The notes under the pieces were generated by a model that saw only the letters and a program-made list of their open reading frames with translations, ran no database searches and had not been told where the DNA came from. From Afipia sp. (GTDB lineage Bacteria > Pseudomonadota > Alphaproteobacteria > Rhizobiales > Xanthobacteraceae): a DNA stretch of 64,000 nt. Within the stretch, counting starts at the first letter, position 1. Every line of letters starts with the position of its first letter. Shown one piece after another: positions 1 through 64,000 of this stretch. The position numbers and the translations under genes are program-made. Location: the NCBI GenBank assembly GCA_024508675.1, contig JANINQ010000001.1:186001-250000 (forward strand). Reading direction: 5' to 3'.

Positions 1-109
1 AAGGACAGGCGACCAGCCCGCGCTTGCGCTGGCTGTCGTAGGCCGATGAATTCTGGAACCAGCTTTCGAATGCGTGGCCGCGCTCACAGCGCAGCGAATA
101 GCGGATCAT
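1..109 (-). CDS. DUF1178 family protein, N-terminal fragment
   Basis: Only the first 36 codons lie in the window; the gene runs off the left edge. The translation begins MIRYSLRCERGHAFESWF, the typical opening of DUF1178 proteins, with the Cys-x-x-x-His pair (C8, H12) expected of a small zinc-ribbon-like domain. The family has no established function. Its ATG overlaps the stop of the upstream nitrilase gene in an ATGA arrangement (106-109), so it is translationally coupled as the last visible gene of the grxC-nitrilase-DUF1178 run. Family assignment rests on the N-terminus only. Confidence 0.75.
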   Translation of the reverse strand, partial: MIRYSLRCERGHAFESWFQNSSAYDSQRKRGLVACP

Positions 110-999
110 GCCGATCCTCGCACGAGATGCAGATAGTCCGGCCCGCCTTTCGGGTCCTTGAGGCCGAAACGGCGGCCGTGCTGCAGGGACGGAATGCTTT
201 TGCGGACCGCCTGAACCTTTGCAGGATCGATCTTCGCCAGCACGACGCCGGTATCGGTGCCGTTACCTTCTGCAAGGATTTCGCCCCACGGATCGACGAT
301 CAGCGAATGGCCGTAGGTTTCACGGCCGCTTTCGTGTTTGCCGGCTTGCGCGGCTGCGAAGATGAAGCAGCCGTTTTCGATGGCGCGTGCACGCAGCAGC
401 GTGCTCCAGTGCGCTTCGCCGGTTCGCACCGTGAATGCGGACGGTACGGAGATGAAGGATGCGCCGGCCTCCGCGAGCGCGCGATAGAGCGCCGGAAAAC
501 GCACATCATAGCAGATCGTCAGCCCGAGCCGGCCCCATGGCAGATCGGAGATGACGGCGGTTTCGCCCGGCTGATAGTTGGCGGACTCGCGGTAGCTCTC
601 GCCGCCGTCGAGTTCGATGTCGAACATGTGGATCTTGTCATAGCTCGCGAGGATGCTGCCATCCGGCGCGAGCAGGAACGAACGGTTGGCCGCGCGCTCC
701 GGCGTGGCCCGAACCGCGATCGATCCGATATGCAGATAGATTTTCAGTTCGCGCGCAAGCTCGCGATAGGCCTTGAGCGAACGGTCGTCTTCGTCGTTCG
801 CAAGAAGCTCGAACAGCGCCTTCCGGTTCTGCTGAATCATGTTGGTGACTTCGGGCGTCTGGACATAGTCCGCGCCCTTGTCCTTCGCTTCGCGGATCAG
901 CGCGATGCCCTGCTCGAGACTCGTTTCCGGCAACATCGCGGTGCGCATCTGCACCATGGCTGCGGTGAACGGCGCGCCGCTTTCGATCTTGGCGGTCAT
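106..999 (-). CDS. Carbon-nitrogen hydrolase (nitrilase superfamily, Nit2/omega-amidase type)
   Basis: A 297-residue cytosolic amidase of the nitrilase superfamily. The catalytic triad is visible as E50 (QTPE), K122 (SYDKIHMFD) and C163 (TICYDVRFP). The sequence resembles Nit1/Nit2 enzymes, which hydrolyse omega-amides such as alpha-ketoglutaramate or deaminated glutathione; the exact substrate is inferred. The ATG at 999 is chosen because it overlaps the grxC stop by four bases (996-999). The open frame extends upstream of it, but that part is the grxC gene in another frame. The 3' end overlaps the DUF1178 start. Coupling to glutaredoxin fits a role in repairing deaminated glutathione. Confidence 0.92.
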   Translation of the reverse strand: MTAKIESGAPFTAAMVQMRTAMLPETSLEQGIALIREAKDKGADYVQTPEVTNMIQQNRKALFELLANDEDDRSLKAYRELARELKIYLHIGSIAVRATPERAANRSFLLAPDGSILASYDKIHMFDIELDGGESYRESANYQPGETAVISDLPWGRLGLTICYDVRFPALYRALAEAGASFISVPSAFTVRTGEAHWSTLLRARAIENGCFIFAAAQAGKHESGRETYGHSLIVDPWGEILAEGNGTDTGVVLAKIDPAKVQAVRKSIPSLQHGRRFGLKDPKGGPDYLHLVRGSA

Positions 1000-1271
1000 G
1001 GCGTCACCTTCTGGCCGGCGAGAAGCTCGTCCAGCTTGTGCTCGCGGTCGAGGGCATAGAGGTCGTCGCAGCCGCCGATATGAACCTTGTCGATGAAGAT
1101 TTGCGGGAAGGTTGCGCCCCCATTCGAGCGCTGGACCATTTCCGCGCGCCAGTCGGGATCGACTGCGACGTCGAACTCGGTGAAGGCCGCGTTCTTGCGC
1201 GTCAGCAGGGATTTCGCAGCGCTGCAATAGCCGCATCCGGGACGCGTATAGATTTCGACGAGTGCGGCCAT
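996..1271 (-). CDS. grxC: Glutaredoxin 3
   Basis: A 91-residue dithiol glutaredoxin that uses glutathione to reduce protein and small-molecule disulfides in the cytoplasm. The active site is C13-G-Y-C16 in TRPGCGYC, followed by the TFPQIFI cis-proline segment and the GGCDDL glutathione-binding end of the fold. Length is normal for GrxC. It lies 44 bases downstream of comF and overlaps the nitrilase-family gene by four bases, so the order comF-grxC-nitrilase-DUF1178 is probably one transcript. Confidence 0.95.
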   Translation of the reverse strand: MAALVEIYTRPGCGYCSAAKSLLTRKNAAFTEFDVAVDPDWRAEMVQRSNGGATFPQIFIDKVHIGGCDDLYALDREHKLDELLAGQKVTP

Positions 1272-1315
1272 GATGTGCCTTTGTGAAAAGAGAAGAGCCT
1301 AAATTATATGGGGGT

Positions 1316-2137
1316 TTAGAGCGTGTCCACAACCCGGGCGAACACCAGCACATCCACCGATGCAGCCCTGGCGCGCAGCAGCGCGCGTGCGCAGGCGTCG
1401 ACGGTCGCGCCGGAGGTCAAAACGTCGTCAATCAACACGATCCTGCGGTCCTGAACGGAGGATTTGTCCTCTAAGGGCACTTTGAACGCACCCTGTACGT
1501 TGAGCGCGCGGTCGGCCTTGGAAAGACCGACCTGCTGCAGGGTCGGCCGCATGCGGCGCAAGGCGTTCCCAATCACTGGCAACTGCGCGGATTTACCGAC
1601 CACCGCCGCCAGCGCGCCGGACTGGTTGTAGCGGCGGCTCCATCCTCGCCGCCAGTGCAGCGGCACCGGCACGAGGGCATCGGCTTCACCGAGAAGTTCC
1701 TGACCGGCGCGGACCATCCAGCGCCCCATGGTTGGGGCCAGATCGGTGCGGTCCTGGTATTTGAGTGCATGAACCATGGTGCGCGCAACGTCATCGTAGC
1801 GGACGGCGGCGCGGGCCCGGTCATAGGCCGGCGGACTGGCGATCGCCTGCATCGAGAGCAGGCCGGGCCCGGGATCGTAGACAAATGGAATGCCAAGTCG
1901 TGCGCAGAATGGCGGCGCGATGAACGACAGTTTGCCCCAGCACGCGGCGCAGACGCCTTCCCCCGCGACCGGTTCATGGCAGGAGACGCAGAGAGTCGGA
2001 AGCGCGATGTCGAGGGCTGCGCGTGGAAGCGAGGCGAGAGCCGCGCCACAGGCGTTCAGCGTGCCGCGAAACCGTTCGCGCCACCGGCCTGAAGGATGCG
2101 ACGATGCCTGATCCAGTCCGGACATGATCTTCCCCAC
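1316..2137 (-). CDS. comF: ComF family phosphoribosyltransferase-like protein
   Basis: A 273-residue double-zinc-ribbon/PRTase protein of the ComF/GntX family. Near the N-terminus, C50, C53, C63 and C66 form a CxxC...CxxC zinc site. The C-terminal half carries the PRPP-binding loop VLIDDVLTSGAT, preceded by PVPLHWRRGWSRRYNQ, the conserved ComF block. In naturally competent bacteria ComF helps bring in single-stranded DNA. In non-competent alphaproteobacteria the role is unknown. The start at 2137 (MGKIMSG) could instead be the internal Met five codons on. It is divergent from the methyltransferase-like gene at 2226. Confidence 0.9.
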   Translation of the reverse strand: MGKIMSGLDQASSHPSGRWRERFRGTLNACGAALASLPRAALDIALPTLCVSCHEPVAGEGVCAACWGKLSFIAPPFCARLGIPFVYDPGPGLLSMQAIASPPAYDRARAAVRYDDVARTMVHALKYQDRTDLAPTMGRWMVRAGQELLGEADALVPVPLHWRRGWSRRYNQSGALAAVVGKSAQLPVIGNALRRMRPTLQQVGLSKADRALNVQGAFKVPLEDKSSVQDRRIVLIDDVLTSGATVDACARALLRARAASVDVLVFARVVDTL

Positions 2138-2225
2138 ATCCAGAGGCTAGTTCCGGCGCGTGTGGGAGACAAGCGCGGCCGACAGGGAATTGCCAGATAG
2201 GTGTCCGAAGGCGTACCTACCGCCC

Positions 2226-3083
2226 ATGAACTCGTCCCCTCCCGATCTGCCGCGCCTGTTCGATCGCGCCTTGCTGCGTGACCGGCAGAGCCGCGCTGCG
2301 CGGCAAGGCGTAGAGGCATTCCTGCTGGAGCGTGTTGCGGAGGATATGGCCGAGCGGCAGCAGGCGGTGCTGCGCGAATTTTCCGATGGCGTCGATCTCG
2401 GCACACCGGGTGATCAGGCGCGGGCTGTGCTGTCGGCTCATGTCAGACAGTTGCGCGCGGCGACGCTGCCGGTGTCCGATACCGAGCCGCTGGCGTTGAC
2501 GCCTGCCTCTCTCGATCTCGTCGTCTCCGCGCTGGCGCTGCAGTTCGTCAATGATCTGCCGGGAGTGCTGGCGCAAATCCGCCGTGCGCTAAAGCCCGAT
2601 GGCCTGTTTCTCGCCGCGATGATCGGCGGCGAGACGCTTACCGAGTTGCGGCAATCCTTTGCTGCTGCGGAAGCCGAGGTGGAAGGCGGTGTGTCGCCGC
2701 GTGTCGCGCCGTTCGCCGATCTGCGCGATCTCGGCGCTCTGCTACAGCGCGCGGGTTTCGCGCTGCCTGTCACCGACGTGGATCGTATCGTCGTGCGTTA
2801 TGACAACGCGTTTGCCTTGATGCAGGACCTGCGGCGCATGGGCGCGACGAACATCCTGAATGAGCGCCGCCGTACGCCGTCGCGCCGCGCGACATTCCTG
2901 AAGATGGCGCAGATCTATGCGGAGCGGTTCTCCGATCCGGACGGACGCATCCGCGCGACCTTCGACATTGTCTGGATGTCAGGCTGGGCGCCGCATGACA
3001 GCCAGCAAAAGCCGCTGAAGCCAGGTTCGGCGAAGATGTCGCTGGCGGACGCGGTGAAGAAGGCGGGTGAGCCTAAGGTGTAA
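2226..3083 (+). CDS. Class I SAM-dependent methyltransferase-like protein (BioC/NDUFAF5-like)
   Basis: A 285-residue protein starting MNSSPPDLPRLFDRALL. The middle looks like a Rossmann methyltransferase: SLDLVVSALALQFVNDLPGVL matches post-motif I and motif II, and LKPDGLFLAAMIGGETL matches motif III. The region after residue 150 matches the NDUFAF5/BioC-like C-terminus (RVAPFADLRDLGALLQRAGF). The expected glycine-rich SAM loop is poorly conserved: where VLDLGCGTG is expected, it reads VDLGTPGDQ. NDUFAF5 hydroxylates an arginine of a complex I subunit, so true methyltransferase activity is uncertain. The ATG at 2226 was preferred over an upstream extension because family members start near this Met. 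Divergent from comF. Confidence 0.82.
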   Translation: MNSSPPDLPRLFDRALLRDRQSRAARQGVEAFLLERVAEDMAERQQAVLREFSDGVDLGTPGDQARAVLSAHVRQLRAATLPVSDTEPLALTPASLDLVVSALALQFVNDLPGVLAQIRRALKPDGLFLAAMIGGETLTELRQSFAAAEAEVEGGVSPRVAPFADLRDLGALLQRAGFALPVTDVDRIVVRYDNAFALMQDLRRMGATNILNERRRTPSRRATFLKMAQIYAERFSDPDGRIRATFDIVWMSGWAPHDSQQKPLKPGSAKMSLADAVKKAGEPKV

Positions 3084-3104
3084 TGGACGAGGGATTTTTC
3101 CCCA

Positions 3105-3229
3105 GTCGTCCCCGCGAAGGCGGGGACCCATACTCCCTGAATTTTCCATCTCAAAATCATGCCGGAGCAACCGTCTCGTCATTACCATGACGTGTGGTGG
3201 TTATGGGTCCCCGCCTTCGCGGGGACGAC
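3105..3229. repeat. Large inverted repeat (28-bp arms), REP-like intergenic palindrome
   Basis: The arms at 3105-3132 and 3202-3229 are exact reverse complements over 28 bases. Each arm also contains its own GTCCCCGC/GCGGGGAC hairpin. The element fills the gap between the methyltransferase-like gene and mutT, which converge here, so it could act as a bidirectional terminator-like structure. Palindromes built on GTCCCCGCGAAGGCGGGGAC are, to my knowledge, scattered through intergenic regions in Bradyrhizobium relatives. Confidence 0.85.
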
Positions 3230-3270
3230 ATCCCGTGTGTTGCCCCAAGTGTCGCTATTCTAACTGCAAT

Positions 3271-3675
3271 CTACAGCAGCAAATCCGTCAGGTGCGCGAT
3301 CAGCGGAATGTCCGCGGGTGGCATCGGATAGTTGCGCAGCTTGTTGGCGCGCACCCATGCGAGCTGTTGCCCCTCGCGCGCCGTAACAGTGCCTTCCCAC
3401 TTGCGGCAGATGTAGAGCGGCATCAAAAGATGGAAAGTCTCATAGCCGTGACTTGCGAAGGTCAGCGGCGCGAGACACGGCTCTTCCACCTTGATGCCGA
3501 GTTCTTCCGCAAGCTCGCGGATCAGCGCGGGCTCCGGCCGCTCGCCCGGTTCGAGCTTGCCGCCAGGAAATTCCCACAGCCCCGCAAGCGCCTTGCCTTC
3601 AGGACGCTGCGCGATCAGGACGCGGTTGTCCGCGTCGATCAGCGCGCAGGCGACAACGAGGGTGAGCTTGATCAC
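3271..3675 (-). CDS. mutT: NUDIX hydrolase, 8-oxo-dGTP diphosphatase type
   Basis: A 134-residue MutT-type pyrophosphohydrolase that sanitises oxidised nucleotides (8-oxo-dGTP) before they are misincorporated. A complete Nudix box runs from G39 to I61, with E45, R53, E54, E57 and E58 in GX5EX7REUXEEXGU order. The N-terminal stretch [20 protein letters not shown] is typical of MutT rather than of ADP-ribose or ApnA hydrolases. The start overlaps the argJ stop by four bases (3672-3675), so the two are translationally coupled, an arrangement I recall from related genomes. Confidence 0.93.
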
Positions 3676-4913
3676 GAGCGGTAATCGCCATTGATGGCGA
3701 CATATTCCTTGGTGAGATCACAGGTCAGCACGCGATCGCGGCCCTTGCCGAGGCCAAGCCCAACCTTGATCTGGATCTTGTCCTGCTTCATCAGCGCGGA
3801 CACTTCCTTCTCATCGTAGGATGGATCGCGCGCACCCTTGGTGGCGACGCGGATGCCGTTGAACGCAATCGAGAGCTTGTCGCGGTTGGCGGGCTCGCCC
3901 GCCTTGCCGACGGCCATCACCACGCGGCCCCAGTTGGCGTCTTCGCCCGCGATCGCGGTCTTCACCAGCGGCGAATTGGCGATCGACATCGCGATTTTCC
4001 GCGCGGAGGTCTTTGACGTTGCGCCTTCCACAACGACCTCGACCAGCTTGCGCGCGCCTTCGCCATCGCGGGCGACCTGCTCGGCGAGATCGGCCAGAAT
4101 GGCGTGAAACGCCTTGGTGAAGGCCTTCAGACGCGGATCGGAGGCGCGGGTGATCTTCGGAGCGCCATGTGCTGCTGCGGCGCCGGTGGCGAAAGCCAGC
4201 AACGTATCCGATGTCGACGTGTCGCCATCGATGGTCACCGCGTTGAACGTGTCATCTACACCGGTCTTGAGCAGCGATTGCAGCGCGGCTGCCGAAATCG
4301 GCGCATCGGTGAAGATGAAGGACAACATCGTCGCCATGTCGGGAGCGATCATGCCCGCGCCCTTGGCCATGCCGTTGATGGTGACCTTGGCCTTGCCGAG
4401 TCTCACCGTGGCGGTCGCGACCTTCGGGAAGGTGTCGGTGGTCATGATCGCGCGCGCGGCTTCGTCCCAGCCGCCCGGCACAGCCTTCTGCGCGAGATCA
4501 TCGAGCACGCCGTTGAACTTCGTCGCATCGAGCGGTTCGCCGATCACGCCGGTGGAGGCGAGAAAAATCTTGTTCGCGTGGCTCGCGGTCGCCTTCGCCG
4601 CGATGGATGCGGTGAGCGTCGTTGCCTGCTTGCCGGTCTTGCCGGTGAAGGCGTTGGCGTTGCCGGAATTGACCACGAGAGCCCGCGCTTCGCCGCCCTT
4701 GAGCTTGTCGCGGCACCAGTCGACCGCAGCGCTTGGGCACTTCGACTTGGTGAACACGCCGGCCACCGTTGTACCCTTGTCGAACAGCGCCAGCAGCACG
4801 TCGGTGCGGTTCTTGTAGCGGATGCCGGCGGCGGCTGTCGCAAGGCGCACGCCTGCGATCTGCGGCATGTCGGGGACATTGGTCGGGGCGAGCGGGGAGA
4901 CAGCGGTGGACAT
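3672..4913 (-). CDS. argJ: Bifunctional glutamate N-acetyltransferase / amino-acid N-acetyltransferase
   Basis: A 413-residue enzyme that transfers acetyl from N-acetylornithine to glutamate, recycling the acetyl group in arginine synthesis; bifunctional forms also use acetyl-CoA. The autocleavage motif [14 protein letters not shown] is at residues 184-197, with T195 as the new N-terminal nucleophile after cleavage at A194-T195. The stretch [12 protein letters not shown] is the conserved oxyanion region. I chose ATG 4913 ([10 protein letters not shown]). Earlier in-frame starts lie in or next to the palindromic repeat at 4951-5036, and family members begin here. Downstream it overlaps mutT. 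Confidence 0.94.
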
Positions 4914-4950
4914 GAGGTCGGTGGCCCTGGATCGAGGAGTGTCGGTCGTC

Positions 4951-5036
4951 ATGGCCGGATGATTCCGGCCATCCACGTCTTACGCCCATAATTGTGAAGG
5001 CCCCAAGACGTAAATGCCCGGGGCAAGCCCCGGGCA
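4951..5036. repeat. Composite palindromic intergenic repeat between argJ and the parvulin gene
   Basis: Two hairpins are linked by an inverted heptamer. ATGGCCGG (4951-4958) pairs with CCGGCCAT (4965-4972). TGCCCGGGG pairs with CCCCGGGCA inside 5015-5036. Between them ACGTCTT (4975-4981) is matched by AAGACGT (5005-5011). The architecture is that of a mobile REP-like doublet. It sits downstream of the parvulin gene and upstream of argJ, so it may terminate one and separate the two transcripts. Confidence 0.8.
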
Positions 5037-5073
5037 CGACGTCAGGTTACTGAAGGTTCGGTGCGAAGTCGAT

Positions 5074-6000
5074 TTACTTCTTCGCAGGGGCCGCCGGGGC
5101 AGCCTTTGCATCAGGCTTCGCCGCTGGCGCGGCGGCATCGGCCGGCTTGTCGAGACGCTCGACCTTGGCTTCGGTCCGCAGCTTGGTGACGTAGTCAGCC
5201 TGGGCCTTGCGCAGCACGAAGGTCTGGATCTGTCCCTTCACCTGCTCGAAGTCCGGCGGCTTGCGGTCGCGCTTTTCCTCGACCTTGATGACATGCCAGC
5301 CGAACTGCGACTTCACCGGGTCGGAAATCTTGCCCGGCTCCAGCGCGAAAGCGACCGCGGAGAATTCCGGCACCATCTGCTCCTTGGTGAAGAAGCCGAG
5401 ATCGCCGCCATCGGCTGCGCCCGGGTCCTTCGACTTTTCCTTGGCGAGCTTGGCAAAGTCGGCGCCCTTCTCAAGATCGGCCTTGATCGCCTTGGCTTCC
5501 TCTTCGGTCGGAACGAGGATGTGCCGCGCGCGGACTTCCTTGTCGCCGGAGACCTGCTTGGTGGCTTCCTCGTAAACCTTCTTCATGGCGTCGTCGGTGA
5601 CGGCGGCCTTGCCTTCGGTGGCGAGCAGGCTGTCCATCAGCAGGCGGTCGCGGGCGAAGGCGAGCTTCTGCTTGAAGTCTGGCGTGTCGCCGACCTTCTT
5701 GGCCTCAGCGGCCTTGGCGACGATCTTCATGTCGATCAGGAAGGCGATCAGGTTTTCGCGGCGGGTGACCGGGTCCATCTGCTGCAGGCTCGGCCCGAGT
5801 TCTTCCTCGGCCACCGCAAGGTCGCTCTGGCGGATCTCGGCGCCGTTGACCTTGGCGATGACGGCGTTGGCGTCCTGCGCGCGGACCGGCTGGACGGAGC
5901 CAAGGGCAACCGTGAGACAAATCGCAGCAGCGGATGTGAGCAGTCCAAGTCGCGCGCCCAGTCCATGGGAGGAGGACAAGCGGTTCTCGAAGACGGTCAT
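5074..6000 (-). CDS. Periplasmic peptidylprolyl isomerase, parvulin (PpiC/SurA-like)
   Basis: A 308-residue exported cis-trans prolyl isomerase. Residues 1-42 form a signal peptide (basic start, hydrophobic core GLLTSAAAICLTVALG, cleavage near VRAQ). A SurA-N-like helical region follows. The parvulin domain runs from about 155 to 250, with ARHILVPTEEEA, GGDLGFFTKEQMVPEFS and SQFGWHVIKVEE as its conserved blocks. The C-terminus is an Ala/Pro/Lys tail. It probably helps fold outer-membrane or secreted proteins. It is divergent from secA across 439 bases, which makes functional sense because its clients arrive through SecA. Confidence 0.92.
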   Translation of the reverse strand: MTVFENRLSSSHGLGARLGLLTSAAAICLTVALGSVQPVRAQDANAVIAKVNGAEIRQSDLAVAEEELGPSLQQMDPVTRRENLIAFLIDMKIVAKAAEAKKVGDTPDFKQKLAFARDRLLMDSLLATEGKAAVTDDAMKKVYEEATKQVSGDKEVRARHILVPTEEEAKAIKADLEKGADFAKLAKEKSKDPGAADGGDLGFFTKEQMVPEFSAVAFALEPGKISDPVKSQFGWHVIKVEEKRDRKPPDFEQVKGQIQTFVLRKAQADYVTKLRTEAKVERLDKPADAAAPAAKPDAKAAPAAPAKK

Positions 6001-6439
6001 GGAAAATCCTTATGGGTCAAAGCTGGTTACCGAGCCGGCCATTCGCGTCACGATGTCGCGAATCCTGAGCCGGACCGCCGGGCGGTTCGGGAGGCGGGAC
6101 ACTCGCCCAACCTCCGTCCCGACGCAACGTGAAAAAGCCGCCAAAATCATGAAATCCTTGACAGGTTGGCGCGTTGACAAGGCTTTGGACGGCCCATATC
6201 TCTGCCGCAAGGCGCGCCTGGCTGCCGCGGGTTTGCCGCGGCCTAGCGGGTGAACCTTGAGAGTTCGTTCCCGCACTCATCCACGAAGGACTTCGCGCCA
6301 AGGGTTTGTCCCCGCACGCAATTGCGAAAGATATGCCTCACACAGGCCTCAAATACGGGCCAAATGACGAACCTTGGTTAGGATTGCTCGGCTGTGGTGA
6401 TCGCGGCTGCACTGCCAAACTGCAAGACAGGAATGTTTC
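6001..6439 (+). promoter_or_regulatory. Divergent intergenic region upstream of secA, with candidate promoter
   Basis: No convincing gene is seen in these 439 bases. A TTGACA hexamer at 6174-6179 is followed after 17 bases by TATCTC (6197-6202), a possible sigma-70-type promoter reading into secA; a second TTGACA lies at 6158-6163. A short hairpin (CCGCGG at 6225-6230 and 6236-6241) sits in the predicted secA leader. The -10 match is weak, so the promoter call is tentative. No SecM-like arrest peptide is evident. Confidence 0.35.
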
Positions 6440-9268
<2,829 letters not shown>

Positions 9269-9291
9269 GCGGTCTTCAAATCCCAAAATGG

Positions 9292-9320
9292 AAAACGCCG
9301 CCCGAAAGGGCGGCGTTTTT
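9292..9320 (+). terminator. Rho-independent terminator after secA, likely bidirectional
   Basis: An ACGCCGCCC/GGGCGGCGT stem with a GAAA loop is flanked by an A-run on the left and TTTTT on the right. It lies between the end of secA and the end of the convergent L,D-transpeptidase gene, so it can serve both strands. Confidence 0.92.
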
Positions 9321-9342
9321 ATTTGATGCGAATTTATGTTGC

Positions 9343-10899
9343 TTAGCGGACTGTCGACCAGCGGCTGTCGAACGAGTTCGCGGGCACGGCCGGCTGAGCC
9401 CCCGCGAGTGATTGCTGAGGTGCGGCAGACGCGGGGGCAGGTGCTGCAGCGGTCACTGGCGCCGCCGGAGCGGCAGGCTTGGCCTGCTGCGGCTGGGCCT
9501 GGGCTTGCTGACGATCAAGCGGAATGACGCGCGGCGGTGCGCTTCTGGCCGCCCTGGTCTGGTCGGCCGGCTTCGCCTTTGTCTTCGCTGCGGCGGTCAC
9601 GGGCGCTGCGGCCGGTGCAGGCGCAGGGTCCGAACCGCGCAGGCCGACGCTGCGCGACAGCTTGCTTAGGAAGCCTTCGGATGAGCCGGCGCTGGCGTTG
9701 GTCGACGCAGCAGGCGTGGTGCTGGTCACAGCCACCATCGGCTCGCTGTTCGAGTTCGACGACGCGAAGCTGAACGACGACGGCGTGCCTTCGGGTGCCC
9801 GTGGAATCGTCGCATGGGACGGCACGGTGCCGGGTGCGGGTCCGTTGGAGGCGATCGCATAGTCGGTGACGTCGCGATCGATCGCGGCTTCACCTTCGGG
9901 GAGTTTGGACGCGAAAATCGGATGCATGCCGCCGTCGATGCCGGCGCGCGAACGCGCGGTCGAGGTGCCGCGCGAGATCAGCTGCGCGGTCTTCAGTTCA
10001 TCCTGACGCTGCTTGTCCTGCACAGCTTCGGCGACTTCAGGCGAGATTTGATAGGCGGGGCACTGCGCTGATGCGTTGAATGCCAGCGGGCGGGTCGCGC
10101 CGGCGGGCCTCTCTGCGTCGAAGACATACTTCTTTTCGCAGAAGTCGACCTTCGGCTCCTGCTTGGTGACCTCGAAGTGATCGTTGCCTTCCTTGATCAT
10201 CTTCCAGAAAGGCATGTTCGGGTTGTTGCGGTGGCGGGCCATGTTCTGCGCCGTCATGCGGAACGGATAGGCCTGCACCTGAAATGCGTTCTGACCGCCG
10301 AAGAAGGACTCGCGGCCGAGCGCGTAAATTTCGGAAATCTGTTCGTCGGTCATCGCGTAGCAGCCGCGCGACGAGCAGTCGCCATGCACCATCAGTTGCG
10401 ATCCGGTGCGGCCCCAGGCTTTGTCATAGGCGTTCGGATAGCCCATGTTGAACGACAGGTAGTAGCCGGAGTTTGGATTCATCTGCGCCGGCGTGATCGA
10501 GTAGAAACCCTCCGGCGCCTGCCGGTCGCCTTCCTTCACCTTCGGGCCGAGATCGCCGGACCAGCGGCAGATCGGATAGGTTTTCAGCAGCGCGAACTTG
10601 CCGTCGCGGTTCTGCTTCCAGACCTCAAGCTCGGCTTCCTGCTTGAACAGGCGGACCAGCATCGGCGAGCCCTTGTCCATGTTCTTCGCTTCGATGTCGG
10701 CGAGCAGCTTGTCGGGGATCGGGCGGTTGGCCTTCGAGCTTGGCGAGAGCTGTTCGCCGTTGCAGCCGGCCAGCAGAACGCCTGCCGCGAGCGCAGTCGC
10801 TGTGACAAGCGCGCGAATGGGCGTGCGGCCAATCAATGCAAGGCTTCCAGCGCCAAGACGTCCAATGCCAAGGCTTTGTGGCAAACCGGCAATCCCCAT
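9343..10899 (-). CDS. L,D-transpeptidase (YkuD/YafK-type) lipoprotein with Pro/Ala-rich C-terminal tail
   Basis: A 518-residue predicted lipoprotein. A hydrophobic stretch ends in the lipobox LLAGC, with C46 as the modified cysteine. The YkuD catalytic block QLMVHGDCSSRGCYAMTD holds H172 and C180, the residues expected to crosslink peptidoglycan at meso-DAP or to anchor proteins to it. From about residue 300 the protein becomes low-complexity, rich in Ala, Pro, Ser and Gln, probably a flexible cell-wall-spanning tail. The first 25 residues before the hydrophobic core are long for a lipoprotein, so a later start is possible. It converges on secA. Confidence 0.88.
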   Translation of the reverse strand: MGIAGLPQSLGIGRLGAGSLALIGRTPIRALVTATALAAGVLLAGCNGEQLSPSSKANRPIPDKLLADIEAKNMDKGSPMLVRLFKQEAELEVWKQNRDGKFALLKTYPICRWSGDLGPKVKEGDRQAPEGFYSITPAQMNPNSGYYLSFNMGYPNAYDKAWGRTGSQLMVHGDCSSRGCYAMTDEQISEIYALGRESFFGGQNAFQVQAYPFRMTAQNMARHRNNPNMPFWKMIKEGNDHFEVTKQEPKVDFCEKKYVFDAERPAGATRPLAFNASAQCPAYQISPEVAEAVQDKQRQDELKTAQLISRGTSTARSRAGIDGGMHPIFASKLPEGEAAIDRDVTDYAIASNGPAPGTVPSHATIPRAPEGTPSSFSFASSNSNSEPMVAVTSTTPAASTNASAGSSEGFLSKLSRSVGLRGSDPAPAPAAAPVTAAAKTKAKPADQTRAARSAPPRVIPLDRQQAQAQPQQAKPAAPAAPVTAAAPAPASAAPQQSLAGAQPAVPANSFDSRWSTVR

Positions 10900-11237
10900 A
10901 TTCCGGCGAGACTCAAGATCAATTCAAGCTCAGGACCGGTGGCAGACCGTCTTCCAGCAAAGTGGCGCACAATTGGCGGCTGGAAAACACTCTCCGTTTA
11001 AACAGGCCGCATGTGTTTTAGTCGTAAAAGCGCCGTTCGCTTTTTGGCTAAAAACATGCGTCAGCAATTGAGCAATTATTATCCTTAAATCGCCCCCGGT
11101 CGCAAGCTGAACGGGCCGCAGGGCGCGGCTTTTGACCGCGTTATGGTCAACGCTAAGTAAATCAAAAGACTGGTGAAAAACGGCTGGCGGCGGAAAGGGC
11201 CTGCCCCAAAAAGGCCACGATGTGGCGCGGCGGTCCG
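10900..11237 (-). promoter_or_regulatory. Intergenic region upstream of the L,D-transpeptidase gene with a TTGACC-N7-GGTCAA palindrome
   Basis: No gene is supported in these 338 bases between accA and the L,D-transpeptidase gene. A perfect inverted repeat TTGACC (11132-11137) / GGTCAA (11145-11150) with a 7-base spacer is a candidate operator. An AT-richer patch around 11040-11090 could hold the promoter reading leftward, but I cannot define -35/-10 boxes with confidence. Confidence 0.35.
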
Positions 11238-12200
11238 CTAACCGAGCTTGCGGCCGATGTCGAGGAACTTCTGACGGCGCTGGTTCCGCACTGCTGTCGC
11301 GTCCAGACTGCGCAGATCGTTGAAGGACTGGGCGATGGCATCGCCGGCCCGCGCGATCATGGCGGCCGGATCGCGATGTGCGCCGCCCGGCGGCTCCTTC
11401 AGGATCGTATCGATCACGCCGAAGCGGAGAAGATCCTGCGCGGTGATCTTCATGTTGATCGCCGCTTCCTGTGCCTTGGTCGAATCCCGCCACAGGATCG
11501 AGGCCGCGCCTTCCGGCGAGATCACGCTGTAGACCGCATGTTCGAGCATCAGCACGCGGTTCGCGGTGGCAATGGCGATCGCACCGCCCGAGCCGCCTTC
11601 GCCGATGACCACGGCGACATTGGGCACCCCAAGGTTCAGGCAGGCCTCGGTGGAGCGAGCGATGGCTTCCGCCTGTCCGCGCTCTTCCGCGCCGATGCCG
11701 GGATAGGCGCCGGCGGTATCCACCAGCGACAGAACGGGAATGCCGAAATGATCGGCCATTTCCATCAGGCGCACGGCCTTGCGATAGCCTTCAGGCTTGG
11801 CCATGCCGAAATTGTGCTTGAGGCGGGTCTCCGTGGTCGAGCCCTTCTCCTGACCGATCACGCAGATGCTTTCGCCGCGGAAACGGCCGAAGCCGCCGAC
11901 CAGCGCTTCGTCGTCGCCGAACTTGCGGTCGCCGGCGAGCGGAGTGAATTCGGTGATCAGTTCCTTGATGTAATCGACGCAATGCGGACGCATCGGATGA
12001 CGCGCGACCTGGGTTTTCTGCCAGGGCGTCAGTTCGGCATAGAGATCCTTGAGGGCCTGCGCGGCCTTCTCCTCGATGCGCGAAACTTCCTCGCTGATGT
12101 CGCTGCCGCCGGCGGCAAGCGCGCGCAACTCGTCGATCTTCGAATCGAGTTCGGCGACAGGCTTTTCAAAATCGAGATAACTGCGCATCGGGTCCGGCAT
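11238..12200 (-). CDS. accA: Acetyl-CoA carboxylase carboxyltransferase subunit alpha
   Basis: A 320-residue alpha subunit of the carboxyltransferase that, with AccD, moves carboxyl from biotin to acetyl-CoA to make malonyl-CoA for fatty acid synthesis. Recognisable blocks are [47 protein letters not shown] and the oxyanion region [23 protein letters not shown]. The N-terminus [14 protein letters not shown] matches what I know of relatives, so the ATG at 12200 is secure. The gene is monocistronic here, with xerD ending 156 bases upstream. Confidence 0.97.
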
Positions 12201-12355
12201 GTCGCGAATATATAGGGATTGTGGCGCTCAGGCGAAGGGCGTCAGAAAAGGTAATTTCCGTTCCGGAGCGGAGTCTGGAGCGCCTTTCAAGTCAAGAAGC
12301 GGTCCCAAGTCAAGCACCGGAATGAAAAGTGCCAATTTTGCTGGACTTTCAGGGG

Positions 12356-13315
12356 TCATTTGTCTGCCAGCGGATGCAGGTCGCGCACCAGGCTCTTGAG
12401 CCGCTCCTCGACGATATGGGTGTAGATCTGTGTCGTTGAGATGTCGGTATGGCCGAGCAGAGTCTGAACGATTCGCAGGTCCGCTCCATTATGAAGCAGG
12501 TGGGATGCGAAGGCGTGGCGCAGCACATGCGGGCTGATGAGGCGCGGGGCAATGCCCGCCGCCGCGGCAAGCTCCTTGAGATCGCGCGCAAAATGTTGCC
12601 GCGTCAGATGGCCGCTTTCGCCCGATGAGGGAAACAGCCACTTCGACGTTGTCGATGATTTTTTGGATTCCTTCTGCAGGGCATCGAGTGCGGCGAGATA
12701 GTCCGCCATCGCCTGCTTGGAGGACTCGTTGAGCGGAACGAGACGTTCCTTGTTGCCCTTGCCGCGCACCACGATCATGCGCGCATCGCGCCGCGCGGCG
12801 GACAGCGGCAGCGCCACCAGTTCGGACACGCGCAGGCCGGTCGCATATAGGATTTCAAGCAGGCAGGAGAGCCGCAGCGCGCGCAGGGTCTGCAGCGGCG
12901 ACTGATCGGAAATGTTGGCGGAGGCTTTCGCCCGGGTCAGCAGGCGATCGACATCGGCGATGGACAGGACCTTCGGCAGGGCGCGTCCGCGTTTCGGGCC
13001 GGACAGGATTGCTGCGGGATCGTCTGTGCGTACGCGTTCGCTCAGCAGGAAGCGAAACAGATGACGTGTGGACGAGAGCCTGCGCGCGACGCTCGACGAT
13101 TTGAAGCCGCGGGTATCGAGATCGTCGAGGTAGTCGCGCAGCATCTGCGTGTCGGCTGTCTGGAATGATGACTTCTGCCGCGTGAGAAATCCGGACAGGT
13201 CTTCGAGGTCGCCGCGATAGGCATCGAGCGTGTTGACGCCCGCGCCCTGTTCCGCCGCGAGCATGTCGAGAAACAGGGAGATCAGCCGGACGTCGGAAGA
13301 TTTTTCGCCAGCCAT
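12356..13315 (-). CDS. xerD: Site-specific tyrosine recombinase XerD
   Basis: A 319-residue tyrosine recombinase that resolves chromosome dimers at dif together with XerC and FtsK. A SAM-like N-terminal DNA-binding domain covers about residues 8-95. The catalytic set is complete: R162 (ATGLRVSEL), K186 (GKGNKE), H263 and R266 (HVLRHAFASHLL), H289 (LLGHTD) and nucleophile Y298 (STTQIYTH). XerD is preferred to XerC because of the sequence pattern and the aroK neighbourhood; the distinction is not absolute. A 48-codon membrane-protein gene lies 12 bases upstream. Confidence 0.93.
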   Translation of the reverse strand: MAGEKSSDVRLISLFLDMLAAEQGAGVNTLDAYRGDLEDLSGFLTRQKSSFQTADTQMLRDYLDDLDTRGFKSSSVARRLSSTRHLFRFLLSERVRTDDPAAILSGPKRGRALPKVLSIADVDRLLTRAKASANISDQSPLQTLRALRLSCLLEILYATGLRVSELVALPLSAARRDARMIVVRGKGNKERLVPLNESSKQAMADYLAALDALQKESKKSSTTSKWLFPSSGESGHLTRQHFARDLKELAAAAGIAPRLISPHVLRHAFASHLLHNGADLRIVQTLLGHTDISTTQIYTHIVEERLKSLVRDLHPLADK

Positions 13316-13327
13316 GATCCCTCGCGT

Positions 13328-13474
13328 TTATCGCTTGAGGAATCTGTCGGGCGGAACGCTGACCGTCATCTCGCGCGGCTTGGGATTGACGAAGTTGGCC
13401 AGCGCAAAGATGCCGCCATAGATCAGCCCGCCGATGACCGCGACAACCGTCAGGAAGCGAAACAGACTGGGCAT
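13328..13474 (-). CDS. Small conserved single-pass membrane protein (48 aa)
   Basis: A 48-residue open frame beginning MPSLFRFLTVVAVIGGLIYG and ending PPDRFLKR. A hydrophobic helix occupies about residues 7-27, followed by a charged, proline-containing tail. It ends 12 bases before the xerD start on the same strand, so the two are probably co-transcribed. I recall near-identical small proteins next to xerD in Bradyrhizobium relatives, sometimes misannotated as histidine kinase. No function is known. Coding is supported by the sensible membrane topology and this remembered conservation. Confidence 0.8.
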   Translation of the reverse strand: MPSLFRFLTVVAVIGGLIYGGIFALANFVNPKPREMTVSVPPDRFLKR

Positions 13475-13618
13475 CGCAGAAAGCCTCGAATTAACCTTCG
13501 GGGAGCCGCGTCAGCGGCGCGTTAACCAGCGGAACGACGATTCTGCCGTTCCAAAGTACCAACATGTTCGCGCCGTTTCGGCAAGAGTCTCTGGCGGCGG
13601 TAACCGCAGGAGTAGTAT

Positions 13619-14266
13619 ATGTGTCATTTAGTGCCCCCAACCGAGCCACAGATGACCGAGATTGCGGCCAGACAGCAGGACAGCACGACCCGTGAGGGCG
13701 ACATTGTCGCAGCCCTGCACGGTCGTCCGGTCGTGCTTGTCGGCATGATGGGCTCCGGCAAGTCGACCATCGGGCGGCGTCTGGGTGCGCGGCTGCACAT
13801 GCCGTTTCTCGATGCCGATCATGAGATCGAAGTTGCGCATGCGGGACTGACGGTCAGTGAAATTTTCGCACAGCATGGCGAGCCGTATTTCCGCGACGGC
13901 GAGGCGCGGGTGATCGCGCGCCTGCTGGAGAGCGGGCCATGCGTGATCGCGACCGGTGGCGGCGCCTTCATGCGCGAGGAGACTCGCAACAGGATTCACG
14001 ACAAGGCCGTGTCGATCTGGCTGAAAGCGGATGGCGATGTGATCCTCAAGCGCGTCAAGCGCCGCGCCGACAGGCCGCTGCTGCAGACCGCGGACCCCGC
14101 TGCGACCATCGAGCGGCTGATTGCCGAGCGTGGCCCCTTCTATCAACTCGCCGATCTAGCGGTGGCGTCGCGTGACGTGCCGCATGAAAGAATTGTCGAT
14201 GAATGTATCGACGCGCTGTTCGCGCATCTCGTGCCTGGCGGCGCGTCACACTCAAGCGGAACATGA
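13619..14266 (+). CDS. aroK: Shikimate kinase
   Basis: A 215-residue kinase that phosphorylates shikimate at O3 in the chorismate pathway. Walker A is GMMGSGKST at residues 42-50. The shikimate-binding DADHEIE, the ATGGGAF block and the lid RADRPLLQ are all present. The ATG at 13619 is preceded by AGGAG at 13608-13612 with a 6-base spacer, which favours this start over the ATG at 13652. The stop overlaps the aroB start, so the two consecutive-pathway enzymes are translationally coupled. Confidence 0.95.
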   Translation: MCHLVPPTEPQMTEIAARQQDSTTREGDIVAALHGRPVVLVGMMGSGKSTIGRRLGARLHMPFLDADHEIEVAHAGLTVSEIFAQHGEPYFRDGEARVIARLLESGPCVIATGGGAFMREETRNRIHDKAVSIWLKADGDVILKRVKRRADRPLLQTADPAATIERLIAERGPFYQLADLAVASRDVPHERIVDECIDALFAHLVPGGASHSSGT

Positions 14267-15423
14267 TGACAGCTTCAGTCAAGACTTCGAATCCGGTGAC
14301 CGCAGATCCGGTCACTGTCGGCGTCGCTCTCGGCGACCGCGCCTATGACATTGTGATTGGCCGCAATGTGCTGTCCTCGCTCGGCCATCGTATTGCGAAG
14401 TTGCGCCCCGGTGCACGCGTCGCCATCGTGACCGATCGCACGGTTGCAAAGAACTGGCTGTCTCAGACTGAAGGGGCCCTGGCAGCCGCCGGCATTGAGT
14501 CCTCGCGCATCGTGGTCGGCGAGGGTGAAGCGTCAAAAAGCTATGGCGTGTTGCAGGATGTGTCCGAAGGGCTGATCGCCGCGAAGATCGAACGCAACGA
14601 TCTCGTGGTCGCGCTCGGCGGCGGTGTGATTGGCGACCTTGCTGGATTTGCCGCGTCGATTGTCCGGCGCGGTGTCGATTTCGTGCAGGTGCCGACATCT
14701 TTGCTCGCGCAGGTCGACTCCTCGGTGGGCGGCAAGACCGGGATCAATTCGCCGCATGGCAAGAATCTGGTCGGCGCGTTTCATCAGCCGGTGCTGGTGG
14801 TGGCCGATACCGCTGTGCTCGATACCTTATCACCCCGTCAATTTCGGGCAGGTTATGCAGAGGTCGCCAAATACGGCGTGCTCGGCGATCTGGATTTCTT
14901 CAACTGGCTGGATGCAAATCATGCCGGGATTTTCTCGGGCGGTGCGGCGCGTGAACATGCCATCGCCATGAGCTGCCGCGCCAAGGCGGCCATCGTGGCG
15001 CGTGACGAGCGTGAAACCGGCGACCGCGCGCTGCTCAATCTCGGGCATACCTTTGGCCACGCGCTGGAAGCCGCGACCGGTTTCTCCGACCGGCTGTTTC
15101 ATGGCGAGGGCGTTGCTGTCGGCATGGTTCTGGCTGCGGAATTCTCGGCCCGTCTGAACATGATTTCGGCGGCGGACGCCGCGCGCGTGCAGCGTCATCT
15201 CACATCGGTCGGACTGCCGACGCGGTTGCAGGACATTGCGGGCTTTCAGCAGGAAGGTCTCGGCGATGCCGATACGCTGCTGGCCCTGATGGGGCAGGAC
15301 AAGAAGGTGAAGCGCGGCAAGCTGACTTTCATTCTGCTGGAAGAGATCGGCAAGGCCGTCATCGTCAACGATGTCGACCCGGCAAAGGTGCGGGACTTCC
15401 TTCAGGAAAAACTGTCAGGGTAA
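14263..15423 (+). CDS. aroB: 3-dehydroquinate synthase
   Basis: A 386-residue NAD- and zinc-dependent enzyme that closes DAHP to 3-dehydroquinate, the second step of the chorismate pathway. The NAD-binding block VALGGGVIGDLAGFAASIVRRG, VPTSLLAQVDSSVGGKTGIN and the zinc-ligand segments NLGHTFGHALE and FHGEGVAVGM are intact. Translation most likely begins at the ATGATG at 14263/14266, which overlaps the aroK stop codon. An open frame further upstream is shadow. Confidence 0.97.
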   Translation: MMTASVKTSNPVTADPVTVGVALGDRAYDIVIGRNVLSSLGHRIAKLRPGARVAIVTDRTVAKNWLSQTEGALAAAGIESSRIVVGEGEASKSYGVLQDVSEGLIAAKIERNDLVVALGGGVIGDLAGFAASIVRRGVDFVQVPTSLLAQVDSSVGGKTGINSPHGKNLVGAFHQPVLVVADTAVLDTLSPRQFRAGYAEVAKYGVLGDLDFFNWLDANHAGIFSGGAAREHAIAMSCRAKAAIVARDERETGDRALLNLGHTFGHALEAATGFSDRLFHGEGVAVGMVLAAEFSARLNMISAADAARVQRHLTSVGLPTRLQDIAGFQQEGLGDADTLLALMGQDKKVKRGKLTFILLEEIGKAVIVNDVDPAKVRDFLQEKLSG

Positions 15424-15465
15424 TGGATTATTGTCCGGGCGCATGAGGCCGGGACCGGGACAAGC

Positions 15466-16815
15466 ATGAATTCAGCCATCGTCAATCTGCTGATCGCGGT
15501 TCTTTTGCTCGCAGCCAACGCGTTCTATGTCGCGGCGGAATTCGCGCTAGTGAAAAGCCGCGGGTTTCGCGTCAAGGCGATGGCCGAGCAAAACCGCTTC
15601 GGCGCGCGCCTGCTGCAGCAGATGATGGGCAATATCGAGGCCTATCTCGCCTGCTGCCAGCTCGGTATCACCATGGCCTCGCTGGGACTTGGCTGGGTCG
15701 GCGAGCCGACGGTGGCGGCATTGCTCAGGCCGGTGCTCGAGCCGCTGGGCCTGCCCGAATCCGCGCTGCATTTCACCGCTTTTATCACGGGCTTTCTGGT
15801 GTTCTCGTCGCTTCATATCGTGATCGGCGAGCAGGTGCCGAAGACGCTGGCGATCCGCGAACCTATTCCGGTGTCGCAATGGATCGCCTATCCGCTCCAC
15901 GCGTCCTATCTCGTGCTTTATCCGCTGAACTGGCTCTTGAACGGCGCATCGCGCGCGATTTTGCGCGTGCTCGGCGTCAAGGAATCCTCAACGAGCGAAA
16001 TCCTCACGGATTCCGAGATCGAAGGGCTGGTTGAGGAGTCCGCCGAGCACGGCAAGATCGAGAGCGGCGAGGCCGAATACATCCAGAACGTGTTCCGGTT
16101 CGGCGACCTGTCGGTGTCGGACGTGATGGTTCATCGCACCAAGATGGTTAGCGTCAATGTCGATGGCCCGCGCGATGCGGTCATCGAGGCCATTCTCGAC
16201 TCGGAATACACCCGCATTCCGCTCTGGCGGGAAAAGCCGGAAAACATCATTGGCGTCCTGCACGCCAAGGATCTGTTGCGCGCGATCCGCGCCAACGACG
16301 GTGACCTCTCCAAGATCGATGTTGCGGCGCTCGCATTGCCGCCGTGGTTCGTGCCGGAGATGCGTCCGCTATCCGAGCAGCTCAAGGCTTTCCGCCGCCG
16401 CAAGACTCACTTTGCGCTGGTGGTGGATGAATATGGCGAGGTCGAGGGCCTCGTCACCTTGGAAGACATTCTGGAAGAAATCGTCGGCGATATTTCCGAC
16501 GAGCACGACGTTGCGGTCGCTGGCGTGCGCGCGCAACCGGACGGCTCGGTCGTGGTCGATGGATCGGTGCCGATCCGTGATCTCAACCGTGCAATGGACT
16601 GGCATCTGCCGGATGAGGAGGCGACTACAATCGCCGGGCTTGTGATTCACGAGGCGCGTTCGATCCCCGACCGCGGCCAGAGCTTCACGTTCCACGGCTT
16701 CCGTTTCCGCGTGCTCCGCCGCGAACGTAACCGCATCACGGCATTGCGCATCGTGCCGCTGCCGCGCGACAGCGACGTGCCGGAAAAGAAGCCAAGGGCG
16801 GGAACGGCGTTCTAG
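15466..16815 (+). CDS. CNNM/CorC-HlyC family membrane protein (DUF21 + CBS pair)
   Basis: A 449-residue inner-membrane protein. An N-terminal DUF21/CNNM domain with about four helices covers roughly residues 1-190. A CBS pair follows (VSDVMVHRTKMVSV, YTRIPLWREKPENIIGVLHAKDLL, HFALVVDEYGEVEGLVTLEDILEEIVGDI). A C-terminal CorC/HlyC domain ends the protein (VVDGSVPIRDLNRAMDW). Such proteins are linked to magnesium or cobalt efflux; the older name hemolysin is historical. It follows aroB by 42 bases and may be in the same transcript. Confidence 0.9.
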   Translation: MNSAIVNLLIAVLLLAANAFYVAAEFALVKSRGFRVKAMAEQNRFGARLLQQMMGNIEAYLACCQLGITMASLGLGWVGEPTVAALLRPVLEPLGLPESALHFTAFITGFLVFSSLHIVIGEQVPKTLAIREPIPVSQWIAYPLHASYLVLYPLNWLLNGASRAILRVLGVKESSTSEILTDSEIEGLVEESAEHGKIESGEAEYIQNVFRFGDLSVSDVMVHRTKMVSVNVDGPRDAVIEAILDSEYTRIPLWREKPENIIGVLHAKDLLRAIRANDGDLSKIDVAALALPPWFVPEMRPLSEQLKAFRRRKTHFALVVDEYGEVEGLVTLEDILEEIVGDISDEHDVAVAGVRAQPDGSVVVDGSVPIRDLNRAMDWHLPDEEATTIAGLVIHEARSIPDRGQSFTFHGFRFRVLRRERNRITALRIVPLPRDSDVPEKKPRAGTAF

Positions 16816-16828
16816 TCCGCAACCAAGA

Positions 16829-17134
16829 TTAGTGCTTGCAGGCTTCCGCGGGCGCGGGGCGGCGGCTGTTCTCGCCGGGGGTGTGGGCGTGGATCGCCAG
16901 CGCGTGAACGGAGCCGGACAGTTCCGGCGCCAGTAACGTATTTATCATGCGATGGCGGTCGATCCGGGTCTTCCCTTCGAACGCCTTCGATACGATATAA
17001 ACCCTGAAATGCGTTTCACCGCCCGGCCTGTGCCCGGCGTGCCCTTCATGCAAATGGGATTCATCGGCAACGTCGAGGCTTTCCGGCGTGAAAGCTTCGC
17101 TCAACTTATTTGTGATCGTATCCTGGACTGTCAT
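16829..17134 (-). CDS. BolA family protein
   Basis: A 101-residue BolA-like protein with the family core SLDVADESHLHEGHAGH...ETHFRVYIVSKAFEGKTRIDRHRMINTLL in several blocks. It has the conserved FEGK..I.RHR signature and a C-terminal HALAIHAHTP block with the invariant histidine. BolA proteins pair with monothiol glutaredoxins to handle [2Fe-2S] clusters, and some bind DNA. It converges tail-to-tail with the CorC-like gene and is divergent from the J-domain gene at 17276. Confidence 0.92.
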   Translation of the reverse strand: MTVQDTITNKLSEAFTPESLDVADESHLHEGHAGHRPGGETHFRVYIVSKAFEGKTRIDRHRMINTLLAPELSGSVHALAIHAHTPGENSRRPAPAEACKH

Positions 17135-17275
17135 GATCCGCGCAATATCGTGCGTTATTCGCGAAGGTCAATAGCCGTTTCAATTGCGGTTCACCGGTGC
17201 GGCGATGTATACTCCGCGCTCCCGAAAATCCGCTTCGGAATCGAAGCTCGCATTCAGGCATTGTTATCATCCGCC

Positions 17276-17926
17276 ATGGCCATCGACTCATCGAAGTTTT
17301 TCGACAGCATCCGCGTCAAGCCCACCAAGACCGCCGCGAAGCAGAAAGCCGCGCGGGAGGAGATGGTGATGTGCGAGGCTCCGGGTTGCAACAACAGGGG
17401 TGCGCATCGCGCGCCGAAGGGCCGCGGCCATGAAAAGGACTACTGGCATTTCTGCCTCAACCACGTCCGGGAATACAATCAGGGCTACAATTTCTTCCAG
17501 GGCATGAGCGATGAGGCCGTCGCCACCTACCAGAAGGATGCGCAGACCGGCCATCGTCCGACATGGAAGATGGGTCAGAACGGTGCCAAGGGTAAAGGCA
17601 AGTCCGGTCAGGCCAATCTCGATGACGCGGTCGATCCGTTCAGCGTCTTCAGCGAGATGAATGGCCGCGGCGGCCGCTGGCGTTCGAATGCAAAGGCGGA
17701 AGCGCCGAAAGCGGAAACGCGCAAGATCTTCAACGCCGAGAAGAAGGCGCTGCTGGTGATGGGTCTCGGGCCCGACGCCACGCTTGAGACAGTGAAGGCC
17801 AAATACAAGCTGCTGGTTAAGCAGCATCATCCCGATGCCAATGGCGGTGACCGCTCCACCGAGGATCGCCTGATCGAGATCATCAAGGCCTACAACTATC
17901 TCAAGACGGTCGTGCGCGAGGCTTGA
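17276..17926 (+). CDS. J-domain (DnaJ-like) co-chaperone with N-terminal cysteine motif
   Basis: A 216-residue protein starting MAIDSSKFFDSIRVKP. The C-terminal ~60 residues form a J domain with KQHHPDANGGDRSTEDRL, including the essential HPD that stimulates DnaK ATPase. The N-terminal half has CEAPGCNNRGAHRAPKG and HFCLNHVREYNQGYNFF, a possible zinc-binding motif plus a conserved aromatic stretch. An upstream open frame was rejected because it runs through the BolA promoter; the ATG at 17276 begins the conserved part. Its 3' end overlaps the convergent DUF1801 gene by 26 bases. Confidence 0.9.
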   Translation: MAIDSSKFFDSIRVKPTKTAAKQKAAREEMVMCEAPGCNNRGAHRAPKGRGHEKDYWHFCLNHVREYNQGYNFFQGMSDEAVATYQKDAQTGHRPTWKMGQNGAKGKGKSGQANLDDAVDPFSVFSEMNGRGGRWRSNAKAEAPKAETRKIFNAEKKALLVMGLGPDATLETVKAKYKLLVKQHHPDANGGDRSTEDRLIEIIKAYNYLKTVVREA

Positions 17927-18404
17927 GCGCGGTCGCTTTCCTGGTTGAGGTTGCCTTCTTCTTCACGCCGCCGTTGTGCGCAGGATTCTTGCGCGCGTGA
18001 TAGGTCAGCGCCAGCCCGATGCAGTGACGCAGCGCCTTGTCGGGAATTTTATCCGAGACGTCGAACAGGATGCTGCGGTTACCGCCATAGGTCATCTGCG
18101 TCGGATAGAGTTCGCGAAAGGTCGCGACCAGATCGGTCTGGCAGTGGAAATACATCGCGATCCGTCCATCGGACTTCTCACGGTCGATCCGGATAGTGCT
18201 GCCGCTGCCGGATTCTGTGGTGAGATAACTCGGCTGTCCCCATTTCAGGGTTTCTTCCAGCGGTCCCACGCCATCGATGTTTTCGGCGGTGTCGAGGATG
18301 ATCGCACGCAGTTTCATCAGTCTCGCGCGGACATCGTCAGGATAGGCGGCGAACACTTTCGCAACATTGCGGTTCGCGAAAGCGGGGCTGTTCTTTCGTT
18401 TCAC
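17901..18404 (-). CDS. DUF1801 domain-containing protein
   Basis: A 167-residue protein starting with GTG at 18404 (VKRKNSPAFANRNVAKVF). The body matches DUF1801/YdhG-like proteins (LRAIILDTAENIDGVGPLEETLKWGQPSYL ... GRIAMYFHCQTDLVATFRELYP, quoted in parts). The C-terminus is basic and lysine/arginine-rich. The GTG start overlaps the stop of the DedA gene in a GTGA arrangement (18401-18404), which fixes the start better than longer upstream readings. Function of the family is not established. Confidence 0.85.
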   Translation of the reverse strand: MKRKNSPAFANRNVAKVFAAYPDDVRARLMKLRAIILDTAENIDGVGPLEETLKWGQPSYLTTESGSGSTIRIDREKSDGRIAMYFHCQTDLVATFRELYPTQMTYGGNRSILFDVSDKIPDKALRHCIGLALTYHARKNPAHNGGVKKKATSTRKATALKPRARPS

Positions 18405-19084
18405 TGAAAGCCTCCCGGAGGCTTGGAGTCTGCCGCCGCGTGTCGCCGGCTGCGCCATTGCTGCACGCCGACGATAAGGCATCCGATGGCGATGATCCCG
18501 CCCACCAGCGGCAACCCGTAGTGTTCGATTTTCATGCCCCATCGCTCGGCCGCAGAGCCTGCCAGTGTGCCGGACAGGACATGGATGGTTGCCCATATCA
18601 GCACGGCTGCGGCATTCACCGGATAGAACCGCTGCGGCGGCATGCCGAGTGCGCCGGCGGTAATGGGAACCACGGCGCGGACCGGCGGAACGAAGCGCGC
18701 AAGGAACACCGCGAGCGCGCCGTAGCGATAGAAGAAGTCTTCGCTCCTGGCCACCAGCGCCGGGTAATTCGACATCGGCCAGGAGGTCAGAACCCCGCGC
18801 TGGTTAATGCGGCCGATCCAGTAGGCCAGTCCGTCGCCCAGCAGTGCGCCGATGGTCGCGGCCGCCAGCACCGGAGCGAAGCCGAGGCTGCCGGACGGGA
18901 CCAGGGCGCTGAGCGCGACAATGACACTCGATCCCGGAACGAGCGAACCCGCAATGGGCGCGGCCTCGAGCAATGCGGCCAGAAAAATCGCCGCATAGGC
19001 CAGCGCGGCGTGGAGCGAGACGAACCCGATCAACTCATGGAGGTACGAAGTCACCTGATGTCCGGCTCTGGCGCGATTCCTCAA
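18401..19084 (-). CDS. DedA family inner-membrane protein
   Basis: A 227-residue multi-pass membrane protein of the DedA/VTT superfamily, implicated in lipid scrambling, undecaprenyl phosphate recycling and proton-motive-force homeostasis. Conserved blocks are PGSSVIVALSAL, the GDGLAYWIGR region, and FLARFVPPVRAVVPITAGALGM, the family signature with its arginines and prolines. The ATG at 19084 gives the longest reading; a GTG ten codons later (19054) is an equally plausible start. It is coupled to the downstream DUF1801 gene. Confidence 0.88.
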   Translation of the reverse strand: MRNRARAGHQVTSYLHELIGFVSLHAALAYAAIFLAALLEAAPIAGSLVPGSSVIVALSALVPSGSLGFAPVLAAATIGALLGDGLAYWIGRINQRGVLTSWPMSNYPALVARSEDFFYRYGALAVFLARFVPPVRAVVPITAGALGMPPQRFYPVNAAAVLIWATIHVLSGTLAGSAAERWGMKIEHYGLPLVGGIIAIGCLIVGVQQWRSRRHAAADSKPPGGFQ

Positions 19085-19325
19085 AAATCCAGCATAGCCT
19101 CAAATCCGGTGCAAACGGCCAGCTCGCCGAATCCGCTGCGTTCCCCACCAATCGCAGGGCAGACCTACCAAAGCTGCGAAAACTGCCTATCTCAATGAAA
19201 ATACGATGGAACTTTCATCGCGGGGTGGGCTTCTTCCGCTCGCATCTGTCTGCTAGGTTGAGCTACGCACCCCACCCGCAGCAAGTACGACTGGTTTCGG
19301 GAGCATCCGGGACCACGGAGGATTG

Positions 19326-20321
19326 ATGAGCGCCGCCACGACTCTATCCCAGGAAGTCACGAACCTTCCCGACATGAAAGTGTCGGTTCGCCAGGTCTTC
19401 GGCATCGACAGCGACCTCGAGGTTCCTGCCTATTCCAACAGCGATCCCCATGTGCCGGACGTCGACTCGGATTACCGTTTCGACCGCGCCACCACGCTTG
19501 CGATCCTTGCGGGCTTTTCGAAAAATCGCCGTGTCATGGTCACCGGCTTCCATGGCACCGGCAAGTCGACCCACATCGAGCAGGTCGCGGCGCGCCTGAA
19601 CTGGCCATGCGTGCGCGTCAACCTCGACAGCCACATCAGCCGTATCGACCTTGTCGGCAAGGACTCCATCGTCGTGCGCGACGGTAAGCAGGTCACGGAA
19701 TTCCGTGACGGCATTCTGCCGTGGGCGCTTCAGCATAATGTCGCGCTGGTGTTCGACGAATACGACGCCGGCCGCCCGGATGTGATGTTCGTGATTCAGC
19801 GTGTGCTCGAAGTATCGGGCCGCCTGACGCTGCTCGACCAGAACAAGGTCATCAAGCCGCATCCGGCGTTCCGCCTGTTCGCCACTGCCAACACCATCGG
19901 CCTCGGCGATACGTCCGGCCTCTATCACGGCACCCAGCAGATCAACCAGGGCCAGATGGACCGCTGGTCGATCGTCACCACGCTGAACTATCTGCCGCAT
20001 GACAACGAGGTTGAGATCGTGCTGGCCAAGGCCAAGCACTATCAGACCGATGCGGGCCGCGACATCGTCAACAAGATGGTTCGTCTTGCGGACCTGACAC
20101 GCAACGCGTTCGCAAACGGCGATCTCTCCACGGTGATGAGCCCGCGCACGGTCATCACCTGGGCCGAGAACGCCGAGATCTTCGGCGACATCGGCTTTGC
20201 GTTCCGCGTCACCTTCCTCAACAAGTGCGACGAGCTTGAGCGTCCGCTGGTGGCGGAATTCTATCAGCGCTGTTTCAATGCAGAGCTGCCGGAATCCTCG
20301 GTCAACGTCGCGCTGAGCTAA
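19326..20321 (+). CDS. cobS: Cobaltochelatase AAA+ subunit CobS
   Basis: A 331-residue AAA+ ATPase of the aerobic cobaltochelatase CobNST, which inserts cobalt into hydrogenobyrinic acid a,c-diamide during vitamin B12 synthesis. Walker A is GFHGTGKST at residues 74-82, Walker B is [10 protein letters not shown], and sensor 1 is LFATANTIG. The ATG at 19326 has GGAGG at 19317-19321, five bases upstream. CobT follows after 38 bases with a hairpin over its ribosome-binding site. CobN is not in this window. Confidence 0.96.
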
Positions 20322-20330
20322 GCTGCTTCC

Positions 20331-20350
20331 TCTCCCCGCCCGCGGGGAGG
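20331..20350 (+). promoter_or_regulatory. Intercistronic hairpin masking the cobT Shine-Dalgarno sequence
   Basis: TCTCCCCG (20331-20338) pairs with CGGGGAGG (20343-20350) over 8 contiguous pairs with a 4-base loop. The right arm contains the GGGGAGG ribosome-binding core of cobT, whose ATG is at 20360. Ribosomes finishing cobS at 20321 could open it, which would couple CobT synthesis to CobS. Pairing is seen directly; the regulatory effect is inferred. Confidence 0.5.
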
Positions 20351-20359
20351 AAAGGTGTC

Positions 20360-22255
20360 ATGAGCACGTCCAATATCAAGTTCAGGACCGGTTCGAAGGA
20401 ATCGCCGACGGAGCCGTTCAAGCGCGCGGTGACGTCGGCTCTCCGCGCAATTGCCAAGCAGCCTGAGCTTGAAGTGACGTTCGCGGCGGAGCGTCCGGGC
20501 CTCTCGCCTGGCAAGGCGCGGCTGCCGGAACCGGCGCGCAAGCTGACCCGCAAGGATGCGGCGATCGTGCGTGGACATGCCGATTCCATCGCGCTCCGCA
20601 TCGCCTGTCACGATCCAAAGGTGCATCGCAAGCTGGTGCCGGGCAATCCGCAGGCGCGAGGCGTGTTCGATGCCGTTGAGCAGGCGCGTGTCGAGGCGAT
20701 CGGCTCCAAGCGCATGAGCGGTGTCGCCAAGAACCTGACGGCGATGCTCGATGACCATTTTCATCGCGGCAAGTACGACGAGATCACCGACCGTGCCGAC
20801 GCGCCGCTGGCGGATGCGCTGGCGATGATGGTGCGTGAACGGTTGACCGGCCTCGCGCCGCCACAGGCCGCACGCAAAATGGTCGATCTCTGGCGGCCGA
20901 TCCTCGAAGACAAGATCGGCGCGCGCCTCGATCGCTTGAAGGAATTCACCGAGGACCAGTCGCGCTTCGGCGACGTGGTTCACGATTTGCTGGACGCGCT
21001 TGAACTCGGCGACGAAACCAACGCCGATCAGGACGAGGACGACAATCAGGACGAGAACCGCGAGGGCGAGAAGGACCAGTCCGGTGCGGACGGCTCGCCC
21101 GACAGCGAAGCCGCCGAGGAGATGAGCGCCGACCAGTCGCAGTCCTCCACCGAGGAAATGTCGGAGAATGCGATGGAAAGCGCGCAGGCTTCTGCCAGCG
21201 ATGCTTTCGACGACAACGAGATGGGCGAGGACGAGACGCCGGGCGAGGCGCATCGGCCGCCGGGCCGCGGCGGCAACGAGCCGCGTGGGCCGGAATATCA
21301 CGCCTTCGCGCCGAAGTTCGACGAGGTCGTTTCGGCCGAAGACCTCTGCGAACACGATGAACTGGAACGCCTGCGCAGCTATCTCGACAAGCAGCTCGCG
21401 CATTTGCAGCACATCGTCGCGCGGCTCGCCAATCGCCTGCAGCGCAAATTGATGGCGCAGCAGAATCGCGCCTGGGACTTCGATCTCGAGGAAGGCATTC
21501 TCGATCCGGCGCGGTTGTCGCGCGTCGTCACCGATCCGTTCCATCCGCTCTCGTTCATGCACGAGAAGGAAGCGACCTTCCGCGACACGGTGGTGACGCT
21601 GTTGCTCGACAATTCCGGCTCGATGCGTGGGCGCCCCATCACGGTGGCGGCGACCTGTGCCGACATTCTGGCGCGCACGCTGGAGCGTTGCGGCGTCAAG
21701 GTCGAGATTCTCGGCTTCACCACGCGGGCGTGGAAGGGCGGGCAATCGCGCGAGGCGTGGCTCGCCGCCGGCAAGCCGGCCAATCCGGGCCGCCTCAACG
21801 ATCTGCGCCACATCATCTACAAGTCGGCGGACGCGCCATGGCGGCGCGCGCGCAAGAATCTTGGCCTGATGATGCGCGAAGGCCTGCTCAAGGAAAACAT
21901 CGATGGCGAGGCGCTCGACTGGGCGCACAAGCGGCTGCTCGGGCGCTCCGAACAGCGCAAGATCCTGATGATGATCTCGGACGGTGCGCCGGTCGATGAT
22001 TCAACGCTGTCGGTCAATCCGGGCAATTATCTCGAACGGCACCTGCGGCATATCATCGAGGAAATCGAGACCCGCTCGCCGGTCGAACTGATCGCCATCG
22101 GCATCGGCCATGACGTGACGCGCTATTATCGCCGTGCGGTGACCATTGTGGATGCGGAAGAACTCGGCGGCGCGATCACGGAAAAGCTGGCCGAGCTTTT
22201 CACCGAAACGCATACCGAAGCTCCGACGCCTCGCCGCCGCAGACTTCATTCCTGA
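20360..22255 (+). CDS. cobT: Cobaltochelatase subunit CobT
   Basis: A 631-residue partner of CobS in the cobaltochelatase ATPase complex. The N-terminal part (to about residue 215) is the CobT-specific domain. Residues ~215-305 are a strongly acidic, probably disordered linker rich in Asp, Glu and Gln. The C-terminus is a von Willebrand A domain with the MIDAS motif D417-N-S-G-S in [14 protein letters not shown], which binds Mg2+. Length is typical. The start has GGAGG and AAAGG just upstream, partly within the intercistronic hairpin. Confidence 0.96.
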
Positions 22256-22259
22256 ACCC

Positions 22260-23291
22260 ATGACCACAGAGATCAGCCGCCGGCGGCTTCTGCAGGGCGC
22301 TGCCGCTGCGCTGCCGGTTGGCATGGCCGGCTTGAGTGTACGCTCCGCCGCCGCGCAGACGGCGCCGGCGGCTGTGGATGTGAAGTCGCGGCCGATCGAG
22401 TCGTTCGATCCGCGCGATCCAAGCCATGTTCGCTATGGTGCGCTGGAGTTTCGTAGCGGCTTGATTCTCACATCGCCCTTTCGCGGCTTCGGCGGGTTGT
22501 CGGGCTTGCGCCTCGACAAGAAAGGCGAGCAGTTCATCGCCATCAGCGACAAGGGCCAGTGGTTTACCGGGCGCATCGCCTATCGCGGCAAGCGTCTTGC
22601 GGGCCTTGCCGATGTGAAGTCGGCGCCGATGCTGGACAGCGACGGCAAGAAGATCACCTCGCGCGGATGGTTCGACAGCGAGTCGCTCGCGCTCGACGGC
22701 TCACAGGTTTACGTCGGTTTCGAGCGGGTCAATCAGATCGTGCGGTTCGATTTCGCCAAGGGCGGCATCCGTTCACGCGGCGAGGCGCTGCCGCTGCCGC
22801 CCGAGATCGGCAAGCTGCCCTTCAACAAGGGGCTCGAGGCGCTTGTGGCCGTGCCGAAGGGGCAACCGCTTGCGGGGACGCTGATTGCGATTTCCGAGCG
22901 CGGGCTCGATCCGTCGGGCAACATCCTGTGCTTTCTGATCGGCGGGCCGTCACCGGGTCAGTTCACTGCGAAGCGCACTGGCAATTACGACATCAGCGAC
23001 GCGGTCCTGCTGCCATCGGGCGATCTGCTGCTGCTGGAACGCAAGTTCTCGCTGCTGGAAGGCGTCGGCATCCGCATCCGGCGGATTGCGATAGCGTCCA
23101 TCGTTCCGAATGCGGTGATCGACGGGCCGACGATCTTCGAGGTCGATCTCGGCTATGAGATCGACAACATGGAGGGCATCGATGTGCATGTCACCCAGGA
23201 CGGCGAGACCGTGCTGACCATGGTGTCCGATGATAATTTCTCGATGATCCAGCGCACACTGCTGCTGCAATTCACGCTCGTCGATCCATAA
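22260..23291 (+). CDS. Exported esterase-like/phytase-like beta-propeller protein, Tat substrate
   Basis: A 343-residue exported protein of the esterase-like activity of phytase family. Residues 1-35 form a twin-arginine signal (SRRRLLQGAAAALP, cleavage near SAAAQ). The rest shows repeated beta-propeller-like blocks (FGGLSGLRLDKKGEQFIAISDKGQW, RGWFDSESLALDG, NKGLEALVAVPKG, YEIDNMEGIDVH). The ATG at 22260 lies four bases after the cobT stop, so it is co-transcribed with cobST although no link to B12 is known. The transcript ends at the terminator at 23294. Confidence 0.85.
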   Translation: MTTEISRRRLLQGAAAALPVGMAGLSVRSAAAQTAPAAVDVKSRPIESFDPRDPSHVRYGALEFRSGLILTSPFRGFGGLSGLRLDKKGEQFIAISDKGQWFTGRIAYRGKRLAGLADVKSAPMLDSDGKKITSRGWFDSESLALDGSQVYVGFERVNQIVRFDFAKGGIRSRGEALPLPPEIGKLPFNKGLEALVAVPKGQPLAGTLIAISERGLDPSGNILCFLIGGPSPGQFTAKRTGNYDISDAVLLPSGDLLLLERKFSLLEGVGIRIRRIAIASIVPNAVIDGPTIFEVDLGYEIDNMEGIDVHVTQDGETVLTMVSDDNFSMIQRTLLLQFTLVDP

Positions 23292-23293
23292 AC

Positions 23294-23322
23294 AAAAAAG
23301 CCGGGCTTTCGCCCGGCTTTTT
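23294..23322. terminator. Bidirectional rho-independent terminator
   Basis: An A-run, the stem GCCGGGC/GCCCGGC with a TTTC loop, then a T-run. It lies between the convergent phytase-like gene (+) and rpmB (-), and has the correct U-tract on both strands. Confidence 0.93.
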
Positions 23323-23348
23323 CGAAATCATCAATGCGGATCGATGGA

Positions 23349-23642
23349 TCAGCTTGCAGCAGCAAGCTTCTTCTTTTCGATCTGGCGCTTCAGTTCAACG
23401 GCCTTCGGCGACAGGTCGCCGGCATTGGCCTTGAGCAGGAAGGCGTCGAGGCCGCCGTTGTGATCGACCGACTTCAGCGCGTTGGTGGAGACGCGCAGGC
23501 GCACGTTGCGGCCCAGCGTTTCCGAGATCAGGGTGACGTTGCACAGGTTCGGCAGGAACCGGCGCTTGGTCTTGTGGTTCGAGTGGCTGACCTTGTGGCC
23601 AACCTGAGGGCCCTTGGCCGTCAATTCGCAGCGCCGAGACAT
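23349..23642 (-). CDS. rpmB: 50S ribosomal protein L28
   Basis: A 97-residue large-subunit ribosomal protein. The start [27 protein letters not shown], quoted in part ([19 protein letters not shown]), is diagnostic of bacterial L28, and [21 protein letters not shown] follows. The gene is a single transcription unit, as usual, ending at the shared terminator at 23294-23322. The single N-terminal cysteine, C5, does not complete a zinc site, so this is the non-zinc (C-minus) paralogue type. Confidence 0.98.
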
Positions 23643-24001
23643 GGCGAAAATCCTTGTATCGCCCCGGACCGCCCAAAGGGGTCACGTGGGGGTTTGAAAC
23701 CGTCCATTTCAGGAACGGCGGAGCTATAAGGGGCAAGCCGCCCAGCGTCAAGGTTCAGGGGCGATTTCAGCCATTTATCTGCGTGGCCGGAGGTGAGCCC
23801 ATGCCTGCCAAAATGACAATTTTCCCCGTCAAACCAGTGGTTTCCTAACATATAATCGACGTATTCCCCGACCAGACAGGGTGCTACAGGCTTTCGATCA
23901 TGACTTTCGCGGCCTTTGCGGGATAAATCCTCCCGCCGACGCCGTGCCCGGTGGCACCGGTTCATCGCCGGTCATTGCGCAACAGGATTTTGTCGGTGGA
24001 T
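23643..24001. promoter_or_regulatory. Divergent intergenic region between rpmB and the DUF3108 gene
   Basis: No gene is supported in these 359 bases. Several short open frames on either strand have no recognisable protein features. It must hold the rpmB promoter (leftward) and the promoter of the exported DUF3108 gene (rightward), but I cannot assign convincing -35/-10 pairs. Confidence 0.3.
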
Positions 24002-24856
24002 ATGCCCCGGTTCCCGGAATTGACCTCGAAAAGCGTCTGGATCGCCTCCGCGGGGCTCTGCCTCACGGTTTGTGCGTTTTTGGCGGCAACTGCGGGGACG
24101 GCCAGCGCCCAGGGGCGGCTGGATGCCAAGTACGAGGCCTCGCTGGCGGGTCTGCCGATCGGCAAGGGGGCCTGGATTGTCGATATTGCGGACGATCAGT
24201 ATTCGGCGGCGGTCAGCGGCGCCACCACAGGCCTGATGAAGTCGATCGGCGGCGGCAACGGCACGGGAACCGCGCAGGGCCGCATCGCCACGGGTCAGTT
24301 TTCGCCGTTGAGTTATGTGTCCACCATCAACTACGGCAAGAAAGCCGAGGTCATCCGCATCGCGCTCGGTGGCGGCAATGTGAAGGATTCCGCGATCGAA
24401 CCGGAACCGCCGGAAACGCCGGGCCGTATTCCGGTCACCGAAGCACACCGGCGCAATGTTCTCGATCCGATGACGGGCGCGCTGGTGAAGGTCGCCGGCA
24501 CCGGCGACCCGGTTGGCCCAGAGGCCTGCCGCAAGACGCTGCCGGTGTTCGACGGGCGGATGCGTTACGATCTGCGTCTCGAATACAAGCGCATGGAGAA
24601 CGTGAAGGCCGAGAAGGGCTATCACGGCCCTGTTGTGGTTTGCGCGGTCTATTTCACGCCGATCGCGGGTTATGTCCCGGATCGCGTGTCGATCAAATAT
24701 GTCGCGGCCCAGCGCAACATGGAAATCTGGTTTGCGCCGATCGCAGGCACGCGTGTGCTTGCGCCTTACAGGATCACCATTCCCACGCCGCTCGGCACCG
24801 GCATGATCGAAGCCACGGAATTCGTCTCGGTGCAGAAGACCGCCAAGACAAATTGA
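24002..24856 (+). CDS. Exported DUF3108 domain protein
   Basis: A 284-residue protein starting MPRFPELTSKSVWIASAG. Residues ~10-37 are a signal peptide cleaved near TASAQ, so it is periplasmic or outer-membrane facing. The mature part matches the DUF3108 pattern: a lipocalin-like barrel start (LDAKYEASLAGLPIGKGAW) and the CAVYFTPIAGYVPDR block. The family has no proven function. The ATG at 24002 is preferred over GTG 23996 because GGTGGA sits immediately upstream. A 14-base tandem duplication (CAAGACAAATTGAG) overlaps the stop codon. Confidence 0.82.
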   Translation: MPRFPELTSKSVWIASAGLCLTVCAFLAATAGTASAQGRLDAKYEASLAGLPIGKGAWIVDIADDQYSAAVSGATTGLMKSIGGGNGTGTAQGRIATGQFSPLSYVSTINYGKKAEVIRIALGGGNVKDSAIEPEPPETPGRIPVTEAHRRNVLDPMTGALVKVAGTGDPVGPEACRKTLPVFDGRMRYDLRLEYKRMENVKAEKGYHGPVVVCAVYFTPIAGYVPDRVSIKYVAAQRNMEIWFAPIAGTRVLAPYRITIPTPLGTGMIEATEFVSVQKTAKTN

Positions 24857-25227
24857 GCAAGACAAATTGAGCGAGACGAGCTGACCGCGCGTCAGCCGAG
24901 GACCGGGGAGCCGATTCCGGAACGAATCCGCCCATGAATCGTGTTGACTCTCCGGCCAATCCGATTCGACTCCGGCTTTAACGATTCAACCCCTTTGAGC
25001 AGTATGCGCGGAGCAACTTCAAACCCCATATGGTATTGTTGAGCAGCCTGTTGTGCGACATGTTGAGGTCATCAAAGCCATCACGCCGAGAGTCAGCGAT
25101 TCGGGCCTCTTTCGTTCCTTAACCGTTCCAAATGTTAAATTGCAGCGTGAAAAGCGTTGCATTGTGAGACACTTCCAGAATCCTGCTGCGGCGTCCGCGT
25201 CGTGTGCGTCATGCGGACCTTGTGATA
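24857..25227 (+). other. Intergenic region upstream of the Suv3-like helicase gene
   Basis: No gene is supported here. The left end repeats the last bases of the DUF3108 gene as an imperfect tandem duplication. An inverted repeat TTAAC (25119-25123) / GTTAA (25134-25138) lies about 90 bases before the helicase start and may be regulatory. The exact start of the helicase gene (25204 or 25228) is unresolved. Confidence 0.3.
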
Positions 25228-28200
25228 ATGCCTCTGTCGTCTTCTGCCCCGCTGTTCTCCAACGATCGCGCGCCCGGCGCCGGTGTTACGGCGGTGCTCG
25301 GCCCGACCAACACGGGCAAAACCCATCTCGCCATCGAGCGGATGCTGTCGCATTCGTCCGGCATCATCGGCCTGCCGCTGCGCCTTCTGGCGCGCGAGGT
25401 CTACAACAAGATCGCAGCAAGGGCCGGTGCCGACGCGGTTGCGCTGATCACCGGCGAGGAGAAGATCAAGCCGCCGCGTGCGCGCTACTGGGTCTCGACT
25501 GTTGAGGCGATGCCGCGCGATCTCGATGTATCGTTTCTCGCGGTGGATGAAATCCAGATCGCAGCCGATCTCGAGCGTGGTCATGTTTTCACCGACAGAA
25601 TCCTGAACCGGCGCGGGCGCGATGAGACGTTGCTGCTGGGTGCGGCGACCATGCGTCCGATCATCGAACGCCTGTTGCCCGGCGCCAACATCGTGACACG
25701 GCCGCGGCTGTCGCAGCTAGAGTTCGTGGGCGACCGCAAGATCACGCGTCAGCCTAGGCGCACCGCGATTGTCGCGTTCTCGGCGGATGAAGTTTATGCC
25801 ATCGCCGAGCTGATCCGCCGCCAGCATGGCGGCGCGGCTGTGGTGCTGGGCTCATTGTCGCCGCGCACGCGCAATGCGCAGGTGGACATGTTCCAGTCCG
25901 GCGATGTCGATTATCTCGTCGCCACCGATGCTGTCGGCATGGGTCTCAATCTCGACGTCGATCATGTGGCCTTTGCGTCCGACCGCAAATACGACGGCTA
26001 TCAGTTCCGCCGTCTGACCCCTGCGGAGTTCGCCCAGATCGCGGGCCGCGCCGGACGCGCCACGCGCGATGGCACCTTCGGAACCACGGGCCGCTGCGCG
26101 CCGTTCGAGCCCGAACTGGTCAATGCGCTGCAGAACCACACCTTCGACAGCGTGAAGATGCTGCAATGGCGGAATGCGCGGCTGGATTTCTCTTCGCTGG
26201 GCGCGCTTCAGGTTTCGCTCGCGCTGGTGCCGAACCATGAGGCATTGACCCGCGCGCCGGTCGCCGAGGACATCCGCGTGCTCGACCACGCCGCGCGGGA
26301 CGAGGATGTCCGCGATATGGCCAAAGGCGCAGCCGCCGTGGAACGGCTCTGGGAAGCCTGCCAGATTCCGGATTATCGCAAGCTCTCGCCCGCCGCTCAT
26401 GCCGAGCTTGTCACCACGTTGTACGGGTTTCTGATGCGCAAGGGCCGGATTCCGGACAACTGGTTCGAGGCCCAGATCGCGCAAACCGACCGCACCGACG
26501 GCGATATCGACACATTATCGGCCCGGATTGCCCAGATCCGGACCTGGACATTCGCGGCAAATCGTCCCGATTGGCTGGTGGACCCCGAGCGCTGGCAGGG
26601 AATTGCCCGCGCGGTCGAGGATAAATTGTCGGATGCCCTGCATGAACGGCTAACTGAGCGTTTCGTTGATCGCCGGACCAGTGTATTGATGCGGCGCTTG
26701 CGGGAAAACACGATGCTGAACACTGAGATTGGAAAGACCGGCGAAGTGATCGTAGAGGGCCATACCATTGGCCGTCTCGACGGATTCATGTTCGCGCCGG
26801 AATCGGCCGAGGCGGGATCGGATGCGAAGGCCTTGCAGGCCGCCGCACTAAAGGCGCTGGCGGGCGAGATCGATGCGCGCGCCGAAAAGCTTTCGAATGC
26901 GGGCGACGATCAGTTCGTGCTGGCCTCCGACGGAACGCTGCGCTGGACCGGCGACGCGGTCGCAAAGCTTGTTGCTGCCGACGACGTGCTGCATCCCCGC
27001 ATCCGCATCATCGCCGACGAGCGCCTCACCGGGCCGTCGCGTGAGGCCGTGCAGAATCGCCTCGACCTCTGGCTCAAGACGCATATCGAGAAAATTCTCG
27101 GCCCGATGTTCGAACTCTCGAAGGCCGAGGACATCACCGGCATCGCGCGCGGCATCGCCTTCCAGTTGACCGAGGCGCTTGGCGTGCTGGAGCGCACGAA
27201 GATCGCCGCCGAGATGAAGGATCTCGATCAGCCGTCGCGCGCGTCGCTGCGCAAGTACGGCGTGCGGTTCGGGGCCTATCATATTTTCTTCCCGGCGCTG
27301 CTGAAGCCCGCGGCCCGTGGTCTCGCCTCGCTGCTGATGGCGCTGAAGAACGACAACACCGACTGGTCGGCGCTGACAGGTGCGCAGCATCTGGCGTCGA
27401 GCGGACGCACATCGTTCCCCGCCGACAAGGCGCTCAATCAGGACACCTATCGCACGCTCGGCTACAAGCTCTGCGGCGACCGCGCGGTGCGCGTCGATAT
27501 TCTGGAGCGCCTTGCGGATCTCATTCGTCCGGCGCTGGCCTGGCGTTCAGGCTCGCCCGGCGAGAAGCCGGCGGGCGCGTTCGATGGCCGCTCCTTTGTC
27601 GTGACGCAGGCGATGACCTCGCTGACCGGCTCCGCCGGTGAGGATTTTGCGGCGGTACTGCGTGCGCTCGGCTATCGCATGGAGAAGCGTCCGCCGCTGC
27701 CGGTCGAGACTGCTCCGCCTGCTTTCACCGAGACGCAGGCCGACATCGCTGCTGGAGCCGAGCCCGCTGCAACTGATGCAGACGCTGCACCGGAGACGAT
27801 TGCTGCGTCACCGGACGCTGCGGCAGCAGATGCCGCTGCTGACGTGACGGGCGATGCGGCTGCTCCCGTTGAGACTGCCGCGGCTGAAACGACAGCCGCG
27901 CGGCTGCCGGACGTTGAATTCGCGCCAGTGGAAGTCACCGCGCCTGTCATTGAAGCGGTGACGATTGAATCCACAGCGGAGCCTGTTGCTGCCGCCGAAG
28001 CTGTCATCGCTGAGGCTGCGGCCCCCGAAACAGAAGCTGCGCCGGCAGAGCCTGTTCTGGTGGAAGTCTGGCGGCCGGGCGGGCGTTCCGAGGATCGCCG
28101 TCCGCGCCATGATCGCAGCCGTTACAAGGGACCGGACAAATCCGCTGCGGCAGAAGGTGAAGCCGCCGCCGACGGTGAGAAGCGCGAGCGCCACGGCCGT

Positions 28201-28539
28201 CATCGCCGCGACCGTAACAACGAACATCGTCGTCCACGTGGCGATGCGCCTGCTGCCGACGCCGGCGCGGACGCACAGGCGCGTCCGCAGCGTGACGACA
28301 AGGGCGGACGTCCGCAGCGCGATCACTTCAAGAACAAGGATCGCAATCAGGACCGCGGCAAGGGCCAGTTCGACAAGCGCGGCCGCGATGGCCGCCGGGA
28401 CGACCGCGGCGGTGGCTCGCACCGCACCTACGCGACCAGCGCTGCGCCGCGGGATCGTGATCGTCCCGCCGATCCGAACTCCCCATTTGCCAAGCTGGCA
28501 GCGCTCAAGGATCAGCTTTCAGGAAGCCGTAAGGACTGA
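25228..28539 (+). CDS. Suv3-like DExH RNA helicase with long disordered R/D-rich tail
   Basis: A protein of about 1,103 residues, related to mitochondrial Suv3 helicases of the RNA degradosome. Walker A is GPTNTGKT (residues 25-32), the DExH-type box is VDEIQIA, and motif VI is QIAGRAGRATRDG. Residues to ~820 form the helicase and C-terminal domains. After that come an acidic Ala/Glu region and then an Arg/Asp/Lys/Gly-rich tail (such as RDGRRDDRGGGSHR), a likely RNA-binding disordered arm. The start MPLSSSAPLF was preferred; an ATG eight codons earlier is possible. It heads the helicase/S4/fdxA/carD row typical of alphaproteobacteria. Confidence 0.92.
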   Translation: MPLSSSAPLFSNDRAPGAGVTAVLGPTNTGKTHLAIERMLSHSSGIIGLPLRLLAREVYNKIAARAGADAVALITGEEKIKPPRARYWVSTVEAMPRDLDVSFLAVDEIQIAADLERGHVFTDRILNRRGRDETLLLGAATMRPIIERLLPGANIVTRPRLSQLEFVGDRKITRQPRRTAIVAFSADEVYAIAELIRRQHGGAAVVLGSLSPRTRNAQVDMFQSGDVDYLVATDAVGMGLNLDVDHVAFASDRKYDGYQFRRLTPAEFAQIAGRAGRATRDGTFGTTGRCAPFEPELVNALQNHTFDSVKMLQWRNARLDFSSLGALQVSLALVPNHEALTRAPVAEDIRVLDHAARDEDVRDMAKGAAAVERLWEACQIPDYRKLSPAAHAELVTTLYGFLMRKGRIPDNWFEAQIAQTDRTDGDIDTLSARIAQIRTWTFAANRPDWLVDPERWQGIARAVEDKLSDALHERLTERFVDRRTSVLMRRLRENTMLNTEIGKTGEVIVEGHTIGRLDGFMFAPESAEAGSDAKALQAAALKALAGEIDARAEKLSNAGDDQFVLASDGTLRWTGDAVAKLVAADDVLHPRIRIIADERLTGPSREAVQNRLDLWLKTHIEKILGPMFELSKAEDITGIARGIAFQLTEALGVLERTKIAAEMKDLDQPSRASLRKYGVRFGAYHIFFPALLKPAARGLASLLMALKNDNTDWSALTGAQHLASSGRTSFPADKALNQDTYRTLGYKLCGDRAVRVDILERLADLIRPALAWRSGSPGEKPAGAFDGRSFVVTQAMTSLTGSAGEDFAAVLRALGYRMEKRPPLPVETAPPAFTETQADIAAGAEPAATDADAAPETIAASPDAAAADAAADVTGDAAAPVETAAAETTAARLPDVEFAPVEVTAPVIEAVTIESTAEPVAAAEAVIAEAAAPETEAAPAEPVLVEVWRPGGRSEDRRPRHDRSRYKGPDKSAAAEGEAAADGEKRERHGRHRRDRNNEHRRPRGDAPAADAGADAQARPQRDDKGGRPQRDHFKNKDRNQDRGKGQFDKRGRDGRRDDRGGGSHRTYATSAAPRDRDRPADPNSPFAKLAALKDQLSGSRKD

Positions 28540-28553
28540 TCGGGACAGCGGTT

Positions 28554-28823
28554 TTGGACCGGCAACGCCTCGACAAGTGGCTGTGGCATGCGCGGGTGGT
28601 GAAAACCCGCGCCGATGCAGCGGCGCTTGTCACCAAGGGGCGTGTCCGGATTAACGGCGCACGGCAGACATCGCCCGGCCATGCAGTGAAAGCAGGCGAG
28701 GTCCTCACCATCGCGCTCGATGGCCGGGTGCGCATCCTCAAGATCACTGGATTTGCCGAGCGGCGCGGCGATTCTGCCGCTGCCCGAGCCATTTACGTTG
28801 ATTTGCAGTCAGTACCGGAATGA
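28554..28823 (+). CDS. S4 domain RNA-binding protein (Hsp15/HslR-like)
   Basis: An 89-residue S4-domain protein (QRLDKWLWHARVVKTRADA ... TKGRVRINGARQTSP). In E. coli, Hsp15 binds stalled 50S subunits carrying peptidyl-tRNA. This one is shorter, lacking the C-terminal basic extension. Translation appears to start with TTG at 28554; no in-frame ATG or GTG lies near the conserved N-terminus. It begins 14 bases after the helicase stop, so the two are surely co-transcribed and both act on RNA. Confidence 0.9.
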   Translation: MDRQRLDKWLWHARVVKTRADAAALVTKGRVRINGARQTSPGHAVKAGEVLTIALDGRVRILKITGFAERRGDSAAARAIYVDLQSVPE

Positions 28824-28917
28824 CGAATTGCCGGTCATCGTCCTCACGGCGTCCCTTGCGGCGGCGCACATCCTGCGCTACGCCAAGCCTGAAAATTGAG
28901 ACGTTCCGGAGCTTTGG

Positions 28918-29256
28918 ATGACTTACGTCGTCACCGAAAACTGCATCAAGTGCAAGTACATGGACTGCGTGGAAGTCTGTCCCGTGGATTGCTTCTACGA
29001 GGGCGAAAACATGCTGGTGATCCACCCGGACGAATGCATCGACTGCGGCGTCTGTGAGCCTGAGTGCCCTGCGGATGCGATCAAGCCGGATACAGAGCCC
29101 AATCTTGAGAAATGGCTTGAGGTGAACGCGGAGCACGCCAAGTCGTGGCCGAACATCACCCAGAAAAAGGATGCGCCTGCCGACGCCAAGGAATTCGACG
29201 GCGTTGAAGGCAAGTTCGATAAATATTTTTCTCCCAATCCGGGCTCTGGCGACTGA
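28918..29256 (+). CDS. fdxA: Seven-iron ferredoxin FdxA
   Basis: A 112-residue ferredoxin carrying one [3Fe-4S] and one [4Fe-4S] cluster. Cysteines are C9, C12, C17, C21, C25, C40, C43, C46 and C50. By analogy with Azotobacter FdI, C9, C17 and C50 bind the 3Fe cluster and C21, C40, C43 and C46 the 4Fe cluster. The C-terminal extension after the clusters ([19 protein letters not shown]) is typical of FdxA. Its electron partner is not known. It lies between the S4-domain gene and carD. Confidence 0.96.
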
Positions 29257-29379
29257 TTTCGACTGTCGGCGGCGTGCCGATATCGCCTGCCCGGCGCCAG
29301 ATTGCGGATAACTTTTAACCCTACCGGCGATGAATACCGTCCCCGGGGCCGCCTGAGGTGTGCCTGGGGTCATAAATCA

Positions 29380-29407
29380 TTGATTTTTGCGGGAAATGTG
29401 CTATTTT
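29380..29407 (+). promoter_or_regulatory. Candidate sigma-70-type promoter upstream of carD
   Basis: TTGATT at 29380-29385, a 16-base spacer, then TATTTT at 29402-29407. Transcription would start near 29414, which rules out the ATG at 29387 as a translation start and leaves a long leader before the ATG at 29663. The boxes are seen; use is inferred. The rest of 29257-29662 holds no separate gene, though the frame upstream of 29663 stays open and lysine-rich. Confidence 0.45.
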
Positions 29408-29662
29408 AGGCACATTCAAGAGCTGAACCCTGCTTTGCCCCGTTTTGGGTTCCGATGGGTTCCCGCGAAACAATTGAACAGGGGCGTGGCAGTTCCACGC
29501 GTAGGCGCTGTGTCAGACAAATTGCGTCATAAAAAGAACTCCAAGATAGCCGACAAGGGTTCCAAGGATAAGGGCACCAAGAGCGCGTCTGCGGCCAGCC
29601 GTAGCGCGTCAAAGAAGGATGCTCGCGCGTCCGCCACACCCTCAAAAAACAAAAGAAGCACA

Positions 29663-30469
29663 ATGCCGAACAAAAAAACTGCAAAGACGACCGCGAAGGC
29701 TGCTGCAAAGCCAGCGGCGAAGCCTGCGAAGACGGCGGCCAAGCCTGTTGCGAAGGCCGCTGCGCCCAAGGCTCCGGCCGCCAAGGCTCCGGTGAAGACC
29801 GTTGCCGGCAAGCCCGCCGCGAAGCCGGCTGCTGCCGCGCCGCGCGTGGAAGAGCCGAAGAAGCCGCTCACCCAGCGTCAGGGCTTCAAGACCAATGAAT
29901 TCGTGGTGTATCCGGCTCATGGCGTCGGCCAGATTCTTGCGATCGAAGAGCAGGAAATCGCCGGAGCGCGGCTTGAGCTTTTCGTCATTAACTTCATCAA
30001 GGACAAGATGACGCTGCGTGTCCCGACGGCGAAGGTCGCCAATGTCGGCATGCGCAAGCTGTCGGACCCGGCGCTGGTCAAGCGCGCACTCGAAACCCTC
30101 AAGGGCCGCGCGCGTATCAAGCGCACCATGTGGTCGCGCCGTGCGCAGGAATACGAAGCGAAGATCAATTCGGGCGACATCGTCGCGATTGCCGAAGTGG
30201 TGCGCGACCTGTTCCGTTCGGAATCGCAGCCTGAACAGTCCTACAGCGAGCGGCAGCTTTACGAAGCCGCGCTCGATCGCCTGTCGCGCGAGATCGCTGT
30301 CGTCCAGCACGTCACCGAGACCGAAGCGGTCAAGGAGATCGAGGCGAATCTGGCCAAGAGCCCGCGCCGCGGCGCCAAGGCGGAAGCCGAAGCAGGGGCA
30401 GACGCTGTTGCTGACGACGAGTCGGATGATGACGGTGACGATTCGGTGTCGGCTGACGAAGCCGCCTGA
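29663..30469 (+). CDS. carD: CarD family transcriptional regulator
   Basis: A protein of about 268 residues. A Lys/Ala/Pro-rich tail (residues 1-70, repeated KPAAKPAK-like units) precedes the CarD RNA polymerase-interacting domain (FKTNEFVVYPAHGVGQILAIEE ... FVINFIKDKMTLRVP) and a helical DNA-contacting domain (ALETLKGRARIKR, MWSRRAQEYEAKINSGD). CarD stabilises open complexes, chiefly at rRNA promoters. The ATG at 29663 has AGAAG upstream. The frame stays open and lysine-rich upstream, with a GTG at 29510, so a longer N-terminus is possible. A terminator follows at 30491. Confidence 0.92.
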   Translation: MPNKKTAKTTAKAAAKPAAKPAKTAAKPVAKAAAPKAPAAKAPVKTVAGKPAAKPAAAAPRVEEPKKPLTQRQGFKTNEFVVYPAHGVGQILAIEEQEIAGARLELFVINFIKDKMTLRVPTAKVANVGMRKLSDPALVKRALETLKGRARIKRTMWSRRAQEYEAKINSGDIVAIAEVVRDLFRSESQPEQSYSERQLYEAALDRLSREIAVVQHVTETEAVKEIEANLAKSPRRGAKAEAEAGADAVADDESDDDGDDSVSADEAA

Positions 30470-30490
30470 TCGACACGCTCTCAGAATTCG

Positions 30491-30520
30491 AAAAGCCCGG
30501 CCGATGTGCCGGGCTTTTTT
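30491..30520. terminator. Rho-independent terminator after carD
   Basis: AAAAGCCCGGC, a short loop, GCCGGGCTTTTTT. It lies between carD (+) and the convergent M48 protease gene (-), with A- and T-runs on the two sides, so it probably works on both strands. Confidence 0.92.
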
Positions 30521-30593
30521 GTTGTCTTCTCGTGAAATAGTTGCTGTCGATTTCTCGCAGCGAATGCGGCGCTGCTACAAGAAGCCGATTGTT

Positions 30594-32081
30594 TCAGTCC
30601 ACGACGATCTTCACGCGCTCGCGCGGCTTGATGGATGCACGCGCGTCGAGGCCGTTGAGAACCCGGAACCGGTCAACCGGACGATCGACGCCCTGCATCC
30701 GCTGCGCCAGCGATTCAACGGTATCGCCGGGCTGCGCGGTGACGACCTTGATCCGCAGCGGACGGGCTGCCTGAATTTCCGCGAGGGTCAGGCGGCGGAA
30801 CGAATTCACCGTGTCGCGGAAACTGCGGTCGCTCTCTGCCGTCTTTTTCTTCGCCGCGAAAATGAAGCGATAGACGTCGCTGCCGAAGCGCAGCGCATAG
30901 ATCCTGAACTGCCACTGATCCCCGCCGGCGGTTGCGGTGGCGGACGGAAATCCGTTGATGCTGATGTCTTCCGTCGACGCCTTGTCGACATTCTCCATCC
31001 AGCCGGAATTGAGATAGTCGCCAAGAGTCTGCTCGGCGGGCACGCGCACCACATCGAAGCGCATGGCCTGGGTGCCGCCCTCGCGCACGCCGACCACCGC
31101 CTGCGCGGTGTTCTCTAGCACGAAGCTGTCGGGGACCTGGAAGGTGAAACCGAGCTTGGGGTGCAGGAAACGTCGCCCGCGCACAAAGCCCTCGCTCGGA
31201 TCTTCGCCGTAAACAAGGCCGTCGATCGCGGAGAGGTAGGCATCGCGGTCGCGCTCTCCGCCTTCCGGGGACGAGAACTGGCGCGCGCTGGCCTGCGCAT
31301 TCTGCACCCGCTCCGGTGTCGCCGGATGCGACGACAGGAAGTCCAGCGAGCGTGGATCGGCAGGCGCACGGCCGGCCTTCAGCGCGGCGTTGCGCTCCAT
31401 CGCGGTGAGAAACCGCGATGCACCGAACGGGTCGAACTTGGCGCGCGCCGCGATGCCGACGCCGATGCCATCGGCTTCGAACTCCTGCGAGCGCGAGAAG
31501 CTCGCCATGGTCAGCTTGGTTTTCGCCAGCGCCAGCGCATTCATATCGGTGTCGTTGCCCATCTCGGCGACAACGCGGGTCACGACGGCAGCCTGCTTGG
31601 CCTGGTCCTCGCGGATGGCCGCATGCTTGGCGAGAACGTGCGCCATTTCATGCGCCAGCACCGAGGACAATTCCGATGTGTCGCTGGCGAGCGCGATCAA
31701 GCCGCGCGTGACATAAAGCTGCCCGGTGGGAAGTGCGAAAGCATTGACCGCACCGGAATTGAGGATCGTCACCTTGTAGGCGAGGTCAGGCCGCTCGGAC
31801 GCCGCCACGAGACGGTCGACAGTCTTGGTGATCAGTGCTTCCAGCCGCGGATCATCATAGGAACCGCCATACGATGACAGGATGCGGCTGTGCTCGCGCT
31901 CGGTGGCGGGGGTCTGCGCCGCAGGCTTGTTCGGCTTGACCGGGACGAAGCCGGGATTGGACGCGGTCTGGAACCGGCCGAGATCGCCGCAGGCGCCGAG
32001 AGAGAGAGACGCGCAAAGAACCGCCGCCGCGGCCACGCGGCGGTATCGCTTCGGGTCTTGCTGGCTCGCTGATGCTGCCAC
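30594..32081 (-). CDS. M48 family metalloprotease lipoprotein with C-terminal LysM-like domain
   Basis: A 495-residue envelope protease. The signal peptide ends in a lipobox with C31 (SLSLGAC). The M48 catalytic motif is H144-E-M-A-H148, with third zinc ligand E202 in SQEFEADGIG, as in BepA/YfgC and LoiP that clear misassembled outer-membrane proteins. The C-terminal ~50 residues (LRIKVVTAQPGDTVESLAQRM ... FRVLNGLD) resemble a LysM peptidoglycan-binding module. GTG at 32081 is the start, four bases after the SNase-like gene's stop, so they form one unit. Confidence 0.93.
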   Translation of the reverse strand: MAASASQQDPKRYRRVAAAAVLCASLSLGACGDLGRFQTASNPGFVPVKPNKPAAQTPATEREHSRILSSYGGSYDDPRLEALITKTVDRLVAASERPDLAYKVTILNSGAVNAFALPTGQLYVTRGLIALASDTSELSSVLAHEMAHVLAKHAAIREDQAKQAAVVTRVVAEMGNDTDMNALALAKTKLTMASFSRSQEFEADGIGVGIAARAKFDPFGASRFLTAMERNAALKAGRAPADPRSLDFLSSHPATPERVQNAQASARQFSSPEGGERDRDAYLSAIDGLVYGEDPSEGFVRGRRFLHPKLGFTFQVPDSFVLENTAQAVVGVREGGTQAMRFDVVRVPAEQTLGDYLNSGWMENVDKASTEDISINGFPSATATAGGDQWQFRIYALRFGSDVYRFIFAAKKKTAESDRSFRDTVNSFRRLTLAEIQAARPLRIKVVTAQPGDTVESLAQRMQGVDRPVDRFRVLNGLDARASIKPRERVKIVVD

Positions 32082-32085
32082 GCCT

Positions 32086-32922
32086 CTATTTGCCCTCGTC
32101 CTCAGGCACTGTTGCCGTTGCCGTCAGGCCGTCCCCCGGCCTGGCCGTGCCAATCACTTCGATCTGCCCGGCATGCGTGACCTCGATCCTTGGTCCGCGT
32201 CCTGGCCCGCCGCGCGCCTCGATCCAGCCGCGGACCAGAACTCTCTTGTCTTTCAAAGGCTTGAGGTCAACTCCAGCGGCCTCCACCGAGGTCATCATGC
32301 GCCTTGAAATAGTCACGGCAAAGTCCCGTGTCCATCGGCGCCCGAAATTGACATAAAATGTCGCGCCAGCAAGCCGTGCCGACGAAACAGTCCCCTCAAT
32401 GACGGTAAAACGTCCTCGTCTGGCCAAAATATCGTCGGTGCTTTTCGCGTTTTTTAAGGCAGCCGAACCGGCCCAGATGCCGCGTCTTGCCGCACGGGCC
32501 GTAGCCTCGGCCGCCAGCAGCGCGCGGGAACACGCCTGGTCGCGGACAGTGGGGGAGGCCATGGCGTCACCCCGCGCGAGCAGTTCGAACTGCACGGGCC
32601 TGTCCGAGCCATCCGGAATGACGAAAGCGGGCTGGCGTCCATAGCGGTCCGGGCCATCGTCGGCTGCGTGCAGCGTGACGGTGCGGCCTTCAATCAGTGC
32701 GGCAAGCGCCGACTTGCTGCGCCCGGCAATGTCTTCCGCGATCTCGATTCCCGCGAGGCGCACTTCACGTCCGTCGCCGAGGCGGAAGGTTCTGGCATCG
32801 GCGATGGCGCTGACCCGGCCCTCGCCCTGATGTGTGAACCCGCATGCGGCGTGCAGCGTCTCGCTGCCGCCTGCAACCAGCAGAAACGCGTAGCAGATTG
32901 TCTTTGAGATGCGGCGGTTCAT
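32086..32922 (-). CDS. Exported SNase-like (thermonuclease fold) protein
   Basis: A 278-residue protein with a signal peptide (hydrophobic core CYAFLLVAGG, cleavage near LHAACG). An OB-fold staphylococcal-nuclease-like domain follows (RVSAIADARTFRLGDGREVRLAGIE ... GRTVTLH ... DRYGRQPAFV). Some residues expected of the active nuclease are not obvious, so it may be non-catalytic. The second half (FTVIEGTVSSARLAGATFYVNFG) resembles a second OB-like domain. The ATG at 32922 was chosen over two in-frame GTG codons just upstream. It is co-transcribed with the M48 protease. Confidence 0.82.
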   Translation of the reverse strand: MNRRISKTICYAFLLVAGGSETLHAACGFTHQGEGRVSAIADARTFRLGDGREVRLAGIEIAEDIAGRSKSALAALIEGRTVTLHAADDGPDRYGRQPAFVIPDGSDRPVQFELLARGDAMASPTVRDQACSRALLAAEATARAARRGIWAGSAALKNAKSTDDILARRGRFTVIEGTVSSARLAGATFYVNFGRRWTRDFAVTISRRMMTSVEAAGVDLKPLKDKRVLVRGWIEARGGPGRGPRIEVTHAGQIEVIGTARPGDGLTATATVPEDEGK

Positions 32923-32998
32923 CACCACGCTGTCAGTTCATGCGACGCTGAAACGGAGAGGGTTCGCAATCAGTTTCGACATGCGGAATGTCGTGCGG

Positions 32999-33017
32999 CT
33001 TGACAGCGCGAGTCAAG
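32999..33017 (+). promoter_or_regulatory. Inverted repeat CTTGAC-N7-GTCAAG upstream of the catabolic cluster
   Basis: CTTGAC (32999-33004) and GTCAAG (33012-33017) form a perfect 6-base inverted repeat with a 7-base spacer, 117 bases before the start of the ABC binding-protein gene. This is a plausible dimeric-regulator operator. A second palindrome, GATGCCGC (33092-33099) / GCGGCATC (33109-33116), forms a leader hairpin just before the GGGAG ribosome-binding site. No regulator gene is adjacent. Confidence 0.4.
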
Positions 33018-33133
33018 TGCGTGACGGCGAGATGCGCATCGCCGGTTGCTTGCTGCCGCTGCAACCTTGCGCCATGATGAAACCAATGAAAGATGCCGCC
33101 GCCGAAGTGCGGCATCGATAATGGGAGACCACA

Positions 33134-34339
33134 TTGAAGAAAATTCTCGCGACCCTTCTGTCATCTGCTTTTGTCCTGGGATCTGGCGCTGTCATGGCGC
33201 AGGGCAAGCCGCCGCTCAAGCTCGGCGCGATCCTCGATATGTCGGGGCTTTATGCGGATATCACCGGCACCGGCAGCGAAACCGCAGCGAAGATGGCGGC
33301 GGAGGATTTCGGTGGCGAGGTGCTCGGCCGCAAGATCGAGATCATCGCTGCGGATCATCTGAACAAGGCGGATCTGTCGTCCAGCATCGCGCGCGACATG
33401 TTCGACAATCAGGGCGTTGAAGCGATTGTCGACGTCGCTGCATCGGCCACTGCGCTTGCCGCCAACGAGATCGCCAAGGCGCGCAACAAGATCATCATGT
33501 TCAATGGCCCGGGTTCGATCCGCCTGACGAACGAGGCATGTGGTCCTTATACGGTCCATTATGTGTTCGACACGTTCGGGCAAGCGAACTCGACGGGTCT
33601 CGCCGCCGTGAAGGCCGGGCTTGATACATGGTTCTTCCTGCAGGCCGACTACGCGTTCGGACAGGACCTGGAAAAGGATACGTCCGCCGTCGTGACCAAG
33701 ATGGGCGGCAAGGTGCTCGGCACCGTCAAGCATCCGCTCAACACATCAGACTTTTCATCTTTCCTGCTGCAGGCGCAAAGCTCGAAGGCAAAGGTGATCG
33801 GCCTCGCCAACGCGGGCGGCGACACCATCAATGCCATCAAGCAGGGCGCGGAATTCGGCCTGATGAAGGGCGGGCAGAAGATGTCGCCGCTGCTGGCCTT
33901 CATCACCGACATCGACAGCATCGGACTTGAAACCGCGCAAGGCCTTGTGTTGGCCGAAGCCTGGTATTGGGACCTGAACGACGACACCCGCGCCTTCACA
34001 AAGCGCTTCCAGGAGCGCGTCAAGCGCGTGCCGACTTCCGCGCAGGCCGGGGTCTATTCCTCGGTGCTTCACTATCTGAAAGCGGTGAAGGAAGCCGGCA
34101 CCACCGACTCGGCCGCAGTGATGAAGATCATGAAGTCGAGCCCGATCAACGACATGTTCGCCAAGGGCGGCAAGATCCGTGAAGATGGCCGCATGATCCA
34201 CGACATGTATCTGTTCGAGGTGAAGAAGCCTTCGGAATCGAAAGCGCGCTGGGACGACTACAAGCTGCTCGCCACCATTCCTGGCGATCAGGCGTTCCAG
34301 TCGCTCGACGCGTCGCGCTGCCCCTTCATCAAGAAGTAG
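33134..34339 (+). CDS. Branched-chain amino acid-type ABC transporter substrate-binding protein (LivJ-like)
   Basis: A 401-residue periplasmic binding protein. The signal peptide is MKKILATLLSSAFVLG..., cleaved near VMAQG. The mature part has the Peripla_BP_6 pattern PPLKLGAILDMSGLYADITG and ADHLNKADLSSSIARDMFD. Such proteins in these bacteria commonly bind aromatic or short-chain acids rather than amino acids. It starts with TTG at 33134, supported by GGGAG at 33122-33126. No permease or ATPase genes accompany it, so it must use components encoded elsewhere. It heads the catabolic run to 39,044. Confidence 0.92.
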   Translation: MKKILATLLSSAFVLGSGAVMAQGKPPLKLGAILDMSGLYADITGTGSETAAKMAAEDFGGEVLGRKIEIIAADHLNKADLSSSIARDMFDNQGVEAIVDVAASATALAANEIAKARNKIIMFNGPGSIRLTNEACGPYTVHYVFDTFGQANSTGLAAVKAGLDTWFFLQADYAFGQDLEKDTSAVVTKMGGKVLGTVKHPLNTSDFSSFLLQAQSSKAKVIGLANAGGDTINAIKQGAEFGLMKGGQKMSPLLAFITDIDSIGLETAQGLVLAEAWYWDLNDDTRAFTKRFQERVKRVPTSAQAGVYSSVLHYLKAVKEAGTTDSAAVMKIMKSSPINDMFAKGGKIREDGRMIHDMYLFEVKKPSESKARWDDYKLLATIPGDQAFQSLDASRCPFIKK

Positions 34340-34346
34340 CATGATT

Positions 34347-34374
34347 GCAAGCGCCGGCACCCGCCGGCGCTTGC
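34347..34374 (+). promoter_or_regulatory. Intercistronic hairpin after the binding-protein gene
   Basis: GCAAGCGCCGG (34347-34357) and CCGGCGCTTGC (34364-34374) form an 11-base-pair perfect stem with a 6-base loop, beginning 8 bases after the stop codon. There is no U-tract, so it is more likely a 3'-end stabiliser or partial attenuator than a full terminator. That would let the binding protein be made in excess over the enzymes downstream. Confidence 0.6.
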
Positions 34375-34399
34375 CCTCTGTTCAGCACAGGAAAATCCC

Positions 34400-35188
34400 A
34401 TGAGCGGCACCGTCCTGCAAAGCCTCGATCGTGGTCTTCTGACCCTCACCATGAACCGGCCCGAGCGCCGCAATGCGATCAATGCGGAAATGTCCGCGGA
34501 CCTGATCGAAGCGGTACGGCGGGCAGCGGAGGATACCGCGGTGCGGGCCGTGCTGCTGCGCGGTGCCAATGGCACCTTCTGTGTCGGCGGCGACGTAAAG
34601 TCGATGGCCGAGAACAAGTCCGAACTGACCTATGAGACGAAGCGCGCCAGCCTGCGCAAGGGCATGGAAATCTCGCGGCTGCTGCATGAGCTGCCCAAGC
34701 CCGTCGTGGCGCAGATCGACGGGGCGGCTGCGGGCGCGGGTCTGTCGATTGCGCTGTCCTGCGATCTGCGTGTGGCGGGCGCATCCGCCAAGATCACGAC
34801 CGCGTTTGCCAAGGTCGGATATTCGGGCGACTACGGCGGCACCTACTTCCTGACGCAAATGCTTGGCAGCGCCAAGGCGCGTGAGCTTTACCTGTTGTCG
34901 CCTGTGCTCACGGCACAGGAAGCTCTCGCACTCGGAATGGTCACCAGGGTTGTTCCGGACGATCAGGTGGCCGATGCCGCGGCCGAACTTGCGATGTCGC
35001 TGGCGCAAGGGCCGAGCGTGACGCTCGGCTATATCAAGCGCAACATCAACAACGCGGAAACCCTATCGCTTGAAGCTTGCTTCGATGCTGAATCCGCGCA
35101 TCACACCCGCTGCGGCGAAACGGAGGATCATCGTGAAGCCGCGAAGGCGTTCATGGAAAAGCGCAAGGCGGTGTTCAAGGGGCACTAA
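34400..35188 (+). CDS. Enoyl-CoA hydratase/isomerase (crotonase) family protein
   Basis: A 262-residue crotonase-fold enzyme acting on acyl-CoA thioesters. The oxyanion-hole blocks are TFCVGGDVKSMAE and QIDGAAAGAGLSIALSCDLRVA. In the catalytic region the usual LPEGG-like acid pair is replaced by GYSGDYGGTYFL, with Asp where hydratases carry Glu, a pattern shared with isomerase-type members. Substrate unknown. It lies between the binding-protein gene and the VOC gene and is probably co-transcribed with both. Confidence 0.9.
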   Translation: MSGTVLQSLDRGLLTLTMNRPERRNAINAEMSADLIEAVRRAAEDTAVRAVLLRGANGTFCVGGDVKSMAENKSELTYETKRASLRKGMEISRLLHELPKPVVAQIDGAAAGAGLSIALSCDLRVAGASAKITTAFAKVGYSGDYGGTYFLTQMLGSAKARELYLLSPVLTAQEALALGMVTRVVPDDQVADAAAELAMSLAQGPSVTLGYIKRNINNAETLSLEACFDAESAHHTRCGETEDHREAAKAFMEKRKAVFKGH

Positions 35189-35250
35189 GGCGTCATCGCG
35201 GGTAGCGAAGAACTCTCCGTCAAAAACAAGAGCAACACAGGAGCGCCTTC

Positions 35251-36000
35251 ATGACCGATACGACGAGGATGCGGCAAGTCTGTCTGGTAGCGCCGCATCT
35301 CGAGCCGGTGGTGGACGACATCGCCGCGATCATGGGCCTGAGTGTCTGTTACCGCGATCCCAATGTCGCGCATTACGGCCTCGAAAACGCGCTGCTTCCG
35401 GTCGACGATATTCTGCTTGAAGTGGTGGCGCCGTTTCGTGATGGCACCGCTGCCGGGCGGTTCATCGACAAGACCGGCGGGCGCGGTGGTTACATGGCGA
35501 TCCTGTCCTGCGCCGATCCGCGCGAACGGCAGAAGAATGCCGAAGCGATGGGCGTGCGAACCTCCCATGTCATCGACCGCGCGCCCTATCTCGGTGTCCA
35601 GCTTCATCCGCGCGATTGCCGCGCGGCCTTCATCGAGTTCAATCACACAGCAAACAGCGACAACATTCGCGGTCCCTATCCACCGGCGGGGCCGGACTGG
35701 CACAGGGAGATCCGCGGTGATGTGACCGTCGCGCTGACGGATGTTATTCTGACCAGCCCCGATCCTCAGGAACTTGCGACGCACTGGAGCCGCATCATCG
35801 GCATTCCCGCGGACGGGACGAAGATCAATCTGATCAATTGCACAATATGGGTCGTCAAAGGGGAGAGCGAGATCATGAGCGGGCTCACCTTTCGCGTGCG
35901 CGATCTGGCTGCCGTGCTCGGCGCGGCGCAGGCGCGGGGACATGCGGTGACAGGAGACACGTTCGCTCTGGGCGGTGTCGACTTCCGCATCACGGCCTGA
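35251..36000 (+). CDS. VOC (glyoxalase-like) superfamily protein
   Basis: A 249-residue protein with two vicinal-oxygen-chelate-like halves: residues ~5-130 (RQVCLVAPHLEPVVDDIAAIMGL ... HYGLENALLPVDDILLEVVAP) and ~150-249 (VALTDVILTSPDPQELATHWSRIIGI). The second half lacks an obvious full set of metal ligands. Specific activity cannot be assigned. It ends six bases before the acyl-CoA ligase gene and belongs to the same transcript, which suggests a step in acyl-CoA or aromatic catabolism. Confidence 0.82.
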   Translation: MTDTTRMRQVCLVAPHLEPVVDDIAAIMGLSVCYRDPNVAHYGLENALLPVDDILLEVVAPFRDGTAAGRFIDKTGGRGGYMAILSCADPRERQKNAEAMGVRTSHVIDRAPYLGVQLHPRDCRAAFIEFNHTANSDNIRGPYPPAGPDWHREIRGDVTVALTDVILTSPDPQELATHWSRIIGIPADGTKINLINCTIWVVKGESEIMSGLTFRVRDLAAVLGAAQARGHAVTGDTFALGGVDFRITA

Positions 36001-36006
36001 GCGCAC

Positions 36007-38121
36007 ATGTCTAAGCATCCGCTGAATACATTCTTTGCACCGGACAGCATTGCCATCATCGGCGCATCACGGGACGAGAAGAAGATTCCCGGCCTGCTGC
36101 TGACCTTTCTGCGCAGGAATGGATTCGCCGGAGAGATTTATCCGGTCAATCCATCCTATGAGAGTATCGGTGATCTGAAGTGCTATCCGTCGATTGCCGC
36201 AGTCGACAAGTCCATCGACCTCGCCATCGTCATCATTCCGGCGCGTGCGGTCCTGAGTGCGTTGCAGGAATGCGCCGCGGCCGGTGCGAAGAACGCTATT
36301 GTCATCTCATCTGGTTTTGCGGAGGAGGGTGGCGAGAGCGCCGACATGCAGGCGGAGATCGCAGAGCTTGCCCGACGAACCGGCATGCGCATCTCCGGGC
36401 CGAATGCGGAAGGCTTCTACAACGAACCGCAGCGGATCGCGGCGACATTCAGTCCGACCGTGGATGTCAGGCCGGATGCGCCGCGATTGCTTGCGAGTCC
36501 TCGCCGTGTCGGCATCGTCGCCCAGAGCGGCGGCATCGGTTTTGCGATCTACAACCGCGCGAAGGCGATGGGCGTTGCGGTCAGCAAGGTCATCAGCACC
36601 GGTAACGAATCCGATCTCGCCGCCGGGGAATTCCTCGATTACATGGCACAGGACGCGGACACCGATGCGATCCTGATGTTCATCGAGGGCATTCGCGATC
36701 CTCACATGTTCGTAGCCGCTGCGCGGCGTGCGGCGGAAGCGGGCAAGCCGGTAATCGTGACCAAAGTGGGCCGTTCGGGCGCAGGCGAGCGTGCGGCTGC
36801 ATCGCACACCGCCAGCATGGCGGGATGGACGGCGGCCTATGATGCCGTGTTCGCCAAATACGGTTTCATCGTTTCGCATGATCTCGATGAGGCCGTGGCC
36901 ATCGCGGCGGCCTTCGCCACCGCGCCGGTGCCGCGCGGCGATCGTGTCGCTGTCGTTACTGTCTCGGGTGGTGCGGGAGCCTGGGTGGCGGATACGCTCG
37001 CCACGGAGGGCCTGCAGGTTCCGGAGCTTTCGCAATCGCTGCAGGCGCAGGTTCGTGCGCTGATTCCTTCTTATGGATCACCGCGCAATCCGGTCGATAT
37101 CACCGCGCAGGCGGTTCATAGCGGAGGCCTGCAAACCATCGTCGGGCTTCTCGAACAATCGGACGACATCGACGTCATTGTCGTTGTGGTGTCGCTCGCG
37201 AGCGAGACGCGCATTCCGGTGAAGCGGGAGGAAATCAAGCCGTTGATCGATGCGCAGCGAAAGCCAATCCTGTTCTTCACCTACACCTTGCCCTCGCAGT
37301 TCGCGCGCACCGAGCTGGCGGCTTCCGGCATCGTTGCATTTCCCGGCATTACGGCGTTGGGCCGTGCCGTCAGCCATCTTGTACGCCAGAGCCGGTTCAA
37401 GTTTCCGGGGCGCGGTGCGCCGGAATTGTCGGAGCCGGTTTCCTCGCTCAAGTCCGTGCCGGAAAAACTCTCGGAGCATGAAAGCAAGCTGCTGCTGCAG
37501 GAGACCGGCATTGCGGTGCCGCCAGGGTATTTGATACGCGACCGCTCGCAGCTTGCATCGGCGCTTTCCGGATTGATGTTCCCGGTGGCGATGAAAATCC
37601 AGTCGCGCGATATTCCACACAAGAGCGAAGCGGGGGGTGTGAAGGTCAACGTCCGCGACCTCGATGAAGCCGCCGCTGCCTTCGATGAGCTGATCGCCCG
37701 TGCGCGCACTTACAAGCCGGATGCAAAGATCGACGGCGTTCTGGCGGAGCCGATGGCGCGGCCCGGCGTCGAGATGATTGTCGGTACGGTCAATGACGAT
37801 ACATTCGGCCCCATCGTCATGGTGGGGCTGGGCGGCATTGCCACCGAATTGTTCAAGGATGTGGTCTATCGCCCCGCGCCGGTCGATGAGGCGGAAGCCA
37901 TGGCCATGATCGGCGAACTGAAATCGGCTGCGCTGCTGAATGGTTTCCGTGGTGCGCCAAAAGTTGACACGGCCGCGCTGGCGGCACTGATCGTGCGCAT
38001 TTCGCAATTGGCCGCGGGACTGAAGGACCGTGTCTCCGAGATCGAGATCAATCCTGTCCGGGTTCATGAGACGGGCGCGGGCATCACCATTGTCGATGCG
38101 CTGATCGCGGGGCGGGGATAA
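36007..38121 (+). CDS. NDP-forming acyl-CoA synthetase (acetate-CoA ligase family)
   Basis: A 704-residue fused alpha/beta acyl-CoA synthetase. Residues ~8-140 are the CoA-binding Rossmann domain (SIAIIGASRDEKKIPGLLL). Residues ~155-460 are the succinyl-CoA-ligase-like domains, including the GERAAASHTASMAG loop with the likely phospho-histidine. Residues ~480-704 are an ATP-grasp domain (LLLQETGIAVPPGYL ... FPVAMKIQSRDIPHKSEAGGV). It converts an organic acid, CoA and ATP to acyl-CoA. Placement after a crotonase and VOC gene suggests it activates the substrate imported by the upstream binding protein. Confidence 0.93.
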   Translation: MSKHPLNTFFAPDSIAIIGASRDEKKIPGLLLTFLRRNGFAGEIYPVNPSYESIGDLKCYPSIAAVDKSIDLAIVIIPARAVLSALQECAAAGAKNAIVISSGFAEEGGESADMQAEIAELARRTGMRISGPNAEGFYNEPQRIAATFSPTVDVRPDAPRLLASPRRVGIVAQSGGIGFAIYNRAKAMGVAVSKVISTGNESDLAAGEFLDYMAQDADTDAILMFIEGIRDPHMFVAAARRAAEAGKPVIVTKVGRSGAGERAAASHTASMAGWTAAYDAVFAKYGFIVSHDLDEAVAIAAAFATAPVPRGDRVAVVTVSGGAGAWVADTLATEGLQVPELSQSLQAQVRALIPSYGSPRNPVDITAQAVHSGGLQTIVGLLEQSDDIDVIVVVVSLASETRIPVKREEIKPLIDAQRKPILFFTYTLPSQFARTELAASGIVAFPGITALGRAVSHLVRQSRFKFPGRGAPELSEPVSSLKSVPEKLSEHESKLLLQETGIAVPPGYLIRDRSQLASALSGLMFPVAMKIQSRDIPHKSEAGGVKVNVRDLDEAAAAFDELIARARTYKPDAKIDGVLAEPMARPGVEMIVGTVNDDTFGPIVMVGLGGIATELFKDVVYRPAPVDEAEAMAMIGELKSAALLNGFRGAPKVDTAALAALIVRISQLAAGLKDRVSEIEINPVRVHETGAGITIVDALIAGRG

Positions 38122-38237
38122 TGAGCCTGTATCGCGTATCTGCCATTCCCGATGGATACGGCCTTTGAAATCGCTGTCACGGCCAGAAAACGACCGTTAG
38201 ATTGCGCGCAACACCAGCTTCACAAGAAGGATACGAA

Positions 38238-39044
38238 ATGGCCAAGGACGGATTGAATGTCATTGTCACAGGCTCGGCGTCGGGCCTTGGCGCAGCATCC
38301 GCGCTGCTGCTGGCGAAGCAGGGTGCGCGCCTTGTCATCAACTATTCGTCGAGCCAGAAAGAGGCTGAGCAGACCGCCGACGAATGCCGCAGCGCAGGCG
38401 CGGCCGATGTCGTTGTCGTGCAGGGCGATGTTTCGCGCGATGAGGATTGCAGGAAGATCGCCGCCGCGGCGTCATCTTGGGGGCGGCTCGATGGCCTGAT
38501 CAATAACGCCGGAACGACCAAGCATGTGGATCACGGCGATCTCGATGGTCTGTCGGCGGAAGACTTTCAGCGCATCTACGCAGTCAATACCATCGGGCCG
38601 TTTCAGATGGTTCGCGCGGCGCGCGCGCTGCTGGAAGCGGGCGCAAAACATTCCAGCCGAAGTTCTTCTGTTGTGAACGTGTCGTCGATTGCAGGCGTCG
38701 CGGGGATCGGCTCGTCGGTTGCCTATGTCGGAAGCAAGGGCGCGCTGAACAGCATCACGCTGTCATTGTCGCGCGCACTGGCGCCGCTGATCCGTGTCAA
38801 TGCGGTGTGTCCTGGCTATATCGACACACCATGGTTCACCAAGGGCCGCGGGCCGGAGCTTGCCGGGAAGATCCGCCATATGGTGACCACGCAGTCGCCG
38901 CTGCAGCTCGCAACAACAGCGCATGATGTCGCCGAACTGGTTTGCTTCCTCGCTAGCCCCGCATCGCGCAGTATCACCGGAGAGATCATGCGCATTGATG
39001 CGGGCGCGCATCTCGGCCCCGCCGTGCTGCCGAAGCGGAACTGA
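38238..39044 (+). CDS. Short-chain dehydrogenase/reductase
   Basis: A 268-residue classical SDR. The cofactor motif TGSASGLGAAS is near residues 10-20, the NNAG block (GLINNAGTTKHVD) is intact, and the catalytic Ser-Tyr-Lys is in VNVSSIAGVAG and AYVGSKGALN. It resembles FabG-like ketoreductases. The ATG at 38238 has AGAAGGA at 38225-38231. A 116-base gap from the ligase gene leaves open whether it is in the same transcript. It probably oxidises or reduces a hydroxyacyl intermediate. Confidence 0.92.
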   Translation: MAKDGLNVIVTGSASGLGAASALLLAKQGARLVINYSSSQKEAEQTADECRSAGAADVVVVQGDVSRDEDCRKIAAAASSWGRLDGLINNAGTTKHVDHGDLDGLSAEDFQRIYAVNTIGPFQMVRAARALLEAGAKHSSRSSSVVNVSSIAGVAGIGSSVAYVGSKGALNSITLSLSRALAPLIRVNAVCPGYIDTPWFTKGRGPELAGKIRHMVTTQSPLQLATTAHDVAELVCFLASPASRSITGEIMRIDAGAHLGPAVLPKRN

Positions 39045-39080
39045 TCGGGCAGACGCGAGCGCAGGAAATCTTCCTGCGGC

Positions 39081-39353
39081 TCAGATCTTGTTGCCGGGGT
39101 CGGAGACGACACCGCGCGCGACCAGCCTGTTCCAGATGAACAGCACCACCAGCGCGCCGATGGTTGCCGTGATGAATCCGGCGCCCTGGTTCGGGCCGTA
39201 ATGGCCGATGGCCTGACCGATGAAGGTTGCGAGGAACGCGCCGACAATGCCGAGCACGATGGTCAGGATGAAGCCGGTCGGATTGTTAGGGCCGGGTGAC
39301 AGCAGCCGCGCGAGAAAGCCTGCGACCAGTCCCACGATAAGGATGTAAAGCAT
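39081..39353 (-). CDS. GlsB/YeaQ/YmgE family stress-response membrane protein
   Basis: A 90-residue membrane protein with three hydrophobic segments (LYILIVGLVAGFLARLL, GFILTIVLGIVGAFLATFIG, GFITATIGALVVLFIWNRLV) and the glycine-rich loop of the transglycosylase-associated family. In other bacteria these genes respond to acid or osmotic stress; the molecular role is unknown. It converges with the SDR gene and reads away from the YidB gene at 39442, also on the minus strand. Confidence 0.93.
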   Translation of the reverse strand: MLYILIVGLVAGFLARLLSPGPNNPTGFILTIVLGIVGAFLATFIGQAIGHYGPNQGAGFITATIGALVVLFIWNRLVARGVVSDPGNKI

Positions 39354-39441
39354 TGCCGGTGTTCCTTGAGCTTAAATCAAATGAGCGGCTTGCCGGTCGG
39401 CGTGGAGCGAGCCGTACGCTCCACGCTTTGGCGTGATGGGA

Positions 39442-40062
39442 TCAGATCCAGCGGGACGCTTCATGCTCCGTCGGCAGACGGCCGTTGGGCGTGAGCTGAT
39501 TGATGATGTCCGGCAATTGCTTCGCCAGTCCGGAGAGCAGCTCATCGGGAGACAGGCCGGTCTGCGATGACAGCGTGTTGATCTGGTCGGCGCCAAGCGC
39601 CGATGCGAGGTCGCCGGGCGAAATCTGTTTGTTGGGGCCGCTGCCGACCCATGAATTCGCGGTCTCGGTGTGGCCGCTGTCCTGAAACTGTTTCAGAAGA
39701 TCGTTCAGGCCGCCGCTGAGAACGCCGCCCGCAGCGCCGCCTGCCAGCAGGCCGCCCAGAGCGCCGCCGAGCGGGCCCTTCATCAGGTCGCCGAGGCCGC
39801 CGCCGAGCGCGCCACCCAGTCCGCCGGTGCTGGCGGTCGTCGTTCCCGGGAGAGGTATCGGTGTCGAGGGCGACGGTGCTTGTCCGGCAGGGTTGGCACC
39901 GGACTGGCTTCCGCCGAAATGTTTGACGGCCTTGTAGGCGAGAAGTGCGAGGATCGCCATGGTCATCGGTGACATCCCGCCGCTGCTTTCGCCGGGTGCG
40001 CTAGGCTCGCTTGGTCCGCGAGGCCCGTTCTGCATACCGTTGAGAATGTCGAGCAAACCCAT
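39442..40062 (-). CDS. YidB family protein (DUF937)
   Basis: A 206-residue protein starting MGLLDILNGMQNGPRG, the characteristic YidB N-terminus. A central Gly/Leu/Ala-rich repeat region (GGLGGALGGGLGDLMKGPLGGALGGLLAGG, quoted only as type) precedes the conserved C-terminal block SWVGSGPNKQISPGDLASALG and LSSQTGLSPDELL. The ATG at 40062 has AGGAG just upstream, which rejects a longer N-terminal reading. Function is unknown in the family. Confidence 0.92.
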   Translation of the reverse strand: MGLLDILNGMQNGPRGPSEPSAPGESSGGMSPMTMAILALLAYKAVKHFGGSQSGANPAGQAPSPSTPIPLPGTTTASTGGLGGALGGGLGDLMKGPLGGALGGLLAGGAAGGVLSGGLNDLLKQFQDSGHTETANSWVGSGPNKQISPGDLASALGADQINTLSSQTGLSPDELLSGLAKQLPDIINQLTPNGRLPTEHEASRWI

Positions 40063-40253
40063 TGTCGTCTCCTGTCGAACGCCCCTCTCCGCGAAGAGTA
40101 GTGTCTCGTTATGACGGTTACAAGGCGCTGCCGGTCGCACAATCCTCGGGAATTGCGAAAGTTTTAATCGCTCCGCTGTTCATGCGCGGTTCAGCCAGTC
40201 ACGGGATGCGTGACTGGCGCGCAGATTGACGGGTATCTGGCGAAGGCTGTCGG

Positions 40254-40664
40254 CTACTTCTTGTAAGATGCGATCTCGATCAGGCTTCCATCGGGATCGC
40301 GGCAATAAACCGAGTTCAGGGTCCCCCGCGCGCCGTGCCGCTCAACCGGACCTTCCTCGATGGCGATGCCACAGCTTGTCAGATGATCGACGACCTGCTG
40401 CGGCGTCGATGTTGTCAGAAAGCACAGGTCGTCGCTTCCGGCGGCTTCGTGATCGGCCGTAAACCATTCGACCTTGCCTGTTGTGACCGGCCGCAGGTTG
40501 ATCTTCTGATCGCCGAAGATCATCGCTATGCGTTTGGCGTAGCCGCCGCCCGGATCGAAATCCTGACGCACCATCCCAAGCGCACGCTCATACCAGACCG
40601 CGGACTTTTCGGCGTCCGTGACGTTGACCACAAGATGATCGAGCGCGTTGACCTTGATCGGCAT
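40254..40664 (-). CDS. VOC family protein (glyoxalase/bleomycin-resistance-like)
   Basis: A 136-residue single-domain VOC protein. Metal-ligand-type residues are visible in ALDHLVVNVTDAEKSAVWYE (His near 9), SDDLCFLT and DPDGSLIEIASY (Glu near the C-terminus). The pattern is like the STM3117-type lactoylglutathione-lyase-like proteins. Substrate unknown. It stands alone between the YidB gene and the tRNA gene. Confidence 0.88.
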   Translation of the reverse strand: MPIKVNALDHLVVNVTDAEKSAVWYERALGMVRQDFDPGGGYAKRIAMIFGDQKINLRPVTTGKVEWFTADHEAAGSDDLCFLTTSTPQQVVDHLTSCGIAIEEGPVERHGARGTLNSVYCRDPDGSLIEIASYKK

Positions 40665-40827
40665 GGGAAGTCCTTTGTTTTGCAGGCCGGATTATCAAGC
40701 CGGCTTATGGTGACGGTTCTCTTTGTTCTGCATCCGCCGCCGGGGTGGCGGTCGCGCGCGGCCTCTGGTATGGAGTTGCGAAAGGTTCAGTCGCTTGTGC
40801 CGTTCATTTGCGGCAGGAGTCCAGACC

Positions 40828-40904
40828 GGTCCCGTAGCTCAGCCGGATAGAGCGGCGGTTTCCTAAACCGCAGGTCGGAAGTTCGAGTCTTCCCGGGATC
40901 GCCA
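40828..40904 (+). tRNA. tRNA-Arg (anticodon CCU)
   Basis: The 77-base gene includes an encoded CCA. The acceptor stem GGTCCCG/CGGGATC pairs throughout with one G-U. The D arm is GCTC...GAGC, the anticodon stem GCGGT/ACCGC carries loop TTCCTAA with anticodon CCT, and the T arm is GGAAG-TTCGAGT-CTTCC. It reads the AGG arginine codon. Confidence 0.96.
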
Positions 40905-40987
40905 TTCTTTCGCATTGATGTGTTCATTGTTCGCGCCGATCCGGCTGTGTGCCCGACCGGCGCGAACGAATAACGCGAGGGTGTCTA

Positions 40988-41965
40988 TCAGTCGAGCTTG
41001 ACGCCCGCCTCGGTGACCACCTTCTGCCAGCGCACAGTTTCGTCAGCGACCATTTTCGCGAAGGTCGCACCCGTGACATCTGGAACGTCGGAGCCGTTCT
41101 TCTCCCAGGCTTCCTTGATCGTCGCCGTCTGCATGGCCTTCTGCAGTTCCTTGGTCATGCGTTCGATAATCGCCGGCGGCGTGCTCTTGGGCGCGAAGAT
41201 TCCATACCAGGTGGAAACTTCGTATCCCGGCACGCCGGCTTCCGCAGCGGTCGGAACGTCGGGGAAGCTCGGCACCCGCTTCGGAGCCGCGACCGCAAGC
41301 GCGCGCAGCTGTCCGCCGCGAATCTGCGGCGCGGACGAGCCGAGGCCGTCGAACACCAGTGGCACGTGACCGGCGACGAGATCGGCCATCGCCGGCCCTG
41401 CGCCGCGATAGGGCACATGCTGGATGCGCGTCTTGGTGAGGATCTTGAACAGCTCGCCCGCGAGATGGTGGGTCGTTCCCGCACCGGCGGAGCCGTAGTT
41501 CAGCTTGTCGGGATTTGCGCGCAGGAAGGTGATGAACTCGGAAAGGGTTTTCGCTTCCACCTTGCCGGGATTGACCACGATGACCTGCGGAGGCCGCGCG
41601 ATCAGCGCCACCGCGACAAAATCCTTCTGAAGATTGTAGTCGAGATTGGGATAGATCGCCGGAGCGATGGCGTGGTGCGCCGCGCCGACGAAGAACGTGT
41701 AACCATCCGGCGTCGCCTTCGAGGCCTGCGATGCGCCCACGGTGCCGCCCGCGCCTGCGCGGTTTTCAATCAGCACACGGGTTCCGAGCTGATTGTCGAG
41801 TTGTGCGGCAAGCGGACGGGCGAAGGCGTCGGTGCCGCCGCCGGCTGCGAACGGCACGATGAAGGTGATCGGCTTCTCCGGCCAGTTCTGGGCTTGAGCA
41901 TTGCCGGTCACAAGCGTGCCAGCGAGAAGTGCGAGCAAGGCGTAGCGACCAAATTTCAGAGTCAC
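40988..41965 (-). CDS. Tripartite tricarboxylate transporter substrate-binding protein (Bug family)
   Basis: A 325-residue periplasmic binding protein. The signal peptide starts at GTG 41965 (VTLKFGRYALLALLAGTLV, cleavage near AQAQN), supported by GGAGG a few bases upstream. The Bug signature is WPEKPITFIVPFAAGGGTD, followed by IENRAGAGGTVG and LNYGSAGAGTTHHLAGELF. Ligands of the family are usually carboxylates or aromatic acids. The TctA/TctB membrane partners are not adjacent, as is common for the many orphan Bug proteins in this group. Confidence 0.93.
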   Translation of the reverse strand: MTLKFGRYALLALLAGTLVTGNAQAQNWPEKPITFIVPFAAGGGTDAFARPLAAQLDNQLGTRVLIENRAGAGGTVGASQASKATPDGYTFFVGAAHHAIAPAIYPNLDYNLQKDFVAVALIARPPQVIVVNPGKVEAKTLSEFITFLRANPDKLNYGSAGAGTTHHLAGELFKILTKTRIQHVPYRGAGPAMADLVAGHVPLVFDGLGSSAPQIRGGQLRALAVAAPKRVPSFPDVPTAAEAGVPGYEVSTWYGIFAPKSTPPAIIERMTKELQKAMQTATIKEAWEKNGSDVPDVTGATFAKMVADETVRWQKVVTEAGVKLD

Positions 41966-42175
41966 GTCATGTCCTCCCGAATATTGTTTGCGCTGCTGTG
42001 TTGCGGCGCTTTCTTTGCCGGATGTCTCCGGATTGATGATCTTAAACAAGGCGTTGCCCTGAGCGAGGCATCGCACATAACAGTCATGCATCATCACGGA
42101 AGGCGCTGCGCGCGGCAACAGGGTTTTTCACCGGTGTTCCGGTCATCTTGAGAGAACGATGTTACGGAATCGTCT

Positions 42176-42203
42176 GTATGATGAATTATTGACAATATCA
42201 TAC
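42176..42203 (+). promoter_or_regulatory. Predicted NikR operator upstream of the TonB receptor/nickel permease genes
   Basis: GTATGA at 42176-42181 and TCATAC at 42198-42203 are separated by exactly 16 bases. This is the full E. coli-type NikR consensus GTATGA-N16-TCATAC with no mismatch. A TATGAT (42177-42182) and a TTGACA (42189-42194) lie inside it, so bound NikR would overlap promoter elements. NikR normally represses nickel uptake when nickel is plentiful. The two genes downstream are an outer-membrane receptor and an HX4DH permease, which fits. Confidence 0.85.
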
Positions 42204-42204
42204 C

Positions 42205-44547
42205 GTGCATGCGAGCCTGAATGGCCGGTTCAGATCGATATGCGGGGGCATTTCCATTCAGCGGTTGAGTACGAAACGTCGCAGAAAGGCGGCGGGTTGC
42301 GTCCGCGCGCCGCTGACGATCGGTCTGGCGTGTGCAGGACTGATTGCAGTGCCGCAGGTCGCGCTATCGCAGACCGCAGGAGTATCTGCTGAATCGCCGT
42401 TGCCACCCGTCAACGTGACGGCACAGCGTGCCCGGCAGGAGCGCCGCGTTGCGCCACAGACAGTGTCCGCGCCGACGTCAGCCCCTGATGTAACCGAGGA
42501 TGCCAATCAGGCGCCGGTGGCATCCGCGAGCGAAAAGAACGTGAGCGGCGAGGAGGTCAATGCGCGGCCATTTTCACGGCCTGCCGAGGCGCTTGAAGTG
42601 GTGCCGGGTCTCATCATCACCCAGCACAGCGGCGACGGCAAAGCCAACCAGTATTTTCTGCGCGGCTTCAATCTCGACCACGGAACGGATCTGGCGATCA
42701 ATGTCGACGGCATGCCGGTCAACATGCGCACCCATGGTCACGGCCAAGGCTATGCCGATCTGAATTTCCTGATCCCGGAACTGATCGGGTCGGTCAATAT
42801 CCGCAAGGGGCCGTATTTCGCCGATGAAGGCGACTTCTCGTCTGTCGGTGCCGTGCATATCGGCCTGATCGACACCATCCAGAAATCGATGGCACTGGTG
42901 ACGGTCGGCAGCTTCGGTTACCGCCGCGCGCTCGGAATCACATCGACCAAGGTTGGCGATGGCAATCTTCTCGTGGCCGGAGAGGCCAACACCTACAACG
43001 GGCCGTGGGACACTCCGGACAATCTGCGCAAGCTGAACGCTGTCGTGCGATACACCGAAGGCACAGCGGCCAACGGGTTTTCGCTGACCGGGATGGCCTA
43101 TTCCAATCACTGGAATTCGACCGATCAGATTCCGCTCAGGGCAATCGCATCGGGACAGGTCGGCCTCTATGGCGCGCTCGATCCGACTGATGGCGGACGT
43201 TCCGATCGCTTTTCGGTGTCAGGCCGATGGGCGCAGACCGACAAGGATGGATCGTCGAAAGTCAATTTCTACGCGATCAAAAGCTCGCTCGACCTCTACA
43301 ACAACTTCACCTTCTTTCTCGACAATCCGGATCAGGGCGACCAGTTCCACCAGCGCGACGATCGCGTGCTGGCCGGTGTGAATGCGTCCCACACGTTCAA
43401 CACAATGGTCGCGGGCTTGCCGATGCAGACCGAGATCGGATTCCAGAGTCGCTATGACGACATCAAGGTTGCGCTCTCCAACACCTATCAGCGGCAGTTT
43501 CTGTCCGGCACGCGAAACGACAAGGTGAAAGAGGGGAGCGTCGGTCTGTTCATCCAGAACACCGTTCACTGGACAAACTGGATGCGCACCACGCTCGGGT
43601 ATCGCGGCGATTTTTACAACACCAATGTCAATTCGCTTTTGACGCCAGCGAATTCCGGCAATGCCAATGCGTCGATCGGCAGTCCGAAGTTCAGCCTCGT
43701 GGTTGGGCCATTCGCGAAGACCGAGTTCTTCTTCAATGCGGGTGAGGGCTTCCACAGTAATGATGCGCGCGGCGTGACCATCAAGGAATCGCCGTCCGAT
43801 GGCTCACCGGTCGATGCCTCACCATTTCTGGTCAAGACACGCGGCGCAGAGGTCGGCGTCCGCACCAGAATCATTCCGGGCCTCGACAGTTCGCTCAGCC
43901 TGTTCGTGCTGGATTCGGCCTCGGAGATCCTGTTCGTCGGTGACGCAGGCGATACAGAGCCGAGCCGTCCCAGCCGCCGCTACGGCTTCGAGTGGAGCAA
44001 TCACTACAAGCCGGTGTCATGGCTGCAGATCGATGGCGATCTTGCCATGACCCATGCGCGGTTTCGTGGTGACAACTCGGCACAGGCCACCGCTTATGCG
44101 GAACTGGCCGGTTATCCGGCAGTCCAGATCGGCAACGCGCCGGGGAATTACATCCCGGGCGCGCCGAACATGATCGCGTCCGCCGGGATCAGGCTCGGCG
44201 AAAAGACCGGCTGGTTCGGCGCGTTGCGCTATCGCTATTTCGGGCCGCGTCCGCTCACGGAGGACGGTGCGTTCAGGTCCCCGGGAACGGGCCTGCTGAA
44301 TGGGCAGGTCGGCTATCGTTTCGACAATGGCTGGCGTATTCAGCTCGATGCCTACAACCTCACCGACAGCAAGTCCGACCAGATCACTTATGCCTATGGT
44401 TCGCTGCTGAAGACCGATGCACTGTTTGCGCAATGTCATCCGGTCCAGGTTGCGCCGCCTGCGGTTTGCCAGACCGGCGTGATGGACCGCGTTCTGCATC
44501 CGGTCGAACCGTTTGCTGTCCGGCTCACCGTCGCGGGCCAGTTCTGA
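42205..44547 (+). CDS. TonB-dependent outer-membrane receptor, predicted nickel (metallophore) uptake
   Basis: Up to 780 residues. A signal peptide (KRRRKAAG basic region, hydrophobic core LTIGLACAGLIAVP, cleavage near VALSQ) precedes the TonB-box-like PPVNVTAQ. The plug domain runs to about residue 230 with NVDGMPVNMRTHGHGQGYAD, whose clustered histidines could bind metal. A beta-barrel ends in the terminal Phe of VRLTVAGQF. Coordinates use the GTG at 42205, the longest reading; a TTG at 42265 gives a more normal signal peptide. Nickel specificity is inferred from the NikR operator upstream and the permease 63 bases downstream. Confidence 0.92.
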   Translation: MHASLNGRFRSICGGISIQRLSTKRRRKAAGCVRAPLTIGLACAGLIAVPQVALSQTAGVSAESPLPPVNVTAQRARQERRVAPQTVSAPTSAPDVTEDANQAPVASASEKNVSGEEVNARPFSRPAEALEVVPGLIITQHSGDGKANQYFLRGFNLDHGTDLAINVDGMPVNMRTHGHGQGYADLNFLIPELIGSVNIRKGPYFADEGDFSSVGAVHIGLIDTIQKSMALVTVGSFGYRRALGITSTKVGDGNLLVAGEANTYNGPWDTPDNLRKLNAVVRYTEGTAANGFSLTGMAYSNHWNSTDQIPLRAIASGQVGLYGALDPTDGGRSDRFSVSGRWAQTDKDGSSKVNFYAIKSSLDLYNNFTFFLDNPDQGDQFHQRDDRVLAGVNASHTFNTMVAGLPMQTEIGFQSRYDDIKVALSNTYQRQFLSGTRNDKVKEGSVGLFIQNTVHWTNWMRTTLGYRGDFYNTNVNSLLTPANSGNANASIGSPKFSLVVGPFAKTEFFFNAGEGFHSNDARGVTIKESPSDGSPVDASPFLVKTRGAEVGVRTRIIPGLDSSLSLFVLDSASEILFVGDAGDTEPSRPSRRYGFEWSNHYKPVSWLQIDGDLAMTHARFRGDNSAQATAYAELAGYPAVQIGNAPGNYIPGAPNMIASAGIRLGEKTGWFGALRYRYFGPRPLTEDGAFRSPGTGLLNGQVGYRFDNGWRIQLDAYNLTDSKSDQITYAYGSLLKTDALFAQCHPVQVAPPAVCQTGVMDRVLHPVEPFAVRLTVAGQF

Positions 44548-44610
44548 CAAAATGCTTTTCAGCAGTGTGGTATCCGGTATGGTCGCTCGTCACATGAGAT
44601 CGACAGGCTA

Positions 44611-45306
44611 ATGTTCGGAATTCTAGGCCTCGGCTTCCTCCTCGGCATGCAGCATGCACTCGAAGCCGACCATATCGCGGCGGTGTCCAGCATCGCCGCG
44701 CGGCGCTCAAATGTCCGCGACATTGTCAGGCATGGACTGACCTGGGGCCTCGGTCACACCATCACGCTGTTCATTTTCGCGGGTGCTGCGATCCTGCTCG
44801 GCCGCGTGATCCCGGAAAATGTTGCCGCTCCGCTCGAGACCGCGGTGGGGATCATGCTGGTCGGGCTCGGCGCCCATGTGCTGTGGCGGTTGTGGCGCGA
44901 CCGTGTGCATTTCCACCAGCACCGGCATGGCGACGGCACGGCGCATCTGCATGTGCACAGCCATGGTGCTGATGTCGTCCCGCACCGGAATAGCCGTCAC
45001 GATCACGAGCATGGTTTTCAGTGGCGGTCCCTTCTGGTCGGGCTGATGCATGGCATGGCCGGTTCGGCCGCGTTGCTGGTGCTGGTCTCCTCGCAGTTCG
45101 CCAATCCGCTTCATGGCTTGATCTATATTCTGTTGTTCGGAATTGGGTCGATGCTCGGGATGGGCGCATTGTCGGCAGTTGTCGCGGTGCCGCTGGCGGC
45201 ATCCGCGCGGTGGCTGACATGGGCCAACCGCGGACTTCAGGCCGCCGTGGGAATCATCACGATCGCTATCGGCGCGATGACGATCTATTCCACGGCGCTG
45301 GCGTAG
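44611..45306 (+). CDS. Nickel/cobalt permease with HX4DH motif (UreH/NiCoT-like)
   Basis: A 231-residue inner-membrane protein with about six helices. The metal-transport signature HX4DH is H15-ALEA-D20-H21 in the first helix, followed by GLGHTITLFIFAG, a NiCoT-like second motif. A cytoplasmic or periplasmic loop at about residues 107-145 is packed with histidines (HQHRHGDGTAHLHVHSHG). RcnA efflux proteins have a different HALEPGH-type motif, so import is more likely. It lies 63 bases after the TonB receptor gene, under the same NikR operator. Nickel would serve urease or hydrogenase encoded elsewhere. Confidence 0.9.
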   Translation: MFGILGLGFLLGMQHALEADHIAAVSSIAARRSNVRDIVRHGLTWGLGHTITLFIFAGAAILLGRVIPENVAAPLETAVGIMLVGLGAHVLWRLWRDRVHFHQHRHGDGTAHLHVHSHGADVVPHRNSRHDHEHGFQWRSLLVGLMHGMAGSAALLVLVSSQFANPLHGLIYILLFGIGSMLGMGALSAVVAVPLAASARWLTWANRGLQAAVGIITIAIGAMTIYSTALA

Positions 45307-45347
45307 GGTCGGCCATTCCTGCGCGCGGCTTGTGGTGACACGCCGCG

Positions 45348-46193
45348 ATGTGCAGAGTGTCGGCAAAAGAACAGCCGACGGGGAAGGCCTTGGCCCATCA
45401 CAGCGAGATTTATGCGATCCGTTACGCCACAATGACGGGGCGCCAGCCGCATCAGAATTATCTCACGCCTGATATTCATAACGAAGGGACCGACCTCGAC
45501 TATTACGTCTGGCTGATTCGCGGCAGGGACGGCGACATTCTGGTCGATACCGGGTTCAACGATGTGGCGGCGCGTGAGCGGTCACGCAACCTGACCGTCA
45601 ACCCGGCGGATGCCTTGCAGCAATTCGGCGTTGCACCAGGCAGCATCGGCGATGTGGTCATCACGCACCTGCATTACGATCACGCGGGCAATCTCGATCG
45701 TTTTCCCAATGCGCGGTTTCACCTGCAGGACCGCGAAATGCGGTTCGCCACCGGCCGGTGCATGTGCCACGGTCTGCTGCGGCATCCGTTCTCCGTCGAG
45801 GACGTCACGCTGATGGTGCGTCATGTCTACAGCGATCGCGTCGTGTTCCATGACGGCGATGCGGAGATTGCGCCGGGTGTGACGTTGCATCATGTCGGCG
45901 GGCATTCGGATGGCTTGCAGGTGGTGCGTGTGGAAACCGAGCGCGGCCCTGTGGTGCTGGCATCGGACGCCGCGCATTATTACGGCAACATCCATCGCGG
46001 CAATCCGTTCCCCATTCTCTACAACATCGGCGACATGATGCAGGGCTGGCGGACTGTCGAGCGCCTTGCCGGTCATCCCGATCGTGTCATTCCCGGACAC
46101 GATCCGATGGTGCGTGAACTTTATCCGCAGGTGGACACGGTCGCCGATGCTGTCGCCTTACACAAGGTTCCGAAGCGTTCATTCGTCAGGTAG
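45348..46193 (+). CDS. MBL-fold metallohydrolase (N-acyl homoserine lactonase-like)
   Basis: A 281-residue metallo-beta-lactamase-fold hydrolase. The zinc motif is H107-L-H109-Y-D111-H112 (THLHYDHAGN), with further ligands in HHVGGHSDG, ASDAAHYYGN and PGHDP. The spacing is close to AiiA-type quorum-quenching lactonases, but many family members have other substrates. The N-terminal 15 residues may be untranslated if a later start is used. It lies 41 bases after the nickel permease gene; co-transcription is possible but no functional link is evident. Confidence 0.88.
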   Translation: MCRVSAKEQPTGKALAHHSEIYAIRYATMTGRQPHQNYLTPDIHNEGTDLDYYVWLIRGRDGDILVDTGFNDVAARERSRNLTVNPADALQQFGVAPGSIGDVVITHLHYDHAGNLDRFPNARFHLQDREMRFATGRCMCHGLLRHPFSVEDVTLMVRHVYSDRVVFHDGDAEIAPGVTLHHVGGHSDGLQVVRVETERGPVVLASDAAHYYGNIHRGNPFPILYNIGDMMQGWRTVERLAGHPDRVIPGHDPMVRELYPQVDTVADAVALHKVPKRSFVR

Positions 46194-46310
46194 CGGACGT
46201 TCGTCCCGAACAACCAATCTTGATTGCCCGGCCGGAAGGAGCGTTGCTATAAATCCGGCGTGACGCATTCTGCTGCGGTCACGGAGCCGAACGAAGGCGG
46301 CTGAGACTGT

Positions 46311-47183
46311 ATGCACGGCAAGAGCAGCCCCACTGCAAAAAAGACAGCGTTCGTGTTCGCAGGTGGCGGAAGCTTCGGCGCGATTCAGGTCGGGATGATG
46401 CAGGCGCTCGCGGCTCATGGCGTGACCGCCGATCTGGTGGTTGGGTCAAGCGTCGGGGCGATGAACGGCGCTTACTATGCCGGGGCGCCGACGCTCGAGG
46501 GCGTGAGAAAACTCGCTGAAATCTGGCGCGGACTGACACGTCAGGATGTGTTTCCGGTGTCGCTTCGTTCGTTCGCATCGTTCCTCTGGCGGCGGGACTT
46601 CTTGATCTCGCATGATGGCGTGCGCAGGCTGGTTGAGGATCATCTTCCCTACAAGAACCTGGAAGAGGCCACTGTTCCGGTTCATATCGTCACGACCGAC
46701 ATCGTCTCGGGCGAGACAGTGGTGCTGTCGGATGGCTCGGCTGCTGAGGCGATCGTGGCTAGCACGGCCATTCCGGGGGCGTTTGCGCCGGTCGTTTACA
46801 AGAATCGTTTCCTCGCGGACGGCGCGATTTCCAGCAACACACCGATCCGCGTCGCGATTCAGAAGGGCGCGGAGCGGCTCATCATCATGCCGACCGGGTT
46901 TGCCTGCGCGGGACAGAAGCCGCCGGTCGGGGCAGTGGCCACCGCGCTGCATGCACTGACGCTTCTGATCGCCCGGCAAATGACGGTCGAACTGCAGTAT
47001 CTCGAACCCGCCATTGAATACTGCGTGGTGCCGCCGCTGTGCCCGCTGGTCGGCTCGCCCTATGACTTCACGCGGACCGACGATCATATCGCGCGCGCCA
47101 TCAAAAGCACCGAAGCGTGGATTGCCGGCGGCGGCCTTGAGAAGAGCGGCATCCCGGGCGAGATGCAGCCTCATCAGCACTGA
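46311..47183 (+). CDS. Patatin-like phospholipase
   Basis: A 290-residue patatin-family lipid acyl hydrolase. The Ser-Asp dyad is S47 in G45-S-S-V-G49 and D170 in FLADGAISSN. The oxyanion loop is FVFAGGGSFGAIQVG. No signal peptide is seen, so it is cytosolic or membrane-associated. It follows the MBL-fold gene by 117 bases on the same strand. Substrate is not predictable from sequence. Confidence 0.92.
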   Translation: MHGKSSPTAKKTAFVFAGGGSFGAIQVGMMQALAAHGVTADLVVGSSVGAMNGAYYAGAPTLEGVRKLAEIWRGLTRQDVFPVSLRSFASFLWRRDFLISHDGVRRLVEDHLPYKNLEEATVPVHIVTTDIVSGETVVLSDGSAAEAIVASTAIPGAFAPVVYKNRFLADGAISSNTPIRVAIQKGAERLIIMPTGFACAGQKPPVGAVATALHALTLLIARQMTVELQYLEPAIEYCVVPPLCPLVGSPYDFTRTDDHIARAIKSTEAWIAGGGLEKSGIPGEMQPHQH

Positions 47184-47439
47184 TCAGGCGCAGGGTCGGG
47201 GCGCGGCCGGATAGCCGATATTGCTTTGCAGCAAGGATGAGGATCAACTTTACGGGAGCGATATGACGCCATCACGTCAGGCACCCCGATAAACCCGATG
47301 GGCGTGATGTCGATGAATGTCCCAGGTTGATGTATAGTTTCCAGCTATCGGAGCTGTTTGTGACGCGCCATGGACCCGCGTCATGAAAAGCATCAATGTC
47401 CGTTGCCGGGTGATGTCCGGCTTCGCCAGCGAGGTTTTC

Positions 47440-49110
47440 ATGCAGATTTTTGAGCTGATGTTCTCGCCTCGTTTTATTGTCCTGACATTGTGTATCGCTG
47501 TCACCGCGCTTCTGGTTTGCGGTGCGATCTACGATCCGGAAGACATCGTCCTGTTCGCGATCCCCATTGCCATCTTCGGATCGCTGTCGGTGCTCGGCAT
47601 TCACGATATGCTCCAGAAGAGTCATGCGGTCCTGCGCAACTATCCGATCTCGGCGCATATCCGGTTTCTGCTGGAGGAAATCCGGCCCGAGATGCGGCAG
47701 TATTTCTTCGAGAGCGAGAAGGACGGCAAGCCGTTCAGCCGAGACACGCGCGCGGTGGTCTATCAGCGCGCCAAGATGGTGCTCGACAAGCGTCCGTTCG
47801 GCACGCAGGAAGATGTCTATGCCGAGGGCTACGAATGGATGAATCATTCGGTTGCGCCGAAGCCTCCGGCCGACGAGCATTTCCGCGTCACGGTCGGCGG
47901 CCCGGATTGCAGCAAGCCGTATTCGGCCTCGGTGTTCAATATTTCCGCGATGAGCTTTGGTGCGCTCAGTCCCAATGCAGTGCGCGCATTGAATGCTGGC
48001 GCGAAGAAGGGAAATTTCGCTCATGACACCGGAGAGGGCGGCGTCAGTCCCTATCACCGCGAGAATGGCGGCGATCTGATCTGGGAAATCGGCTCGGGGT
48101 ATTTCGGCTGCCGCAATCCGGACGGCACTTTCAATTCCGATCTGTTCGCCAAGGTCGCCAGCGACGATCAGATCAAGATGATCGAACTCAAGGTCAGCCA
48201 GGGCGCGAAGCCGGGCCATGGCGGCGTGCTGCCGGCTGCGAAAGTCTCCGAGGAGATTTCGCGCATTCGCGGCGTGGCCATGGGCGAGGATTGTATTTCA
48301 CCTGCCTATCATCGCGCGTTCTCCACACCGATCGAGATGATGCAGTTCATCGGTGAGATGCGGCGGCTGTCGGGCGGCAAGCCTGTGGGTTTCAAGCTCT
48401 GCATTGGCCATCGCTGGGAGTTCCTTGCGATCTGCAAGGCGATGGTCAAGACCGGCATCTATCCCGATTTCATCGTGGTCGACGGCAATGAAGGCGGCAC
48501 CGGCGCTGCGCCGGCGGAGTTCATGGATCATCTTGGCATGCCGATGCGCGAGGGTGTCAACTTCGTCCACAACGCGCTGATCGGCATCAATGCACGCGAC
48601 CGCATTCGCATCGGCGCGGCAGGCAAGATCGCAACCGGCTTCGATGTCGCCCGCGCCATGGCGCTCGGCGCGGACTGGTGCAATTCGGCGCGGGGCTTCA
48701 TGTTTGCGCTCGGCTGCATCCAGTCGCTGAGCTGCCATACCGATCGCTGCCCGACCGGCGTGACGACGCAGGACCCGACGCGCAACCGCGCGCTGGTCGT
48801 TCCGGACAAGACCACCCGCGTCTACAACTATCACCGCGCGACCCTGCATGCACTGGCGGAGCTGATTGCCGCGTCAGGATTGAGCCACCCGCAGGAAATC
48901 AAGCCGATTCACTTCTCGCACCGAATCTCCGCGACGGACGTTCTGTCCTTTGCGCGGCTTTATCCCGAGCTTCGTCCCGGTGAATTGCTGGAGGGTCACG
49001 TCGACAGTCCGCGCTTCCATGCCTGGGCCTTTGCGCAGGCGGAATCGTTTGCGCCGCTCGCGACGGCTTCGCCGTCCGCGCCGGTCGTCGCAGCCGTCGC
49101 TGCGCAGTGA
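47440..49110 (+). CDS. Membrane-anchored FMN-binding glutamate synthase-like protein
   Basis: A 556-residue protein. Two hydrophobic helices at the N-terminus (FIVLTLCIAVTALLVCG and ILFAIPIAIFGSLSVLG-like) anchor a GltB-type FMN/Fe-S barrel (SFGALSPNAVRALNAGAKKGNF, SQGAKPGHGGVLPAAKV, VVDGNEGGTGAAPAEFMD). The cluster cysteines lie in CIQSLSCHTDRCPTGVTTQ. There is no glutaminase domain, so it is not a complete glutamate synthase; the electron donor and substrate are unknown. The ATG at 47440 is preferred over 47383 and 47413 because GAGG lies five bases upstream. Confidence 0.88.
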   Translation: MQIFELMFSPRFIVLTLCIAVTALLVCGAIYDPEDIVLFAIPIAIFGSLSVLGIHDMLQKSHAVLRNYPISAHIRFLLEEIRPEMRQYFFESEKDGKPFSRDTRAVVYQRAKMVLDKRPFGTQEDVYAEGYEWMNHSVAPKPPADEHFRVTVGGPDCSKPYSASVFNISAMSFGALSPNAVRALNAGAKKGNFAHDTGEGGVSPYHRENGGDLIWEIGSGYFGCRNPDGTFNSDLFAKVASDDQIKMIELKVSQGAKPGHGGVLPAAKVSEEISRIRGVAMGEDCISPAYHRAFSTPIEMMQFIGEMRRLSGGKPVGFKLCIGHRWEFLAICKAMVKTGIYPDFIVVDGNEGGTGAAPAEFMDHLGMPMREGVNFVHNALIGINARDRIRIGAAGKIATGFDVARAMALGADWCNSARGFMFALGCIQSLSCHTDRCPTGVTTQDPTRNRALVVPDKTTRVYNYHRATLHALAELIAASGLSHPQEIKPIHFSHRISATDVLSFARLYPELRPGELLEGHVDSPRFHAWAFAQAESFAPLATASPSAPVVAAVAAQ

Positions 49111-49114
49111 GAAG

Positions 49115-51127
49115 CTAGAACTCGCCGTGCAGGCGGCCTGAAAAGATCGATACCGGTCCGCGGTCCGCGTTGTAGGCCGGGTTCACGATCAGCTGGTAAT
49201 CGGCTGTGAAGGTGAAGGCTTTGTTGAGCGCGAGGGCATAGTACGTTTCGAGAATGCGCTCGTTGCCATAGTTGAGGCGGCCATCCCCGATCAGCAGGCC
49301 CTTGCCGCCTGCGGCGAGAAAATCGCGATGCGCGCCGGACAGGCCATTGATGGCGCCGCCCAGTGCAAAGGTATCGGTTGGCCGGCCCCAGTAGCTGCCC
49401 TTGACCGACACGCCTCCGGACGCGCTGCGGTCGATATCGGTGAACGAGAGAATTTCGTTCTGGCCATCGTTCCAGCTTGCGCGTGCGAAGATCCCTACAT
49501 CGGTCGCGATCTGCTGCTCGCCATTGACGTAGAACCCATACTTCAATCGTTCGCGCCGTTCGCCTATGACGATATCGTTGATGTCGAGACCGGGGTTCGC
49601 GGTGCTGATGCCGAGCACGTCGCGATAGCTTGCGGTATTGCCCTTGTTGGCGAACACGCCGACACGCAGCTTGCCGGGCTGGCTGAAGATGGTGTGGCGT
49701 TCCTCGAACTCGACCACAGCACCGCCAGACTTGAAGGTGAGCACATCGCTGTTGGGGGCGGACGGCACCTGGAACGCGCCGGCGCGGATCGCCCAGTCCT
49801 TGCGGTTGAGTTCGACCACAGCGCCACGTGTGTAGCCGGGCAGATCGGCCGGGAAATCATAGGCCGCGGAAGCCCATATCGCCCAGTTCATGAAGTCGGC
49901 GCGCGGGTCCTTCGCGTAGGAATTGCCGTCGAAGTAGTCGCCCACGGCAAAGCGGCCGACCGTCACCGTGATGCGGTCGATATCGCGCTTGCCCGGCAGC
50001 TGATTGGCAGCGTCGGCCACCTCTTCCTGTTCGCCGCCGAGGCCGAACGTCTGCCGGAAGAAGTAGCGCTGCGCGCGAAACTTCGGATATTCGCCGCCAC
50101 CCTTCTGCGCTTCGCCGTTTGGAAAGCCGGCAATGCCGAGCGTGCTGCCGATACCGAATCCCTGCGCGAGTTCGGGATTGAAGTAGAACTCGCCGCCTTC
50201 CCACAACCGCCAGCCGAGAAATGCGCCGACGGTCCAGGTCTCGCGTGTGCGTCCGGCACCGGGCAGACTGTTGGGTCCTTGATAGGGCGCGCGGAACGAT
50301 GGATAGCCCTGCGTGATCAGCGTGGTCTGTCCATGCACATTCCAGTCTGTCGATTCCGGAAGTGCAGGTGCCTTGAGCGCAGCGCCGCCTGTGGCCCATG
50401 GCGGCGTATCCCAGAGCCGGTAGTTGAGACCGACCTTGACGGTGTGAATTTTCGGATCGACCGCGACGTCGGGCAGCGGCACATCGCCAAGGCCGTACGT
50501 TCTCGCGCCGAGATCGATATAATTGTATTCGACCTTGCCGCTCCAGTTGCCGCCGAGGGCGACCTCGAGGCCTGTGCCTGCGACCCAGCCGAGATGCACG
50601 CGCGATTTGTTGCCGACGACATCGCCGGCCGGATCGTTGAGATCGACGCGGGTGCGTCCCCAGGCGAGGCCGCCGGTGACATAAGGCAGCCAGGTCCCGA
50701 TCGCGTAACCCACGCGCCCGCGCACGGTGCTGAAATAATCGAACGTGGTGTTGAAGGGCGCCGGCACCAGTTTGGGGCGATCCAGCGGACTCGTGAACGA
50801 GATGTCGGCTTCGACGCCCAGCAGCCAGTTGTTCTGAAGCTGGACATTGTAGCCGGCCTGAAAGCCGCCGATCAGCCCGGTGATGCTGTGGGGGAAGAAG
50901 ACCCCCTGTTGCGGCAGCGGATTGGTTCCCGGGCCGAAGCTGCCGCCACCGTAACCAGCATGCCCGCCGACATAGAGCCCGCTCCAGTCGAAGATCGGCG
51001 CAGTCCGCGGTGCTTTGACAGGAATCGCCGCGTCAGCCGCACGTGCGACATCCGCCGACACCGCTCCCAGCGCCAGTCCCGCGACAGCGCTTTTCAAAAG
51101 AAATATGCGGTGTTTGATCAGAGGCAT
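49115..51127 (-). CDS. Fused Omp25-like / OprB-like porin (carbohydrate porin family)
   Basis: A 670-residue outer-membrane protein. The signal peptide is cleaved near DVARAADA. Residues ~45-240 form an Omp25/Omp31-type 8-stranded barrel (FDWSGLYVGGHAGYGGGSFG ... VGYAIGTWLPYVTGGLAWG ... HTVKVGLNYRL). Residues ~265-670 form an OprB-type porin (NVHGQTTLITQGYPSFRAPY ... WRLWEGGEFYFNPELAQGFG) ending in a terminal Phe (SGRLHGEF). OprB barrels admit sugars. I know similar long proteins in rhizobia only in outline. The gene reads leftward and converges on the glutamate-synthase-like gene. Confidence 0.88.
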   Translation of the reverse strand: MPLIKHRIFLLKSAVAGLALGAVSADVARAADAAIPVKAPRTAPIFDWSGLYVGGHAGYGGGSFGPGTNPLPQQGVFFPHSITGLIGGFQAGYNVQLQNNWLLGVEADISFTSPLDRPKLVPAPFNTTFDYFSTVRGRVGYAIGTWLPYVTGGLAWGRTRVDLNDPAGDVVGNKSRVHLGWVAGTGLEVALGGNWSGKVEYNYIDLGARTYGLGDVPLPDVAVDPKIHTVKVGLNYRLWDTPPWATGGAALKAPALPESTDWNVHGQTTLITQGYPSFRAPYQGPNSLPGAGRTRETWTVGAFLGWRLWEGGEFYFNPELAQGFGIGSTLGIAGFPNGEAQKGGGEYPKFRAQRYFFRQTFGLGGEQEEVADAANQLPGKRDIDRITVTVGRFAVGDYFDGNSYAKDPRADFMNWAIWASAAYDFPADLPGYTRGAVVELNRKDWAIRAGAFQVPSAPNSDVLTFKSGGAVVEFEERHTIFSQPGKLRVGVFANKGNTASYRDVLGISTANPGLDINDIVIGERRERLKYGFYVNGEQQIATDVGIFARASWNDGQNEILSFTDIDRSASGGVSVKGSYWGRPTDTFALGGAINGLSGAHRDFLAAGGKGLLIGDGRLNYGNERILETYYALALNKAFTFTADYQLIVNPAYNADRGPVSIFSGRLHGEF

Positions 51128-51458
51128 GAAAAGGCCGGCGTGCAGGGACGTACCCGCGTGTTGCAGGATCAGAAAGCGCGAAGCTCCCTGACATTTGGCG
51201 GTATTTGCGACTGGTTCTCAAGTGCTTGTTTGGCTTATGAGCAGCCGTGCGAGGCGGCTGAGAATCGCCTGCGACCCATGACATCGTTATGTGACAGCTG
51301 GACGACAGCGAGCTGTGGCTTAGTGACACCCGCGACACCGCGCAAGCACAACAGCAGGCAGGTAAAACGAAATGACCCGCCCGGGGGGACAACCGGGCGG
51401 GTCCTTGGGTCGGTGCGGCGTGGATGAGGCGCCGCGCCGAACTCAACTCGAACTTTGA
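51128..51458 (-). promoter_or_regulatory. Intergenic region upstream of the fused porin gene
   Basis: No gene is supported in these 331 bases. It carries the terminator hairpin of the histidine-rich protein gene at 51374-51403. The remaining ~245 bases next to the porin start must hold its promoter and leader, but I see no convincing -35/-10 pair. Confidence 0.3.
51374..51403 (-). terminator. Hairpin terminator for the histidine-rich secreted protein gene
   Basis: GACCCGCCCGG (51374-51384) and CCGGGCGGGTC (51393-51403) form an 11-bp perfect stem. Reading the minus strand, a T-rich stretch (ATTTCGTTTTA) follows, as expected for termination of the gene at 51459-51731. Confidence 0.75.
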
Positions 51459-51731
51459 TCAGTAGCAGCTGCGGACACGGCCGATGTAGTTGCCGTAGGC
51501 GTCAAACTGGCGGACCCAGCCGCAGCGGCGGTAGCCGTAATAATCATTCGCGTAGGCGTTGCTGGCGGCGGCGGCGAACAATGCGCCTGCGGCGAGGCCG
51601 ACTCCAATGCCGACGCCATGGTGATGATGATGAAACTTGCCGGCATGTGCCTGCTGGGTGCTGGCTGCAATGCCACCGGTCAGGGTCAGGGCGGCAACGG
51701 CGAAAGCGGCAATCTTGGTCTTGATCGACAT
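51459..51731 (-). CDS. Small secreted protein with poly-histidine stretch
   Basis: A 90-residue protein starting MSIKTKIAAFAVAALTLTGG. The signal peptide is cleaved near QAHAG, immediately followed by KFHHHHHGVG, a five-histidine run near the mature N-terminus. A Gly/Ala hydrophobic stretch and an aromatic, basic tail (YYGYRRCGWVRQFDAYGNY, two cysteines in all) follow. GGAGAG lies before the ATG at 51731. I recall similar small exported proteins in Bradyrhizobium, without function. The histidines could bind metal, but nothing else supports this. Confidence 0.85.
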   Translation of the reverse strand: MSIKTKIAAFAVAALTLTGGIAASTQQAHAGKFHHHHHGVGIGVGLAAGALFAAAASNAYANDYYGYRRCGWVRQFDAYGNYIGRVRSCY

Positions 51732-51869
51732 GAAACTCTCCATCCTTGATTTGGGGCGGGCCGTGTGGACCGCATGCCAATTGGTGGTGAGCACATCGGA
51801 TTCGGTTCGAAGATTCTTTGCGGAATCTTTCAGTCAGTAAAAATCATTAATTATCAATGGCTTGCGTGA

Positions 51870-52688
51870 CTATTTCAGGATTTGCGGCCGGTTTGCCAGC
51901 CGGGCGAGATCGAATTTGCTGACGTCTTCTAACAATTCGACGAACGCACGCGCGCCGTGATCGAGCAACGCACGGCCTTTCCCGGCGCTGGCCTTGGTCG
52001 CATCGCCAACCACGCCATGCGGATTGAGATCCTGCGCAGCCCAGGCGAAAGGTGCGGGACGCCCTGCGGAGAGCCAGCGAAACTCTTTCACCATCTGCTG
52101 TTCAGCTGATTCGAAATTCGCGATCCGGTTTTCTTTCACCTGCTCGGGGTATGCCGCCAGCATGATCGAGGTTTCGACGGCGCCGCCGTGAATGCCGAAG
52201 CGCAGTTCGTCAGCGGAGAACAATCCCTCCGGCGCGCCGAAGCGGCTCCAGCTTGTCGTGACTGCAAGCATGTCGTGCTTCGCGCGCAGATCCTGCGCGA
52301 TCAGCGCCATTGCCGCGCTGTTGCCGCCGTGGCTGGTGACGATGACGATTTTGCGGATGCCGGTCTGCGCCACGGCATCGCATAGCGCCATCCATTTGTT
52401 CAGCGCGACATCCGTCGCCAGCGTCTGCGTGCCGGGGTAAGCGATGTGCTCGGTGGAAATGCCGACCGGCTCGATGGGGAGAAACGTCACCCGCAGATTG
52501 TCCGGCACGAGAGCACGGACCTGCGCGAGATAGGCTTGCCCGATCAGCACATCGGTTTCGAACGGCAGGTGCGGCCCGTGCTGCTCGGTGGCTGCCAGCG
52601 GCAGCACCGCGATCCAGCGGGAAGCCTCGGCCTTGCCGACGGCAGCGGAGCGAAACGCGGTCCAGTCACGCGGCGGGTGGGTTGTCAT
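51870..52688 (-). CDS. Creatininase family amidohydrolase
   Basis: A 272-residue metal-dependent amidohydrolase. Metal-site blocks are AATEQHGPHLPFETD (Glu/His/Asp ligands), TSHGGNSAAM, and GIHGGAVETS with the second-metal glutamate. The family opens cyclic amides (creatinine) or removes formyl groups from pyrimidine intermediates, so the substrate here is uncertain. It is divergent from the NMT1-like ABC transporter genes, with only 81 bases between starts, suggesting that the transporter imports its substrate or product. Confidence 0.88.
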   Translation of the reverse strand: MTTHPPRDWTAFRSAAVGKAEASRWIAVLPLAATEQHGPHLPFETDVLIGQAYLAQVRALVPDNLRVTFLPIEPVGISTEHIAYPGTQTLATDVALNKWMALCDAVAQTGIRKIVIVTSHGGNSAAMALIAQDLRAKHDMLAVTTSWSRFGAPEGLFSADELRFGIHGGAVETSIMLAAYPEQVKENRIANFESAEQQMVKEFRWLSAGRPAPFAWAAQDLNPHGVVGDATKASAGKGRALLDHGARAFVELLEDVSKFDLARLANRPQILK

Positions 52689-52769
52689 TCAGGGCGGGTT
52701 TCTTTGAATCGATTAGGAGAGTAGTTTTGCGAGGCCCATCATGGGCAAAACGCTCAACGGAGTCCAATC

Positions 52770-53792
52770 ATGCCACCCAGCCGGTTGCTGTGCGCATTTG
52801 CCATCGGGATTGTGCTGGCGATGGGCGGTGCGGCGCGTGGGGAAACTCCGGGAGGACTGGACAAGGTGTCATTCGGCACCAACTGGGTCGCGCAGGCCGA
52901 ACATGGCGGATTTTATCAGGCGGTGGCGGACGGCACCTATGCGCGTTACGGCCTCGACGTCAAAATCGTTCCCGGCGGTCCCAACGTCAACAACCGCATC
53001 CAGCTGATCGCCGGCAAGATCGACTTCTTCATGAGCGCAAATACGCTCCAATCCTTCGACGCTGTGGCCAACAATGTGCCGGTGATCGCGGTCGCTGCAA
53101 TCTTCCAGAAGGACCCGCAGGTTTTCCTCGCGCATCCTGCTGCGAAGGTCACCAAGCTGGAAGACCTCAAGCCGTTGACGCTGTTCGTGTCCAAGGAGGG
53201 CATGCCGACCTATTTCCAGTGGCTGAAATCCGAATACGGATTCAGCGAGGACAAGGTGAAGCCCTATACGTTCAACGCGCAGCCGTTTATCACTGACAAG
53301 AACAGCGCGATGCAGGGTTATGTCACGTCAGAGCCGTTCGCCGTCGAAAAGCAGGCGAAGTTCAAGCCGACGGTCATCCTGCTGGCCGACTATGGCTTCA
53401 ACGCCTATTCGACACTGATCGAAACGCGGATTGCCTACGCGGAAAAGAAACCCGATCTGGTGCAGCGCTTTGTCGATGCCTCGATCATTGGCTGGTACAA
53501 TTATATCTATGGCAATAACGATGCCGGCAATGCGCTGATCAAAAAAGCCAATCCGGAAATGACCGACGATCTGCTGGCCTATTCGGTGGACAAGATGAAG
53601 CAGTACGGCATCGTTGATTCCGGAGACACTCTGAAAGACGGGATCGGCGCAATGAGCGACGACCGGATGGCGGTATTCTTCGGCAAGATGGTCCGCTCCG
53701 GCGTGACCCGCCGCGATATTGATTACCGCAAGTCCTACACCTTGCGTTTCGTCAACAAGGCGGTGGGTCTCGACCTGCGGCCCAAAAACTGA
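52770..53792 (+). CDS. NMT1/THI5-like ABC transporter substrate-binding protein
   Basis: A 340-residue periplasmic binding protein of the NitT/TauT/ThiY group. The signal peptide is cleaved near AARGE. The ligand-domain opening FGTNWVAQAEHGGFYQAVAD and YGLDVKIVPGGPNVNNRIQL closely follow the ThiY-like pattern of pyrimidine-precursor-binding proteins, rather than SsuA or TauA. It is the first gene of an operon with an ATPase, a permease and a 2-hydroxyacid dehydrogenase. Ligand inferred only by resemblance. Confidence 0.92.
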   Translation: MPPSRLLCAFAIGIVLAMGGAARGETPGGLDKVSFGTNWVAQAEHGGFYQAVADGTYARYGLDVKIVPGGPNVNNRIQLIAGKIDFFMSANTLQSFDAVANNVPVIAVAAIFQKDPQVFLAHPAAKVTKLEDLKPLTLFVSKEGMPTYFQWLKSEYGFSEDKVKPYTFNAQPFITDKNSAMQGYVTSEPFAVEKQAKFKPTVILLADYGFNAYSTLIETRIAYAEKKPDLVQRFVDASIIGWYNYIYGNNDAGNALIKKANPEMTDDLLAYSVDKMKQYGIVDSGDTLKDGIGAMSDDRMAVFFGKMVRSGVTRRDIDYRKSYTLRFVNKAVGLDLRPKN

Positions 53793-53807
53793 CGCGCGGA
53801 TTTAGGC

Positions 53808-54620
53808 ATGTCCCTTCTCGAGGCGGATGACATGCGCGGCGGACCGCTGGGCAGCGCGGTGTCGCTGCGTGATGTCACCAAGGTCTACGACAATGGTGTT
53901 GTTGCCCTCGGCCCTCTCACTTTGACGGTCCGGACCGGCGAGTTCGTCTCGCTGCTCGGTCCCTCCGGCTGTGGCAAATCGACGGCGCTGCGCATCATCG
54001 CGGGCCTTAGTGATCAGACCGCTGGCAATGTGCAGATCGAAGGGCATGCGGCACGCGATCGTTCGCGCCACAACATCGGTTTCGTGTTTCAGGAGCCGAC
54101 CTTGATGCCGTGGACGACGGTACGTGGCAATGTGCAGCTTCCGCTTGATCTCACACATCTGTCGCGCGGCGATGCGCGTGCCCGCGTCGATCAGGCGCTG
54201 GCGCAGGTCGGCCTTGCGGACTTCGCCGAAGTCTATCCGCGCGAATTGTCCGGCGGCATGAAGATGCGGGTCTCGCTGGCGCGTGCGCTGGTCACCGATC
54301 CGGATATTCTTCTGATGGACGAGCCGTTCGCCGCGCTCGATGAAATCACCCGCTTCAGGCTGAACAACGACCTGCTGACGCTGTGGCGCAAGTTGCGCAA
54401 GACCGTGGTGTTCGTGACTCATTCGGTGTTCGAGTCGGCCTATCTGTCGCAGCGTGTGCTGATTATGACGCCGCGGCCGGGGCGCATCGCGCGTGATGTC
54501 CGCATTCATGCGGACGAGCCGCGCGATGAGGAGTTTCGTACCTCGCCGGAGTATGCGGCGTATTGCCGGGATGTGTCTGCGGAGCTTGCGAAAGCCAGCA
54601 ACGCCGGAGCTGGCGCATGA
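53808..54620 (+). CDS. ABC transporter ATP-binding protein (NitT/TauT/ThiZ-like)
   Basis: A 270-residue ABC ATPase. Walker A is GPSGCGKST (51-59), the signature is LSGGM (147-151) and Walker B is ILLMDE (167-172), with the switch histidine in FVTHSVFESAY. The family pairs with one permease and one NMT1-like binding protein. It starts 16 bases after the binding-protein stop and overlaps the permease start by four bases (54617-54620). Confidence 0.95.
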   Translation: MSLLEADDMRGGPLGSAVSLRDVTKVYDNGVVALGPLTLTVRTGEFVSLLGPSGCGKSTALRIIAGLSDQTAGNVQIEGHAARDRSRHNIGFVFQEPTLMPWTTVRGNVQLPLDLTHLSRGDARARVDQALAQVGLADFAEVYPRELSGGMKMRVSLARALVTDPDILLMDEPFAALDEITRFRLNNDLLTLWRKLRKTVVFVTHSVFESAYLSQRVLIMTPRPGRIARDVRIHADEPRDEEFRTSPEYAAYCRDVSAELAKASNAGAGA

Positions 54621-55414
54621 CAGAGCGTGACATGCCGGACAGTTTCCTGAAGGTGGCGCTGCCGCTAATCGCGCTCGCAGCCGGGATTGCGATCTGGGAG
54701 GCTGTTGTCCGTATCAACAGTCTGCCGGCCTATGTGCTGCCGGCGCCGAGTGTCGTGTTCTCAACCCTTGTTCAGGATTGGTCGCTTCTGTCCGGATCGT
54801 TGCTGACGACGCTCCTGACCACGGTGCAGGGCTTTGTCGCGGCCGCCGTCGGCGGCATTGCACTTGCTGTTTTGTTCAGCCGTTCGAAATGGCTGGAATA
54901 TGCGCTCCTGCCCTATGCGGTGATCCTGCAGGTGACGCCGGTGATCGCGATCGCGCCGCTGCTGCTGATCTATCTTCCCCAGCACGTCGCGGTGGTGACC
55001 TGCGCCTGGATCGTGGCGTTCTTTCCGGTGCTGTCGAATACCACGCTGGGACTGAATTCGGTGGAACGTAATCTGATCGGCCTGTTCGAACTCTATGGCG
55101 CATCCCGCGCGCAGACCCTTTATCGCCTGAAATTGCCTTCGGCGCTGCCGCATATTCTGGGAGGTCTGCGCATCGCCGGTGGCTTGTCGCTGATCGGCGC
55201 GGTGGTCGCGGAAATCGCCGCCGGATCGGCGGGAGCGGGGTCCGGACTGGCTTACCGCATCGCCGAGGCGGGCTATCGGCTCAACATTCCGCGGATGTTC
55301 GCGGCGCTGTTGTTGCTCTCACTTGCCGGAATTGTCATCTATGGGGGCCTCTCGCTGGCCTCGTATCTTGTGCTACGACGCTGGCACGAAAGTGCGCTTG
55401 GAAAGGATAGCTAA
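54617..55414 (+). CDS. ABC transporter permease (BPD_transp_1, NitT/TauT-like)
   Basis: A 265-residue inner-membrane permease with about six helices. The EAA loop is in ELYGASRAQTLYRLKLPSALPHILGGLRIA, contacting the ATPase. The ATG at 54617 forms an ATGA with the ATPase stop, so longer upstream readings were rejected. The stop is followed at once by the hydroxyacid dehydrogenase start (TAATG, 55412-55416), so translation is coupled throughout the operon. Confidence 0.95.
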   Translation: MTERDMPDSFLKVALPLIALAAGIAIWEAVVRINSLPAYVLPAPSVVFSTLVQDWSLLSGSLLTTLLTTVQGFVAAAVGGIALAVLFSRSKWLEYALLPYAVILQVTPVIAIAPLLLIYLPQHVAVVTCAWIVAFFPVLSNTTLGLNSVERNLIGLFELYGASRAQTLYRLKLPSALPHILGGLRIAGGLSLIGAVVAEIAAGSAGAGSGLAYRIAEAGYRLNIPRMFAALLLLSLAGIVIYGGLSLASYLVLRRWHESALGKDS

Positions 55415-56397
55415 TGGCTGCGAACGGGTCTCAGGAAAAGGTCGATGTGCTGATTTATGGCCCGTCAAAGCCGGTGGTCGACAACGGTTTTTCCGCGGAC
55501 TTCGTCCTGCATAAATTCGAGAACCAGCGCGATCTCGGTCGCATCTCGCCGGAGGTTGCGGCGCGCATTCGCGGTATTGCCGTGACCGGTCTCGTGCAGG
55601 CCGATGCGGCGATGCTCGCGAAGTTCCCCAAGACTGAAATCGTGTCGAGCTTCGGCGTCGGTTATGACCATGTCGATTTCAAGTATGCCGCTGGCCACAA
55701 CATCATCGTCACCAACACACCGGATGTGCTGACGGAGGAAGTCGCGGACACCGCACTCGGCCTTTTGATCGCAACCCTGCGCGAATTTATCGAGGCCGAC
55801 CGCTATCTGCGCGCCGGCCACTGGAGCACGAAGGGCTTTCCGCTCAGCCGGGGTTCGCTCCGCGACCGCAAGGTTGGGATGGTCGGCATGGGCCGCATCG
55901 GTCAGGCCATCGCGCGGCGTCTCGACGCCTCGCTGGTGCCGGTGGTCTATCACTCGCGCAATCCGGCGAAGGGCGTCACCTACAAGCACTATCCGAACCT
56001 GATCGAGATGGCCAAGGACGTCGACACGCTGATTGCGATCACGCCGGGCGGTCCGTCGACTGCGAAAATGATCAACGCCGAGGTGCTGAAGGCGCTTGGC
56101 CCGCGCGGGGTTTTCATCAATGTCGCGCGCGGTTCGGTGGCGGACGAAGATGCGCTGATCGCCGCGCTCAAGGATGGGACCATCATGGCTGCCGGCCTCG
56201 ATGTGTTCGCGAACGAGCCGGAAGTTCCGGATGCGTTGAAGGTGATGAAGAACGTGGTGCTGCTGCCGCATATTGCGTCCGCTTCGATCACGACGCGCAA
56301 TGCGATGGATCAGCTCGTGGTGGATAATCTCAAGCTCTGGTTCGATGGCAAGGCACCGCTGACGCCGATTGCCGAGACGCCGCTGAAGGGCCGTTGA
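55414..56397 (+). CDS. D-isomer-specific 2-hydroxyacid dehydrogenase
   Basis: A 327-residue NAD(P)-dependent oxidoreductase. The dinucleotide motif is GMGRIGQ (158-164). The catalytic residues R239 (NVARGSV), E268 (FANEPEVP) and H286 (LLPHIASAS) are in place. It would interconvert a 2-oxoacid and a D-2-hydroxyacid, such as glyoxylate or hydroxypyruvate reduction. Its ATG overlaps the permease stop by one base (TAATG), so it is dedicated to the importer operon. The natural substrate is unknown. Confidence 0.95.
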   Translation: MAANGSQEKVDVLIYGPSKPVVDNGFSADFVLHKFENQRDLGRISPEVAARIRGIAVTGLVQADAAMLAKFPKTEIVSSFGVGYDHVDFKYAAGHNIIVTNTPDVLTEEVADTALGLLIATLREFIEADRYLRAGHWSTKGFPLSRGSLRDRKVGMVGMGRIGQAIARRLDASLVPVVYHSRNPAKGVTYKHYPNLIEMAKDVDTLIAITPGGPSTAKMINAEVLKALGPRGVFINVARGSVADEDALIAALKDGTIMAAGLDVFANEPEVPDALKVMKNVVLLPHIASASITTRNAMDQLVVDNLKLWFDGKAPLTPIAETPLKGR

Positions 56398-56402
56398 CAG
56401 TG

Positions 56403-57128
56403 ATGCGCACCGCGCCGAACGGACTCAAAAAATCACGGACGGGCATGCAGATATGTCTGCTTGCCGTCGCGATGATTGTCATGAGTATCCGGGGTGTCGC
56501 GGCACAGGATGCGCGTTCGCTGGCGGGTGAAATGGTCGGCCAGTGGGAGCTGTCCACGGCGGGGCGTGACAAGACCTGCGTGGTCACACTCAAGAACGAA
56601 ACCTCTCCGCAGGGGTTGAAACTCGAACTGGAGAAGGGTTGCGGCGACGCGCTTCCCTTCGCCAAGGCCATTGTCGCGTGGAATGTCAAAGGCCTTGATC
56701 TTGTGCGCCTGCAGGATGCGAAAGGGGAGTCGGTCATCGACTTCACCGAAGTCGAGAGCGGAATCTTCGAGGGGCGCCGCGAGGGCGAGGGAATTTATCT
56801 TCTGCAGAATCTCGCGGCGGCTCGCGCGCTGTCGAAATCGACCGATCAACTGATCGGCGACTGGACGATGGTCCGGGGCAGCGGAAAATCGATCTGCGGG
56901 CTGACCCTCACCAACACCGAAACGACGCCTGAGAATTTCGCGGTGTTCCTCAAACCGAAGTGCGATCCGCTGGTGGCCGCGTTTGCACCGACGCTGTGGC
57001 GGATCGAGCGCGGTGAACTGCTGCTGCTGTCGGCCAAAGGTGAAATCTGGCGCTTCGAAGCCGATGACAATGCCCAGTGGCGGCGCATTCCCGATAGCGC
57101 CGATCCGCTGCTGCTGGTGCGGCAGTAG
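56403..57128 (+). CDS. Exported protein with two AprI/Inh-like domains
   Basis: A 241-residue protein with a signal peptide cleaved near VAAQD. Two similar halves follow: residues ~35-130 (EMVGQWELSTAGRDKTCVVTLKN) and ~140-241 (LIGDWTMVRGSGKSICGLTLTN). Each has the G.W.....G...C...L pattern of the AprI/Inh barrel that inhibits serralysin-type metalloproteases and of Omp19-like relatives. The ATG lies five bases after the dehydrogenase stop. Two earlier in-frame starts (TTG 56394, GTG 56400) overlap that stop region. The target protease, if any, is not in the window. Confidence 0.78.
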   Translation: MRTAPNGLKKSRTGMQICLLAVAMIVMSIRGVAAQDARSLAGEMVGQWELSTAGRDKTCVVTLKNETSPQGLKLELEKGCGDALPFAKAIVAWNVKGLDLVRLQDAKGESVIDFTEVESGIFEGRREGEGIYLLQNLAAARALSKSTDQLIGDWTMVRGSGKSICGLTLTNTETTPENFAVFLKPKCDPLVAAFAPTLWRIERGELLLLSAKGEIWRFEADDNAQWRRIPDSADPLLLVRQ

Positions 57129-57154
57129 GTTCTGAGATTCATTTCGGCAAGAAC

Positions 57155-57252
57155 GTCATTCCGGACGGGTCGCGAAGCGGACCCGAACCGGAATCTCGCA
57201 GGGATTGATCGAGATTCCGGGCTCGCTCGTTTCACTCGCGCCCCGGAATGAC
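57155..57252. repeat. Nested inverted repeat, REP-like intergenic element
   Basis: GTCATTCCGG (57155-57164) is the reverse complement of CCGGAATGAC (57243-57252). Inside it, CCGGAATCTCG (57188-57198) pairs with CGAGATTCCGG (57210-57220). The element separates the convergent Inh-like gene and radC. A GTCATTCCGG...CCGGAATGAC frame is a common dispersed repeat in Bradyrhizobium relatives, to my knowledge. Confidence 0.85.
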
Positions 57253-57261
57253 GTGCCGTTA

Positions 57262-57984
57262 CTACATCAGCCGCAGCCCCTTGAGGCTGGCATGGCCGTT
57301 CTTGCCGACAATGATGTGATCGTGCACGGAAATGCCGAGCGGACTTGCGATCGCCATGATCGATTTCGTCATCTGGACATCGGCGGTCGAAGGCGTCGGA
57401 TCGCCGGACGGATGATTGTGCACCAGAATAATGGCGGTAGCGGAGAGTTCGAGCGCGCGCTTCACCACTTCGCGCGGATAGACCGGCGTGTGATCGATCG
57501 TGCCCACCTGCTGCAATTCGTCGGCGATCAGTTGATTGCGCTTGTCGAGAAACAGAATCCGGAACTGCTCCTTGTCGGCGAAGGCCATTGCCGCGCGGCA
57601 GTATTCGATCACCGACGACCACGACGACAGCACGGTCTTCTGGGTGTTGATCTGGCCTCTGGCGACGCGGCTTGCGGTCGCCGCGATCAGCTTGATCTCG
57701 GTGATCGCCGAATCGCCAAGCCCGCTGATCTCCTTGAGGCGCAGTTCAGGGGCATGGACCACTTCCGCGAACGATCCGAATTTCGCAATCAGCGATTTCG
57801 CCAGAGGCTTGACGTCGCGCCGCGGTAGCGCGCGAAACAGCACCATCTCGAGCAATTCGTAGTCACTGAGCGCATCGGGGCCGGCATCGCGGAAGCGGTC
57901 GCGCAGCCGTTCGCGATGGCCATGGTAGTGCGGCGCTTCGGAAAAGCCGGTGGGGTCAGGTGGCTCTTTGGGCTTTGTCGGCAT
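57262..57984 (-). CDS. radC: RadC family JAB1/MPN-domain protein
   Basis: A 240-residue protein. The N-terminal helix-hairpin-helix region has [23 protein letters not shown]. The C-terminal JAMM metal site is H189-N-H191-P-S-G-D-P-T-P-S with D202 as third ligand. Despite its name, RadC is not a proven DNA repair enzyme; the JAMM fold suggests a metallo-peptidase or nuclease-related role. ATG 57984 ([10 protein letters not shown]) is preferred to an extension 19 codons longer. It is last in the map-radC direction of transcription. Confidence 0.92.
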
Positions 57985-58099
57985 GGCGCAATGCGTGCTC
58001 AAGTATGCACAGAGCATCGCTTTGAGCCGCTCTATTTGCAACCGGCTTTATGCGGGTATCGATGGAAGCAATGCAGAGCTTCGCTGTCAGCGCCCGACA

Positions 58100-58924
58100 T
58101 CAGGTCCGGTAAGGCGGCTTGTCCAGCTTGCCGGGCGAGAGCGTGAAAATTTCCACGCCGTCCGCTGTCACGCCGACCGAATGCTCGAACTGCGCCGACA
58201 GCGAGCGGTCGCGCGTTACCGCGGTCCAGCCGTCGGACAGCACCTTTACATGCGGCTTGCCGAGATTGATCATCGGCTCGATGGTGAAGAACATGCCGGG
58301 CTTCAGCGGCACGCCTTCGCCGGGGCGGCCGATGTGAATGATGTTCGGCTCATCGTGGAACATGCGGCCGAGACCATGGCCGCAGAAATCCCGCACCACG
58401 CTCATCTGCTGCGGCTCGACAAAGCTCTGGATCGCATGGCCGATGTCCCCGGTGGTGGCACCGGGCTTCACCGCCGCGATGCCGCGCATCATCGCTTCAT
58501 AGGTGACATCGATCAGCCGTTCGGCACGGCGCGAAATCTCGCCGACCGCATACATGCGGCTGGAGTCGCCATACCATCCATCGACGATCATGGTCACGTC
58601 GACATTGACGATGTCGCCTTCCTTCAGCGGCCGGTCGCCGGGCATGCCGTGGCAGACCACATGATTGATCGAGGTGCAGGTCGAATAGCGATAGCCGCGA
58701 TACATCAGCGTCGCGGGGTAGGCCTTGTGATCGAACGCGAACTTGCGGACGAAATCGTCGATCTGCGAGGTGAAGATGCCGGGCCGGACGATGGCGACCA
58801 GTTCGTCGAGGCACTTGGCAACCAGCGACCCCGCCTTTCGCATGCCGGCAAAAGCCTGCGGACCGTGCAGCTTGATCTGCCCGGTTTTGCGGAGGGAGGT
58901 ATCGGTGGCTTCGACGTAGGTCAT
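58100..58924 (-). CDS. map: Type I methionine aminopeptidase
   Basis: A 274-residue dinuclear metalloenzyme that removes the initiator Met from nascent proteins. Conserved metal-ligand segments are VNVDVTMIVDGWYGDSSRMY (two Asp), FCGHGLGRMFHDEPNI (His), MFFTIEPMIN (Glu) and RSLSAQFEHSVGVT (Glu). The start MTYVEATDTSLRKTGQIKL is as expected for this group. It is followed on the same strand by radC, 115 bases downstream, and preceded by sfsA. Confidence 0.96.
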   Translation of the reverse strand: MTYVEATDTSLRKTGQIKLHGPQAFAGMRKAGSLVAKCLDELVAIVRPGIFTSQIDDFVRKFAFDHKAYPATLMYRGYRYSTCTSINHVVCHGMPGDRPLKEGDIVNVDVTMIVDGWYGDSSRMYAVGEISRRAERLIDVTYEAMMRGIAAVKPGATTGDIGHAIQSFVEPQQMSVVRDFCGHGLGRMFHDEPNIIHIGRPGEGVPLKPGMFFTIEPMINLGKPHVKVLSDGWTAVTRDRSLSAQFEHSVGVTADGVEIFTLSPGKLDKPPYRT

Positions 58925-59061
58925 GCGGATTCTGGCTTCAGATCAGGGGATGGAGTGAATTTCCGCTCAATTTAATGGATGCAGGCTCGAGTGCAAGCGG
59001 CTCCCGTGCCGGGCTGCCAAGCCTTATCGGAAGGCCTGATTTCAGGGCTTTCTTGCACGTT

Positions 59062-59790
59062 TCAGCCCTCGATTGGAATGGAACGGTCGAGCCTGATCTC
59101 CTGGCGGGTCAATGCGCAGGTCCAGGCCAGGGCTTCGACGCCTGATTTGCGGGCCTTGTCGAAGGCACGCGCATAGGCCGGGTCGATATCGCGCGCGAGG
59201 GCGAACGATTGCGCCGAGCCGATCTGGATCACGAACAGCATCACCGCGCGGGCGCCGGAAGCGACCATTCTGGCCAGTTCGTCGAGATGCTTGGCGCCGC
59301 GCGCTGTCACCGAATCCGGGAATTCCGCGATGCCCGTGCGGCGCATCAGATGCACGTTCTTGACTTCCACATAGCAGGGTGGCCGCGCCGGGTCTTCCAG
59401 CAGGAAATCGATCCGCGAGCCCTTGCCGTTGATGATGCGGCCATACTTCACTTCGCGGCGGATGGTGGCGTAGCCCATCAGGTCAGGGATGACGCCCGCG
59501 GCAAGCGCCTCGGCGACAATCGGGTTGGGATGCATGGTGTTGACGCCGGTCAGCTCAAGGCCGCCGCCAAAATCCGCTTCGACAAGTTCCCACGAGTAAG
59601 GCAGCTTGCGCGCAAGGCTGGGCGATTTCGATAGCCACACCCGCGCGCCTTCCGCCTGCAGGCCTGTCATCGCGCCGGGATTGGCGACATGCGCGGTGAT
59701 CACGCTGCCGTCGGCGAGCTGAACGTCGGCGAGAAAACGCTTGTAGCGGCGGATCAGGGTCGCCGGGATCAGCTCATTGGCAAAGCGCAT
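59062..59790 (-). CDS. sfsA: SfsA family DNA/RNA-binding nuclease-like protein
   Basis: A 242-residue SfsA protein. Recognisable blocks are [27 protein letters not shown], the [23 protein letters not shown] motif with PD-(D/E)XK-like Asp, Glu and Lys, and RGAKHLDEL. It was first known for a sugar-fermentation phenotype in E. coli; a nucleic-acid role is more likely. It starts six bases after the MscS-type channel gene on the same strand, so the two are co-transcribed. Confidence 0.95.
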
Positions 59791-59796
59791 GCGATG

Positions 59797-61110
59797 TCAG
59801 GTTCGCTCTTCGATCACTGTTTCGACCGGCAGCGCGCCGCCGCGCACACGGATTTCGCGCACCGGATACGGCACGCGGATGTTCTCGCTCTTGAACGCGT
59901 TCCACAGCTTCAGCATGACGTCGCTTTTGACGTTGTCGGCGCCGATGTCGAGATCGGCCACCCAGAAGGTCAGCGAGAATTTCATGCCGGTTTCGGCAAA
60001 CTCCGTCAGCAGGCAGTTCGGGGCCTTGAAGGTCGCAACATTCGCGGTCTTCGATGCGATGTCGATGGCGAGCTTGCAGACGAGGTTCGGATCGGCGTCA
60101 TAGTTGGTGGCGAAATTCACCTTCACCAGCATGTTCTTGTTGGTGTAGGTCCAGTTCACCACCCGCTGGGTCACCAGATCCTCGTTCGGAATCAGGATTT
60201 CGCGTCCGTCACCCGCTGCGACGGAAATATAGCGCGTGTTCATGGCGCTGATCTTGCCCGAACTGTCGCCGATGGTGATGAGATCGCCTGGCTTCACCGA
60301 CTTGTCCGCCAGCAGGATCACGCCGCTGATGAAATTGGCGACGATTTTCTGCAGGCCGAAACCGAGGCCGACACCGATGGCGCCGGAGAACAATGCAAAT
60401 GCGGACAGGTCGATGCCTGCCGCGCTCATCACCACGGCAAATGCGCCCACCATCAGCAGGAGGCGGACCATCTTGATCAGCAGCACCTGAACCGATGGCG
60501 TCAGATCGCGCGACCGCGAAATCCGCGATTCGAAGAAGTTGCCCAGCATGCCGACCAGCCAGAGCGCGATGCCGAGCGACACCACGACCTTCAGGATCAG
60601 CAGCGGTGTCACCCGCAGCGCGCCAAGCGGGATCGAGACCGAATCGAGCATCGCCGCCACATCGTCCAGCTTGCCGATGATGCTCAGCGCCGCGACGATC
60701 CATGCCGCCACGGACACCGCGCGGACCACGAACTCGTTGCGGATCAGCCCGGTCGCGATACGGATGATGACCCATGCGGTGGCGAGGCTGGCCGCGGTGG
60801 AGAGCAAGTAGCCGTGCCGCAGCACTTCAGTCTTCACGATGACGGCGCGGGATATGCTGATCAGCAGCGCAAAGATGATCGTTCCCGCGCGGTTCATCAG
60901 GACGCGGATCAGCACGCGCAGCGGCGCAGGCAGGCCCATTCCCAGCGATGTCGGATTGACCCGTGCGCGCAGGAAGCTGGCCGCAGCCAGCGACAGGCCC
61001 GCGGCGGCCAGGATGATGCCGGCCTGCATGTAGAACCAGGGCGACACGATATAGGCCTCGGCGGACTTGATGCTGGCCTTGAGCGCCTGCTGGATATCTT
61101 CCCATTCCAT
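59797..61110 (-). CDS. MscS-type mechanosensitive ion channel protein
   Basis: A 437-residue inner-membrane protein with about five hydrophobic segments in the N-terminal half. The MscS pore helix and beta domain have FALFSGAIGVGLGFGLQKIVANFISGVILL, SVKPGDLITIGDSSGKISAMN and GREILIPNEDLVTQRVVNWT. It would open under membrane tension to release solutes. The ATG at 61110 (MEWEDIQQALKASIKS) was chosen over a longer reading that lacks conserved sequence. It is divergent from the antiporter gene at 61380. Confidence 0.94.
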   Translation of the reverse strand: MEWEDIQQALKASIKSAEAYIVSPWFYMQAGIILAAAGLSLAAASFLRARVNPTSLGMGLPAPLRVLIRVLMNRAGTIIFALLISISRAVIVKTEVLRHGYLLSTAASLATAWVIIRIATGLIRNEFVVRAVSVAAWIVAALSIIGKLDDVAAMLDSVSIPLGALRVTPLLILKVVVSLGIALWLVGMLGNFFESRISRSRDLTPSVQVLLIKMVRLLLMVGAFAVVMSAAGIDLSAFALFSGAIGVGLGFGLQKIVANFISGVILLADKSVKPGDLITIGDSSGKISAMNTRYISVAAGDGREILIPNEDLVTQRVVNWTYTNKNMLVKVNFATNYDADPNLVCKLAIDIASKTANVATFKAPNCLLTEFAETGMKFSLTFWVADLDIGADNVKSDVMLKLWNAFKSENIRVPYPVREIRVRGGALPVETVIEERT

Positions 61111-61379
61111 GGGCAATTGACCTTGCTGGAGAAGCGGGCGTTTGCCCGCCTGACGGTGCGACGGAAGACGGCTCTGGGGCGGATTCCGGCCCGATTCGCG
61201 AGTGCGCCAGAATCCCACATTCCGCGGCCGGTGTCCGAGAATCCCGCGTGCGGGGACTTACACCAGCAAATCCGGCACAATCGTGATCGCGCGACAAATC
61301 GGTTGGCGTCAGGCCGTCACGACGATATTCATGCAAGTGCAGGTAATTCGGATCACGCGGACGGAGACAGACAGCGCTA

Positions 61380-63176
61380 ATGGCATCCCTCGACTCGGTC
61401 AGCATTGCCATTCTGCTTGGCTCGGTTCTCGTGATGGCGGGCATTCTGTCCAGCCTGCTCGCCCTGCGGTTCGGCGCCCCGCTGCTGCTGGTCTTTCTTT
61501 TTGTCGGCATCCTTGCCGGTGACAGCGGTCCGGGCGGCATCCGCTTCGACGATGTCAGGACGACGTATCTGGTCGGTTCGGTGGCGCTGGCGCTGATCCT
61601 GTTCGACGGTGGATTGAAGACGCGCTTCCAGAGTATCAGCGCCGTCCTTGCGCCTTCCGCCGCGCTGGCCACCATCGGCGTGCTGCTCTCGGCGCTGATC
61701 ACCGCGCCGGTCGCCAAATATGCTCTCGGGATCGGCTGGCCGGAGGCGCTGATGGTGGGTGCCGTGGTTGGCTCCACCGACGCGGCTGCGGTGTTTCTTC
61801 TGGTGCACAGCCAGGGGCTTCGCCTGCGCCCGCGTGTCGGTGCAACGCTCGAGGTCGAGTCCGGTACCAACGATCCGTTCGCGATTTTTCTCACCCTGAT
61901 GCTGGTGGAATTCCTGTCCGTCGGCCAGAGCTCGGCGGGGCATATCGTGCTTCAGCTCGCCCGCGAGAGCGTACTCGGCGTGGTGTTCGGAGCCTTGGGC
62001 GGCTGGCTTGTGGTGTTTGCGCTCAACCGCGTCGCCTTGCCGCAGGGGCTGCACGCGCCCTTCGTGACCACGGCGGCGCTGGTGATCTTCGGAATATCGC
62101 AGATCTCGCATGCTTCGGGATTCCTCGCGGTCTATCTCGCCGGCATGATCATCGGCAACCGCCCGACCCGCGCGCACAACTCCGTTGTCGCCTTTCTCGA
62201 TGCTGCGACCTGGCTGGCGCAGATCGTGATGTTCGTGCTGCTTGGCCTGCTGGTGTCGCCGGAGCGAACCCTCGGGACTGTGCTGCCTGCCGTCGCCGTG
62301 GCGCTGGTGCTAATGCTGGTGGCGCGGCCCATCGCGGTGTTTCTCTGCCTCGCGCCGTTCCGGTTCAACTGGCGTGAAAAGAGTTTTATCGCCTGGGTCG
62401 GCCTGCGCGGCGCGGTGGCGATCTTTCTGGCGTCGATCCCGATGCTGGTCGGATTGCCGAATGCGCAGCTTTACTTCGATGTCGCCTTTGTGGTCGTGCT
62501 GATCTCCCTGTTGCTGCAGGGCTGGACACTTGCTACGGCGGCGCGATGGTTGCACGTGGCGCTGCCGCGCGCGGAGCGTGGCCCTCGGCGTGTCGAACTC
62601 GATCTGCCGGGGCAGCTCGAACAGCAGCTTGTTGGCTATCCGGTACGCGCCAACAGCCTGTTCCTGAAGCGCGGGCTGATCCCGTCATGGTCGAAACCGA
62701 CACTGGTGATCCGTGACGAGAAAATTCTTTCGCCGGTTGAAGCCGAGCCGGTGGTGAAGGGCGATTACCTGTATCTGCTCGCTCCGCCCGAAAAGGCCGA
62801 AGCGCTCGACCGCTTCTTTGTCGATATGCCCGCGGTGCCAGCGCCGGACCCGCATCTGCTCGGCGACTTCATGATGCCGGGCGACGTGACGCTCAAGGAC
62901 GTTGCCGATATTTACGGCGTCACGATCGCACCGAGCGACGCGCATCTGACATTGGCGGATTATTTCGACATTCACCTCGATCATGCGCCGCGTGTCGGTG
63001 CGACGGTGCCGCTCGATACCATCATACTGGTGGCGCGCAACATCGGCGGCAATCGCGTCAATGTCGTCGGCCTGCGTCTGCCGGAAGACGAGGAGCCGCT
63101 CGCCGTTCCGCAAACCCGCGCCGCCGTTGCCAGGCGCAAGGTGGCGCGCGCCTGGAGCCGGCTGCAGTCGCCGTAA
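61380..63176 (+). CDS. Potassium/proton antiporter (CPA1, CvrA/NhaP2-like)
   Basis: A 598-residue cation:proton antiporter with about 12 helices. The CPA1 block TDAAAVFLLVHSQGLRLRPRVGATLEVESGTNDPFAIFLTL contains the ND pair expected at the ion site (quoted as LEVESGTNDP). After the membrane part comes a TrkA-C-like domain (LEQQLVGYPVRANSLFLKRG) and then a CorC/HlyC-like C-terminus, as in CvrA. It helps control K+ and turgor. It ends exactly next to the convergent ABC ATPase stop and is divergent from the osmotic MscS gene. Confidence 0.92.
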   Translation: MASLDSVSIAILLGSVLVMAGILSSLLALRFGAPLLLVFLFVGILAGDSGPGGIRFDDVRTTYLVGSVALALILFDGGLKTRFQSISAVLAPSAALATIGVLLSALITAPVAKYALGIGWPEALMVGAVVGSTDAAAVFLLVHSQGLRLRPRVGATLEVESGTNDPFAIFLTLMLVEFLSVGQSSAGHIVLQLARESVLGVVFGALGGWLVVFALNRVALPQGLHAPFVTTAALVIFGISQISHASGFLAVYLAGMIIGNRPTRAHNSVVAFLDAATWLAQIVMFVLLGLLVSPERTLGTVLPAVAVALVLMLVARPIAVFLCLAPFRFNWREKSFIAWVGLRGAVAIFLASIPMLVGLPNAQLYFDVAFVVVLISLLLQGWTLATAARWLHVALPRAERGPRRVELDLPGQLEQQLVGYPVRANSLFLKRGLIPSWSKPTLVIRDEKILSPVEAEPVVKGDYLYLLAPPEKAEALDRFFVDMPAVPAPDPHLLGDFMMPGDVTLKDVADIYGVTIAPSDAHLTLADYFDIHLDHAPRVGATVPLDTIILVARNIGGNRVNVVGLRLPEDEEPLAVPQTRAAVARRKVARAWSRLQSP

Positions 63177-63962
63177 CTACAATGCGCGGGACGGCAGCAG
63201 CAGCGGTCCGTCCGGCGTATCGACGCGGTTGACCGAAATGCCGAACACCTCGGCGATGCGTTCCGGTGTCAGCGCCAGAACCGGTGTGTCATTGGCGACA
63301 ATGCGGCCCTTATCCATCACCACAACGCGATCCGCGAACCGCATCGCCAGCGCAAGATCGTGGATGATGGCGAGCACTGCCGCGCCCTGATGCGCAATCC
63401 GCTGCAGCAGGTCCATCACGATCAACTGATGCCGCTCGTCGAGCGACGCCGTGGGCTCGTCGGCGATCAGCACGGCTGCTTCGGTGGCGAGCGCCCGCGC
63501 GATGGCCACGCGCGCCTGTTCACCGCCGGAAAGCGTCGTGATCAGCCGGGCGGAAAAGCTGCCGACGTCCGTCGACTCCATGGCGCGCTCGATGGCAATC
63601 CGGTCTTTCGCCGTGGTTTGCGAGAATGGATCGGCGTGCGGTTCGCGTCCGAGCGCCACGATGCTGTCCACCCGCATCGGCCAGTGGAATTCGTGTCCCT
63701 GTGGCAGATAGGAGATGGCGCGGGCACGAACGCGCGGCGCCAGTGTGTGCAGGTTCGCGCTATCAAACGCGATCGACCCTTCCGCCGCGATCAAGCCGGC
63801 CATGGCGCGCGCCAGCGTGGTTTTGCCTGCGCCGTTCGGTCCGGCGAGAATGGTCAGTTCGCCTGCATTCAATGTGAGGTCGGCATTGTCCACGATCCGG
63901 CGCGGTCCGCGAACAACCGTGAGACCGGAAGCGACGAGGCGCGGTGCGTCGTTGGTTCTCAT
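63177..63962 (-). CDS. Iron-siderophore/heme-type ABC transporter ATP-binding protein
   Basis: A 261-residue ATPase of the FepC/HmuV/BtuD group. Walker A is GPNGAGKTT (41-49), the signature is LSGGEQ (144-149), Walker B is VLIADE (164-169) and the D-loop is ASLDERH. The PQGHEFHWPMRVDSIVALGR Q-loop region is like heme and iron-chelate importers. The ATG at 63962 has GGAGG upstream and overlaps a TGA read from the upstream frame (ATGA). Its permease partner would lie beyond the right edge. The stop abuts the antiporter stop. Confidence 0.9.
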   Translation of the reverse strand: MRTNDAPRLVASGLTVVRGPRRIVDNADLTLNAGELTILAGPNGAGKTTLARAMAGLIAAEGSIAFDSANLHTLAPRVRARAISYLPQGHEFHWPMRVDSIVALGREPHADPFSQTTAKDRIAIERAMESTDVGSFSARLITTLSGGEQARVAIARALATEAAVLIADEPTASLDERHQLIVMDLLQRIAHQGAAVLAIIHDLALAMRFADRVVVMDKGRIVANDTPVLALTPERIAEVFGISVNRVDTPDGPLLLPSRAL

Positions 63963-64000
63963 TGTGGGCTGTCCTCCAACGCTCTGCGCTCATGGAAGAT
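63959..64000 (-). CDS. Possible 3' end of the upstream permease gene
   Basis: Thirteen codons and a TGA in one frame (ending ALEDSPQ) would stop within the ABC ATPase ATG (ATGA overlap), the usual layout for a FecCD permease followed by its ATPase. Too little sequence is present to recognise the protein. Call based on context only. Confidence 0.25.
   Translation of the reverse strand: MFHERRALEDSPQ

What the first reader, a model, noticed from the sequence alone, without database searches (positions are those of the whole stretch)
42176..45306. Perfect NikR operator ahead of a TonB receptor and an HX4DH permease: a two-membrane nickel uptake operon
GTATGA-N16-TCATAC matches the E. coli NikR consensus with no mismatch. 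A fixed 12-base pattern is expected about 0.004 times in 64 kb of random sequence. It lies directly before a TonB-dependent receptor with a histidine cluster in its plug (MRTHGHGQGY). A permease with HX4DH and a histidine-rich loop follows 63 bases after the receptor. Energised outer-membrane nickel uptake is known in a few bacteria (for example Helicobacter) and predicted in others. Here the three parts sit together, so a nickel-metallophore or nickel-complex importer is a strong hypothesis.
Basis: partly seen in the sequence, partly recalled or inferred. Interest (0 to 1): 0.72.

Follow-up and report, generated by a model that had tools for sequence, protein, structure and literature searches.

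The report
NikR-controlled two-membrane nickel uptake operon
A bacterium related to Afipia carries a nickel-sensing DNA switch in front of an outer-membrane receptor and an inner-membrane permease, most likely a nickel-import system feeding its urease; it fits a family already predicted in print, now with much firmer comparative evidence.

Summary
GTATGA-N16-TCATAC at 42176-42203 is the only perfect match in this 4.44 Mb Afipia-like genome. It precedes a TonB-dependent receptor and, 63 bp after that, a NicO/UreH-type permease.

The genome has a nikR elsewhere, with E. coli-type DNA-reading strand and nickel ligands. In 198 family genomes there are 64 perfect sites and no control hits: 42 lie upstream of a receptor orthologue, 9 more beside nikR, 13 elsewhere. 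Of 65 receptors, 52 of 59 in nikR genomes keep the operator (at most one mismatch), against 1 of 6 without nikR. In one congener the receptor is missing at the syntenic place and the operator fronts the permease.

Best reading: nickel-NikR represses an operon importing a nickel species across both membranes, here for urease (no NiFe hydrogenase found).

Papers already list the class: Bll6948, RPA_4757, Daro_3944, pHCG3_081. The plug histidine motif is no proven nickel signature. Binding, regulation and transport are untested. New member of a known kind.

The parts
42176..42203 (.). NikR operator GTATGA-N16-TCATAC, perfect dyad
   Evidence: conserved ahead of receptor orthologues
42189..42194 (+). 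TTGACA inside the operator spacer, probable -35 box (TTGAC in this register in 27 of 42 perfect sites upstream of family receptors)
   Evidence: the promoter scan found no match of both hexamers, so the promoter is inferred
42265..44547 (+). TonB-dependent receptor (Plug + barrel), 760 aa from TTG 42265 (alternative start GTG 42205); TonB-box-like LPPVNVTA at residues 46-53 (recalled motif)
   Evidence: AlphaFold mean pLDDT 85.9, pTM 0.84; closest solved folds PqqU/YncD
44611..45306 (+). NicO / UreH-type nickel permease, 231 aa, HX4DH at residues 15-21 and a histidine-rich stretch (12 His in residues 100-134)

Best explanation
This is a NikR-repressed nickel-uptake operon that spans both membranes. 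When cytoplasmic nickel is sufficient, Ni-NikR (encoded elsewhere, G000:C21) binds the 28-bp operator, which overlaps the probable -35 box, and blocks transcription. When nickel is scarce, the receptor is made and, energised by TonB-ExbBD, brings a nickel species (probably a chelate) into the periplasm. The UreH-type permease then carries Ni(II) into the cytoplasm. In this genome the likely user is urease. Shown by comparative sequence evidence: operator, regulator, conservation, co-absence of nikR and operator, and linkage to other nickel transporters. Inferred: repression by nickel, the direction and substrate of transport, and the chelate.
For: The only perfect operator in the genome. nikR present; its first ten residues MQRVTITLDD are identical to E. 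coli NikR and the residues aligned with E. coli His76, His87, His89 and Cys95 (ligand roles recalled) are all kept. 64 perfect sites in 198 family genomes against 0 for the reversed control; 42 of 64 lie 62 to 1328 bp upstream of a receptor hit, 9 more beside nikR. Operator with at most 1 mismatch in 52 of 59 receptors in nikR genomes and 1 of 6 in genomes without nikR (Fisher p 5e-4, not corrected for relatedness); the no-nikR, no-operator state needs at least 3 changes on the tree. nikR lies within 3 kb of the receptor in 34 of 65 receptor genomes. The permease alone stands behind an operator in G168. NiCoT lies upstream of the receptor in 15 named loci, 13 of them titled Bradyrhizobium, 1.05 to 1.18 kb away, with the best operator-like site about 1.1 kb upstream too (order operator-NiCoT-receptor read directly in L127), and alone behind a second site in G024; a DUF4198-CbiM pair stands behind a site in G084. 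Neighbours in single relatives include HypB, UreF and a hydrogenase small subunit; on pHCG3 of A. carboxidovorans the order is hypD-hypE-hypB-permease-nikR-receptor, with a 1-mismatch operator between the last two. nikR-NiCoT-receptor in Paraburkholderia, nikR-receptor in Methylomagnum and Polymorphobacter. Here ureC is present with ureA- and ureB-like ORFs; no NiFe hydrogenase large subunit, no NikA over cut-off and no HupE/UreJ were found.
Against: No expression, binding or transport data. 7 of 59 receptors in nikR genomes lack a site with at most 1 mismatch (G133 with 2, G043 with 3, G100, G095, G027, G163, G114b; the nikR match of G095 is itself partial). G075 keeps a perfect site though no nikR was found in its draft. 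Receptors persist in genomes without nikR and operator, so regulation and function can part. 13 of 64 perfect sites are near neither receptor nor nikR; I inspected 4 of them, of which 3 precede nickel-type permeases and 1 looks like chance. The plug histidine motif is no proven nickel signature. The permease scores far below NiCoT models and nearest to an RcnA efflux model, all under cut-off. Two Afipia-group receptor loci lack the permease within the fetched stretch (L116, L106).
Confidence: 0.85

Rival explanations
1. The operon is NikR-controlled but its physiological cargo is cobalt, or nickel and cobalt without preference.
For: PMC3400609 lists this class as 'Nickel, Cobalt'; a UreH gene next to B12 genes is reported in Moritella (PMC2667541 passage).
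Against: The regulator family is nickel-responsive; the metal-related neighbours that I identified in relatives are urease, hydrogenase, hyp and nickel-transporter genes, though I did not search for B12 genes; urease genes are present here.
Confidence: 0.07
2. The permease is an RcnA-type exporter that removes excess nickel, merely sharing an operon with the receptor.
For: Its best NCBIfam match is the nickel/cobalt efflux subfamily (37 bits, cut-off 195); several database names say RcnA.
Against: NikR represses at high nickel, the wrong logic for an exporter; HoxN-type importers take the permease's place behind the same operator in relatives; an 86% identical protein is named nickel transporter UreH, and UreH of R. 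palustris is reported to confer nickel import (PMC11247825 passage citing Eitinger 2005).
Confidence: 0.05
3. The receptor imports some other small molecule (it is structurally closest to the PQQ receptor) and NikR control is secondary.
For: Top solved-structure matches are PqqU/YncD; the best NCBIfam model is a hemoglobin/transferrin receptor family, under cut-off; two more distant homologues have no annotated nickel neighbours.
Against: Those models are far under cut-off (PqqU 38 against 1200 bits, hemoglobin/transferrin 49 against 324); association with nikR and nickel permeases reaches Alpha-, Beta- and Gammaproteobacteria.
Confidence: 0.06
4. The dyad is a chance match or belongs to another regulator.
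For: One site only in the genome.
Against: 0 control matches against 64 sites in 198 genomes and co-occurrence with nikR (54 of 58 operator genomes have nikR, 37 of 140 others do).
Confidence: 0.01

Closest known systems
Predicted Ni/Co TonB-dependent transporters Bll6948, RPA_4757, pHCG3_081, Daro_3944, Daro_1684 (cluster 987 of PMC3400609; Bll6948 and Daro_3944 marked as predicted and credited to Rodionov et al. 2006 in PMC7142613; PMC11247825 words them as known)
   Same: The single homologue on pHCG3 of A. carboxidovorans is 65% identical over 93% and sits beside nikR and the same permease type; orthologues in Bradyrhizobium and an R. palustris strain carry the same operator.
   Different: Here nikR is not adjacent and the receptor-permease pair has moved as a block; no hydrogenase was found in this genome. 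Identity to Bll6948, RPA_4757 and the Daro proteins was not measured.
H. pylori FrpB4 / FecA3
   Same: NikR-regulated outer-membrane receptors; FrpB4 is described as a nickel transporter (passages of PMC7055735 and PMC2771747).
   Different: PMC2771747 places FrpB4 in its region I, apart from the cluster of predicted Ni/Co receptors in region VIII; no direct sequence comparison was made here.
P. aeruginosa CntO (named among nickel receptors in PMC11247825)
   Same: Outer-membrane receptor tied to nickel.
   Different: Not compared by sequence here; no metallophore genes were looked for.
UreH nickel permeases (NicO superfamily)
   Same: PF03824 match, HX4DH, 231 aa, 86% identity to a protein named nickel transporter UreH.
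   Different: Paired with an outer-membrane receptor under one NikR operator.
E. coli nikABCDE-NikR
   Same: Same operator sequence (PMC7055735 passage) and identical first ten NikR residues.
   Different: The E. coli target is an ABC importer; no NikA over cut-off here.

Membership tests
NikR regulon (E. coli-type operator) | GTATGA-N16-TCATAC dyad in the promoter region | tested here: met
NikR regulon (E. coli-type operator) | nikR encoded in the genome with intact DNA-reading strand and metal ligands | tested here: met
NikR regulon (E. coli-type operator) | operator conserved ahead of orthologues and absent where nikR is absent | tested here: met
   52 of 59 against 1 of 6; G075 is an exception
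NikR regulon (E. coli-type operator) | nickel-dependent binding and repression | not testable with these tools
   needs EMSA and reporter assays
Predicted Ni TonB-dependent transporters (Bll6948 group) | homology to the group | tested here: met
   65% identity over 93% to the only hit on pHCG3; that this gene is pHCG3_081 is inferred from its being the only hit there; Bll6948 itself not compared
Predicted Ni TonB-dependent transporters (Bll6948 group) | NikR control or nickel-gene neighbours | tested here: met
   operator in the window; relatives
Predicted Ni TonB-dependent transporters (Bll6948 group) | nickel transport shown | not testable with these tools
   no transport data
UreH | NicO-family protein with HX4DH, close homology to a protein named UreH | tested here: met
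   the name is a database label
NiCoT (HoxN/HupN/NixA) | TIGR00802 over cut-off | tested here: not met
   20.4 bits, cut-off 333
PqqU receptor | NF041535 over cut-off | tested here: not met
   38.1 bits, cut-off 1200

The most novel reading that the evidence does not exclude
The receptor-permease pair is a portable nickel-uptake cassette that carries its own NikR operator. A widespread clade of receptors, paired interchangeably with UreH, HoxN-type or other nickel permeases across Proteobacteria, takes up a still unidentified nickel chelate (a natural nickelophore or soil ligand) to supply urease or hydrogenase.
Probability: 0.45. Interest if true: 0.6.

Novelty: new member of a known kind. 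Interest (0 to 1): 0.4.

Why it matters
Energised outer-membrane nickel uptake has been demonstrated in few bacteria (H. pylori FrpB4 is the case I saw described); for soil Alphaproteobacteria I saw only predictions. The loci here give ready natural experiments: matched absences of nikR and operator, a congener whose operator fronts the permease alone, and swaps of permease type. They make the nickel assignment of a large receptor clade directly testable and narrow the search for its ligand.

Tried and rejected
Plug histidines as a nickel signature: not upheld. H121, H139, H157 and H159 are invariant in 65 of 65 receptors, but the scan patterns select for part of this region, the motif stays in receptors whose genomes lack nikR, and it is also in L221 and L222, where the annotated features within about 5 kb show no nickel gene. 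The evidence is thin: two examples, an incomplete gene table, and L221 reads much like the NiCoT-linked L223.

A larger NikR regulon in this genome: not found. Sites with two mismatches are at background, and none with up to 3 mismatches lies within the 3.2 kb around nikR (the best in the 0.7 kb around its start has 5).

A textbook sigma-70 promoter: the scan of 41900-45500 found none. The -35 role of TTGACA is inference.

Coordinates of the predicted model were not available in the Python box, so distances between histidines could not be measured.

Rodionov 2006 and Schauer 2008 could not be read; what I say of Rodionov 2006 comes from papers that cite it. PMC5343134, a survey of regulons, does not mention NikR.

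Script slip: loci L175, L186 and L195 have no upstream sequence and were sliced wrongly; L161 and L199 have under 340 bp. So the usable number is 75 of 80, of which 30 have a perfect site and 8 have one mismatch; L161 is perfect too.

In one search and the tree, 65 of the 70 receptor hits were used. Left out: two fragments of a second G043 copy, the second G189 fragment, G152 and G175 (both partial hits at contig ends).
Full report
What is there. The 28-mer GTATGATGAATTATTGACAATATCATAC lies at 42176-42203. It is the only perfect GTATGA-N16-TCATAC in the 4,435,814-base genome. At up to two mismatches there are 26 places (this one included), against 28 for the reversed control, so degenerate sites are background. 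Downstream are a TonB-dependent receptor (Plug and barrel domains over Pfam cut-off) and, 63 bases later, a 231-aa NicO-family permease. The permease has HALEADH (HX4DH) at residues 15-21 and 12 histidines in residues 100-134. The operator spacer contains TTGACA at 42189-42194; TTGAC stands in the same register in 27 of the 42 perfect sites upstream of family receptors. If this is the -35 box, transcription starts near 42224 and the start codon is TTG 42265 rather than GTG 42205. That is inference; the promoter scan found no full match.

The organism. 

The regulator. One NikR C-terminal domain is found in the genome, at G000:C21:500910, in a 151-aa ORF. It aligns over residues 1-133 with E. 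coli NikR (PDB 1q5v; 2hzv, recalled as the DNA complex, has the same sequence). The first ten residues MQRVTITLDD, which include the base-reading strand (recalled), are identical, and the residues aligned with the four Ni ligands (His76, His87, His89, Cys95 by E. coli numbering, recalled) are all kept. PMC7055735 (passages read) gives GTATGA-N16-TCATAC as the E. coli operator. NikR and operator therefore match in expected specificity.

Conservation in the family. In 198 genomes drawn from the family, the receptor (E up to 1e-60) is in 65, nikR in 91 and a perfect operator in 58, 64 sites in all, with 0 reversed-control hits in all 198. Of the 64 sites, 42 lie upstream of a receptor hit (62 to 1328 bp; 24 of these also next to nikR), 9 lie next to nikR only, and 13 elsewhere. 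Of the 13, I inspected four: one precedes the UreH-type permease (G168), one a NiCoT (G024, operator 5064-5091, match from 5135), one a DUF4198-CbiM pair, taken as NikK-NikM (G084); one (G144) looks like chance. nikR is present in 54 of 58 operator genomes and 37 of 140 others. nikR lies within 3 kb of the receptor in 34 of the 65 receptor genomes.

Co-absence. I read the upstream region of 65 of the 70 receptor hits (the five left out are fragments or partial). An operator with at most one mismatch is present in 52 of 59 receptors in nikR genomes (41 perfect, 11 with one mismatch) and in 1 of 6 in genomes without nikR (Fisher p 5e-4, without correction for kinship). On the receptor tree the state 'no nikR, no operator' needs at least three changes, forced by well-supported branches (quick tree). 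The exception G075 is a draft genome; its receptor row is identical to that of G024, which has nikR. Seven receptors in nikR genomes have no such site, which counts against a strict rule.

Beyond the family. They overlap with the family set: contig lengths show that L134, L135, L154 and L158 are G150, G093, G179 and G181. Of 75 loci with usable upstream sequence, 30 have a perfect site and 8 one mismatch. Within the fetched stretch (score over 45 bits), nikR is in 23 of 80, a NiCoT in 20 and the UreH-type permease in 3. In 15 of the 80, 13 of them titled Bradyrhizobium, a NiCoT of 76% or more identity lies 1.05 to 1.18 kb upstream of the receptor match, and the best operator-like site lies about 1.1 kb upstream too; the order operator, NiCoT, receptor was read directly in L127. 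Most loci outside the family lack the exact operator, but nikR is often still next to the receptor; L184 and L189 have GTATGCA...TGCATAC dyads there. Plasmid records, whose gene tables are incomplete, show nikR-NiCoT-receptor (Paraburkholderia), nikR-receptor (Methylomagnum; Polymorphobacter), receptor-NiCoT (Novosphingobium) and a NiCoT about 4 kb upstream (C. necator pHG1). Two more distant homologues have no nickel gene among the annotated neighbours (Sphingobium, Adhaeribacter).

The permease belongs to the switch. In congener G168, alignment with the window runs on both sides of the receptor but not through it (window 40992-41979 and 44610-49677). The operator in that gap lies 49 bp before the permease start. 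A second operator stands 151 bp before the G168 receptor on another contig. So the permease is NikR-linked in its own right.

A moved module. In congener G123, permease, receptor, operator, nikR and two further ORFs (422 aa and 700 aa) are contiguous. The own nikR locus has the same two ORFs (422 and 697 aa; the first matches Peptidase_M20) and matches G123 on both sides (L115 263-3428 and 6843-8588 to L110 3861-7007 and 7249-9002) but lacks the 3.4 kb between. That block is what sits in the window. The own nikR has no operator-like site in front. The direction of the move is inferred from the adjacency in other genera.

Nickel use. The genome has ureC with ureA- and ureB-like ORFs before it (by eye). 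No NiFe hydrogenase large subunit, no NikA over cut-off and no HupE/UreJ were found; one other NicO protein exists, in a different setting. Urease is the likely client. Neighbours in single relatives include HypB, UreF and a hydrogenase small subunit, and the hyp cluster on pHCG3.

Receptor structure. The AlphaFold2 model from 65 receptors has mean pLDDT 85.9 and pTM 0.84. The closest solved folds are PqqU and YncD (18% identity), then siderophore receptors; the copper receptor OprC ranks lower. It is an ordinary TonB-dependent transporter fold. H121, H139, H157, H159 and H497 are invariant in 65 of 65, but the plug motif also occurs in homologues without known nickel linkage, and L218, which is nikR- and NiCoT-linked, reads RSNAHGQGY there. 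The motif does not identify the metal.

What is already known. PMC3400609 (passages read) groups Bll6948, Daro_3944, RPA_4757, pHCG3_081 and Daro_1684 as nickel/cobalt receptors. PMC7142613 (passages) marks Bll6948 and Daro_3944 as predicted and credits Rodionov et al. 2006. PMC2771747 (passages) has a cluster of predicted nickel and cobalt receptors. PMC11247825 (passages) words Bll6948 and Daro_3944 as known nickel receptors and says that recombinant UreH of R. palustris confers nickel import. Most subscription papers are outside that library.

Judgement. The chemical form of the nickel is open. It is a new member of a predicted class with unusually clear comparative evidence, not a new kind of system.

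Noticed in passing
G000:C6:316342-317220 (L213): A second NicO-family protein with a very long histidine-rich loop, next to a gene that looks like DUF1007 by eye; resembles the ZevAB zinc system (recalled).
   Followed up: partly
L211 4407-5105: The UreH-type permease of A. carboxidovorans pHCG3 is annotated as a sulfite exporter TauE/SafE family protein although it matches NicO over cut-off; likely a misleading name in public records.
   Followed up: yes
L120 5982-7088: In L120, and by look in L123, a lactonase-type seven-bladed beta-propeller protein (PF10282 in L120), not a permease, follows the NikR-linked receptor; its role is unknown. None of the 80 named loci had a match to it.
   Followed up: partly
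L184 3265, L189 2345: Between nikR and receptor in two distant genomes stands a GTATGCA...TGCATAC dyad, a likely variant NikR operator.
   Followed up: partly
window 45348-46193: A metallo-beta-lactamase-fold gene starts 41 bp after the permease; the alignments run through it in L111 but leave it out in L112, so it may come and go among congeners.
   Followed up: partly
window 49115-51127 (- strand): A 670-aa outer-membrane protein seems, by eye, to join an OmpA-like barrel to a carbohydrate-porin-like part.
   Followed up: no
L137 (record titled Frankia sp. RB7): Carries a Bradyrhizobium-like operator-NiCoT-receptor locus; the record is probably mislabelled or contaminated.
   Followed up: no
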